DNA of 42,253 nucleotides from Deltaproteobacteria bacterium (lineage in GTDB: Bacteria; Desulfobacterota; Desulfuromonadia; Geobacterales; Pseudopelobacteraceae). A program made the translations under genes and the position numbers. The notes below the pieces were generated by a model. The model saw only the letters and a list, made by a program, of their open reading frames with translations. It ran no database searches and was not told where the DNA came from. The stretch is from assembly GCA_021778115.1 (NCBI GenBank), contig JAJYCS010000013.1, forward strand, positions 1 to 42,253. Reading direction: 5' to 3'. Numbering within the stretch: position 1 is the first letter of the stretch; every line of letters begins with the position of its first letter. Positions 1 through 42,253 of the stretch are shown here, in pieces.

Positions 1-172
1 CCTCCTGGACGATACGGTACTCGGTAGTTCCCTTAAAGCTCTTGCTCTCCCAGCCGTTAAGCGCTTCGGTTGCAAATCGGGAGACCACAAGCTCGGCAGC
101 ATTGACCGGCGTAGTGCTCCAGGCCGATAACGCAGAAAGCGACAGGGCAACGACGAATAATCGGATATTCAT
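1..172 (-). CDS. DUF3047-like exported protein, N-terminal fragment
   Basis: Only the first 57 codons are inside the window; the gene runs off the left edge. The start ATG (170-172) overlaps the stop of the upstream iron-sulfur protein gene as ATGA, which indicates translational coupling. Residues 1-26 form a typical Sec signal peptide, with a hydrophobic run (LFVVALSLSALS) and a probable cleavage site after Asn-Ala-Ala. The mature part begins with a stretch containing NGWESKSFKGTTEYRIV. This resembles the N-terminal strand region of DUF3047 proteins, which are secreted beta-rich proteins of unknown function. The family call is recognition from a short fragment only. It is the last visible gene of a three-gene operon with the rhodanese and the CCG-type protein. 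Confidence 0.6.
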   Translation of the reverse strand, partial: MNIRLFVVALSLSALSAWSTTPVNAAELVVSRFATEALNGWESKSFKGTTEYRIVQE

Positions 173-1269
173 GACAGTCTCAAAAAAGCTAATTTCAGCC
201 GGTTGATCCAGCGCATGCGTGACGAAACCGGCTTGGTGGAAAAAGTGCCGGTTCCGGTCAGCAGGTCGGCAATATGGGCGGTTGACGTTACGCGGCCCAA
301 GGTCTCACAACAGGCGCCGCAGGATGACAGCAGCGGACGGCCTGCAGCTTCGGCGCCGATCAATGCCGCCTCTTTTTTTACGACGCCGGGAACGCAGCCT
401 TCCACCATCCCCCCCTGGCCACAACAGCGGGTATAACGACGGCTATCGGGCAGCTCTTCAACCCGATAGCCGCAACTGACCGCCAATTGGCGCACCGCCT
501 GTTGCTGGGCGGCATCGAAACGCGAGGGACAAGGATCATGGATCGAAACGGCCGGCAGCCCCCCTGCATCGGTGCCTTGCTGCGGGACGGCCCTACCTGC
601 CTGCGTCAACAGTTCGTACACACTGGTTACTTCGAATGCCTTGGCATGGTTACGGAAAACCTTGCTACAGCCGGGGCAGGTGGTCAGGACACGGACAATC
701 CCCCTAGCATGCAGGCGTTGGGCCAGTCTACTGAAGATCCCTTCGAAACGGTCCACCAGCCCAAGATCATGGGATATCTTGCCGCAGCAGTCCAGTACCA
801 GGCCAACGGCTGGGTCATGCTGTTGCAGCAGCCGGTACAGCCCTCGCACCGCATCCGGCCGGCTCCCGGACAAAGAACAACCTGGAAAAAAGACCGTCCT
901 GCAGCCGACCGGTATACTATCCCGCTGGAACAGCGGATGGCTGCCCAACTTTTCATAGTTCAGCCAAGATCGGTACGGCCTTAGCTCAACCAGGCCCTGT
1001 GCCGCAGCTTTCTGCCGCATGGCAAGAAACATGGCAGAGGGGGACAACCCCTCCGGGCAGAGCGCATCGCACAGCCCGCACAGTGAGCAGCCGTAGGCGC
1101 TGAGCAGGTTTTTGCGTTCGATTCCGCGCTGTGCTATCTGCGCCGGCGGTCCCTGTTGCCGCAGAAAGCTGCAGGGGCGCACACACTCGCCGCACGAGGT
1201 ACAGGCGTCTGCCATCAACGCAAGCGGCTCAGCACCTTCCTGCACCGCAAAACCAGGTCCTGCGGACAC
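169..1269 (-). CDS. CCG-type (Fe-S)-binding oxidoreductase subunit, GlpC/HdrD-like
   Basis: This 366-aa protein has two ferredoxin-type 4Fe-4S motifs (Cys 23, 26, 29, 33 and Cys 61, 64, 67, 71). They are followed by two cysteine-rich CCG modules (CCG at 161-163 and at 282-284), the arrangement of GlpC, HdrD and lactate-oxidase iron-sulfur subunits. Such proteins pass electrons between a flavoprotein or thiol substrate and quinone or another carrier. No flavin subunit is next to it, so the partner is unknown. The start is GTG at 1267-1269 with AAGGGG about 11 bases upstream; the internal ATG at codon 19 has no well-spaced ribosome site. It lies 5 bases after the rhodanese gene and overlaps the DUF3047-like gene by 4 bases. 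The electron-transfer role is inferred from the family. Confidence 0.85.
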   Translation of the reverse strand: MSAGPGFAVQEGAEPLALMADACTSCGECVRPCSFLRQQGPPAQIAQRGIERKNLLSAYGCSLCGLCDALCPEGLSPSAMFLAMRQKAAAQGLVELRPYRSWLNYEKLGSHPLFQRDSIPVGCRTVFFPGCSLSGSRPDAVRGLYRLLQQHDPAVGLVLDCCGKISHDLGLVDRFEGIFSRLAQRLHARGIVRVLTTCPGCSKVFRNHAKAFEVTSVYELLTQAGRAVPQQGTDAGGLPAVSIHDPCPSRFDAAQQQAVRQLAVSCGYRVEELPDSRRYTRCCGQGGMVEGCVPGVVKKEAALIGAEAAGRPLLSSCGACCETLGRVTSTAHIADLLTGTGTFSTKPVSSRMRWINRLKLAFLRLS

Positions 1270-1274
1270 CGGTG

Positions 1275-1691
1275 TTATCGCCCCTTGACCACCATCTGGT
1301 CATAGGGCCAGCCGTTCATCCCACCCTTCAGAATCAGCAGCCGCTGTTCGGGTACCCCCTTGGTCATCAGGTAGGCATAGCCATTTTCAGCGCCGGTCTT
1401 GCCACTGGGACAGATGACCACCACCGGTGCCCGGGACCCCATGATGGTCGGCAGGGCCTTATCCATCCGTGCCTTCTGGGCATCGGTCTTGGCCGGGAAG
1501 GCATCGGTTTCGATGGCGCCCGACAGATGCTGGTCCGCAAAGTCGTCTGCCGGTTGGATATCAACCAGTATCACCTGCTGCTTCTGGTCAAGCATCTTCT
1601 TCAGGGCCGGGGGTTCGATGTAGTTTGCTGCCAGCGCAACAGAGGTGAAAAACAGGGTAAAGACAACAGACAGGACAGTTCGTTTCAGCAT
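1275..1691 (-). CDS. exported rhodanese-domain protein
   Basis: This 138-aa protein has an N-terminal signal peptide (hydrophobic 5-20, cleavage after Ala-Leu-Ala-Ala near 22) and one rhodanese fold. The putative active loop is Cys94-Pro-Ser-Gly-Lys-Thr-Gly, in the place where sulfurtransferases carry the persulfide cysteine. The typical CRxGxR loop is not conserved, so activity on thiosulfate is uncertain. The conserved GGMNGW motif near the C-terminus supports the family. It probably acts in the periplasm. It is the first gene of an operon with the CCG-type iron-sulfur protein and a DUF3047-like protein. The start ATG has an AAAGGAG ribosome site, and the gene diverges from a LysR regulator. 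A role in periplasmic sulfur or selenium chemistry is only an inference. Confidence 0.85.
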   Translation of the reverse strand: MLKRTVLSVVFTLFFTSVALAANYIEPPALKKMLDQKQQVILVDIQPADDFADQHLSGAIETDAFPAKTDAQKARMDKALPTIMGSRAPVVVICPSGKTGAENGYAYLMTKGVPEQRLLILKGGMNGWPYDQMVVKGR

Positions 1692-1724
1692 GGGTCGACT
1701 CCTTTAGACATGTTTTGAATCTCG

Positions 1725-1754
1725 TTGATACCAACAGAATTGCTTGCCGAGCAA
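1725..1754 (-). promoter_or_regulatory. promoter of the rhodanese operon
   Basis: On the minus strand TTGCTC (1754-1749) is followed after 18 bases by TATCAA (1730-1725), preceded by TGG as an extended -10. The predicted transcript starts around 1718, about 27 bases before the rhodanese ATG. This is a pattern match and is not experimentally supported. Confidence 0.5.
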
Positions 1755-1784
1755 ATAGATAATCTGGTAAAAAAACGATCATGC

Positions 1785-1803
1785 TTATAGTTTTTTTCGA
1801 TAA
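1785..1803 (+). promoter_or_regulatory. LysR-type T-N11-A operator candidate
   Basis: TTAT (1785-1788), 11 bases, then ATAA (1800-1803) form a perfect interrupted palindrome of the T-N11-A type bound by LysR-family proteins. It lies 12 bases before the LysR ATG. It overlaps a possible -10 (TATAGT, 1786-1791), a position expected for autorepression, and it sits about 30 bases behind the divergent rhodanese promoter. Confidence 0.45.
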
Positions 1804-1815
1804 CGGACGACAACA

Positions 1816-2700
1816 ATGACACTCAAACAACTACAGATCGTTATTGCGGTTGCCGATACACGGAGTTTCTCAAAGGCGGGAGAGCAGGTAAGCCTGGCCC
1901 AGTCAACCATCAGCCAGCATATCAAAGCACTGGAGGACGAACTGGGCGTGCGCCTGTTTGACCGTTCAGCAACACAGGTTGCGCTTACCGCTGTGGGGAG
2001 GTTGTTCTACGATCACGCCGTCGGCATTTTACGCCATTGCGAGGAAACGCGTGCTGCGGTCAGACGTTTTCAGGGTTTGGATGAGGCAACGGTCAGGATC
2101 GGTGCCAGCACGATTCCTGCTGCCTGCCTGATTCCCGATCTCATGGGAAGACTTACGGCCCGCCACCCTGGCATACGGCTCGAAGTAAGACAGGGAGATT
2201 CGCAGGATGTCATCCAGATGCTGCTAAATGACCAGGTAGAGTTGGCGGTCGTCGGCAGCCGCCCCGAACAACCGGAACTTTCGGCGCAGGTGGTGGCAAC
2301 CGACCGGATTATCCTGACTGCGCGCCCCGATGTCGCGATGAAGCGCCAGCTGCAGCTTCACCAGCTTCCCGATTGCCGGCTGATTATCAGAGAATCAGGC
2401 TCTGGAACCCGCCAGGCGACAGATGCCGCACTACGCCGGGCCGGCCTGGAACCAACAGCACTCACCGTGTCAGCACAATTCGGCAGCAGCGAAGCCCTGC
2501 GCCGCGCTGTACTGGGTAGCGGCAACTACGCCTTTATCTCAGCGCTGGCCGTTGAGCCGGAATTAGCATCGGGCGCCCTGGTTGAGGTAGCCATCACTGG
2601 CTTGCATATTGAACGCGCTTTTTATCTCGCCTGGAAACACGGCTCATCCCTGTCACCAGCGGCCATACGGTTTACCCACCTGCTCACCGACGCGCAATGA
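1816..2700 (+). CDS. LysR-family transcriptional regulator
   Basis: This 294-aa protein has the usual LysR length and layout. There is an N-terminal winged helix-turn-helix at about 1-60 (SFSKAGEQVSLAQSTISQHI is the recognition region) and a periplasmic-binding-like effector domain at about 90-290. It resembles the CysB/CysL/YeiE branch and the LysR regulators associated with selenium metabolism in deltaproteobacteria, but the exact subgroup is uncertain. It diverges from the rhodanese / iron-sulfur operon, which is the likely target, with a T-N11-A palindrome in the shared region. The ribosome site is weak; the ATG at 1816 is the natural start because the helix-turn-helix begins within a few residues. 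The effector is unknown. Confidence 0.9.
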   Translation: MTLKQLQIVIAVADTRSFSKAGEQVSLAQSTISQHIKALEDELGVRLFDRSATQVALTAVGRLFYDHAVGILRHCEETRAAVRRFQGLDEATVRIGASTIPAACLIPDLMGRLTARHPGIRLEVRQGDSQDVIQMLLNDQVELAVVGSRPEQPELSAQVVATDRIILTARPDVAMKRQLQLHQLPDCRLIIRESGSGTRQATDAALRRAGLEPTALTVSAQFGSSEALRRAVLGSGNYAFISALAVEPELASGALVEVAITGLHIERAFYLAWKHGSSLSPAAIRFTHLLTDAQ

Positions 2701-2732
2701 ATAACCAGCTATGCCGGCCGCTATTGTTTACC

Positions 2733-2761
2733 TTGCTTTTTTGGCCGCTTAGCGCAATACT
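2733..2761 (+). promoter_or_regulatory. promoter of tatA
   Basis: TTGCTT (2733-2738), a 17-base spacer and AATACT (2756-2761) match a sigma-70 type promoter. The transcript would start near 2768, about 20 bases before the tatA ATG, which has a GGGAGGGTG ribosome site. This separates tatA from the LysR gene upstream. Confidence 0.5.
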
Positions 2762-2787
2762 TTTCCAAACTTGAATGGGAGGGTGAC

Positions 2788-2973
2788 ATGTTCGGATTCG
2801 GCATGCCGGAGCTGATAGTAATCTTGGTGATCGTACTGGTGATTTTCGGTGCGGGACGTCTGCCTGAGATCGGCTCGGCCTTTGGCAAGAGCATCCGAAA
2901 TTTCAAGAAGGCCTCGGAGGGGAAAGACGAGATTGAGATCAACCCCAAAAAAGAGAACGACCGGCCCTCCTAG
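2788..2973 (+). CDS. tatA: Sec-independent translocase subunit TatA/TatE
   Basis: This 61-aa protein has one N-terminal membrane helix (about residues 7-22), the conserved hinge sequence [10 protein letters not shown], an amphipathic helix (about 27-42, [11 protein letters not shown]) and a charged tail. That is the complete TatA/E layout at normal length. TatA oligomers form the membrane passage for folded proteins, including cofactor-loaded redox enzymes, that carry twin-arginine signal peptides. No tatB or tatC is in the window. The gene appears to be a single transcription unit with its own promoter and terminator, so the rest of the machinery must lie elsewhere. TatA and TatE cannot be told apart by sequence. 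Confidence 0.93.
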
Positions 2974-2991
2974 ACGATATGCTGTGATACG

Positions 2992-3906
2992 TTAATGAGA
3001 CAGCCGGCTCCCCTGCCGGCTGTTCCTTTTTGCCAGCTCGGCATCGATCAGATTCAACACCTCCAGCTTCCGGCGCGACCAGTCCGGCGCCACCAGCTCT
3101 GAACGACCATCACCCATCAGGCGATGGAGCATAATGCGAGGGTCAAGTAACTCCAGGGCATCGCAGACCAGTTGCACGTACTCCGCACGCCCCAGCAGGC
3201 GCAGCGTGCCCCGGCGATACTCCTCCTCGAGTTGGCTGCCTTTAAGGACGTGCAGGTGGTGCAGCTTGACACCGTCAACCCCCAACCGGTTCAGTTCCTG
3301 AACTGATGATAGCATCTCCTCCCGCGTCTCCCCCGGCAGCCCCAGGATCAGATGGGCGCATACCCGCAGCCCCTGCGCCTGACAACGCCTTACCGCATCG
3401 ACAAACGAGCGGTGTGTGTGCCCGCGATTGATGGCTGCCAGAGTACGGTCATGCATGGTCTGCATCCCCAGTTCCAGCCAGAGGTAGGTCTTTTGGTGCA
3501 ACTCCGCCAATAACGCAAGCACCGGTTCCGGCAGGCAGTCCGGCCGGGTGCCGATAATCAGCCCGACGACCTCGGGGTCCTGCAAGACCGCTTCATACAG
3601 GCCACGCAGGTGGCCGGCCGTGGCGTAGGTGTTCGTATAGGCCTGAAAGTACCCAATGAATTTTTCAGCCTTGAACTTGTGGCGAAGGTACTCCTTGCTC
3701 TGTTGCAACTGGTCGGTAAGCGGCAGTTCTACCGGCACTCCGACAGCAGCGGCCCCTCGTTCGTTGCAGAAGCTGCAGCCGCCAACACCGATACGGCCGT
3801 CACGATTGGGGCAGCTGAAGCCGGCGTCCAGGGACACACGCTGGACACGGCAACCGAAACGGCGGCGCAGTTCTTCGGTAAAGGTTGAATAACGTTTCAC
3901 GGTCAT
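2992..3906 (-). CDS. YhcC-family (TIGR01212) radical SAM protein
   Basis: This 304-aa protein belongs to the YhcC / TIGR01212 radical SAM family, at normal length. The cluster-binding cysteines are 32, 44 and 47, with the widened first spacing typical of this family (CPNRDG, then GGCSFCN). Other conserved stretches are GTRPDCLPE and LELGMQT. The substrate is not established; RNA modification is often suspected. There is no Shine-Dalgarno sequence: the ATG directly follows a six-T tract that belongs to the atp operon terminator, so expression may depend on terminator readthrough. The conserved region begins within about 10 residues of this ATG, which supports the start. The 3' end overlaps the tatA terminator from the opposite strand. 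Confidence 0.88.
   Translation of the reverse strand: MTVKRYSTFTEELRRRFGCRVQRVSLDAGFSCPNRDGRIGVGGCSFCNERGAAAVGVPVELPLTDQLQQSKEYLRHKFKAEKFIGYFQAYTNTYATAGHLRGLYEAVLQDPEVVGLIIGTRPDCLPEPVLALLAELHQKTYLWLELGMQTMHDRTLAAINRGHTHRSFVDAVRRCQAQGLRVCAHLILGLPGETREEMLSSVQELNRLGVDGVKLHHLHVLKGSQLEEEYRRGTLRLLGRAEYVQLVCDALELLDPRIMLHRLMGDGRSELVAPDWSRRKLEVLNLIDAELAKRNSRQGSRLSH
3000..3031 (+). terminator. intrinsic terminator of tatA
   Basis: ACAGCCGGC (3000-3008), a 6-base loop and GCCGGCTGT (3015-3023) form a 9-bp GC-rich stem, followed by TCCTTTTT. It acts on the plus strand only, since no U-tract follows on the minus strand. It lies inside the last codons of the convergent YhcC-type gene. Confidence 0.8.
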
Positions 3907-3936
3907 AAAAAAGGAGCGACCCTCTCTGGTCGCTCC
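3907..3936 (-). terminator. intrinsic terminator of the atp operon, abutting the next start codon
   Basis: On the minus strand GGAGCGACC, the loop AGAGAG and GGTCGCTCC form a perfect 9-bp stem followed by TTTTTT. The last T is immediately followed by the ATG of the YhcC-type gene (3906-3904). The stem begins about 30 bases after the atpC stop. Confidence 0.88.
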
Positions 3937-3965
3937 CTCTGTATAGCGTATTTTATCTTTTTATG

Positions 3966-4382
3966 CTACTTGCGTGCCGCCTTGGATGCCACCTGCATCC
4001 GAACCAGAGCCCGCTCCAGAGCTGCCTCGTAGACCTTGAAATTTTTATCCTCAGGGGACAGTTCCTTCAGCTTGGCCTCGGCACGACCCAAGGCGGCCTT
4101 GGCCCGCTCCAGATCAATCTCGTCGGCCCGCTCTGCCGTCTGCACCAACACGATGATCCGGTCATCGCGCACCTCGAAGTACCCCCAGTTCAGGGCCATA
4201 CAAGAGGTAACGCCATCCTGCTTGTAGCAGAGTTCACCGATATTGAGCGAGGTCAACAGCGGGGCATGACCAGGCAGGACACCGAACTCACCCAGCTTGC
4301 CGGTGGCGGTTACCTCATCCACCGGCTCGTCCAGCACCTTGCTGTACGGGGTGACGATCTCAAGTTTCATCTTTTCAGCCAT
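3966..4382 (-). CDS. atpC: F-type ATP synthase epsilon subunit
   Basis: This 138-aa epsilon subunit is part of the F1 central stalk. It binds gamma, couples rotation to the c-ring and can inhibit ATP hydrolysis. The N-terminal beta-sandwich (about 1-85) contains the family stretch GEFGVLPGHAPLLTSL, and the C-terminal helical hairpin (about 90-135, rich in Ala, Lys and Glu) follows. Length is normal. It is the last gene of the atp operon, 37 bases after atpD, and is followed by a strong intrinsic terminator. Confidence 0.97.
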   Translation of the reverse strand: MAEKMKLEIVTPYSKVLDEPVDEVTATGKLGEFGVLPGHAPLLTSLNIGELCYKQDGVTSCMALNWGYFEVRDDRIIVLVQTAERADEIDLERAKAALGRAEAKLKELSPEDKNFKVYEAALERALVRMQVASKAARK

Positions 4383-4419
4383 GGTTCAATCCTTGTAGGG
4401 CGACTAAGGTCCGAGTGTA

Positions 4420-6766
<2,347 letters not shown>

Positions 6767-6787
6767 GGTTAAAGACCCGTCCTTGTC

Positions 6788-8296
<1,509 letters not shown>

Positions 8297-8304
8297 AGAA
8301 GCGT

Positions 8305-8847
8305 TTACCCCTTCTGTAGTATATCGTGAATCCGTGCTAATTGAGTCTTGACGCTGCTGTCATAGGCGATATCGCCGATCTGGGTGACAACACCACCGAT
8401 CAGGGATGGATCAATGCCGACCTGGGGCGCCACCTTCTTGCCGGTTTTCTGCTCCAGGGCCGTTGTAATGTCGCTCACCTGCGTCTCGCTCAGCTCGAAG
8501 GCGCTGGTGATCCGGGGACGCACGACACCGGACTGTGCATCGGCCAGGGTCCCGTAGATCTCGACGATCTGGGGGAGACAGACCACCCGGTTCTTGTCCA
8601 CCAGGAGCAGCAGGAAGTTGGCCACCAGTGCGGAACAGCCCAGTTTGGCGACCAGCTCACGCATAATCTGTTTCTTCTGCTCGGCAGTGAATGCCGGATT
8701 ACCCAGAGCGGCCCGCAATTCGGCGTTGCCGGAGATCACGGCATCGACCGCCGGCAGTTCCTGGCTGAACCGCTCGATGAGGCCACCTTCCGAGCCGAGC
8801 TGAACCAGCGCCTTGGCATACCGTCTGGCAATGGCGTTGTTGATCAC
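8305..8847 (-). CDS. atpH: F-type ATP synthase delta subunit (OSCP)
   Basis: This 180-aa delta subunit links the peripheral stalk (b/b') to the top of the alpha3-beta3 head. The N-terminal helical domain begins [15 protein letters not shown]. The C-terminal part contains the conserved [14 protein letters not shown] stretch. The start is GTG, overlapping the atpF stop as GTGA, so translation is coupled. Length is normal. Confidence 0.96.
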
Positions 8848-9452
8848 AGTTGTCCCACCTTCCCAAGGTAATCTTGTACCAAGCGATCATGGTCGGCCTG
8901 CTGGATGGCGCCGGTCAGCTTGCCGGCAGCCAGCTCCACCGCCAGACGTGCGGCCTCAGCGCGCAACTCAGTGCGCGCCTTCAGCACCTCCTGCTCGGCA
9001 GCCTGGGCGGCCTGCTTGGCAACCTTCTCGGCCGACAGCTTCGCCTCGGCAACGATCCGCTGCTTCTCGGCCTCAGCCTCCTGCAGCATGGCGGCGCGCA
9101 GTCCATCCACCTCCTGATTGGCCTTGGCCAGCTTATCCGTGTACTCGCACAGTTTGGCCTCTGCCGCCTCACGGGCCTCACGGGCCTCACGCAGATTCTT
9201 TTCGATCTGGGCCTGACGGTCGGCAAGGGAGCCCTTCATGTTGGCCTTCTTGATGGCCCAGACCAGGATGGCGACCAGCACCGCGAAATTCAGCACCCGC
9301 CAGCCGAAATCCTTCAGCTGCGCCGGCGACACGCCATGTTCGCCGCCATGTCCGCCTTCACCACCGGAGGCATAGCAGAGAGCGGCCGTTCCCAGCACCA
9401 CCAGCAACGAGGTGAGGATACGCTTTACTGCGTGACCTTTCGGCATCACCAT
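8844..9452 (-). CDS. atpF: F-type ATP synthase b subunit with extra N-terminal segment
   Basis: This 202-aa b subunit forms the peripheral stalk with b'. The canonical membrane helix is at about 51-67 (VLNFAVLVAILVWAIKKA), followed by a long Ala/Glu/Lys coiled coil to the C-terminus. It carries an extra N-terminal hydrophobic, signal-peptide-like stretch (about 11-28) and a short Gly/His-rich piece (GGEGGHGGEHG). This makes it about 45 residues longer than the E. coli subunit, a form also found in other deltaproteobacteria. The start overlaps the preceding stop as TAATG, and GGGGAGGAG lies 6 bases upstream. Confidence 0.94.
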   Translation of the reverse strand: MVMPKGHAVKRILTSLLVVLGTAALCYASGGEGGHGGEHGVSPAQLKDFGWRVLNFAVLVAILVWAIKKANMKGSLADRQAQIEKNLREAREAREAAEAKLCEYTDKLAKANQEVDGLRAAMLQEAEAEKQRIVAEAKLSAEKVAKQAAQAAEQEVLKARTELRAEAARLAVELAAGKLTGAIQQADHDRLVQDYLGKVGQL

Positions 9453-9877
9453 TACAGGCTCCTCCCCAGAATTTTCTCGCAGATATCACCCGACAGGGAT
9501 TGGGCCTGCTGTTGTAACACCACACGGGCCTCGGCAGACTCCTTCGCAATCCGCTCGCGCAGCGAAGCAAGGGAGGCAGCCGCCTCGGAGCGCGCCTTTT
9601 CCAACAATGACGCCTCTTCCGCCTGGGCCTCTTTCACCAGCTCGGCGCGTCTGGCGCCGACCTCGGCCTTGGCGCCACGCAGACGGGCCTCATACTCGGC
9701 CACCTTGTCGCCCACCTGCTGATCCACGGACAGCGCACGCTCACGGGCCGAGGCAATCTCCTGACGACGCTGCGCCAGCATCGCCCGGATCGGCTTATAG
9801 AGCGCGTAATTCAAGATCAGCACCAGGATCCCGAAGTTGATAATTTGTACAAAAAAAGCAAGGTCGAGAGTAATCAC
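9452..9877 (-). CDS. atpF': F-type ATP synthase b' subunit
   Basis: This 141-aa protein is the second b-type subunit, the first gene of the atp operon. One membrane helix at about 6-27 (FFVQIINFGILVLILNYALY) is followed by a coiled-coil domain rich in Arg, Ala and Glu. It pairs with atpF in an asymmetric peripheral stalk, as in photosynthetic bacteria and other deltaproteobacteria. The start is GTG at 9875-9877 with GGGGTAGGA upstream. No atpB (a), atpE (c) or atpI gene precedes it, so the membrane rotor parts must be encoded elsewhere. Confidence 0.93.
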   Translation of the reverse strand: MITLDLAFFVQIINFGILVLILNYALYKPIRAMLAQRRQEIASARERALSVDQQVGDKVAEYEARLRGAKAEVGARRAELVKEAQAEEASLLEKARSEAAASLASLRERIAKESAEARVVLQQQAQSLSGDICEKILGRSL

Positions 9878-9903
9878 GTCCTACCCCTTATGCCGCTCGG
9901 CTT

Positions 9904-9948
9904 TTGTATACTGTATCCCAGAAAAACGACACCTGGCATAAAGCCAGG
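9904..9948 (-). promoter_or_regulatory. leader hairpin and second GTATAC site upstream of the atp operon
   Basis: CCTGGC (9932-9937) and GCCAGG (9943-9948) form a 6-bp stem with a 5-base loop. On the minus strand it is followed a few bases later by five T residues (9926-9922). It lies between the predicted atp transcription start and atpF', so it could end parB transcripts or attenuate atp transcripts. TTGTATAC at 9904-9911 repeats the core of the 14-bp palindrome located 72 bases away. Confidence 0.4.
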
Positions 9949-9963
9949 CGCAAAAACGTCGAT

Positions 9964-9993
9964 TAGCTACCACAGTTGTATACAACTTGTCAA
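9964..9993 (-). promoter_or_regulatory. atp operon promoter with palindromic operator in the spacer
   Basis: On the minus strand TTGACA (9993-9988) is followed after 18 bases by TAGCTA (9969-9964), preceded by TGG as an extended -10. The spacer contains the perfect 14-bp palindrome AGTTGTATACAACT (9974-9987), directly abutting the -35. The block TGTGGTAGCT (9974-9965) is also found at the same offset in the parA promoter. GTATAC-centred palindromes are typical of GntR/FadR-type operators, but no such regulator gene is in the window. The predicted leader to atpF' is about 80 bases. Confidence 0.55.
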
Positions 9994-10025
9994 CGGAAAA
10001 GATGCAGTGGCATCATGGGACTCGA

Positions 10026-10877
10026 TCATGACTGCAGCAGGTCGACGATCCGGGTCAGCTCATCCGTGCTGTTGAAGTGAAGTTCCAAGGTACCCTTGCC
10101 GGCAAGGCTGCTCTTGATGCTGACCTTGGTCTGGAACTGACTCTGGAGCTGTTCCTCCAGGGCCACCATGAGCAGGTCGGGCTGACGGGCCGGTTTGGCG
10201 GCCTCGGACTTGGGGCCCCGTTTGAGGCGGTTCACCAGCTCTTCAGTGGCCCGCACCGAAAGATGACGTTGCAGGATCTCATGGCGGGCCTTCTGGAGGA
10301 GCAGCTCGTTTTCCAGCCCCAGCAGGGCCCGGGCATGCCCCATGGAGATCCGCTCCTCGACCACATCCTGTTGGATATCCGCCGGCAACCTCAAGAGCCG
10401 CAGTGCGTTGGTGATGGTGGTGCGGTTCTTGCCGACCCGCCGCGCCACATCCTCCTGGGAGATGCCGAACTGGTCCACCAGGGCCCGGTAAGCCTGGGCC
10501 TCTTCGATGGCGTTCAGGTCCTCGCGCTGGATGTTCTCGATTAAGGCCAGCTCCATGACCGCTTCATCACTGGCCTCGCGGATCACTACCGGCAGTTCGT
10601 GGAGCCCCGCCTTCTGGGCGGCGCGCCACCGGCGCTCACCGGCGATGATCTCGTAGGAGCCCTCTTTCTGGGTGACGACCAGCGGTTGTATGATCCCCTG
10701 TTCCCGGATGGAGGCGGCCAGTTCTTCGATCTTCTCCGGGGCGAACTGTTTGCGGGGCTGATGGGGGTTCGGCCGGATCTTCTCAATGGGGCAGAGGAAG
10801 TAGTTTCTGTCCTCGGCCGTTGCGACAACCGGCAGCAGCGCCGCCATACCCTTGCCCAATCCACTCTTCTTAAGCAC
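10026..10877 (-). CDS. parB: chromosome-partitioning protein ParB
   Basis: This 283-aa ParB has the N-terminal ParA-contact region (GLGKGMAALLPV), the CTP-binding ParB/Srx domain with RPNPHQPRKQF and AGERRWRA, and the central helix-turn-helix that reads parS (SQEDVARRVGKNRTTITNAL). A linker and a C-terminal dimerisation domain (STDELTRIVDLLQS) follow. ParB loads on parS sites as a CTP-dependent clamp and drives origin segregation with ParA. The start is GTG, overlapping the parA stop by 8 bases, with GGGAGGA about 10 bases upstream. No parS consensus was recognised nearby. Confidence 0.96.
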   Translation of the reverse strand: MLKKSGLGKGMAALLPVVATAEDRNYFLCPIEKIRPNPHQPRKQFAPEKIEELAASIREQGIIQPLVVTQKEGSYEIIAGERRWRAAQKAGLHELPVVIREASDEAVMELALIENIQREDLNAIEEAQAYRALVDQFGISQEDVARRVGKNRTTITNALRLLRLPADIQQDVVEERISMGHARALLGLENELLLQKARHEILQRHLSVRATEELVNRLKRGPKSEAAKPARQPDLLMVALEEQLQSQFQTKVSIKSSLAGKGTLELHFNSTDELTRIVDLLQS

Positions 10878-11646
10878 TGAGGGGTTCCTCCCGCTGCATC
10901 ATCTCCCGCGCCAGCTGCAGGTATGCCGCGGCCCCTTTGGAGGTAATATCGTAATAGATGATCGGTTTGCCGTGGCTGGGGGCCTCGGCCAGTCGTATGT
11001 TACGCGGCACCACCGTCTCGAACAGCTCCCGCGGGAAATGGACGCGGATCTCGGCGGCCACATCCCTGCCCAGATTGCCCCGGCTGTCGAACATGGTCAG
11101 GAGAATCCCCTCAATGGCCAGTGAGGGGTTGAGCCCCCGCTGCACCAGACCGATGGTCTGCAGGATCTGGGAAAGTCCCTCCATGGCGTAATACTCGCAT
11201 TGCAACGGGATCAGCACCGAATCGGCAGCCGTCATGGCATTGACGGTCAACAGGTTGAGGGAGGGTGGGCAGTCCACCAGGATATACCGGTACTGATCGG
11301 CCACGGCGGTCAGGGCATGCTTGAGCCGCTGCTCCCGACCGGTCTCGGTGGCAAGCTCAAGCTCGGCGCCTGCCAGATCGGCCGTTGCGGGGAGGATATG
11401 CAGGTAGGGATGCCCCGTATCGACGACCAAGGTCTGCACCTCGGCCTGGTTGATCAACAGGTCGTAGATGGAATGGGGCAGTCGCCCCTTGTCCATACCG
11501 ACCCCACTGGTGGCGTTCCCCTGGGGATCGATGTCCACCAGCAGGGTGGGACGCTCGCTGGCTGCCAGGGCTGCTGCCAGGTTCACGGCGGTGGTGGTCT
11601 TGCCCACCCCCCCTTTTTGATTGGCTATACAGATGATCTTTGCCAT
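10870..11646 (-). CDS. parA: chromosome-partitioning ATPase ParA
   Basis: This 258-aa ParA/Soj ATPase has the deviant Walker A motif KGGVGKTTTAVNLA near the N-terminus, and LVDIDPQGNAT and YILVDCPPSL further on. Length is normal for the chromosomal Soj type without an N-terminal DNA-binding domain. ATP-bound dimers coat the nucleoid and ParB stimulates hydrolysis to move the origin. It overlaps parB by 8 bases. A candidate promoter lies between it and the RluA-type gene. The ribosome site is weak (AGCGGG). Confidence 0.97.
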   Translation of the reverse strand: MAKIICIANQKGGVGKTTTAVNLAAALAASERPTLLVDIDPQGNATSGVGMDKGRLPHSIYDLLINQAEVQTLVVDTGHPYLHILPATADLAGAELELATETGREQRLKHALTAVADQYRYILVDCPPSLNLLTVNAMTAADSVLIPLQCEYYAMEGLSQILQTIGLVQRGLNPSLAIEGILLTMFDSRGNLGRDVAAEIRVHFPRELFETVVPRNIRLAEAPSHGKPIIYYDITSKGAAAYLQLAREMMQREEPLSA

Positions 11647-11712
11647 AAACCCGCTGTTCTAGTTTACTAAGCCATGAAGATGGATTGGTAGGTGGAGGTC
11701 TGCGAGGCAGAA

Positions 11713-11742
11713 AAGCTACCACAAAGCCGCTGATGGTGTAAA
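11713..11742 (-). promoter_or_regulatory. parAB promoter
   Basis: On the minus strand TTTACA (11742-11737) is followed after 18 bases by TAGCTT (11718-11713) with an upstream TGG. The ten-base block TGTGGTAGCT (11723-11714) starts 13 bases after the -35, exactly as in the atp promoter. The predicted leader to parA is about 60 bases. It lies immediately after the RluA gene stop. Confidence 0.55.
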
Positions 11743-11750
11743 TAGACTTT

Positions 11751-12638
11751 TCAGACGGGGCGGATGTCCTGCAGACAGGGGCCGCACTGAGCGACAAACT
11801 CCTGATCCAGCGGTGCACAGAGGGCCCTCTCCCGGTTATCCCGGCCGGGAAAGGTCAATCCGAGACAGTGCAGCACGAGCCGTGGCGCAACAGCCCCACC
11901 ATAGGTCGTATCACCGACGATCGGCATCCCGGCGGCCGCCAGATGCACCCGGATCTGATGGGTCCTGCCGGTCACGGGCTGTGCTTCCAACAGAGACCTG
12001 CCATCGCAGACCGCCAGACAGCGAAAACGGGTACAGGCCGAACGTCCTCCGGCAACAACACCGTAACGGGCACTGGCCACCTTGCCGATCGGTCCGTCGG
12101 CAACCCACTCGGCGGCGGCCGGCACGCCGGTTACCAGGGCGAGGTACTGTTTATGGATGGTCCCCTGCTTGAACAGTTCCGAGAGCCAGGCTGCGGCCTG
12201 ACGGTGTTTCGGAAACAACATCAGCCCCGAGGTGCCGCGGTCAAGGCGATGCACGATCCGCACCGGCTCCCGAATACCCTGCCGCACGAACTCCTCCACA
12301 ACCCAGTATTCCAGCGTCCCCTTCAGCTGGTATGGCGTACGCTGACTGGCCACGCCGGACGGCTTGTTGACCGCCAACAGATCGCGGTCCTGGTAGACAA
12401 TCGCCTCCGTCCCCAGCATCAGCTCCCGGAACTCGCCCGGCTGCATCAGACCGGCGGTCAACATATCGCCGACCTTCACCGATCGGGAGGCCACCCGCAC
12501 CATGGCCTGATTGACCGCGCAGCCCCCCCGCTCGATGATCCGCCGGGCCTCACCCTTGCTGATCTGCGCCAGCCGGGCCAGGGCCTCGTCAAGCCGCTGC
12601 CCGGCCAAACCGGCAGCTATGGTCAGATTGACTATCAT
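11751..12638 (-). CDS. RluA-family 23S/tRNA pseudouridine synthase
   Basis: This 295-aa protein has an N-terminal S4 RNA-binding region (about 12-60, LDEALARLAQISKGEARRII) and a RluA-type catalytic domain. The active-site aspartate is in RIVHRLDRGTSGL, and the domain also shows LLEAQPVTGRTHQIRVHL. These enzymes isomerise specific uridines in rRNA or tRNA to pseudouridine. Whether this is RluC-, RluD- or RluA-like cannot be decided here. The ATG has AGGAAGG 5 bases upstream; that same stretch could also be read as a -10 element. It is divergent from an RNA methyltransferase gene. Confidence 0.93.
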   Translation of the reverse strand: MIVNLTIAAGLAGQRLDEALARLAQISKGEARRIIERGGCAVNQAMVRVASRSVKVGDMLTAGLMQPGEFRELMLGTEAIVYQDRDLLAVNKPSGVASQRTPYQLKGTLEYWVVEEFVRQGIREPVRIVHRLDRGTSGLMLFPKHRQAAAWLSELFKQGTIHKQYLALVTGVPAAAEWVADGPIGKVASARYGVVAGGRSACTRFRCLAVCDGRSLLEAQPVTGRTHQIRVHLAAAGMPIVGDTTYGGAVAPRLVLHCLGLTFPGRDNRERALCAPLDQEFVAQCGPCLQDIRPV

Positions 12639-12644
12639 CTGGCC

Positions 12645-12674
12645 TTCCTACCACAGCTCTGCGGGGCAATGCAA
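12645..12674 (-). promoter_or_regulatory. candidate promoter of the RluA gene
   Basis: On the minus strand TTGCAT (12674-12669) is followed after 13 bases by TGTGGTAG (12655-12648), the same block and spacing as in the parA and atp promoters. The -10 would be TAGGAA, overlapping the ribosome binding site, and transcription would start at or next to the ATG. The overlap with the Shine-Dalgarno sequence makes this weaker than the other two. Confidence 0.35.
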
Positions 12675-12683
12675 ACAAACGGG

Positions 12684-12713
12684 TTGGCAGAACGAGCCCC
12701 CGTTTGCTACTCT
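12684..12713 (+). promoter_or_regulatory. promoter of the RNA methyltransferase gene
   Basis: TTGGCA (12684-12689), an 18-base spacer and TACTCT (12708-12713) with an upstream TGC form an extended -10 promoter. The predicted start, near 12720, leaves only about 3 bases before the ATG at 12724, so the mRNA may be nearly leaderless. No ribosome site is visible. Confidence 0.45.
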
Positions 12714-12723
12714 GCCGGCCATC

Positions 12724-13326
12724 ATGCACCCTCCCCAAACGGATATGCCGTTCTTGCGCGGCCCGGTACCGCTGGCCCACCTGTTGCTGCGCCAGGTTGT
12801 CAAGGCTGGCGACCGGGTGGTGGACGCCACCTGCGGCAACGGCAAGGACACCCTACTCCTGGCCGAGCTGGTGGGAGATGGCGGCCAGGTCTGGGCTTTT
12901 GACATCCAGCCCGCGGCGTTAGCGCGCACCCACCAGCGCCTCGGTGCGGCCGGGCTGGCCGATCGGGTCACCCTGCTTGCCTGCGGGCATGAAACCCTGT
13001 CAACACGGGTGCCACCACCGGTCTGCGCCGTGATTTTCAATCTGGGCTGGCTGCCGGGCGGCGACCGCACAATCATAACTGAACCGGCCACCACGCTTCC
13101 GGCCCTCGAAGGGGCCCTGCATATCCTCGGTGAGGGGGGGCTGCTGCTGATCACCTGCTATCCCGGCCATGCCGGCGGCGACCGTGAAACCGAGGCGGTG
13201 CTTGCCTGGGCGGCCGATCTCGACCCACAGCGGTTCCATGTCTGGCGCATGGGACAACTGAATGTGGACCAGGGCGCCCCTTTTTGCCTGGTGGTCCAGA
13301 AAGCGACCAGCCACCATGCTGCGTAA
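12724..13326 (+). CDS. YtqB/MnmM-like class I RNA methyltransferase
   Basis: This 200-aa SAM-dependent methyltransferase has motif I DATCGNGKDTLLLAELVG, the acidic motif II VWAFDIQP, and FNLGWLPGGDRTI, a signature of the PF06962 rRNA/tRNA methylase family. In Bacillus the YtqB member (MnmM) methylates the wobble uridine side chain of tRNA; that assignment is not proven here. An open frame extends upstream to 12511 but lies entirely over the divergent RluA gene, so ATG 12724 is chosen; M8 is an alternative. It overlaps the HpnI-like gene by 11 bases. Confidence 0.88.
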   Translation: MHPPQTDMPFLRGPVPLAHLLLRQVVKAGDRVVDATCGNGKDTLLLAELVGDGGQVWAFDIQPAALARTHQRLGAAGLADRVTLLACGHETLSTRVPPPVCAVIFNLGWLPGGDRTIITEPATTLPALEGALHILGEGGLLLITCYPGHAGGDRETEAVLAWAADLDPQRFHVWRMGQLNVDQGAPFCLVVQKATSHHAA

Positions 13327-14458
13327 CCTGCTCCCTTTTTGGGCTGTCCTGCCGGCCTCGGCGTACAGCCTGCTGTCGCTGTGGTGCGGTTGGCGATTCT
13401 TCCGCCAGCCGGCAGCGCTACCGGCGTCGGCTGAACCGGTCGGGGTCACCATCCTCAAACCGGTCAAGGGGATGGACGAGGGCAGCTACAAAAACTTCGC
13501 CTCCTTCTGTAGCCAGCAGTACGGTGGCCCTGTTCAGATCGTTTTTGCCGTGGCGGACAAGGACGATCCGGCTATCCCGCTCATTCAGCAGCTGATGACC
13601 GATTTCCCGGCCTGTTCGATAGAGCTCACCATCGACGCCACCATCCACGGTCCCAACTACAAGGTCTCCAATCTGATCAACGCCTACCCCAAGGCCCGCC
13701 ACGACCTGCTGGTAATCTGCGATAGCGATATCCGCGTCGAGCCGACCTTTCTGCAGTCGGTGAGTTCGCACTTTTCAGACTCGCAGCTGGGGCTGGTCAG
13801 CTCCCCCTACCGCTCCAGCCACGTCTTCGGACCGATCACCGCCCTGGAGGCCCTGGCCTTCACCGGCGAGATGACCCCCAACGTCCTGGTGGCGAGGCAA
13901 CTTGAGGGCCTTTCCTTTGCCCTGGGGGCCGCCATGACCTTCCGCCGTCAGGCCCTGGAGGCCATCGGCGGTCTGCCCGCCCTGGTCGACTACCTGGCGG
14001 ACGACTACCAACTGGGCAACCAGATACATCGCGCCGGTTGGCGGCTGATCCTGGATCGACAGGTGGTGGAGAGCATGCTCAGGCCGGAGACGCTGGCCGG
14101 CATCCTCTCCCGCCAGCTGCGCTGGTCCCGCACCATGCGGGTCAGCCGACCGGGCGGGTATCTCGCCTCCGGCATCACCCTGCCGGGCCTCGCCATCCTG
14201 CTGGCGCTACTCAGCGGTCCACTTCCCGCCGCCCTCGGCGCCATCACCCTGCTGTACCTAATCCGCCTCAGCGTCAGCACCTGTTTCAGCCGCTGCTGGG
14301 TCAAGGATCGACTTCTGCCGGCCTGGGGCTGGTTGCTGCCGCTGCGCGACCTGCTGGCCTTCGCCACCTGGCTGCTGGCCTTCCTCGGCAATCGCGTCAC
14401 CTGGCGTGGCGCCCGCTTTGCGGTACGGGCCGGCGGACGCCTCACGCCACTTCATTAA
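13316..14458 (+). CDS. hpnI: HpnI-like hopanoid glycosyltransferase
   Basis: This 380-aa membrane glycosyltransferase belongs to the ceramide-glucosyltransferase-like GT2 branch. It has an N-terminal membrane helix, the donor-site motif LVICDSDIRV (DxD type), YLADDYQLG, and the RQLRWSRTMR box ((Q/R)xxRW). Hydrophobic helices fill the last 110 residues. HpnI transfers N-acetylglucosamine to bacteriohopanetetrol, and this protein looks like that subgroup; a related lipid glycosyltransferase cannot be excluded. No HpnK or HpnJ gene follows. The frame is open from 13262, but ATG 13316 gives the natural start and an 11-base overlap with the methyltransferase gene. No clear ribosome site is present, so coupling is likely. 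Confidence 0.78.
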   Translation: MLRNLLPFWAVLPASAYSLLSLWCGWRFFRQPAALPASAEPVGVTILKPVKGMDEGSYKNFASFCSQQYGGPVQIVFAVADKDDPAIPLIQQLMTDFPACSIELTIDATIHGPNYKVSNLINAYPKARHDLLVICDSDIRVEPTFLQSVSSHFSDSQLGLVSSPYRSSHVFGPITALEALAFTGEMTPNVLVARQLEGLSFALGAAMTFRRQALEAIGGLPALVDYLADDYQLGNQIHRAGWRLILDRQVVESMLRPETLAGILSRQLRWSRTMRVSRPGGYLASGITLPGLAILLALLSGPLPAALGAITLLYLIRLSVSTCFSRCWVKDRLLPAWGWLLPLRDLLAFATWLLAFLGNRVTWRGARFAVRAGGRLTPLH

Positions 14459-14487
14459 ACCCTCAAGCGCCTTAACCAATCAGATGC

Positions 14488-14516
14488 TTTACTTTTTTTC
14501 CTGCAATCAGTATAGT
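14488..14516 (+). promoter_or_regulatory. promoter of the mla operon
   Basis: TTTACT (14488-14493), a 17-base spacer and TATAGT (14511-14516) match sigma-70 well. Transcription would start near 14523, about 50 bases before mlaE. No hairpin terminator for the upstream hpnI gene is seen in the 108-base gap, so some readthrough is possible. Confidence 0.6.
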
Positions 14517-14572
14517 CATTCGGTTGATCGTAGTATCTGAATACATCATCACCATCATCAACTGGATTGCCG

Positions 14573-15343
14573 GTGACTCACTTCATACGCGCCATAGGCA
14601 GATACGGCCTCTCCTTCCTGGAAGAGTTGGGGCGGATGGGGCAGTTTCTGCTCCATGCCGGTTATGCCCTCCTGCGCCAGCCGGGTCGGCCGGTACACGT
14701 CCTGAAGCAGATCAGCTTCATCGGCGCCAAGTCGCTCTTCGTGATCGTCTTGACCGCCGCCTTTACCGGCATGGTGCTGGGGCTGCAGGGCTACTACACC
14801 CTGGCAAAATTCGGTTCCGAGGGTCTGCTCGGCACCGCGGTGGCACTCTCGCTCATCCGTGAGCTGGGACCGGTCCTCTCCGCCCTGATGGTGACCGGCC
14901 GGGCGGGAAGCGCCATCACCGCCGAGATCGGCATCATGCGGATCAGCGAACAGATCGACGCCCTGGAGACCATGGCGCTGGATCCGTTCAAATATCTGGT
15001 ATCACCAAAGTTCATCGCGGCCATGCTCTCCGTCCCGCTTTTGTGCGCCATCTTCGATGTGGTTGGCATCTACGGCGGCTGGCTGGTGGGGGTCAAACTG
15101 CTGGGGGTGAATCCCGGCGCCTACTTCGGAGAGATGTACCGCTCCGTGCTCTGGAAGGATATCTGGTCCGGCATGGTCAAGTCCTACTCCTTCGGCGTCA
15201 TTATCGCCTGGATCGGCTGTTACAAGGGGTACTACGCCGGCCACGGCGCTGAAGGGGTCTCCAAGGCCACCACCGAATCGGTGGTGCTGACCTCGGTCCT
15301 GATTCTGGTCTGGGACTACTTCCTGACCTCGATACTACTATGA
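14573..15343 (+). CDS. mlaE: Mla lipid ABC transporter permease MlaE
   Basis: This is the permease of the Mla phospholipid transport complex in the inner membrane, about 256 aa with five to six membrane helices. Family hallmarks are the segment FTGMVLGLQGYYTLAKFG, the conserved loop LIRELGPVLSALMVTGRAGSAITAEIGIM, and EQIDALETMALDPFKYLVSPK. It pairs with MlaF and the substrate-binding ring of MlaD. The start is uncertain: GTG 14573 is chosen, and TTG 14567 is in frame; neither has a strong ribosome site. It is the first gene of the mlaE-mlaF-mlaD-tolC-mlaC operon and overlaps mlaF by 4 bases. Confidence 0.94.
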   Translation: MTHFIRAIGRYGLSFLEELGRMGQFLLHAGYALLRQPGRPVHVLKQISFIGAKSLFVIVLTAAFTGMVLGLQGYYTLAKFGSEGLLGTAVALSLIRELGPVLSALMVTGRAGSAITAEIGIMRISEQIDALETMALDPFKYLVSPKFIAAMLSVPLLCAIFDVVGIYGGWLVGVKLLGVNPGAYFGEMYRSVLWKDIWSGMVKSYSFGVIIAWIGCYKGYYAGHGAEGVSKATTESVVLTSVLILVWDYFLTSILL

Positions 15344-16092
15344 TCGAACTTGTCAATCTCCATAAATCCTTCGGCTCCCAAGCCGTCCTCAACGGCCTCG
15401 ATCTGTCCGTCCCGACCGGCAAGACCACCGCCGTTATCGGCCCCAGCGGCGAGGGCAAGAGCGTGATGCTCAAGCATATGATCGGCCTGCTCACGCCTGA
15501 TCAGGGGGATGTCCTGGTGGACGGCGCGAGTATCCTGGGGCTGCGCCGCACCGAGCTGAACCGGGTGCGGGAAAAGTTCGCCATGGTGTTTCAAAACGCC
15601 GCCCTGTTCGATTCGATGACGGTGTATGAGAATGTGGCCTTCCCCCTGGAGGAAAAGACCTCCTTCAGCCGTGATGAGATAAACGCCCGCGTCGAGACGG
15701 CGCTGCGCGAGGTAGGCCTGAAAGAGGTCAACCGGAAGTACCCGGACGAGCTGTCAGGGGGGATGAAAAAGCGGGTCGGCCTGGCCCGGGCCCTGCTGCT
15801 GGAACCGCAGATCGTGCTGTTCGACGAGCCAACCACCGGCCTTGACCCGGTGATCCGGCGGGCCATCCACCAACTGATCAAGGAAACCCAGGCCAAGTTC
15901 GGCTTTACCGCCGTCATCGTTTCCCATGACATCCCGGACATCTTCGAGGTGGCGCACCACGTGGCCATGCTCTACCGGGGCGAGATACTCCAGTTCGGCA
16001 CACCAGAAGAGATACAGGGATCCGACCATCCGGTGGTGCGACAGTTCATCACCGGCAGCCTGGACGGCCCGATCAATAGCGGAGCGGCATGA
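15340..16092 (+). CDS. mlaF: Mla lipid ABC transporter ATP-binding protein MlaF
   Basis: This 250-aa ABC ATPase has Walker A GPSGEGKSVMLK (Glu where Ser is usual), the signature LSGGMKKRVGLARAL typical of MlaF, Walker B IVLFDEPTTGLDPV and the H-loop VIVSHD. It powers lipid movement between inner-membrane MlaE and the periplasmic parts. Length is slightly shorter than E. coli MlaF. It overlaps both mlaE and mlaD by 4 bases (ATGA), which indicates tightly coupled translation. Confidence 0.95.
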   Translation: MIELVNLHKSFGSQAVLNGLDLSVPTGKTTAVIGPSGEGKSVMLKHMIGLLTPDQGDVLVDGASILGLRRTELNRVREKFAMVFQNAALFDSMTVYENVAFPLEEKTSFSRDEINARVETALREVGLKEVNRKYPDELSGGMKKRVGLARALLLEPQIVLFDEPTTGLDPVIRRAIHQLIKETQAKFGFTAVIVSHDIPDIFEVAHHVAMLYRGEILQFGTPEEIQGSDHPVVRQFITGSLDGPINSGAA

Positions 16093-16547
16093 CCATGAAC
16101 AGTGCAAAACTCGAACTGACCGTCGGCATCTTCATGCTGATCGGCATCCTCTGCCTGGGCTACCTGTCCATCAGGCTCGGCAAGATGGAGCTGATCGGCG
16201 GCAACTACTACCATATCTCGGCCCTGTTCGATTCGGTGTCGGGCCTGAAAAACGGCGCGCGGGTTGAGGTGGCCGGGGTCGAGGTGGGGGCCGTTGACCG
16301 GATCGCCCTTGCCAAGGATGGCAGCGAGCAGGCTCAGGTCTACATGAAGATCAAGGATGGCGTCAAACTGACCGATGACACCATCGCCTCGGTCCGCACC
16401 AGCGGTCTCATCGGCGACAAGTTCATCAAGCTTTCCCCCGGTGGTTCCAGCCAGATCCTGAAAGACGGCGGTAAGATACTGCAGACCGAGTCATCCGTTG
16501 ATATTGAGGACCTGATCAGCAAGTTTATCCACGGTAAGGTAAATTAG
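16089..16547 (+). CDS. mlaD: Mla MCE-domain protein MlaD
   Basis: This 152-aa protein has one N-terminal membrane helix (about 9-28) and a single MCE domain (about 37-115, with GLKNGARVEVAGVEVGAVDRI). It also contains the conserved LIGDKFIKLSPGG stretch and a short C-terminal tail. MlaD forms a hexameric ring in the periplasm that holds the lipid. The length matches small single-MCE proteins. It overlaps mlaF by 4 bases and is 9 bases from the TolC-family gene. Confidence 0.94.
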   Translation: MTMNSAKLELTVGIFMLIGILCLGYLSIRLGKMELIGGNYYHISALFDSVSGLKNGARVEVAGVEVGAVDRIALAKDGSEQAQVYMKIKDGVKLTDDTIASVRTSGLIGDKFIKLSPGGSSQILKDGGKILQTESSVDIEDLISKFIHGKVN

Positions 16548-16556
16548 GAGTAACCG

Positions 16557-17936
16557 ATGAGGAGCCCGTTCACCGCAGCAGTGACCGCCATGGCCCTGCT
16601 GGCCACCACCACAACCGCCATGGCCGGCAGCCCCGGCAAGACCACCCTGATCTTCGACCTGGACCACTGCATCAGCGCCGCGCTCAAGGCGGCTCCAGAA
16701 CTGGGCGAGGCACAGGCCGACCTCGACCTTACCGCTTCGAAGCTCCAGGAGGCCAAATCGTACCGCTATCCCCAGGCGGACGTGCTGGCCCTGTTCGGCC
16801 CGGCCCCCGGGGCTCAACGACAGGATATAACCCCCACCATCAACACGGATAAGGCCTTTACCAGCCATAACCTGACCTGGTTCACCAGCGCCGACCTCAT
16901 GGTGACACAACCGCTCTGGACCTTCGGCAAGATCACCAACAACATGCAGGCGGCGCTCCACGGCATGGAGGTGGACAAGGCCAAGAAACAGCAGAAGGCC
17001 GACGAGGTGGTGCTTGAGGTCAAGAAGTACTACTACGGTGTCCTGCTGGCCCGCGAGCTGAAGGATGTGCTGGCCGAGTTGCAGGACTACATGAACAGCG
17101 GCAGAAAGAAGGTCCAAGATCTGATCGCCCACGACGTCCCCTCGGGCGATGAGATGGACCTGTATAAGATCGACGCCTATTCCGGGGCCATTCACAAGTA
17201 TATGGCAGAGGCCAACAAGGGGGAACGATTGGCCCTGGCCGCCCTGAAGGCGCGTCTCAACCTGGGGGACAACGTCGAGATCGATCTCCCCCCCGAACGG
17301 CTGACCCTGGACAGCGCGCCGATCGGCGACATCACGACCTATATCGAGCAGGCCCGCCTCCAGCGGCCCGAATTCAGGCAGCTCAAAGAGGGGCTGGCGG
17401 CCCGCGCCGCACTGGTTGATGCGGCCAAGTCCAACTACTATCCCGACATCTTTCTGGCCGGTATTGTCTCCTGGGCCTATGCCGACAAACGGGACCGGAT
17501 CGACAACCCCTACCTAAGCGACCGGTTCCAGCATGCCTACGGCGGCGTCGCCCTGGGGCTCAAATGGCACCTGGACTTCGGCATAACCGGGGCCAAGGTG
17601 GCGGCCGAGCAGGCCCAGCTGAACCGCTTGCAGAGCACCCGGATCTACGCCGATGCCTACATCCCGCTGCAGGTCCGCAAGGCCTGGCTGGAGATGAAGG
17701 AGGCTGAAAAGGTGGCCACCGCGACCAAGGCGGCCTTTATGAGCGCAAAAAAATGGGGGGCAGCGGCCCTGGCCAACTTCGACTTCGGGATCGGCAGTTC
17801 CCGTGATGTCTTCGATGCGGTGGAGATCTACGGCAAGATGAAGGCCGACTACTTCCAGGCCCTCTACAACTACAGGATCGCCCAGGCCAATCTGGACTAC
17901 GCCATCGGTGAACAGCCGTCCGTACTGCGTCACTAA
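16557..17936 (+). CDS. TolC-family outer-membrane protein
   Basis: This 459-aa protein has a signal peptide (about 1-23, cleavage after Ala-Met-Ala) and two outer-membrane-efflux-protein (TolC) repeats. The repeats are long amphipathic helices with the usual spacing, for example LGEAQADLDLTASKLQEA and YNYRIAQANLDYAIGEQ. It probably forms a trimeric channel across the outer membrane. Its place between mlaD and mlaC is notable: E. coli mla operons have no TolC gene. It may give the lipid transporter its own outer-membrane outlet, which is an inference from position. RBS AGGAG lies 5 bases from the ATG. Confidence 0.88.
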   Translation: MRSPFTAAVTAMALLATTTTAMAGSPGKTTLIFDLDHCISAALKAAPELGEAQADLDLTASKLQEAKSYRYPQADVLALFGPAPGAQRQDITPTINTDKAFTSHNLTWFTSADLMVTQPLWTFGKITNNMQAALHGMEVDKAKKQQKADEVVLEVKKYYYGVLLARELKDVLAELQDYMNSGRKKVQDLIAHDVPSGDEMDLYKIDAYSGAIHKYMAEANKGERLALAALKARLNLGDNVEIDLPPERLTLDSAPIGDITTYIEQARLQRPEFRQLKEGLAARAALVDAAKSNYYPDIFLAGIVSWAYADKRDRIDNPYLSDRFQHAYGGVALGLKWHLDFGITGAKVAAEQAQLNRLQSTRIYADAYIPLQVRKAWLEMKEAEKVATATKAAFMSAKKWGAAALANFDFGIGSSRDVFDAVEIYGKMKADYFQALYNYRIAQANLDYAIGEQPSVLRH

Positions 17937-17963
17937 CCGGTTATCCCAGGAGGAACCATACCC

Positions 17964-18563
17964 ATGCTGAAACGTATCGCCACCCTCACCCTCTGCTGCC
18001 TGCTCCTTGCCAGCACCGCTTTTGCCTCTCTGACACCCGAGGTCAAACAGACGGTGGATGCCATCATCAAGATCGTCACCAACAAGGAGTTGAAAAAACC
18101 GAGCAACGAACACAAGCGCCGGGCAGCCATCAAAAAGGCGCTGAGCGTCATCTTCGACCAGCACGAGATGGCAAAGCGTTCCCTGGGGAGATACTGGAAC
18201 CAACGCACCCCGGCGGAGCAGAGACAGTTCGTTGACCTGTTCGCCACCCTCCTCGAGAACTCCTATGCCGGCAAGATCGAATCGTACAACAACGAAAAGA
18301 TTCTCTATCTCAAGGAGAACATTGAGGGCAATTACGGTGAGGTGCGTTCAAAAATCATCACCCCGAAGCAGGATGAATACTCCCTTGACTACCGGCTGCT
18401 CAAAGAGCCGAACGGCAGATGGATGGTCTACGACGTGGTGATCGAAGGGGTGAGCCTGGTCGCCAACTACCGCACCCAGTTCAACAAGATCATCACCGCG
18501 CAGGGGTATCCGGAACTGATCAAGAAACTGCAGGCCAAGAGCAACGAGATTAAGATGCAGTAA
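17964..18563 (+). CDS. mlaC: Mla periplasmic lipid carrier MlaC
   Basis: This 199-aa protein has a signal peptide (about 1-21, AFA cleavage) and an MlaC/Ttg2D domain over nearly all the mature chain. Recognisable stretches are HEMAKRSLGRYWNQRTPAEQRQFVDLFATLLENSYAG and WMVYDVVIEGVSLVANYRTQFNKII. It ferries phospholipid through the periplasm between MlaD and the outer membrane. It is the last gene of the mla operon, with AGGAGGAACC as its ribosome site. No mlaA or mlaB is in the window. Confidence 0.94.
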   Translation: MLKRIATLTLCCLLLASTAFASLTPEVKQTVDAIIKIVTNKELKKPSNEHKRRAAIKKALSVIFDQHEMAKRSLGRYWNQRTPAEQRQFVDLFATLLENSYAGKIESYNNEKILYLKENIEGNYGEVRSKIITPKQDEYSLDYRLLKEPNGRWMVYDVVIEGVSLVANYRTQFNKIITAQGYPELIKKLQAKSNEIKMQ

Positions 18564-18580
18564 TTGTGCAGCAAATCTGC

Positions 18581-18609
18581 TTGACAGCCCTACCGGGCTA
18601 TGCTACAGG
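18581..18609 (+). promoter_or_regulatory. promoter of the cold-shock gene
   Basis: TTGACA (18581-18586), a 17-base spacer and TACAGG (18604-18609) with an upstream TGC form an extended -10 promoter. Transcription would begin near 18616, giving a leader of about 130 bases before the ATG at 18749. Confidence 0.65.
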
Positions 18610-18620
18610 GACGCTGCAAT

Positions 18621-18695
18621 AAGTTTCGGACGTGTTGGCAGCACATGAACAGACAGCCTGCCTTGGCGACACTCCTGCACCGGTTCCGGAAACTT
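18621..18695 (+). promoter_or_regulatory. structured 5' leader of the cold-shock mRNA
   Basis: AAGTTTCGGA (18621-18630) can pair with TCCGGAAACTT (18685-18695) with a one-base bulge, closing a loop of about 54 bases that itself contains GGCAG/CTGCC complementarity. A long folded leader is a known feature of cspA-type mRNAs, where it changes shape with temperature. The 185 bases between mlaC and the csp gene contain no open frame that looks real. Confidence 0.5.
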
Positions 18696-18748
18696 AGGCA
18701 TCATTCAGCATCCGGCATGACCGGTAACCCACGAAGGAGGAAGTAAAG

Positions 18749-18952
18749 ATGGCTCAAGGCAAGGTCAAGTGGTTTAATGACACCAAGGGGTTCGGTTTCA
18801 TCGAGCAGGAAGGTGGCGAGGATGTCTTCGTGCACTTCTCCGCTATCCAGAGCGAGGGTTTCAAGTCCCTGGCCGAAGGCGAGACCGTTAGCTTCGACAT
18901 CGTGCAAGGCCCCAAAGGGCTGCAGGCAGCCAACGTTCTGAAGACGAAGTAA
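18749..18952 (+). CDS. cold-shock domain protein (CspA family)
   Basis: This 67-aa single cold-shock domain protein is full length. RNP1 is KGFGFIEQ (about 13-20) and RNP2 is VFVHFSAI (about 27-34); the protein begins with the classic [10 protein letters not shown]. It binds single-stranded RNA and DNA and acts as an RNA chaperone. The ribosome site AAGGAGGAAG is strong. It is a single-gene unit with its own promoter, a long leader and a strong terminator. The exact Csp paralogue cannot be assigned. Confidence 0.96.
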
Positions 18953-18973
18953 CCCTTCCTCGCTCAGATCACC

Positions 18974-19007
18974 AAGACGCCCCGCTGTAGGTTCAGCGGG
19001 GCGTCTT
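18974..19007 (+). terminator. terminator of the cold-shock gene, shared with the convergent radical SAM gene
   Basis: AAGACGCCCCGCTG (18974-18987), a 6-base loop and CAGCGGGGCGTCTT (18994-19007) make a perfect 14-bp stem followed by TCGTTT. The stop codon of the convergent YgiQ gene (18993-18995) lies in the loop and stem, so the hairpin may serve both transcripts. Confidence 0.85.
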
Positions 19008-20825
19008 TCGTTTACTCCCCTGCTGCCCGGCCGCCCGGCGAGCGGGATGACTGCCCCCAGCCTGCTGCAGCGAGGTAAGACGCAGCAGCAGATCATGCCG
19101 CCCCAGCCCCAGCAGCGCCTTACGTACCCGCGCCTGTTCATCAGGCAGATGCCAGAGCAGAAGTCCCTTCTGCAACCGCCGTTCAGCATCGCTCCTGACC
19201 ACCGCAACCGGTTCCCCGGTTGCCGGATCAACACCGGTATAATAGATGCAGGTCGCGGTGGTGCCCGGTGTCGGGGTAAATTCCTGCACCTGCTCCACCT
19301 GCAGGCCCAGCCGATGCAGCGCCAGGGCCAGTTCGACCATCGCCTCAATGCTACAGCCGGGATGCCCCGCCATCAGGTACGGCACCACCCCCTGACGCCT
19401 CCCCGCCCTGCGACTCTCATCTCTGAAGCGGGCCAAAAACCGTTCGAATACCAAGCCGTTCGGCTTGCGCATCAGGTCGGTCACGGCGTCAACCAGATGC
19501 TCCGGCGCCACCTTCAGCAAACCTCCGACATGCTGGGACACCAGCTCGCGGAAGTACTCCGGCTGGCGTTCCAGGAGATCAAACCGAATCCCCGAAGAGA
19601 TCGTTACCTGGCGGACCGACGGCATCGTACGGATCTGCCGCAGCATCTGCACGGCCCGGCTGTCACTGCAGTGCAGATGGGGGCAGATCCCCGGATGGAG
19701 ACAACTGGGGCGACGACAGCCATGACCGCTATCCGGCGCCCGGCAGACGAGACCATACATATTCGCGGTAGGCCCGCCAAGATCGCTGATCTGCCCCTTG
19801 AACCAACTCGTGCCGGCCAACCGTTTAACCTCCAGCTGCAGTGAGGCGAGGCTGCGGGACTGGATGACTTTACCCTGGTGCATGGCGATGGCACAGAAGG
19901 AACAGCCGCCGCAACAGCCCCGATGGGTGGTGAGGGAGCGTTTGATCTGCTCAAAGGCGGGGATCTGCTCGGTATACCGAGGGTGTGGCTCCCGGCTGAA
20001 CGGCAGGGCATAGAGGGAGTCCAGCTCCGGTCCCGAGAGGGGGAGAGCGGGGGGGATACAGACCAACAGACGGCGGTCATACCGTTGCACGAGCGGGCGG
20101 CCGCAGTACGGATTCTGTTCCCGCTCCATCAGGCGCTGCGCCTGGACAAAGGCCGCCCGCTCCTCGCCCAGCTGCTCCCAGGAGGGGAGGTGCACGGCAT
20201 CCTCCGGTGACTGCCGAGCTACGTAGCAACTACCATGCAGATCACGGATGGCGGCCAACGGTTCCCCCCGCTGCAGTCGCTGGGCCAGCTCAAGGAGCGG
20301 CCGTTCACCCATACCGAAGATCAAGAGATCGGCCTTGGCATCAAGGAGCAGGGAGCGCCTGAGGCAATCCTCCCAGAAATCATAATGGGCCAGACGTCGC
20401 AGGGATGCCTCGATACCGCCCAACACCACCGGCACCTCGCGGTAGGCCTCCTTGAGACGTGAGGTATAGATGATGCTGGCCCGGTTGGGACGGGCGCCGT
20501 GGCGGTTACCGGGGGTGTAGGCATCGTCATGGCGCAGCTTTCGCTGGGGGGTGTAATGGGCCACCATCGAATCCATGGCGCCGCCGGAGACGCCAAAGAA
20601 GAGGCGCGGCCGCCCCAACGCCATGAACGCATCCTTGGCGTGCCAGTCCGGCTGTGGGATGATGCCGACCCGAAAACCGTGGGCCTCCAGCCACCTTCCC
20701 AGAAGAGGTATGCCAAAGGAGGGATGGTCGATATAGGCATCACCGGAGACCAGGATGATATCCAGCTCGTGCCAGCCCCGACGGCGGGCCTCGGCAAGGG
20801 TGGTGGGGAGGTGGGAGCTCGGCAT
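18993..20825 (-). CDS. YgiQ-family radical SAM protein
   Basis: This 610-aa protein is of the YgiQ family. It has an N-terminal B12-binding-like region with [16 protein letters not shown], a central radical SAM core with the CxxxCxxC motif in [18 protein letters not shown], and a C-terminal DUF3362-like region. [10 protein letters not shown]-type and [16 protein letters not shown] stretches are also typical. The substrate is unknown. Its ATG directly abuts the stop of the FAD oxidoreductase gene with no spacing, so the two are one operon. It ends in the shared terminator with the cold-shock gene. Confidence 0.93.
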
Positions 20826-22409
20826 CTAGCAGGCTCTGCCTGACTGCGCGGCGATCAGGTCCGCAACCCGCACCCCATCCAGGGCGGCCGACATGATCCC
20901 GCCGGCATAGCCGGCCCCTTCACCGCAGGGATAGATCCCCCGCAGGTCAGTTGACTGGCAGTCGTCACCCCGCAAGATGCGCAGCGGGGCTGAGGTGCGG
21001 GTCTCCACCCCGGTCAAGGTTGCCTCAGCGGTCAAAAAACCCCGCATCTTTCGCTCAAAAGAGATGATCCCCTCCTGGATGGTGTTCACCACGTACCCCG
21101 GCAGCAGGGTCGCCAGGTCATTTTCCACGGTACCTGGGCGGTAGCTGGAACGGAACGCGCCACCGCCCCGTCCGAGGAAGGCCAGCAGGTTCTGGGCCGG
21201 GGCATGGTAGGCGCCGCCGCCTGCCTCAAAGGCCCGCCGCTCCCACTGCTGCTGAAAGCGCACACCTGCCAGGGGATCGTTGCCGTCAAGGTCGTCAGTG
21301 CGGATGTTTACCACCAGGGCGCTGTTGGCCAGTCCCGAATCGCGCATCAGGTTACTCATCCCGTTGGTCACCACCGTATCCGCCTCCGATGAACCGGCAA
21401 TCACCACCCCTCCGGGGCACATGCAGAAGGAGTAGCAACTGCGGCCGGTCACCTCGTTGTTAAAGGTCAACGCGTAATCGGCCCTGGGGAGGGCCGGGTG
21501 GGGGTGACCGTACTGGATACGGTCTATCAGGGATTGGGGGTGTTCCACCCGCAGACCGATGGCGAACGGCTTTGGCACCATGGCGATACCCTGCCGTGCC
21601 AGCATGGCGTAGGTGTCCCGGGCGCTGTGGCCGATGGCCAGCACCAGATGACGGCAAGGGAGCTCGTCACGCTCTGCGCAGAGCGCGGCAGTGACCCGCC
21701 CGGAACTACTGGCAAGACCGGTCAGTGCGGCGCCGAACCGTAGCTGGCACCCCCGGTCCAACAGCTGCTGCCGGATGGCGGCCACCACCGCCCGGAGCCG
21801 GTCGGTACCCAGATGGGGTTTGGCCTGGTAGCGGATCTCCGGCGGCGCTCCATGCTGAACCAGCTGTTCCAGGACCCAGGAGCTGTTTGGGTCCCGCAGG
21901 CGGCAGGTCAACTTGCCGTCAGAAAAGGTACCAGCCCCGCCCTCGCCAAACTGAACATTGCTCCCCGTGTCAAGGAGACCGTGCTGCCAGAAGCGGGCCA
22001 CGTCACGTACCCGCTCCTCCACCGGCCTGCCCCGTTCGAGGAGGGTGGCGGGTATACCATGGGCAGCCAGCCGCAGGGCGCAGAACAGCCCGGCCGGCCC
22101 CATGCCGACGATAACGACCGGCCCATCGGTCTGCCGGGGCAGAAAGGTGAGCGGGAGCTCCGCCGGTGACTGTTCCAGATAGGGGATGGGGGGGCGCTGC
22201 CGCAAGAACCCCGCTTCATCGTCCAGGCGAAAGGAGACGGTGTAGACCAGCAGCACTCGGGGTTTTTTCCGGGCATCAACCCCTTTGCGCAGGATACGGA
22301 AACACTGCAGGGCATCGGACGGCAGACCGCAAGTCTGGGCTGCCAGGTGGCGCAGAGTCCCCTCGTCGTCACCGGGGTGCAGGGTCAGGTTACGCAGAAT
22401 CAGAGACAT
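20826..22409 (-). CDS. FAD-dependent dehydrogenase (COG2509 type)
   Basis: This 527-aa protein belongs to the widespread but uncharacterised COG2509 FAD dehydrogenase group. The dinucleotide-binding motif GMGPAG is at 102-107, preceded by a beta strand VVIV. FGEGGAGTFSDGKL and CMCPGGVVI are group hallmarks, and YPCGEGAGYAGGIMSAALDG is the C-terminal FAD motif. The first 90 residues form a separate small domain typical of the group. Function and substrate are unknown. It precedes ygiQ with zero gap and follows the receiver-histidine kinase by 9 bases. Confidence 0.9.
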   Translation of the reverse strand: MSLILRNLTLHPGDDEGTLRHLAAQTCGLPSDALQCFRILRKGVDARKKPRVLLVYTVSFRLDDEAGFLRQRPPIPYLEQSPAELPLTFLPRQTDGPVVIVGMGPAGLFCALRLAAHGIPATLLERGRPVEERVRDVARFWQHGLLDTGSNVQFGEGGAGTFSDGKLTCRLRDPNSSWVLEQLVQHGAPPEIRYQAKPHLGTDRLRAVVAAIRQQLLDRGCQLRFGAALTGLASSSGRVTAALCAERDELPCRHLVLAIGHSARDTYAMLARQGIAMVPKPFAIGLRVEHPQSLIDRIQYGHPHPALPRADYALTFNNEVTGRSCYSFCMCPGGVVIAGSSEADTVVTNGMSNLMRDSGLANSALVVNIRTDDLDGNDPLAGVRFQQQWERRAFEAGGGAYHAPAQNLLAFLGRGGGAFRSSYRPGTVENDLATLLPGYVVNTIQEGIISFERKMRGFLTAEATLTGVETRTSAPLRILRGDDCQSTDLRGIYPCGEGAGYAGGIMSAALDGVRVADLIAAQSGRAC

Positions 22410-22418
22410 GCGTGCCGC

Positions 22419-23615
22419 TCAGGTGAGATGGGTCGAAAAGGCAACCCGGAAGGTGGTCCCCTGGGCTGAGGTCTGCTCGATGGTGACATCGCCGTGGTAC
22501 AGCCGGGCGATCCGGCGCACCACCGGCAGTCCGATGCCGGTACCACGGTTCTTGGTGGTAAAAAACGGCTCGAAGACCGTTTCGAGCAGGTCTGACCCGA
22601 TGCCGCCGCCGGTATCGCTCACCCTGACCACAATCCGTCCATCGTCGCTGGTCACCGCGATGCTGAGCCGCCCTCCCGGGGGCATCTCTTCCAGGGCATT
22701 CAGAAACAGGTTGGTGAAGATCTGCTCCAGCTCGGCAGGATCGGCCTTCATCGGGGGGGGAGGGGTAAGACACTGCAGGTTCACCGTGATACGACGGGCC
22801 TCTATCTGCGGCGCGAAGACCTCCAAAGCGGCGGCGATCACCCGATCCACCTGGACGGCCGGCTGTATGGAACGGCTGCGGCCGGCCGCATCCACCAGCC
22901 GGCGGATGATGCCATCGATCCGCTCCACCTCCTTCAGGGTCTTATCCAGGTACTCCCGCTGTTCCTCGTCCTCGATCCCCTGCTTGAGCAGCTGGGTGAA
23001 CAGGGCGATGGAGTTGAGGGGATTGCGGATCTCATGGGCCATGCCGGCGGAGAGATACCCCAGGGCGGCCAGCTTTTCGGTCTGGGTGATCTCGGTCTGG
23101 GCACGCTGCAACGCCTCGCTCTTCTCCCTGACCCGCTGCTGCAGTTCACGGTTCCAGATCTCGATCTCCAGCAGGAGGCGCTCCCGCTCGGTCTGCAACG
23201 CCCGGTTGGCCTGCTCGATCTCCCTGAGGCGCAGCACCCCCTCCACCCGATCCAGCAGGGTACGGTTGTTGAAGGGTTTCAGAAGATACTCGGCGGCGCC
23301 GGCCTTCATCAGCTCAACGACGATCTCTTCACTCCCCTGGCCAGAAAACATGATGACGTAGGTGGCGGGAAACTGCTCACGGATGCTGCGCAGCACCGAG
23401 AGTCCGTCCTGGCCGGGGAGGATGTAGTCCATCAAGACCAGTTCGGGCTGTTGCTCAGCCACCAGGTTGAGCGCGGTCCCGGCGTCACAGGCGGCGCTCA
23501 CCCGATAGCCGCGACGGGTCAGCAAAAACGAGACAAGGTCCAGTATGGCCGGGTCATCATCAACAACGACGATACGGGCGTTCAGCGCTGCCGGATCGAC
23601 GGTTTCATGGTCCAT
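22419..23615 (-). CDS. receiver domain - histidine kinase hybrid
   Basis: This 398-aa protein lacks membrane segments. A receiver domain covers about 13-128, with the phospho-acceptor Asp63 in LVLMDYILPGQDG and Lys113. A coiled coil runs from about 130 to 180. The HisKA domain has His194 in GMAHEIRNPLNSI, and an HATPase domain follows with NALEEMPPGG, DTGGGIG and GTGIGLPVV. This is the layout of a soluble kinase whose input is another kinase's phosphate. A CheY-like regulator and a stress protein lie just upstream. The ribosome site is GGAAGAG, 7 bases from the ATG. Confidence 0.93.
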   Translation of the reverse strand: MDHETVDPAALNARIVVVDDDPAILDLVSFLLTRRGYRVSAACDAGTALNLVAEQQPELVLMDYILPGQDGLSVLRSIREQFPATYVIMFSGQGSEEIVVELMKAGAAEYLLKPFNNRTLLDRVEGVLRLREIEQANRALQTERERLLLEIEIWNRELQQRVREKSEALQRAQTEITQTEKLAALGYLSAGMAHEIRNPLNSIALFTQLLKQGIEDEEQREYLDKTLKEVERIDGIIRRLVDAAGRSRSIQPAVQVDRVIAAALEVFAPQIEARRITVNLQCLTPPPPMKADPAELEQIFTNLFLNALEEMPPGGRLSIAVTSDDGRIVVRVSDTGGGIGSDLLETVFEPFFTTKNRGTGIGLPVVRRIARLYHGDVTIEQTSAQGTTFRVAFSTHLT

Positions 23616-23635
23616 TGAGACGCTCTTCCAGAAGG

Positions 23636-24088
23636 CTAGATGGCGCTGGCGAGCCGGATGGTCAGGACCGGACAGGGGGCGCTGCGTACCACCCGCTCGG
23701 CGGTGCTGCCAAAGATCAGGTGATCCAGACCGCTCCGGCCATGGGTACCGATCACGATGAGGGAGACATCCTGCTCCTTGGCGATGCGGGTGATCTCCTC
23801 GTACGGGACACCGGTCACGATTGAGGTGCTGTAGTTGGCAAAATCAGCCAGATTATCGGCGCAGAAGGTCTTCAGCATGGTGGCGGCCCCTGCGGCGATC
23901 TCCTTTTCCAACTCATCAAAGGAGATATGGGGGACGTAAAAGCCGCGCAGGTCCACCGGTTCATTGATGACGTGCAGCACCACAAGGGAGGCGTCAAACT
24001 TGCGCGCCAGGCTCAGGGCGTAGGCACAGGCCTCTTCGGAGCAGTCGGAAAAATCAGTGGCTATCAGTATCTTTTGAAACGCTTTCAT
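23636..24088 (-). CDS. universal stress protein (UspA family, ATP-binding type)
   Basis: This 150-aa single Usp domain protein contains the ATP-binding signature GTHGRSGLDHLIFGSTAERV (G-x2-G-x9-G-S), so it is of the nucleotide-binding type. The first strand (KILIATDFSDCSEEA) is typical. Two ATGs stand side by side (24091 and 24088); GGGAGGG fits the second better. It sits between the CheY-like regulator gene and the receiver-kinase gene, 20-22 bases from each, suggesting joint transcription. The specific role is unknown. Confidence 0.93.
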   Translation of the reverse strand: MKAFQKILIATDFSDCSEEACAYALSLARKFDASLVVLHVINEPVDLRGFYVPHISFDELEKEIAAGAATMLKTFCADNLADFANYSTSIVTGVPYEEITRIAKEQDVSLIVIGTHGRSGLDHLIFGSTAERVVRSAPCPVLTIRLASAI

Positions 24089-24110
24089 CATGGTCCCTCC
24101 CCAGTAATTG

Positions 24111-24485
24111 CTACGATTCGTGAAAGATCTTGCACATCACCTTTTTCAGGTCGTCCAGTCTGACCGGCTTGTTCAGATACTCGAAGGCCCCCAGATTCAG
24201 GGCCTCCAGATAGGATTCCACCTCACCGTAGGCGGTGATCATGATCACGTTGCTGGCAGGCTGTTCACGGTGCAGCTCCCGCAGAAAGGCCAGACCGTTC
24301 ATGACCGGCATATTCAGGTCGGTGATAATCAGCTCCACCGGTTGGCTGCGGAGCTGGTTCAACGCCTCGCTGCCGTTGGCGGCGGTCTTGACGTCGTACC
24401 CTTCACCGGCCAGAAGACGGGTCAGGGCAAGACGGGTATTCTCCTCATCATCCACCACCAGTATCCGTTTTAGGGGTTTCGACAC
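24111..24485 (-). CDS. CheY-like single-domain response regulator
   Basis: This 124-aa protein is a lone receiver domain: acidic pair DDEE near residues 12-15, phospho-acceptor Asp in LIITDLNMPVMNG (about residue 55), Thr in MITAYG and Lys in YLNKPV. It has no output domain, so it signals by protein contact or passes phosphate onward. The start is GTG with GGAG 6 bases upstream. It has its own promoter starting inside the stop of the GAF gene. The receiver-kinase two genes downstream is a likely partner. Confidence 0.92.
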   Translation of the reverse strand: MSKPLKRILVVDDEENTRLALTRLLAGEGYDVKTAANGSEALNQLRSQPVELIITDLNMPVMNGLAFLRELHREQPASNVIMITAYGEVESYLEALNLGAFEYLNKPVRLDDLKKVMCKIFHES

Positions 24486-24519
24486 TGCTCACTCCGTTGC
24501 TGTCGTTCGTACCGCAGCA

Positions 24520-24547
24520 AGTCTAGCACGGAGTTCCGGGGTGTCAA
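24520..24547 (-). promoter_or_regulatory. promoter of the CheY-like regulator gene
   Basis: On the minus strand TTGACA (24547-24542) is followed after 16 bases by TAGACT (24525-24520) with an upstream TGC. The -35 overlaps the TGA stop of the GAF gene. Predicted leader is about 28 bases. Confidence 0.55.
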
Positions 24548-25290
24548 GGTCCGTCGGGGGATGGTGTCCGGCAGAGTCTCGAAGCGGCGCTACGCCGGAT
24601 CTTGATGGCGGTCAGGATAAGATTGGCGATGATCGAGACAAAGTACAGCTCATCCTCAGGGAAGGTACGCATAGAGGTGGTCTGGACGTTGATCACGCCG
24701 TAGCAGTCGCTCTTGTCGGCAATCGGATAGGAGAGCATAGAGTTGTACTTATCCTCGTTCAACTCAGGAAACACCTTATAACGGGGGTCCTCAGACGCCT
24801 TGGAGAGGTTGATCGGCTGCATGGTCCGGGCCACCGTCCCGGTGATCCCTTCGCCAACCCTGATCCGGATCCTGTTGATATGCGCCGCCTCAAAGCCGTA
24901 GGTCGCCTTGAGGACCAGCTCCTCCCCCTCCAGAAGGTAGATATTGCAGACGCTGGCCTTGAGCTGTCGGGCCAGCTTTTCGGCAACGACGCTCAGGACC
25001 TCGGCAAGGTCGTAATCAGAAGAGACCAGCATACTGATCTCCTCAAGGGAGATGATCTCCAGGTGCTCGCGGTTGGCCCGCTGCATGGTCAAGGTCATGC
25101 TCCCCCGGTCGTCATCCAGAAACGGGGTGACGTTGGCGCGATGGAAGTAGGGGTTGACGCTCTTGATCCGCTCGGTGGCGGTACGGTAATCGCTATAACC
25201 GCAGGAGCAGGTCAGTTTGACCCGGTAGTTGTCGATCCGTTCGCTGTTCATCACCTTGCCGCATTTGCGGCACCGTGCTGCTATCTGCAT
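24544..25290 (-). CDS. zinc-ribbon and GAF domain protein
   Basis: This 248-aa protein joins two parts. Residues 7-30 form a small metal-binding knuckle (Cys 7, 10, 28, 30). From about 75 to 230 there is a GAF domain closely resembling those of PtsP and NifA, with ASVCNIYLLEGEELVLKATYGFEA and RVGEGITGTVARTMQPINL. There is no kinase, cyclase or DNA-binding output, so it may act by binding a partner. Start ATG 25290 has AAGGAG at good spacing; an open frame continues 16 codons upstream but lacks such a site. It follows the RodZ-like gene in the same direction. Ligand and role are unknown. Confidence 0.85.
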   Translation of the reverse strand: MQIAARCRKCGKVMNSERIDNYRVKLTCSCGYSDYRTATERIKSVNPYFHRANVTPFLDDDRGSMTLTMQRANREHLEIISLEEISMLVSSDYDLAEVLSVVAEKLARQLKASVCNIYLLEGEELVLKATYGFEAAHINRIRIRVGEGITGTVARTMQPINLSKASEDPRYKVFPELNEDKYNSMLSYPIADKSDCYGVINVQTTSMRTFPEDELYFVSIIANLILTAIKIRRSAASRLCRTPSPDGP

Positions 25291-25315
25291 GGAGGAACTC
25301 CTTGGGGATTCGTGA

Positions 25316-26125
25316 TTACTTCCTGACACCCTGCGCATCGAGCATGAGGGTTGCCGGGCTGCCGGGAGGCAGGGGCGGCCGTAAGGGGCGACCGTTCAGA
25401 TCCATCTCCACGGCTGCCGGATCGCTCAGTTCCAGGTTGATATCGCGGTCCGCCCGCCACTCGATCAGGTCGCCGGGGGTCAGGTCATAGCTCTGCGTGG
25501 TGGCGTCATCCAACGTAACCACCAGGGCGCCTTTACGCAACGCCTTGATCCGCAACGTCACCCCGCCGGGCGCCGGCTGTACCGATGGTGAGGGGCTCGC
25601 TGTCGGGGTTCCCCCTGACGGACCGGGCTGTGCCGTTGACGGTTGGACGAGGCTGGAACGAATCTGCTGAACAGGAGGGGCGGAAGACGCCACAGAGGGG
25701 GGTGGGCGATGGGACGCCGGCTCCTCGCCGTGCCGCATCACCAGCGCCAGCAGGATGATAATGGCCAAAAGGGCCCCCGACAGCCAGAGACGTTGCCAGA
25801 TCGGCTGACGGGGCTCCATGGAGCGTCGGCTTGAGCGGGGCTCCTCCTGGGGGGCGCCGGTCTGTTCAGGGACCAGCATCCGCACCAGATCCTCGGCGTT
25901 TAACCCCAGGTATACCGCGTAATTCCGCAGAAATCCCTTGAGATAGGCCGTACTGGGAAATTCGTGGTAGCGGTCCTCTTCAAGGGCCCGCAGGTAGTTC
26001 TTGCCGATCTTGGTGGCGGCTGCCGCATCCTCAAGGGTTATGGCGTGAAACTCGCGACAACGGCGCAGGATCGCCCCTGGCGTCTGTGACGCGCTGTTCT
26101 CCGACTGCAGCTCTTCCGATCCCAT
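25316..26125 (-). CDS. RodZ-like membrane protein with helix-turn-helix
   Basis: This 269-aa protein has a Cro-type helix-turn-helix (HTH_25) at about 18-80, a basic linker, one membrane helix near 114-132 (LWLSGALLAIIILLALVM), a Pro/Ser-rich periplasmic linker and a C-terminal DUF4115 beta domain. This is the RodZ layout. RodZ links MreB to the cell wall machinery; no mre genes are nearby, so the function could be different. The ribosome site AGGAG includes the stop codon of the TPR gene, indicating coupling. Confidence 0.87.
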   Translation of the reverse strand: MGSEELQSENSASQTPGAILRRCREFHAITLEDAAAATKIGKNYLRALEEDRYHEFPSTAYLKGFLRNYAVYLGLNAEDLVRMLVPEQTGAPQEEPRSSRRSMEPRQPIWQRLWLSGALLAIIILLALVMRHGEEPASHRPPPSVASSAPPVQQIRSSLVQPSTAQPGPSGGTPTASPSPSVQPAPGGVTLRIKALRKGALVVTLDDATTQSYDLTPGDLIEWRADRDINLELSDPAAVEMDLNGRPLRPPLPPGSPATLMLDAQGVRK

Positions 26126-26133
26126 GGCGGCTC

Positions 26134-26871
26134 CTACCTGAGCAGGTTCAGATACTCGTGCGCGCTTTTGCCGAACTCCGTATCAGGGGCAAGCCGCACC
26201 ACCTCCCTGAACTCATTGCGGGCTGCGGCCAGGTCGTTCTTCATCAGGGCGATCCCCAGGTAGTAATGGGCCATGGCGTACTCGGGGTAGACCTTCAGGG
26301 CGCCGCGATACTCGGCCACGGCCTCGCGCATCTGCCCCTGGGCCGCCAACACCCGCCCGATTGCCACCTTGACGATCGGATTGCCGGGGTTATTGACGCG
26401 GGCGGCCTCCAACTCGGCAAGGGCCTTGGCGTAGTCACCCTTGCCCAGATAGGCAAGCCCCAGGTTGATGACGGAGTTGGTATGCTCCTCATAGAGCAGA
26501 TCGTCCTTGACGATCCTGAACTGTTCGATGGCCTTGTCCCACTGTTTCAGCTCCATGTAGGTCACGCCCAGATCGTTGCGGGCGATGGAATAGTCGGGTT
26601 TGAGGTCGATGGCCCGGAGAAATTTGACCACCGCCAGGTCGGGACGCTGTTTACCCCGGTAGACCCGTCCGAGGTAATACTGCAGTTCGGGGTTCCTGGG
26701 GCTCAACTTTTCCGATTCCCGCAGCTCCTTCAGGGCAGCGGTGTAGTTCTGCTCCCCCAGGTAGGAGAGCCCCATCTGGTAGTGATACGCCTCAGGTCTG
26801 CCGTCCGGCGCAACTGCGGCACAACCCGTAAGAGCCAGCACCAGTATCAGCAGAAGGGTACGACGTCGCAT
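26134..26871 (-). CDS. TPR-repeat lipoprotein (PilF/PilW-like)
   Basis: This 245-aa lipoprotein has a signal peptide with lipobox LTGC (Cys17), then about five or six TPR units covering the rest, for example YHYQMGLSYLGEQNYTAALK and INLGLAYLGKGDYAKALAEL. It resembles PilF/PilW pilotins of type IV pili and NlpI-type lipoproteins; no pilus genes are adjacent. ATG 26871 has GGAGGG 5 bases upstream, while the longer frame from 26925 would spoil the signal peptide. It has its own promoter and is followed by the RodZ-like gene. Confidence 0.85.
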   Translation of the reverse strand: MRRRTLLLILVLALTGCAAVAPDGRPEAYHYQMGLSYLGEQNYTAALKELRESEKLSPRNPELQYYLGRVYRGKQRPDLAVVKFLRAIDLKPDYSIARNDLGVTYMELKQWDKAIEQFRIVKDDLLYEEHTNSVINLGLAYLGKGDYAKALAELEAARVNNPGNPIVKVAIGRVLAAQGQMREAVAEYRGALKVYPEYAMAHYYLGIALMKNDLAAARNEFREVVRLAPDTEFGKSAHEYLNLLR

Positions 26872-26915
26872 CTGGTCCCTCCGGATCGGGTTAACCGTGC
26901 AAAAACGGCGGAAAA

Positions 26916-26944
26916 ACCGTAGCAAAAGGCGGCACGGTTGTCAA
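26916..26944 (-). promoter_or_regulatory. promoter of the TPR lipoprotein operon
   Basis: On the minus strand TTGACA (26944-26939), a 17-base spacer and TACGGT (26921-26916) with an upstream TGC. The predicted start near 26909 gives a 38-base leader. Just upstream, a GGCGCCCTG/CAGGGCGC inverted repeat marks the end of the PfkB gene but lacks a U-tract. Confidence 0.65.
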
Positions 26945-26958
26945 TCTGCGCGCCCTGG

Positions 26959-27876
26959 TCAGGGCGCCGGGAGATCGCGAAAGGAGGTCAGCTGCCTGAA
27001 ACTGCGATAGCGGGCCTCAATCTCACGGTAGGTCAGCCGTTTCATCCGATCCAGACTAAAGGCCTCCACATTGAAGGAGGCCATCACCGCGCCGAAGACC
27101 AAGGCCTGTCGAATCCCCTCTTCGCTCAGGTCACCGGTGTTGGCGAGATACCCCATGAAGCCGCCGGCAAAGGTATCACCAGCGCCGGTGGGGTCGAACA
27201 CCTCTTCCAGGGGATAGGCCGGGGCGGCAAAAACGGTATCGGCGGTGAACATCAGGACGCCGTATTCCCCCCGTTTTACCACCAGCCGCTTGCACCCCAT
27301 GGCGATGATGCTGCGGGCCGCCTTGATCAGGTTGGGCTCGCCGGTCAACATCCGGGCCTCCCCTTCGTTGATGAGCACGATATCCACCCGTTTGATCACC
27401 TCTCGCAGGGCAGCCGGTTTGGAGGATATCCAGAAATTCATGCTGTCACAGGCCACGAGCCGGGGAGCGGTCACCTGATCCAGCACCTCAAGCTGCAGCT
27501 CCGGGTCGATGTTGGCCAGAAACAGGACGTCAGTCTCCCGGTAGGCCGGTGGCAGCTGCGGTTTGAACGCCAGCAGCACGTTCAGCTGGGTGTCCAGCGT
27601 CTGGGCCTCGTTCAGGTCATAGCCGTATCTGCCGCTCCAGTGGAAGGTCCTGCCGGGGATCCGCTGGAGCCCCGCAAGGTTGATCTCCCGAGAGCGTAGA
27701 AACGCCACATGCTCCTCCGGGAAATCCTCCCCTACCACCGCCACCAGCGAGACCTCACTGAAAAAACTGGCCGCGGTGGAAAAATAGGTGGCCGAGCCCC
27801 CCAGCACGTTTTCCCCCTTGCCGAAGGGGGTCTCTACGGTATCAAAGGCAACGGTGCCGACAACCACAATACCCAT
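26959..27876 (-). CDS. PfkB-family sugar or nucleoside kinase
   Basis: This 305-aa protein is a ribokinase-type kinase. The N-terminal glycine region is GGSATYFSTAASFF, and the C-terminal ATP and catalytic signature is DPTGAGDTFAGGFMGYL, with the catalytic Asp in GAGD. The substrate cannot be read from sequence. It directly follows mtnP (15-base gap), and the pair also sits with rlmN. A substrate in methylthioadenosine, deoxyadenosine or purine recycling is therefore an inference. RBS GAGGAG lies 9 bases from the ATG. Confidence 0.9.
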   Translation of the reverse strand: MGIVVVGTVAFDTVETPFGKGENVLGGSATYFSTAASFFSEVSLVAVVGEDFPEEHVAFLRSREINLAGLQRIPGRTFHWSGRYGYDLNEAQTLDTQLNVLLAFKPQLPPAYRETDVLFLANIDPELQLEVLDQVTAPRLVACDSMNFWISSKPAALREVIKRVDIVLINEGEARMLTGEPNLIKAARSIIAMGCKRLVVKRGEYGVLMFTADTVFAAPAYPLEEVFDPTGAGDTFAGGFMGYLANTGDLSEEGIRQALVFGAVMASFNVEAFSLDRMKRLTYREIEARYRSFRQLTSFRDLPAP

Positions 27877-27891
27877 AGTGTCACGCTCCTC

Positions 27892-28743
27892 TTAGAGATA
27901 GTCGCCGATCAGCAGCTGCAGGCGCTCCCTGGCCTTGGCCGGGATGGCGCTGCGGTCGGTGATGATGGCGTACTGCAGGGCGGCGCCGCACCCGCAGGGC
28001 CGCGCCTCGATGAGCCCGGCAACCGCATGCCGGATGATCCCCTTGGCCATAGTGACGTTCTGATGCATGATCTGGATGATCGCGTCAACGGTCACTGCGT
28101 CGTGATGCTCATGCCAGCAGTCGTAATCGGTGGAAAGGGCGATCACCCCGTAGCAGAGACCCGCCTCCCTGGCCAGCTTGGCCTCGGTCAGATTGGTCAT
28201 GCCGATGATATCCCCCCCCAAAGCGCGGTACATGAACGACTCGGCCCGGGTGGAGAAGGCCGGCCCTTCCATGCAGATGTAGGTGCCGCCCTGATGGACC
28301 GTCGCACCGGCGGCCAGGGCGGCACGGGCCAGGATATCCGACAGGCAGGAGCAGGTAGGATCGGCAAAACTGACATGGGCCACCACCCCCTCGCCAAAGA
28401 AGGTGTCCCGGCGGACACCCTTGGTCCGGTCGATGAACTGATCCGGGATCACCACATCTCCCGGCACGATCTCTTCCTTGAGGCTCCCCACCGCCGAGAC
28501 CGAGATGATCCGCTCCACCCCCAGCTGCTTCATACCGTGGATATTGGCGCGGTAATTCACCTCCGACGGGAGCAGGCGATGTCCCCTGCCGTGGCGAGGC
28601 AAGAATACCATGGGCACCCCGTTCAGCACCCCGGTCATGTAGGCATCCGACGGCGTCCCGAAGGGGGTTTCCAGTGTCACCGTCTCCACCTGTTCAAGCC
28701 CTTCCATCTCATACAGACCGCTCCCGCCGATCACGCCGATCAT
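27892..28743 (-). CDS. mtnP: S-methyl-5'-thioadenosine phosphorylase
   Basis: This 283-aa purine nucleoside phosphorylase of the MTAP branch begins [14 protein letters not shown]. It has the phosphate-site [20 protein letters not shown], the substrate loop [15 protein letters not shown] and the catalytic [16 protein letters not shown]. It cleaves methylthioadenosine, and in some organisms 5'-deoxyadenosine, to adenine and a ribose-1-phosphate derivative. The ATG overlaps the rlmN stop as ATGA, and its AAGGAGG site lies inside rlmN. The C-terminal CGCG cluster is typical. Confidence 0.95.
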
Positions 28744-29792
28744 CGTAGTTCCTCCTTGGGGGACGTTTCTCCGGCGCGTTCGAGGGCGCCCTTTAGTTGA
28801 CCGCAGGCGGCCGAGATGTCGCTGCCGCGGCTGTCGCGGGTGATGACCGTGAAATGGCGATCCAGCAGGTACTTGTGGAAGGCGTCCAACGCCGCGCGGG
28901 TAGGGGGCCTGAAGTCGGCCCCCTCGTGCGGGTTGAACGGGATCAGGTTGATCTTGCAGGGGATATCCGACAAAAGCCGCACCAGCCGTTTGGCATCCTC
29001 CGGCGTGTCGTTCACCCCCCCCAGCAACACATATTCGATGGTGATCTTACGCCGCCCCGGCAGGGGAAATTTTTTAAGCGCCGCCAGCAGGGTGGCGATC
29101 GGGTAGCGTCGGTTGACCGGCATGATCCGGTCCCGCAACTCGTCGGTGGTGGCGTTCAGCGACACCGCCAGATTGACCGTCACCTCGCGTCCCAGCCGTT
29201 CCAGTTCCGGTACCAGGCCGCAGGTGGAAACGGTCACGCGCCGGCTGGAGAGCTTCAGGCCGTTGTCGTTGATCATGATCTGCAGGGCAGCGATCACCTT
29301 ATCCAGGTTATGCAGCGGCTCCCCCATCCCCATCAGCACGATGTTACGCACCTCCACGTCCCGCTTCACCGCCAGGATCTGGTTGACGATCTCGGCGGTG
29401 GTCAGGTTGCGGGTCAGGCGGAAGGTGCCGGTCAGGCAGAAGGCGCACTGCATGGCACAGCCGGCCTGGGTGGAGATGCAGAGGGTGTTGCGCTCCTCGT
29501 CCGGGATCAGCACACTTTCTACCGCATTGCCGTCCTCAAGGCGGAACAGGTACTTGCGGGTGCCGTCGAGGCCCACCTCCACCGCTGCCGGTTCCAGGCG
29601 GCTGATGCAGGCGGTGGCGGCCAACTCTTCCCGCAGCGCCTTGGAGAGGTTGGTCATCTCGTCGAAGCTGGCGGCATCGTGCTGGTAGAGCCATTTGAAG
29701 AGCTGGGTGGCGCGGTAGCGCTCCTTGCCCTGGCCGGCCAGAAACTGGATCAACCCTTCCAAAGTCAGGTTTTTGAGGTCGGTTTTGTGCAT
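28740..29792 (-). CDS. rlmN: 23S rRNA / tRNA adenine C2-methyltransferase RlmN
   Basis: This 350-aa radical SAM methyltransferase makes 2-methyladenosine in 23S rRNA (A2503 in E. coli) and some tRNAs. The 4Fe-4S motif is CAMQCAFC. The methyl-carrying cysteine is in AACGQL near the C-terminus, and MGMGEPLHN and [10 protein letters not shown] are conserved. Length is normal. The ATG follows seven T residues of the ndk terminator. The only plausible ribosome site (GGAAGG) lies inside the 3' arm of that hairpin. It overlaps mtnP by 4 bases. Confidence 0.96.
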
Positions 29793-29824
29793 AAAAAAAG
29801 GCCCTTCCCTGGCAGGAAGGGCCT
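29793..29824 (-). terminator. intrinsic terminator of ndk, abutting the rlmN start codon
   Basis: On the minus strand AGGCCCTTCC, the 6-base loop TGCCAG and GGAAGGGCCT form a perfect 10-bp stem followed by seven T residues (one T shared with the stem), then directly the rlmN ATG (29792-29790). The 3' arm contains GGAAGG, spaced 10 bases from the ATG. Confidence 0.88.
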
Positions 29825-29837
29825 CCGATGGTGCTCG

Positions 29838-30254
29838 TCAGCCTACCAGTTCAAGGGCGCTGAAGAAATAGGGGATCTCAAAGGCCGCAGTCTCCGGGGC
29901 GTCGGAACCGTGGGCCGAGTTTTCCTCGATATTCTTGGCGAAGTCCTTGCGGATGGTGCCCGGCTCGGCGTTGGCCGGGTTGGTGGCCCCCATCAGGGTG
30001 CGCCAGTCGGCGATGGCGTTTTCCTTTTCCAGGCAGAGCACCACCACCGGGCTGCGGGACATGAAGCTGCAGAGGTCGTTAAAGAACGGGCGCTCCTTGT
30101 GGACGTAGTAGAAGCCCTGGGCCTGGGGCAGGCTGAGTTGCATCTTTTTCATGCCGACGATCTTGAAGCCTTTTTCCTCGATGCGGCTTAAGATTTGACC
30201 GGACAGGCCGCGCTCCACGGCGTCCGGCTTGATGATGGCAAAGGTGCGTTCCAT
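29838..30254 (-). CDS. ndk: nucleoside diphosphate kinase
   Basis: This 138-aa kinase moves the terminal phosphate from ATP to other nucleoside diphosphates. It starts [19 protein letters not shown]. The active-site histidine is in [11 protein letters not shown], and [18 protein letters not shown] is conserved. Length is normal. ATG 30254 has AAGGAGA at good spacing; the longer frame from 30302 is not needed. It is the first gene of the long minus-strand run and is divergent from rsmB. Confidence 0.98.
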
Positions 30255-30292
30255 GCTGTTCTCCTTCGTGTGGTCGAGTTCAATGGACGGCC

Positions 30293-30321
30293 TCAATACC
30301 ACGCAATCCAGGAAATGTCAA
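30293..30321 (-). promoter_or_regulatory. promoter of ndk
   Basis: On the minus strand TTGACA (30321-30316), a 17-base spacer and TATTGA (30298-30293) with an upstream TGG as extended -10. The predicted leader is about 32 bases. Confidence 0.65.
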
Positions 30322-30388
30322 GGCTTACGGGGTGATAAGACATTTCGAGGCGATCGTCCGACCGTTTGGGGGCTCACCGCTGAGACCA

Positions 30389-30417
30389 TTGCCAAGTCGG
30401 GCATTCAAGGCTATGCT
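30389..30417 (+). promoter_or_regulatory. promoter of rsmB
   Basis: TTGCCA (30389-30394), a 17-base spacer and TATGCT (30412-30417). The predicted start at about 30423-30425 is only 2-4 bases before the rsmB ATG, and no ribosome site is visible, so the transcript may be leaderless. Confidence 0.5.
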
Positions 30418-30426
30418 GACAAGATT

Positions 30427-31788
30427 ATGCTATCGAATTATGCAGCCCACTCCCCTCGCCTGGCGGCATATCAGCTGCTCACCCGTCTGTCCGGCAGCGA
30501 CCTGCATGCCGATGACCTGGTCGATCAAGAGTTGTCCCGCGGGCTTCTGCAGGGCCCTGACCGGGGGTTATTCAGCGAACTGGTGTTCGGCGTGCTGCGG
30601 CAGCAGGGCACACTCGATCACTATCTGGCCCAGCTGGTGGACCAACCGTTGCCCAAGCTGCAGCGGCCGGTGCTCCTGCTGCTCAGGCTGGGGTTGTATC
30701 AGTTGCGCTACCTGGACCGCGTCCCCCCGCATGCGGCGGTGCACGAGAGTGTGGAGCTGGCCAAGCAGCTCTGCCCCAAGGCCAGTGGCCTGGTGAACGG
30801 CGTGTTGCGTGCGGCCTTGCGCCGTCACGCTACCCTTACGCTGCCCGATCGGCATGTTGCGCCGGCCGCCTGGCTCGCTGCTGCGTACTCGATGCCGGAT
30901 TGGCTGGCACAGCAATGGTTGCAGCAGCTCGGTCTGTCTGAGGCCGAGATGCTGGCTGCTGCCACGCTGGAGCCACCTCCCCTGACCCTGCGGACCAACA
31001 CCCTGCGGACCACCCGTACGGAGTTGCTGACGCTGCTGGCCGGCCGGGGAATCGCCGCTGAACCCTGCCGGTACGCGTCGGAAGGGGTGCGTCTGCTGGA
31101 AGGACGTTTCGTGCCTGAACTGCCCGGTTTCAGCGACGGGCTGTTTGCGGTACAGGATGAGGCCTCGCAGTTGGTGGCGCACCTGTTGGGGCCACAGCCG
31201 GGGGAAAAGGTACTGGATGTCTGCGCTGCGCCGGGGGGTAAGGCCACCCATCTGGCCCAGTTGATGCAAGATCAGGGCGTGCTGGTGGCCAGCGATCTCA
31301 GCCAGCGCAAGGTCCACAGGATCGAGCAGAATGCGGGCCGTCTGGGGATCGACTGCCTGCATCTCCAGGTGACCGATGCCCTGCAGCCGGAGTACCAGCA
31401 GGGGCGGCAGTTCGACCGGGTCTTGTTGGACGCCCCCTGCTCCGGCCTGGGGGTGATCCGGCGCAATCCCGAGGCCAAGTGGCGGCTGCAGCCTGACAGC
31501 TTTGCACGCTTTGCCGACCGCCAGAGCTTGCTGCTGCGACAGGTGGCGCCTCTGCTGCGACCCGGCGGGGTGCTGGTGTATGCCACCTGTTCCACGGCCG
31601 TGGCGGAGGATGAGGCGGTGATCGAGGATTTTCTTTCCTGTCATCCGGAGTTTGTGGTAGAAAATGGCGCTCAGGTATGCCCGGCATGGGCGGAGTTATT
31701 CACCCCGGCCGGCTGTCTGCGTACCTGGCCTCACCGCCAGGGGTGCGACGGTTTTTTTGCCGCCCGGTTCAAAAGGATGAATGTATGA
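30427..31788 (+). CDS. rsmB: 16S rRNA cytosine-967 C5-methyltransferase
   Basis: This protein of about 453 aa has an N-terminal NusB-like RNA-binding domain (about 10-140) and a C-terminal Fmu/NOP2 methyltransferase domain. The domain shows [19 protein letters not shown] for SAM binding, one catalytic cysteine in [15 protein letters not shown] and the other in [12 protein letters not shown]. It makes m5C967 in 16S rRNA. The frame is open from 30229, but homology begins at ATG 30427, which overlaps a leaderless-type promoter. It overlaps rpe by 4 bases (ATGA). Confidence 0.95.
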
Positions 31789-32450
31789 AAAAGATAGCGC
31801 CTTCGATACTTTCCGCCGATTTTTCACGACTTGGCGACGAGATCCGGGCCGTAGAAGCGGCCGGGGCCGATTACCTCCACGTCGACGTGATGGACGGCCG
31901 GTTTGTGCCCAATATCACCATCGGCCCCTTGGTGGTGGAGGCGGCCCGCCGCGTGACCGGCCTGCCCCTGGACGTGCACCTGATGATTGAAGAGCCGGAA
32001 CGGTACGTGGAATCCTTCGCCAAGGCCGGGGCCGATATCATCGTGGTGCATGCCGAGGCCTGTCGGCACCTGCACCGCGTGGTGCAGCAGATCAAGGGGC
32101 TGGGCACGAAGGCCGGCGTATCGCTCAATCCGGCCACGCCGCTCTGTGCGCTTGAGTATGTGCTGGAGGAACTCGATCTGGTGCTGCTGATGACCGTCAA
32201 CCCCGGTTTTGGCGGCCAGTCCTTCATCGAGTCGGGCCTCCACAAGATTCAACAGCTGCGCGGCATGCTGGACCGCCGCGGCTGCGAGGCCGAACTGGAG
32301 ATTGACGGCGGGGTCAAACCGTCCAATGTCAGCCAAATCGCCCATGCCGGGGCCGACGTCCTGGTGGCCGGCTCGGCCGTGTTCGGCAGTAGCGACTACG
32401 CCGCCACCATTGCCGAGATGAAACGCCTGATGCAGGAGCCGCGTTTGTAA
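31785..32450 (+). CDS. rpe: ribulose-phosphate 3-epimerase
   Basis: This 221-aa TIM-barrel enzyme interconverts ribulose-5-phosphate and xylulose-5-phosphate in the pentose phosphate pathway. Motifs are [16 protein letters not shown], the metal and catalytic stretch [38 protein letters not shown] and the catalytic Asp in EIDGGV. Length is normal. The ATG overlaps the rsmB stop as ATGA; an AAAAGGATGA ribosome site lies inside rsmB. Confidence 0.97.
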
Positions 32451-32477
32451 CCTCATTACCCCAGGAACGGGAGCGCC

Positions 32478-33410
32478 ATGGCCGATAGCGTACTGATCAT
32501 TGACGATTCGGAGGCTGTCAGGGAGAAGATCATCAAGATCCTGGAGACCCAGGACCTGTTTTCCCGTTTCTATCAGGCCGAAGATGGTCTGGAGGGGTTC
32601 AAGAAACTCTTGGCCTCACCGGTGGACATCATCCTCTGCGACCTGGAGATGCCCCGTATGGACGGCTTCAAGTTTCTAGGTATGTTGAAGACGCGACCGG
32701 ATGTGTCCGACACCCCGGTGATCATCCTCACCGGCAATGAAGACCGGGAGCTGAAGATCAGGGGGCTGGACCAGGGGGCCTGCGACTTCATCACCAAGCC
32801 GTTCGACGCCGAGGAGCTGGTGGCCCGGATGCGGGTCCACCTGAAGATCAAGCATCTGCAGGACGATCTGAAACGGACCAACGAACTGCTGCTGGAGCTC
32901 TCAAATACCGATCACCTGACCGGACTCTTCAACCGCCGCTACCTGATCGAGGCGTTGGACCGGGAGATACAGCGTTCCCGGCGCAAGGACGGCATGGTGG
33001 CGCTGATCATGCTGGATCTGGACCACTTCAAGCGGGTTAACGACACCTACGGCCACCTGCAGGGGGATGTGGTGCTGCAGAAGGTGGCGCTGCAGTTGCA
33101 AAAGGAGCTGCGCAGCTATGATGTGGCGGCCCGTTACGGCGGCGAGGAGTTTGTGGCGATCCTGCCGGACACCACCCTGAAGGAGGCGTTCATGGTGGCG
33201 GACCGGGTCAGGCTGTCCATCCAGGGGATGCATCTGGCCGGTCCCCTGGCCGGCGAGCGGATCACCGCCAGCCTTGGGATTGCAGCATCGCCCTCACCTC
33301 ACTACGACGACATCGACGGCCTGCTGCGGGCCTCCGACGAGGCGCTCTACCTGGCCAAGGAGCGGGGCCGGAACCGGGTGGTGGTCAGCGACCCGGACAG
33401 CATCACCTAA
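32478..33410 (+). CDS. REC-GGDEF diguanylate cyclase response regulator
   Basis: This 310-aa protein has a receiver domain (about 4-120; Asp55 in IILCDLEMPRMDG, Lys107) and a GGDEF domain (about 140-305). The active site GGEEF is at 221-225, and a c-di-GMP inhibitory site RSYD (R212xxD215) sits five residues before it. It should make c-di-GMP from two GTP when phosphorylated, with product feedback. No cognate kinase gene is adjacent. It is the first gene of a likely operon with a 66-aa protein and a secreted transglutaminase-fold protein. Confidence 0.95.
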   Translation: MADSVLIIDDSEAVREKIIKILETQDLFSRFYQAEDGLEGFKKLLASPVDIILCDLEMPRMDGFKFLGMLKTRPDVSDTPVIILTGNEDRELKIRGLDQGACDFITKPFDAEELVARMRVHLKIKHLQDDLKRTNELLLELSNTDHLTGLFNRRYLIEALDREIQRSRRKDGMVALIMLDLDHFKRVNDTYGHLQGDVVLQKVALQLQKELRSYDVAARYGGEEFVAILPDTTLKEAFMVADRVRLSIQGMHLAGPLAGERITASLGIAASPSPHYDDIDGLLRASDEALYLAKERGRNRVVVSDPDSIT

Positions 33411-33431
33411 CCGATCTCCAAGGAGTAGACT

Positions 33432-33632
33432 ATGGATCTGAACCCCGACGAACAACGCCTGATAACCGCCTTCCGCACCCTTTCCCCCACCGCCCGGGAG
33501 GACCTGTTGACCTACGCCACCTCCGTGGCCCACCGCGAGACCCCCCTGGAGGGTTCCCAGGGCGGTCAGTGCGGCCTCCGGCAGGCGTCACACCACCCCG
33601 AGGCTGATAAAAGCCCGATATTCACGGAATAG
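33432..33632 (+). CDS. small conserved-type protein of unknown function
   Basis: This 66-aa protein is real by position and by its strong ribosome site (AAGGAG, 7 bases from the ATG). It lies 21 bases after the diguanylate cyclase and 11 bases before the transglutaminase-fold gene. The first 35 residues (LNPDEQRLITAFRTLSPTAREDLLTYA) predict a two-helix unit of the kind found in short helix-turn-helix-associated or regulatory tails. The second half is polar, with no membrane or signal segment. I do not recognise its family. Confidence 0.65.
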   Translation: MDLNPDEQRLITAFRTLSPTAREDLLTYATSVAHRETPLEGSQGGQCGLRQASHHPEADKSPIFTE

Positions 33633-33643
33633 GAATTGAATAC

Positions 33644-35098
33644 ATGTCGCATGCAGCTCTAAAGACCCGCTGGCTGGCGGCCCTATGCGCCGCCTTTTTC
33701 ATGCTTTCCGCCCTACGCCCGGCCATGGCCGCCCCCCTGCTCAACGCCCCACCCGTGGGAGAACGGTGGTTCGGTATCCTGGTGGATAATGAACAGGTCG
33801 GTTTCTACCGGCAAGAGATCACCCGTCTGCCTGACGGCAACTTCCGGATCGAGGCCGATGGCAGCGTCAGGATGCGGGTGATGGGTTTCACCAAGGAGGC
33901 CACCTCCCGGGAGGTCTACCGGATTGAGCCTACCCTGGGGCTGCAGACCCTGAAGGTTGACCAGACCATCAACGGCACCCGTTCCCAGTTGGTGGGCAAA
34001 AAGGTCCGAGGCGGCCTGCTGGTGAAGCGGACCGTTGAGGGGAAAAGCAGGGACCGGCTTTTCAAAATGCCGGGGGACCTGATCCCCGGGCCGGTGCTGA
34101 ACCTCTACCCGCTCCTCAAAGGGCCGACACCCGGCACGGTCTACCGGGTGCAGACCTTCGACCCTGAAGAGCTGAAGATCAAGGAGGTCAAGATCACGGT
34201 GCTCGGCGAAGCGGCGACCCCTGACGGCAAACCTGCCATCAAGCTGCGCAACAACCTGTACCCCTTTGTACACAACGACATCTGGGTTGACACCGGGGGG
34301 AACACCCTGCTGGAATCGGTGCGGGACGGGCTGGTGGTGACGAAGGCGGCCACGCCGGAGCAGCTGTCGGCCGTAGTGAGTGGTATGGCCCTCTCCAAGA
34401 AGGACCTGATCTACGATTTCAGCATGGTACGGGCGGAACCGCCCCTGAAAACGGCGCCGGCCAAGCTCACCGGCCTTGCAGTGGCACTCAGCGGCTACGG
34501 TCCTCAACTGCCGCTTGTCACCGATGGCTGGCAATGGGTGGAGCGGATGGGGGACCGGGTGGTCATCAAGACCGGCCGGCTCCGGCCGGATACCACGCCG
34601 GCTGCAACGGCGCCGGACAGCCGGTATCTGGCCTCGGTGGAGGGGATCGAGGCCCTCGCCCCGGCTGTGGTGGCAAAGGCCCGCCAGCTGACAATGGGGC
34701 TTGCCACCAGCGAGGCCCAGGCCAGGGCCCTGATCGACTGGACCGCCCGTTCGGTGACCGACACCGTTGATGACAGCGGCGGCGCCCTAACCGTACTGGA
34801 CAAGATGAGGGGCAACTGCCAGAGCCATGCCAAACTCTACACCGCCCTGGCCCGTGCGGCCGGCATCCCCACCCGGTTCGTATCCGGCCTGGTGTCCCAG
34901 AACGGCAAGGATTTTCTCTATCACAGCTGGGCCGAGAGCTGGCTGGACGGGCGCTGGGTGGCAGTTGACCCCACCTTCGGCCAGATGCCGGCCGACCCGA
35001 CCCACCTGGCGCTGTTCCAGGGACACACCCCCGCCGAACTGGCCCCGCTGGTGGGGATCATCGGCAAGATCAGCATCAACGTCCTGGAAGAGCGGTAG
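33644..35098 (+). CDS. secreted transglutaminase-like cysteine protease-fold protein
   Basis: This 484-aa protein has a Sec signal peptide (about 1-29, AMA cleavage), a beta-rich N-terminal region (35-260) of unknown family, and a transglutaminase-core domain (about 340-460). The catalytic triad is complete: Cys392 in RGNCQSHA, His427 in YHSWAE and Asp442 in AVDPTFGQ. It acts outside the inner membrane, as a peptidase or crosslinking enzyme; the substrate is unknown. It follows the REC-GGDEF gene and the 66-aa gene in the same direction, and converges on a chemotaxis receptor gene 8 bases away. Confidence 0.88.
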   Translation: MSHAALKTRWLAALCAAFFMLSALRPAMAAPLLNAPPVGERWFGILVDNEQVGFYRQEITRLPDGNFRIEADGSVRMRVMGFTKEATSREVYRIEPTLGLQTLKVDQTINGTRSQLVGKKVRGGLLVKRTVEGKSRDRLFKMPGDLIPGPVLNLYPLLKGPTPGTVYRVQTFDPEELKIKEVKITVLGEAATPDGKPAIKLRNNLYPFVHNDIWVDTGGNTLLESVRDGLVVTKAATPEQLSAVVSGMALSKKDLIYDFSMVRAEPPLKTAPAKLTGLAVALSGYGPQLPLVTDGWQWVERMGDRVVIKTGRLRPDTTPAATAPDSRYLASVEGIEALAPAVVAKARQLTMGLATSEAQARALIDWTARSVTDTVDDSGGALTVLDKMRGNCQSHAKLYTALARAAGIPTRFVSGLVSQNGKDFLYHSWAESWLDGRWVAVDPTFGQMPADPTHLALFQGHTPAELAPLVGIIGKISINVLEER

Positions 35099-35106
35099 CT
35101 GTCAGC

Positions 35107-36735
35107 TCAAAGCTGAAACCGCCGGACGATCTGCTGCAGCTGGTCGGACTCCCGCGAGAGGCCGGAAGCCGCTGCAGCGGTCTCCGTCGCCCCTTTGGCG
35201 GTTGTATTCACCACCTCCGTAATCTGATGAATGTTGGTGGTGATCTCGCTGGTGGTGGCGGTCTGTTCCTCGGCCGCAGTGGCGATCTGGTTCACCTGCA
35301 TGCTCACATCGTTGATCTGGTCGAGGATCCGCTCCAACGCCTCCCCCGACTTCATGGAGGAGGCCGTCCCCCGTTCAACCTCGGCCACCCCCTCCTCCAT
35401 CGCCCGCACCGCCCCTTGGGTCTCCTTCTGGATCGCCTTGATCATCTCACCGATCTCACGGGTGGCCTTGGTAGTCCGCTCCGCCAGGGCCCGCACCTCG
35501 TCGGCCACCACGGCGAAACCCCGTCCCATCTCACCTGCCCGGGCCGCCTCGATGGCGGCGTTTAAGGCCAGGAGGTTGGTCTGGTCGGCGATATCCTCGA
35601 TGGTGCCGATAATGGCGCCGATCTGATCGGAACGGGCCCCCAACTCCTCGACGGTCTTGGCCGCTGACCGCACCTGACCGGCGATCCGCTCCATGCCGTC
35701 GATGGTCTCCCGCACCACGGCAACCCCGGAACGGGCATTCTCACTGGCCCGGTTTGAGGCCTCGGCAGCCATGAGGCAGGTGTTTGCGATATCTCCGGAG
35801 GTTGACGCCATCTCCTCGCTGGCCGTTGCCACCGTGACGCTCTGGGCCGCAACCTCCTCCGCGCCGGTGGCGATCTGGTCAGCGGTGGCATGCAGCTGCC
35901 CCGACGAAGCCGCCACCTGCTGGGCGGTCTGGGTCAGCTGCAGGATGGTGTTCCGCAGGTTCGCCGCCATCCTCCGGAAGGATTCGGCCAGCTGGCCGAC
36001 CTCGTCTTGGGACCGGATGGTGACGTCAATGGCCAGGTTGCCGTCCGCCAGGGTATCGGCCTGCCGGGCAAGCTGGGTTACCGGCCCTATGATTGACCGG
36101 GCGAGGAGGACGCTGACCACCAGGGCCGCCCCGATTGCAGCGGCCAGCAACAGGGCCATCACCAGCATGATCCGATGCCGTGCGTGGGCGGCATCCGCCA
36201 TCCCCTGCGCCGCGTCCCTGCTGTTCTTGGTCAAAAGCTTGTCGACCTGTTTCTCCGCATCCTCGATGGAGAGCTTGGTGGTGGCCATGGCCGTGTTGCC
36301 GTCCGCCGCCACGGTAATCTGCCCCTGCTGGATCCGCTGGTAGACGTCGTTGAACCCGGCGATGTAGGTCTCGAAATCCCGTCTGATCGCCGCGCAGTCC
36401 TGCCGTTCCGTCTCATCCTCAGCCAGCTTTGATACCGCGTCGAAGTCCTTGTGGTACCGGTCCACCGCCCGATCAAAGGCGGCGCGGTAGGAGGTGACCT
36501 TCTCCCGGTTGCCGACATTCAGGAAGATATCCTTCTCCGAGCGGCGCATCTGCAGGATATCGGTCAGGAGGCGATCGCACAGGTCAACGGTCCGGTCGCT
36601 CTCGGTGATGTTCCTGACGCTGTCCTCCTCCTGGACAAACCCCCAGATACCGCTACCGCCGCTCACCAGCAGCAGGAGCAGCACCAGACCGAATGCGATT
36701 AGGAGACGCGTGGTGATCTTCAGATTGCTGAACAT
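35107..36735 (-). CDS. methyl-accepting chemotaxis receptor with periplasmic 4-helix-bundle sensor
   Basis: This 542-aa receptor has a first membrane helix (about 8-28), a helical periplasmic domain of about 150 residues resembling 4HB_MCP, a second helix (about 185-207), a HAMP domain ([19 protein letters not shown]) and a cytoplasmic signalling hairpin. The hairpin tip is [26 protein letters not shown]. The C-terminus lacks a CheR-docking pentapeptide. Start ATG 36735 has AAAGGA at 7 bases; the frame opens 7 codons earlier. The ligand is unknown. It has its own promoter. Confidence 0.93.
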
Positions 36736-36800
36736 AGGCCGATCCTTTCTGCGCAAAGGGTACGGGGGTATCCCCGATCAGGGTGATAGTTTTTTGTATC

Positions 36801-36809
36801 AGTATACCA
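36801..36809 (-). promoter_or_regulatory. extended -10 promoter of the 542-aa chemotaxis receptor
   Basis: On the minus strand TGG-TATACT (36809-36801) is an extended -10; no good -35 is seen. The predicted leader of about 59 bases contains a CGGGG/CCCCCG hairpin. A GEMM (c-di-GMP) riboswitch was looked for and not found. Confidence 0.35.
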
Positions 36810-36847
36810 GCAAACCTCCCCGGTGACTGTGGAAAGAAGAAGAAATA

Positions 36848-38146
36848 TCAGGGCACCTTCTCCGGGTCGTACGACGCTGCGAGCAACCGTGCAAGACGCT
36901 GGCGGTCAACCCCCTGCAACGGGCCGATCAGCGCCAGAAAGCGGTTCTGCGCCCCGAACAGCTGCCGGGCCAGCCGTTGCAGGTCAGTGGAGGAGACCCC
37001 CCGCACCAGGCGCTGATCGTCATCAATACTGTGTAGGACCCCCATCAAGGTCCCCCAGCCATAGCGGGCCGCCATCTCGCTCACCGAATCCCGGCTGTAG
37101 TCCAGATCGGCCAGGTAGGCGGTCCGCACCCGCTGCAGCTCGAGCTCCGGTACCGGTTCACCGGCCAGGCGATCAAGCTCCTGCAGGGTGACGGTAAGCA
37201 CGCGGTGCAGATTTTCCGGGGCGGTAGCAAAATCGATGGTGATGCAGCCGGTCTCGTCATAGGCGCCGATGGCCGAATCTACGCCATAGACCAGCCCCAG
37301 CCCCTCCCGTAGCGCCAGATACAAGCGGGAACAGCCGCCACCGGCCAAAATACGCCGCAGTACCTTGAGAGAGACCATCCGGGGATCATCACGTCTGCAT
37401 GCGGGGAAGGCCAGCTGCACCGTCACCTGACTGTCGGCATCCTGCACCAGGGCCAGACGGGGGGCATCGGCCGACCGTGACGGTACCGGCTGGGATGGCG
37501 GGAGCGGTCGAGGTTCCCAGGCGCCAAACTGCCGCAGTGCGGCGCTATGCAGGAGGGCCGGATCGTGGGGCCCCGCTGCAACCACCACCGCAGCAGCGGG
37601 CAGAAACCAGGCCCGCAGGTGGGTCAACAGATCCGCAGCGGTGATCCGGGCGATATCCTCCAGGCTTCCCACCGTGGCAGCGCCCAGGGGGTGACCGGGC
37701 CAGAGCAGCTGCCCCATCACCAGATCGGGGCTGGTCACCACCCCCTCCTCGTTGATATCCTCCAGCGCCTCCTCGCCGATGATCCGCCGCTCCAGTTCCA
37801 CACCCTCCAAGGCCGGCCGCAACAACATGGAGGCCAGGATGGAAAGCCCCTGTTCCAGATGATCGGGGTGAATCCGGGCGTAGAAACAGGTTGAATCGGC
37901 ATCGGTTGCGGCATTGACATTCCCCCCCAGCTCTTCGAAGGCGGTCTCGATGGCCAGGGATGAGGGATAGTCGGCAGTGCCGCGAAACAGCATATGTTCC
38001 AGGAAGTGGGAGAGACCTGAGCGCTGCGGCGGGTCGTTGCGCGCCCCCACCTTCAGGTAGACCGCCAGTTCGAGGCTGTGGAGGTGGGGCAGCGGCACCG
38101 AGACTACCCGCAGCCCGTTGGGAAGCGTGAACGTCTGATGGTTCAT
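36848..38146 (-). CDS. M16-family zinc peptidase
   Basis: This 432-aa pitrilysin-type peptidase has the inverted zinc motif HFLEH (His47, Glu50, His51) and a downstream glutamate in RRIIGEEALEDINE (about 126-127). Both M16 half-domains are present. It resembles the processing-peptidase-like bacterial proteins (PqqL/YmxG type). It lacks an obvious signal peptide, so it may be cytoplasmic. The ATG overlaps the HIT gene stop as ATGA, making it the third gene of the histidine kinase - HIT - M16 operon. Confidence 0.93.
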   Translation of the reverse strand: MNHQTFTLPNGLRVVSVPLPHLHSLELAVYLKVGARNDPPQRSGLSHFLEHMLFRGTADYPSSLAIETAFEELGGNVNAATDADSTCFYARIHPDHLEQGLSILASMLLRPALEGVELERRIIGEEALEDINEEGVVTSPDLVMGQLLWPGHPLGAATVGSLEDIARITAADLLTHLRAWFLPAAAVVVAAGPHDPALLHSAALRQFGAWEPRPLPPSQPVPSRSADAPRLALVQDADSQVTVQLAFPACRRDDPRMVSLKVLRRILAGGGCSRLYLALREGLGLVYGVDSAIGAYDETGCITIDFATAPENLHRVLTVTLQELDRLAGEPVPELELQRVRTAYLADLDYSRDSVSEMAARYGWGTLMGVLHSIDDDQRLVRGVSSTDLQRLARQLFGAQNRFLALIGPLQGVDRQRLARLLAASYDPEKVP

Positions 38147-38574
38147 CCGTCAATCCCTGCCAGGGTTTGCCGGATCAGGCTGCAGCGTTGGCGGTACTCC
38201 TCGGCTGCAAGCTGAACCTCCTGATGGGGTTCCGACCAGATCGGCCGCGGCCAGAGGGGGTCGGTGCGGTAGCGGGGCACCAGGTGCCAGTGGATGTGGG
38301 GTACCATGTTGCCCAGGAGCTCGTAGTTGAGTTTATCGGGCCGAAAACAGAGCGACAACGCCTGGGCCACCCGGCTGACCTCCTCCAGAAGGCCCTGGCG
38401 GACCACCGTGTCCAGGTGAAACAGCTCGGTCTGGTGCTGTTTGGTTATCAACAGGCAGTATCCTGGGAAAAATTGATCCCGGTTGAGGATCAGCCAACCG
38501 TAGGTAAGTTCGGCTATCCGCAGGTCGGCGTCGGTCTCCCAGCGTTCGCACATCGGGCAGGTGGTTCCGTTCAT
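38143..38574 (-). CDS. HIT-family nucleotide hydrolase
   Basis: This 143-aa histidine-triad protein has the signature HIHWHLVP (His93, 95, 97) with the middle catalytic His. An N-terminal CPMC pair could bind zinc, as in some Ap4A-hydrolase-like HIT proteins. It is expected to act on dinucleoside polyphosphates or nucleotide adducts. It overlaps the kinase gene and the M16 gene by 4 bases each, so the three genes are translated together. Confidence 0.92.
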   Translation of the reverse strand: MNGTTCPMCERWETDADLRIAELTYGWLILNRDQFFPGYCLLITKQHQTELFHLDTVVRQGLLEEVSRVAQALSLCFRPDKLNYELLGNMVPHIHWHLVPRYRTDPLWPRPIWSEPHQEVQLAAEEYRQRCSLIRQTLAGIDG

Positions 38575-39527
38575 GTGCCGCTTCCTTTCCGCTCCACAAG
38601 GGGGAGTTGCAGGGTGATGGCGCAGCCGGCGCCGGGGCCGTCGCTGTGGGCCCTTACCTGGCCACCGGCCTCTTTGATGACCGACTGGACGATATAGAGC
38701 CCCAGGCCGGTGCCACGCACCCGCTCCCCCGGCAGCTCAACCCGGTAAAACCGCCTGAATATCCTGCCCAGGCTTCGCCGGTCGAGGCCACGCCCCTGAT
38801 CCCGCACCACGAGACAGGCGTGATGCCCCTCCCGACGGAGGATCACCTCGATCTCGGGGGTCCCGGGGGAGTAAAGGACCGCGTTCTCCAGGAGATTACG
38901 CAAGACGGTGCCCAGTTCGTCAGGCTCCACCGCAACCCGTAACGCCGGCGCCAGGTCCACTTCAAGACGGGTGCCCGGAGGGAGACGATGCCGCTGCCGA
39001 TCCAGATATTCGGCCACAAAGGTGGAGAGATCGATCACCCGCGGCTCTGCGGGACGACGACGCTGCTCGATCCGGGCCGCCAGGAGCAGGTTGTCGATCT
39101 GGGAGTGAAGACGCCGGGTATCTTCAAGCATGGTCTGGACAAAGGCGTGCAACCGTTCCGGGGGCAGCTGACGCAGACCTATGGTCTCAAGATGGAGCTG
39201 GATCGAGGCCAGTGGTGACTTAAGCTCGTGGGTCACCTGGGTAATGAACTCCCGCTGCTGCTGATAGAGCCGTGACTGCCGGCGCCAGAACAGGAACAGG
39301 GTGTAGACACCGGCCAGAATGATGGCCAGCAACAACAGCCCCTGCACCAGGGCATACCAACCAGCGGACTGGGCCAGAAGGTCGGGACGATACCGGGCCG
39401 CCAGCTCCCGCAGTTCGCGAGATCTCCCCACAAACCAGGTAACCCACAGCACCACCACGGCCACCCAGACCAACTGGATGCCGACCAGGGCTATGACCGG
39501 ATGGAAGATGCGGCGGATTCGTTTCAT
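38571..39527 (-). CDS. membrane sensor histidine kinase
   Basis: This 318-aa kinase has two membrane helices (about 10-32 and 58-80) with a short extracytoplasmic loop of about 25 residues. A HisKA domain with His100 in QVTHELKSPLASIQ follows, then an HATPase domain (NLLENAVLYSPG, VRDQGRGLD, RGTGLGLYI). There is no HAMP or PAS domain, so the signal is probably membrane or short-loop based. No response regulator is next to it, so it is an orphan here. The ribosome site is poor. It diverges from a small membrane protein. Confidence 0.93.
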   Translation of the reverse strand: MKRIRRIFHPVIALVGIQLVWVAVVVLWVTWFVGRSRELRELAARYRPDLLAQSAGWYALVQGLLLLAIILAGVYTLFLFWRRQSRLYQQQREFITQVTHELKSPLASIQLHLETIGLRQLPPERLHAFVQTMLEDTRRLHSQIDNLLLAARIEQRRRPAEPRVIDLSTFVAEYLDRQRHRLPPGTRLEVDLAPALRVAVEPDELGTVLRNLLENAVLYSPGTPEIEVILRREGHHACLVVRDQGRGLDRRSLGRIFRRFYRVELPGERVRGTGLGLYIVQSVIKEAGGQVRAHSDGPGAGCAITLQLPLVERKGSGT

Positions 39528-39552
39528 GGGCGCAGGGTGGCTCTTTTCGCGA

Positions 39553-39581
39553 TTGTGCTGCTAACGGCGTTCTGTTATAAC
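39553..39581 (+). promoter_or_regulatory. promoter of the 160-aa membrane protein
   Basis: TTGTGC (39553-39558), a 17-base spacer and TATAAC (39576-39581) with an upstream TGT. The leader would be about 45 bases. The TTATAA core is symmetric, so the opposite strand could use it for the kinase operon, but no matching -35 was seen there. Confidence 0.55.
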
Positions 39582-39633
39582 CCAATCCGCCTCTGTTGCA
39601 TCAAAACTGTGTGTTTGTAAGGAGAATGTGCCG

Positions 39634-40116
39634 ATGGCGTCCTACGATTTTACCCGCCTCAAGCGATTGATGGTGATCTACCGGGTGGTCCAGGTATCCC
39701 TCCTGGGACTGTTGCTGTTCATGGCCTTCAACTTCCAGAGGCTGTTCACCCTGATCGGCCTGCCGGAGCTCTTCATGCGCAGCGTCTTGGCCGGTATCGC
39801 CTTCCAGCTGGTGATGCTCTATCCGGCCTGGCTCCTGGCCAAGCGCGACGCCGCAGTCGAGATCGAGGCCAGCCAGCAGGCCCTGACCGGCGACCAATTG
39901 CTGCAGCTGCGCCGCAGAAGACTGGTGGGAGACCTCTGGAAGCTGTGCGTGATGGGCTTCTTCATCGTCTTCGTCATGGTGGCGCCTGACGCCACCAAGG
40001 CACGGGCCGCCTCATCCGTCTTGGCCGCTACCTACTTCGGCTTTCTGCTCCTCTCCCTCACCTACTTCCAGTGTTTCAACTACCTGGCCAGACGTTCACA
40101 GCAGGAGCACCGCTAG
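39634..40116 (+). CDS. small integral membrane protein of unknown function
   Basis: This 160-aa protein has four predicted membrane helices, near 15-32, 44-65, 104-122 and 127-148, with a basic stretch LQLRRRRLVGDLWKL in the middle. I do not recognise the family. ATG 39634 is chosen because AAGGAG lies 9 bases before it; the GTG at 39628 is too close. It is a single gene with its own promoter, divergent from the histidine kinase and convergent with a chemotaxis receptor 20 bases away. Confidence 0.85.
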   Translation: MASYDFTRLKRLMVIYRVVQVSLLGLLLFMAFNFQRLFTLIGLPELFMRSVLAGIAFQLVMLYPAWLLAKRDAAVEIEASQQALTGDQLLQLRRRRLVGDLWKLCVMGFFIVFVMVAPDATKARAASSVLAATYFGFLLLSLTYFQCFNYLARRSQQEHR

Positions 40117-40136
40117 CCACCGGCCCCAACGGCGCA

Positions 40137-41315
40137 TCAGATGGTGAAGCGGGCCACCATCTGCTGCAACTCGGTGGCCGAACCGGCCAGCTGATTGGCC
40201 GAACTGCGGGTCTCCTCGGCGCCGCTGGCGGCTTCGCTCACCACGCTGGTGATCTGGTGCATGTTCTCCGAGATGGTCGAGGTGCTGCTGGACTGCAGAT
40301 CGGCAGCCTGTGCCACCTGGGCCACGTGCTGCTGCAGCACGTCGATTTTCTGACGGATTGAGACGATTGATCTGCTGGAGAGTCGCGCCCCCTCACCCCC
40401 CTCCCGCACCTGTTTCGAACTCTGCTCCATGGCCGCCACCACCGTCTTGACGTCATTCTGCAGCGCCGTGATGATGGTTTGAATCTCGCGGGTTGCGCTG
40501 GTGGTCCGTTCAGCCAGGCTGCGGACCTCGTCGGCCACCACGGCAAACCCCCGCCCCTGTTCGCCGGCCCGGGCCGCCTCAATGGCTGCGTTCAGGGCCA
40601 GGAGGTTGGTCTGATCGGCGATATCGCCGATGGTCTCGATAATGTCGCCGATCCGGTTCGAGGTGTCACCCAGTGACTTCACCGCCTCGGTGGTCTGCCC
40701 CATCTGAGACTCGATGCTCTCCATGGTATTAGCCATGGTGGCGATCACCTGCTCCCCATCCCGTGAGACCTGCTCGGCATCGGTGGCCATGGAAGACATC
40801 TCGGCGCAACTGCGTGAGATCTCAGCGCTGGCGGCCGCCATCTCCTCGACGGACTGACTGGCGGCCCGGGACTGGCTGGCGGCCCGTTCAGTGCCCTGGG
40901 CGATGCTGCCGGCGGTGCTGCGCAGATCACCGGAGGCGGTGGCAACCTGGGCCGAGGTACTCTGGATGCCGGAGATCATGCCACGCATGGCGGTCTGGAG
41001 GGCGTCAATGGTGCGGATGATGGTGCTTATCTCATTATTCCGCTTTGCCGAGATCTCTTGCCGCAGGTTGCCCGCCTGCATCTCCTGCAGGTAGGCGATG
41101 ATCCGGTTCAAGGCGTCGTTGACGGTCCAGAAAAGGAGTCCGCCAAAAAAGGCCCCGGCCGCCACAAAGGCGGTGGTTGCCCCCACCGCCACCGTCAGCG
41201 TGGTGGCGCGACCAGCCACCACGGCGAAGATAATGCAGAGGCTGTAGCAGAAGCAGAGCAGGTAGATGCGGGTCTTGATCTTGAGATGCAGATACAGATT
41301 GAGCAGATACCCCAT
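40137..41315 (-). CDS. methyl-accepting chemotaxis protein without a periplasmic sensor domain
   Basis: This 392-aa receptor has two close membrane helices (about 15-35 and 43-65) joined by a loop of under 10 residues. A HAMP-like linker follows ([19 protein letters not shown]), then a full signalling hairpin with tip [26 protein letters not shown]. With no periplasmic domain it must sense through the membrane or from the cytoplasm. The ATG has GGAGG 9 bases upstream. It follows the OmpH-like gene by 18 bases in the same direction. Confidence 0.93.
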
Positions 41316-41333
41316 GGTGGAGGTCCTCCGTGC

Positions 41334-41960
41334 CTATTTCGTGCCGCCAGCCCCGTTGACCAGCGTCGTCACCTGATCCGAGATATCGACCGGCTGGACG
41401 GCCGGCCCCAGATAGAGCAGCTCCCCCTTCACCATCACGGCTGCCAGTCCCTGATCCTTTGCGATGGTGGTCGCAGCCGCTTCGATGGCGCCCTGGACCC
41501 CTTTCAGCAGCCGCGCCTGGGTCTCCATCAGCCCCTTCTCCGCCTGCAGACCGAACTTCTGCAGCTCTTCCACCTTCCTTTGGAACTCCCGCGCCTTGGT
41601 CTGCCGTTGTACCGGCGACAGCATCGGCAGCTGCCGCTCAATATCGGCCTTCATCCGTTCCAACTGACGTTTCCGGGCATCCACCTGCTTCTGCATCCGG
41701 GCCTGCTGTTCCCTCATCCTGGCCTGGGCCGCCTTGCCGACAGCGGTTGAGGAGGTGATCCGGTTTATGTCCACCACGCCGATCCTGACACCGGCCGCCG
41801 GTTCCACGGGAGCGGGCAAGTCGGCCTTGAGCGACGGCAGCAACGAGAGGGAGGGAGATGCCCCGGTGGCTGGACCGGGGAGCCCGGCTGCAGTTGCCGT
41901 GGTCACGAGACAACCCACGAGGAAGACCGTGCCCGCGGCACGATGAAAGATACGCCTCAT
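41334..41960 (-). CDS. OmpH/Skp-family periplasmic chaperone-like protein
   Basis: This 208-aa protein has a signal peptide (about 1-24), a Pro/Ala-rich linker, then an OmpH/Skp domain from about 56. The domain opens with the VRIGVVDINRITSSTAVGKAAQ beta strand and continues as a long coiled coil rich in Gln, Arg and Lys. Skp trimers hold unfolded outer-membrane proteins. The linker and the lack of bamA or lpx neighbours suggest a paralogue and not the main Skp. ATG 41960 has AAAGGA 6 bases upstream; TTG 41975 is less likely. Confidence 0.88.
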   Translation of the reverse strand: MRRIFHRAAGTVFLVGCLVTTATAAGLPGPATGASPSLSLLPSLKADLPAPVEPAAGVRIGVVDINRITSSTAVGKAAQARMREQQARMQKQVDARKRQLERMKADIERQLPMLSPVQRQTKAREFQRKVEELQKFGLQAEKGLMETQARLLKGVQGAIEAAATTIAKDQGLAAVMVKGELLYLGPAVQPVDISDQVTTLVNGAGGTK

Positions 41961-41993
41961 AGCAGATCCTTTCAAAACTCAGGTGCGTGGCCG

Positions 41994-42004
41994 ATTCTAT
42001 AGCA
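41994..42004 (-). promoter_or_regulatory. extended -10 promoter of the OmpH-like gene
   Basis: On the minus strand TGC-TATAGA (42004-41996) is a good extended -10, with predicted start near 41989 and a leader of about 29 bases. The -35 is weak. Confidence 0.4.
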
Positions 42005-42095
42005 CGTTTCACCGGCAGGGGCCAGTGGAACCTGCAGCGCCGATCCCTGCCGACAGCACGCGGCCGTTACTCAATCAGCTACAGAGATGAGTGCA

Positions 42096-42176
42096 GCACG
42101 GTGCGTGCGATACCGCCTTGACTTCCCGGTACCGCCGTGCTATCTGGATGCTAGACATATCCTGCACGGACCGTGC
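42096..42176 (+). promoter_or_regulatory. promoter flanked by two 13-bp quasi-palindromes
   Basis: TTGACT (42118-42123), a 17-base spacer and TATCTG (42141-42146) with an upstream TGC make an extended -10 promoter. GCACGGTGCGTGC (42096-42108) lies upstream and GCACGGACCGTGC (42164-42176) lies just after the predicted start near 42153. The two differ at two positions. The second is a near-perfect palindrome, so a dimeric regulator could bind both; it could also fold as an RNA stem. Confidence 0.5.
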
Positions 42177-42192
42177 GGGAGTTGCAGAGAGG

Positions 42193-42253
42193 ATCACGGT
42201 GCCCGTAAGGGCTTGATAGGGAAGAGGGGTGACGCCGCCATTGGCCATTCCCC
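42193..42253 (+). promoter_or_regulatory. cobalamin riboswitch, 5' part, cut by the window end
   Basis: The order GGTGCC, a small hairpin GCCC-GTAA-GGGC, TTGATAGGGAA, then GGGGTGACGCC follows the conserved core of B12 riboswitches (GGTGCC ... AAxAGGGAA ... GGTGaaaxCC). The sequence stops at CATTCCCC, where the conserved CCCGCAACTGT block should follow outside the window. The riboswitch should control a cobalamin synthesis or uptake gene to the right. It is preceded by a promoter at 42118-42146. The rest of 41961-42253 holds no credible gene. Confidence 0.72.

Follow-up and report, generated by a model that had tools for sequence, protein, structure and literature searches.

Genes for periplasmic transglutaminase-fold proteins with a Cys-His-Asp triad lie beside c-di-GMP genes in the LapG/LapD system of Pseudomonas fluorescens and the DvhG/DvhD system of Desulfovibrio vulgaris. 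A similar arrangement is present in the window, i.e., the whole stretch of 42,253 nt analyzed here, which comes from a genome of the genus of Trichlorobacter thiogenes: a gene for a REC-GGDEF diguanylate cyclase (DGC) is followed by a gene for a 66-aa protein (sml) and by that of an exported transglutaminase-fold protein (TG). This raises the question of whether c-di-GMP controls TG by a Lap-like logic with sml as the link, as a sequence-only reading of this DNA had proposed. New in the analysis are the apparent identification of the cyclase as EsnD by synteny, an assignment of domains to TG, a strict sml–TG pairing and evidence against sml as the link between the cyclase and TG.

Gene Organization in the Window

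When the open reading frames were re-read, DGC, sml and TG were found at the positions first assigned, in the same direction and separated by gaps of 21 and 11 nt (Table 1). The close packing thus stands, but the run is not limited to three genes, as rsmB and rpe also lie upstream: the rpe–DGC gap is 27 nt, and rsmB and rpe overlap by 4 nt (spacing of −4 nt; ATGA at the junction). The overlap and the short rpe–DGC gap suggest that a transcription unit is likely to start at rsmB, the likely first gene of the run, and that all five genes from rsmB to TG are likely to form this single unit.

Table 1. Features of the rsmB–rpe–DGC–sml–TG run (positions in the window).
Feature	Position	Strand	Evidence
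rsmB, 16S rRNA m5C methyltransferase	30427..31788	+	Pfam Methyltr_RsmB-F 9.7e-60, NusB 1.8e-28; start codon assigned from homologues, the ORF itself opening at 30229
rpe, ribulose-phosphate 3-epimerase	31785..32450	+	Pfam Ribul_P_3_epim 5.3e-89
DGC, REC-GGDEF diguanylate cyclase, 310 aa	32478-33410	+	Pfam REC 4.8e-28, GGDEF 1.7e-49
sml, 66-aa cytosolic protein	33432-33632	+	ORF and homologues
sml stop codon (TAG) within putative TG ribosome-binding site (TAGGAA)	33629..33636	+	Sequence
TG, exported transglutaminase-fold protein, 484 aa	33644-35098	+	Pfam Transglut_core 1.9e-22
Codon of TG catalytic Cys392 (partners His427 and Asp442)	34817..34819	+	Alignments

Sequence scans found neither a promoter nor a terminator between DGC, sml and TG in the window. 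The search for sigma-70 promoters in 31500-35400 found none where 0.5 would be expected by chance, and is therefore uninformative; a scan for sigma-54 promoters of sml-TG, made because a sigma-54 activator gene is divergent from the pair in other families, gave no convincing one. No Rfam element, GEMM riboswitches included, reached the gathering score in the window. A terminator-like site in the signal-peptide codons of TG (33676-33694) was rejected as a candidate, because four such sites against 2.7 expected are not above chance.

The Cyclase and Its Apparent Identity With EsnD

The REC and GGDEF domains of DGC are complete, and the GGEEF A-site, the RxxD I-site and REC Asp55 are all intact. 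Where cGAMP-type GacA has a Ser residue, the window DGC has Asp (GHLQGD), so that its product is expected to be c-di-GMP. Among 57 relatives, 50 have an orthologue, at 49-91% identity and nearly always as the single copy in a genome at E <= 1e-60. DGC adjoins rpe in three families, being located after rpe in the window's own family (f1) and after rpe or rpe-NUDIX in two others.

In genus g11, the gene order is mtnA-glnE-nth-DGC-NUDIX-rpe-rsmB, and the window DGC has its single best match there. Geobacter sulfurreducens has an operon gatCAB-mtnA-glnE-nth in which glnE is GSU3378 (PMC2700814), the only published gene name found beside GSU3376. Combined with the g11 order, this would make nth GSU3377 and the cyclase GSU3376, i.e., EsnD, so that DGC occupies the same syntenic position. 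The window DGC is thus an apparent EsnD orthologue, as judged from gene order.

EsnD produces c-di-GMP only; when it is lost, growth on electrodes suffers but the reduction of Fe(III) oxide does not (PMC5585712, PMC6456294). EsnD and the window DGC have in common the REC-GGDEF architecture, a c-di-GMP-type active site and the rsmB-rpe-(NUDIX)-DGC position, but in Trichlorobacter the NUDIX gene between rpe and DGC is absent and sml-TG comes after DGC.

The Exported Transglutaminase-Fold Protein

TG consists of a signal peptide (residues ~1-29), a beta domain (~33-237) and a transglutaminase core (~320-484), and its AlphaFold model has a mean pLDDT of 90.8 and a pTM of 0.64. The core scores 80 bits for PF01841 (Transglut_core), where the cut-off is 23 bits, and contains the Cys-His-Asp triad. 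The signal peptide, this match and the near-constant presence of the triad bear out the initial description of TG as a secreted protein whose triad is intact. In alignment A3, 65 of 66 homologues have Cys392, the exception being L133 with Ala, and another alignment contains a homologue with Ser at this position (L048). The proteins with Ala (L043:5819-7276, +; L133:9995-11452, +) or Ser (L048:6244-7692, -) are otherwise conserved, which suggests a non-catalytic role in the L043/L133 and L048 lineages; these natural replacements argue that catalysis is not required everywhere.

The N-terminal beta region had been noticed as large and unknown. Structure prediction and fold search agree with a beta domain and assign it a known fold: the best match is EipB (6ntr_A; Z 14.6, 198 residues aligned, rmsd 3.5), with weaker matches to LmcA and RseB. 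EipB, a DUF1849 protein of Brucella abortus, is a determinant of envelope integrity (PMC10787603) and has the same periplasmic spiral beta-barrel fold as TG residues 34-239, but the two barrels share only 10-14% identity and EipB lacks a transglutaminase domain. Pfam gives no DUF1849 match in TG; the likeness to EipB is one of fold only. By sequence, the region is DUF6134-like in 57 of the 66 homologues and DUF3108-like in four, and the window TG scores 27.8 bits for DUF6134, just below the cut-off of 27.9. According to the model, the beta region is thus an EipB/DUF1849-like periplasmic barrel.

The closest solved structure to TG residues 277-484 is 3ISR (Z 16.5; profile E 5e-08), a putative transglutaminase-like cysteine protease of Cytophaga hutchinsonii, for which the core is alike but the match reports no EipB-like barrel. 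LapG is one of many transglutaminase folds matched by the core (Z 8.4-8.9). Within Geobacterales, 126 of 141 genomes encode TG, whose relatives extend to many further families of the phylum.

The 66-aa Protein and Its Pairing With TG

Homologues of sml (E<1e-10) were found in 38 of the 141 Geobacterales genomes, the window's own included, and pairwise dN/dS is ~0.07-0.6, below 1 in all pairs tested. These results support the original reading of the short frame as a gene and, as judged from these comparisons, sml is a real protein-coding gene under selection. The predicted structure is a helical hairpin (residues 5-16 and 19-35; pLDDT ~90 for residues 1-30) followed by a low-confidence tail, and neither sequence nor predicted structure shows a signal peptide or membrane helix. 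The family consensus is MDLTLDEQRLIAEFRxL...NQCxLK...RPEAxKxPIFTE, with the conserved tail NQCxLK...RPExxKxPIFTE. Outside Geobacterales, the 297 genomes sampled from the phylum gave no more than two weak partial matches, and as far as found the family is confined to this order. Pfam, NCBIfam and PDB contain no clear relative, and no meaningful solved-structure match was obtained by sequence or fold. DUF2281 (PF10047) is matched weakly by 6 of 17 sml proteins (best 3.6e-06) and not by that of the window, and the NQC...PIFTE tail lies outside the part tested against DUF2281.

In all 38 genomes, sml is located immediately 5' of TG on the same strand, 14-271 nt before the TG profile match, and the pairing holds also where DGC is far away; sml therefore belongs with TG. 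TG itself is frequently found without sml, which is missing, for instance, from T. thiogenes, the only named Trichlorobacter isolate among the genomes read. Remnants of sml at L086, L093, L096 and L131, and in G103 with stops, point to repeated loss, and L059, where sml is lost, retains ACCGAATAGGAACC ahead of TG. The stop codon of sml in the window falls within the putative TG ribosome-binding site (TAGGA); with this overlap, translation of the two genes is probably coupled in Trichlorobacter.

Two Separately Conserved Modules

In f1, DGC is located directly 5' of TG in 54 of 58 loci, on the same strand and with gaps of 16-597 nt, and this adjacency persists though TG identity to the window drops to 40-55%. 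In the window and, within the named set, in ten further f1 loci, sml lies between the two genes; where DGC and TG adjoin in f1, it is mostly missing or reduced to a remnant. The expected conservation of the neighborhood therefore holds within f1 for DGC and TG, whereas all three genes are together only in part of this family. In the other families compared (f3 and f4), sml-TG does not adjoin DGC: DGC is 17-28 kb from sml-TG in G038, G040, G041, G047 and G051 and also far from it in G045 and G054. DGC remains with rpe in families where sml-TG is elsewhere, and it is lost with TG retained in G016 and G023. The locus thus consists of two separately conserved modules, rpe-DGC and sml-TG.

At least ten f1 loci outside Trichlorobacter (L069, L078, L085, L086, L089, L093, L095, L096, L099 and L131) carry, after DGC or sml and ahead of TG, a GC-rich hairpin with a T-run behind it, which has the form of an intrinsic terminator. 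The Trichlorobacter loci have short gaps and no such hairpin except one weak candidate (L059). From this difference, the tight operon characterizes Trichlorobacter together with a few other lineages and not f1 as a whole. As to whether the genes stay together in relatives and whether TG is transcribed separately, the outcome is mixed: the trio is kept in part of one family, and a hairpin often precedes TG outside Trichlorobacter.

Another observation is a hairpin, CGCCACC...GGTGGCG with CTTGCATAT or TTTTT after it, within ~180 nt upstream of TG (L070:8517-8563, L083:9917-9961, L093:9906-9949 and ~15 other f1 loci). This hairpin is rare elsewhere in those f1 loci and missing from the window, has no Rfam match and may act as terminator, attenuator or operator. 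Its outer stem was the search criterion and is invariant, so that covariation is uninformative, and counting the bare pattern across whole genomes mostly gives unrelated matches.

Relation Between the Cyclase and TG

The proposal closest to the initial question is inside-out signaling in which c-di-GMP, through an unlinked receptor, controls a periplasmic TG protease so that a surface protein is released or retained. The neighboring cyclase and Cys-His-Asp protein and the fold that the TG core shares with LapG are in favor of this, as is the existence of systems such as DvhG/DvhD, which is molecularly distinct from but functionally analogous to the Lap system (PMC13090378). However, PF06035 (Peptidase_C93) is not among the TG matches at E<=1 and has no match in the window's own genome (G000), which also lacks a match to the LapD N-terminal domain (PF16448); unlike LapG, TG carries the additional EipB-like barrel. 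No adhesin or type I secretion genes adjoin TG, in agreement with the earlier remark that LapD, an adhesin and a transporter are missing. Moreover, sml-TG is widespread without a nearby DGC, and TG relatives occur in many families of the phylum. The LapD/LapG analogy is thus not upheld: with no LapG-family match in TG and no LapD N-domain match in the genome, c-di-GMP gating of TG is unsupported, and a Lap-like mechanism is regarded as very unlikely. The idea that sml links the cyclase to TG, or regulates the cyclase, draws on its intermediate position in the window and those ten f1 loci, but is highly improbable, as sml tracks TG only, was repeatedly lost while DGC and TG stayed together, and has no signal peptide or membrane helix for reaching the periplasm. 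Just as improbable is the view that sml has no protein function and is kept as a leader whose translation sets the expression of TG. Its constant site just 5' of TG, the stop codon inside the TG ribosome-binding site in Trichlorobacter and the final bases kept at L059 would fit such a leader, but the amino-acid conservation of hairpin and tail, with dN/dS below 1 in every pair, holds also at sml–TG distances of 100-270 nt.

A serious rival is that the DGC–TG neighborhood is merely synteny inherited from the ancestor of one family, with no functional relation even on a shared transcript. This is quite possible, though short of an even chance: rpe-esnD and sml-TG are separate in f3 and f4, TG stays after loss of DGC in G016 and G023, and terminator-like hairpins precede TG in relatives, but same-strand adjacency in 54 of 58 f1 loci despite the divergence of TG, together with the tight, terminator-free gaps of Trichlorobacter and some other loci, argues against mere inheritance. 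The preferred explanation, given about an even chance, is that the rpe-EsnD and sml-TG modules merged in Trichlorobacter into one likely transcription unit and are linked by transcription, with no direct c-di-GMP switch. The tight spacing in the window and other Trichlorobacter loci favors this explanation; the hairpins in the f1 relatives, the separation of the modules in other families, the retention of TG in the two genomes without DGC and the natural Cys-to-Ala/Ser proteins weigh against it.

In this two-module explanation, EsnD would act as a phosphorylatable c-di-GMP synthase and raise c-di-GMP for surface-attached growth, in line with the genetics of G. sulfurreducens, where it promotes biofilms on electrodes. 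TG would be exported via its Sec-type signal peptide and act in the periplasm, where the barrel, of the EipB/LolA/RseB type, probably binds an envelope client that the transglutaminase-fold domain might cleave or cross-link. In the cytoplasm, sml would serve TG only, most likely in its production or export. In a bolder and rather doubtful version, sml and TG form an envelope unit of Geobacterales that is new to description, with the cytosolic helical-hairpin protein and its conserved tail dedicated to the periplasmic barrel/transglutaminase-fold enzyme; in Trichlorobacter, this unit would be joined to EsnD so that envelope remodeling and c-di-GMP rise together. The role of EsnD in electrode growth has been demonstrated, and its family-wide association with a conserved envelope protein provides a concrete, testable candidate partner; the sml family, always beside one periplasmic enzyme, is a clean target in the search for a new kind of helper or regulator.

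Genes Flanking sml-TG

In the f3 and f4 loci read, two genes commonly flank sml-TG: one in divergent orientation, with [FeFe]-hydrogenase-like and sigma-54 activator domains, and one for an M16 peptidase in convergent orientation. The divergent [FeFe]-hydrogenase-like/Fe-S/sigma-54 activator gene is seen at L118:6999-9284 (-), where the domains were confirmed by Pfam, and at L116, L121, L123, L046, L047 and L050; judging from its domains and location, the product is a possible regulator of sml-TG. An atoC RNA (RF01733) scores above the gathering threshold at L045:7906-7997 (+) and L046:7948-8040 (+), that of L046 being upstream of the gene divergent from sml-TG. TG and M16 peptidase genes are direct convergent neighbors in most relatives read; in the window, they are separated by a methyl-accepting chemotaxis protein gene (35107-36738, -).
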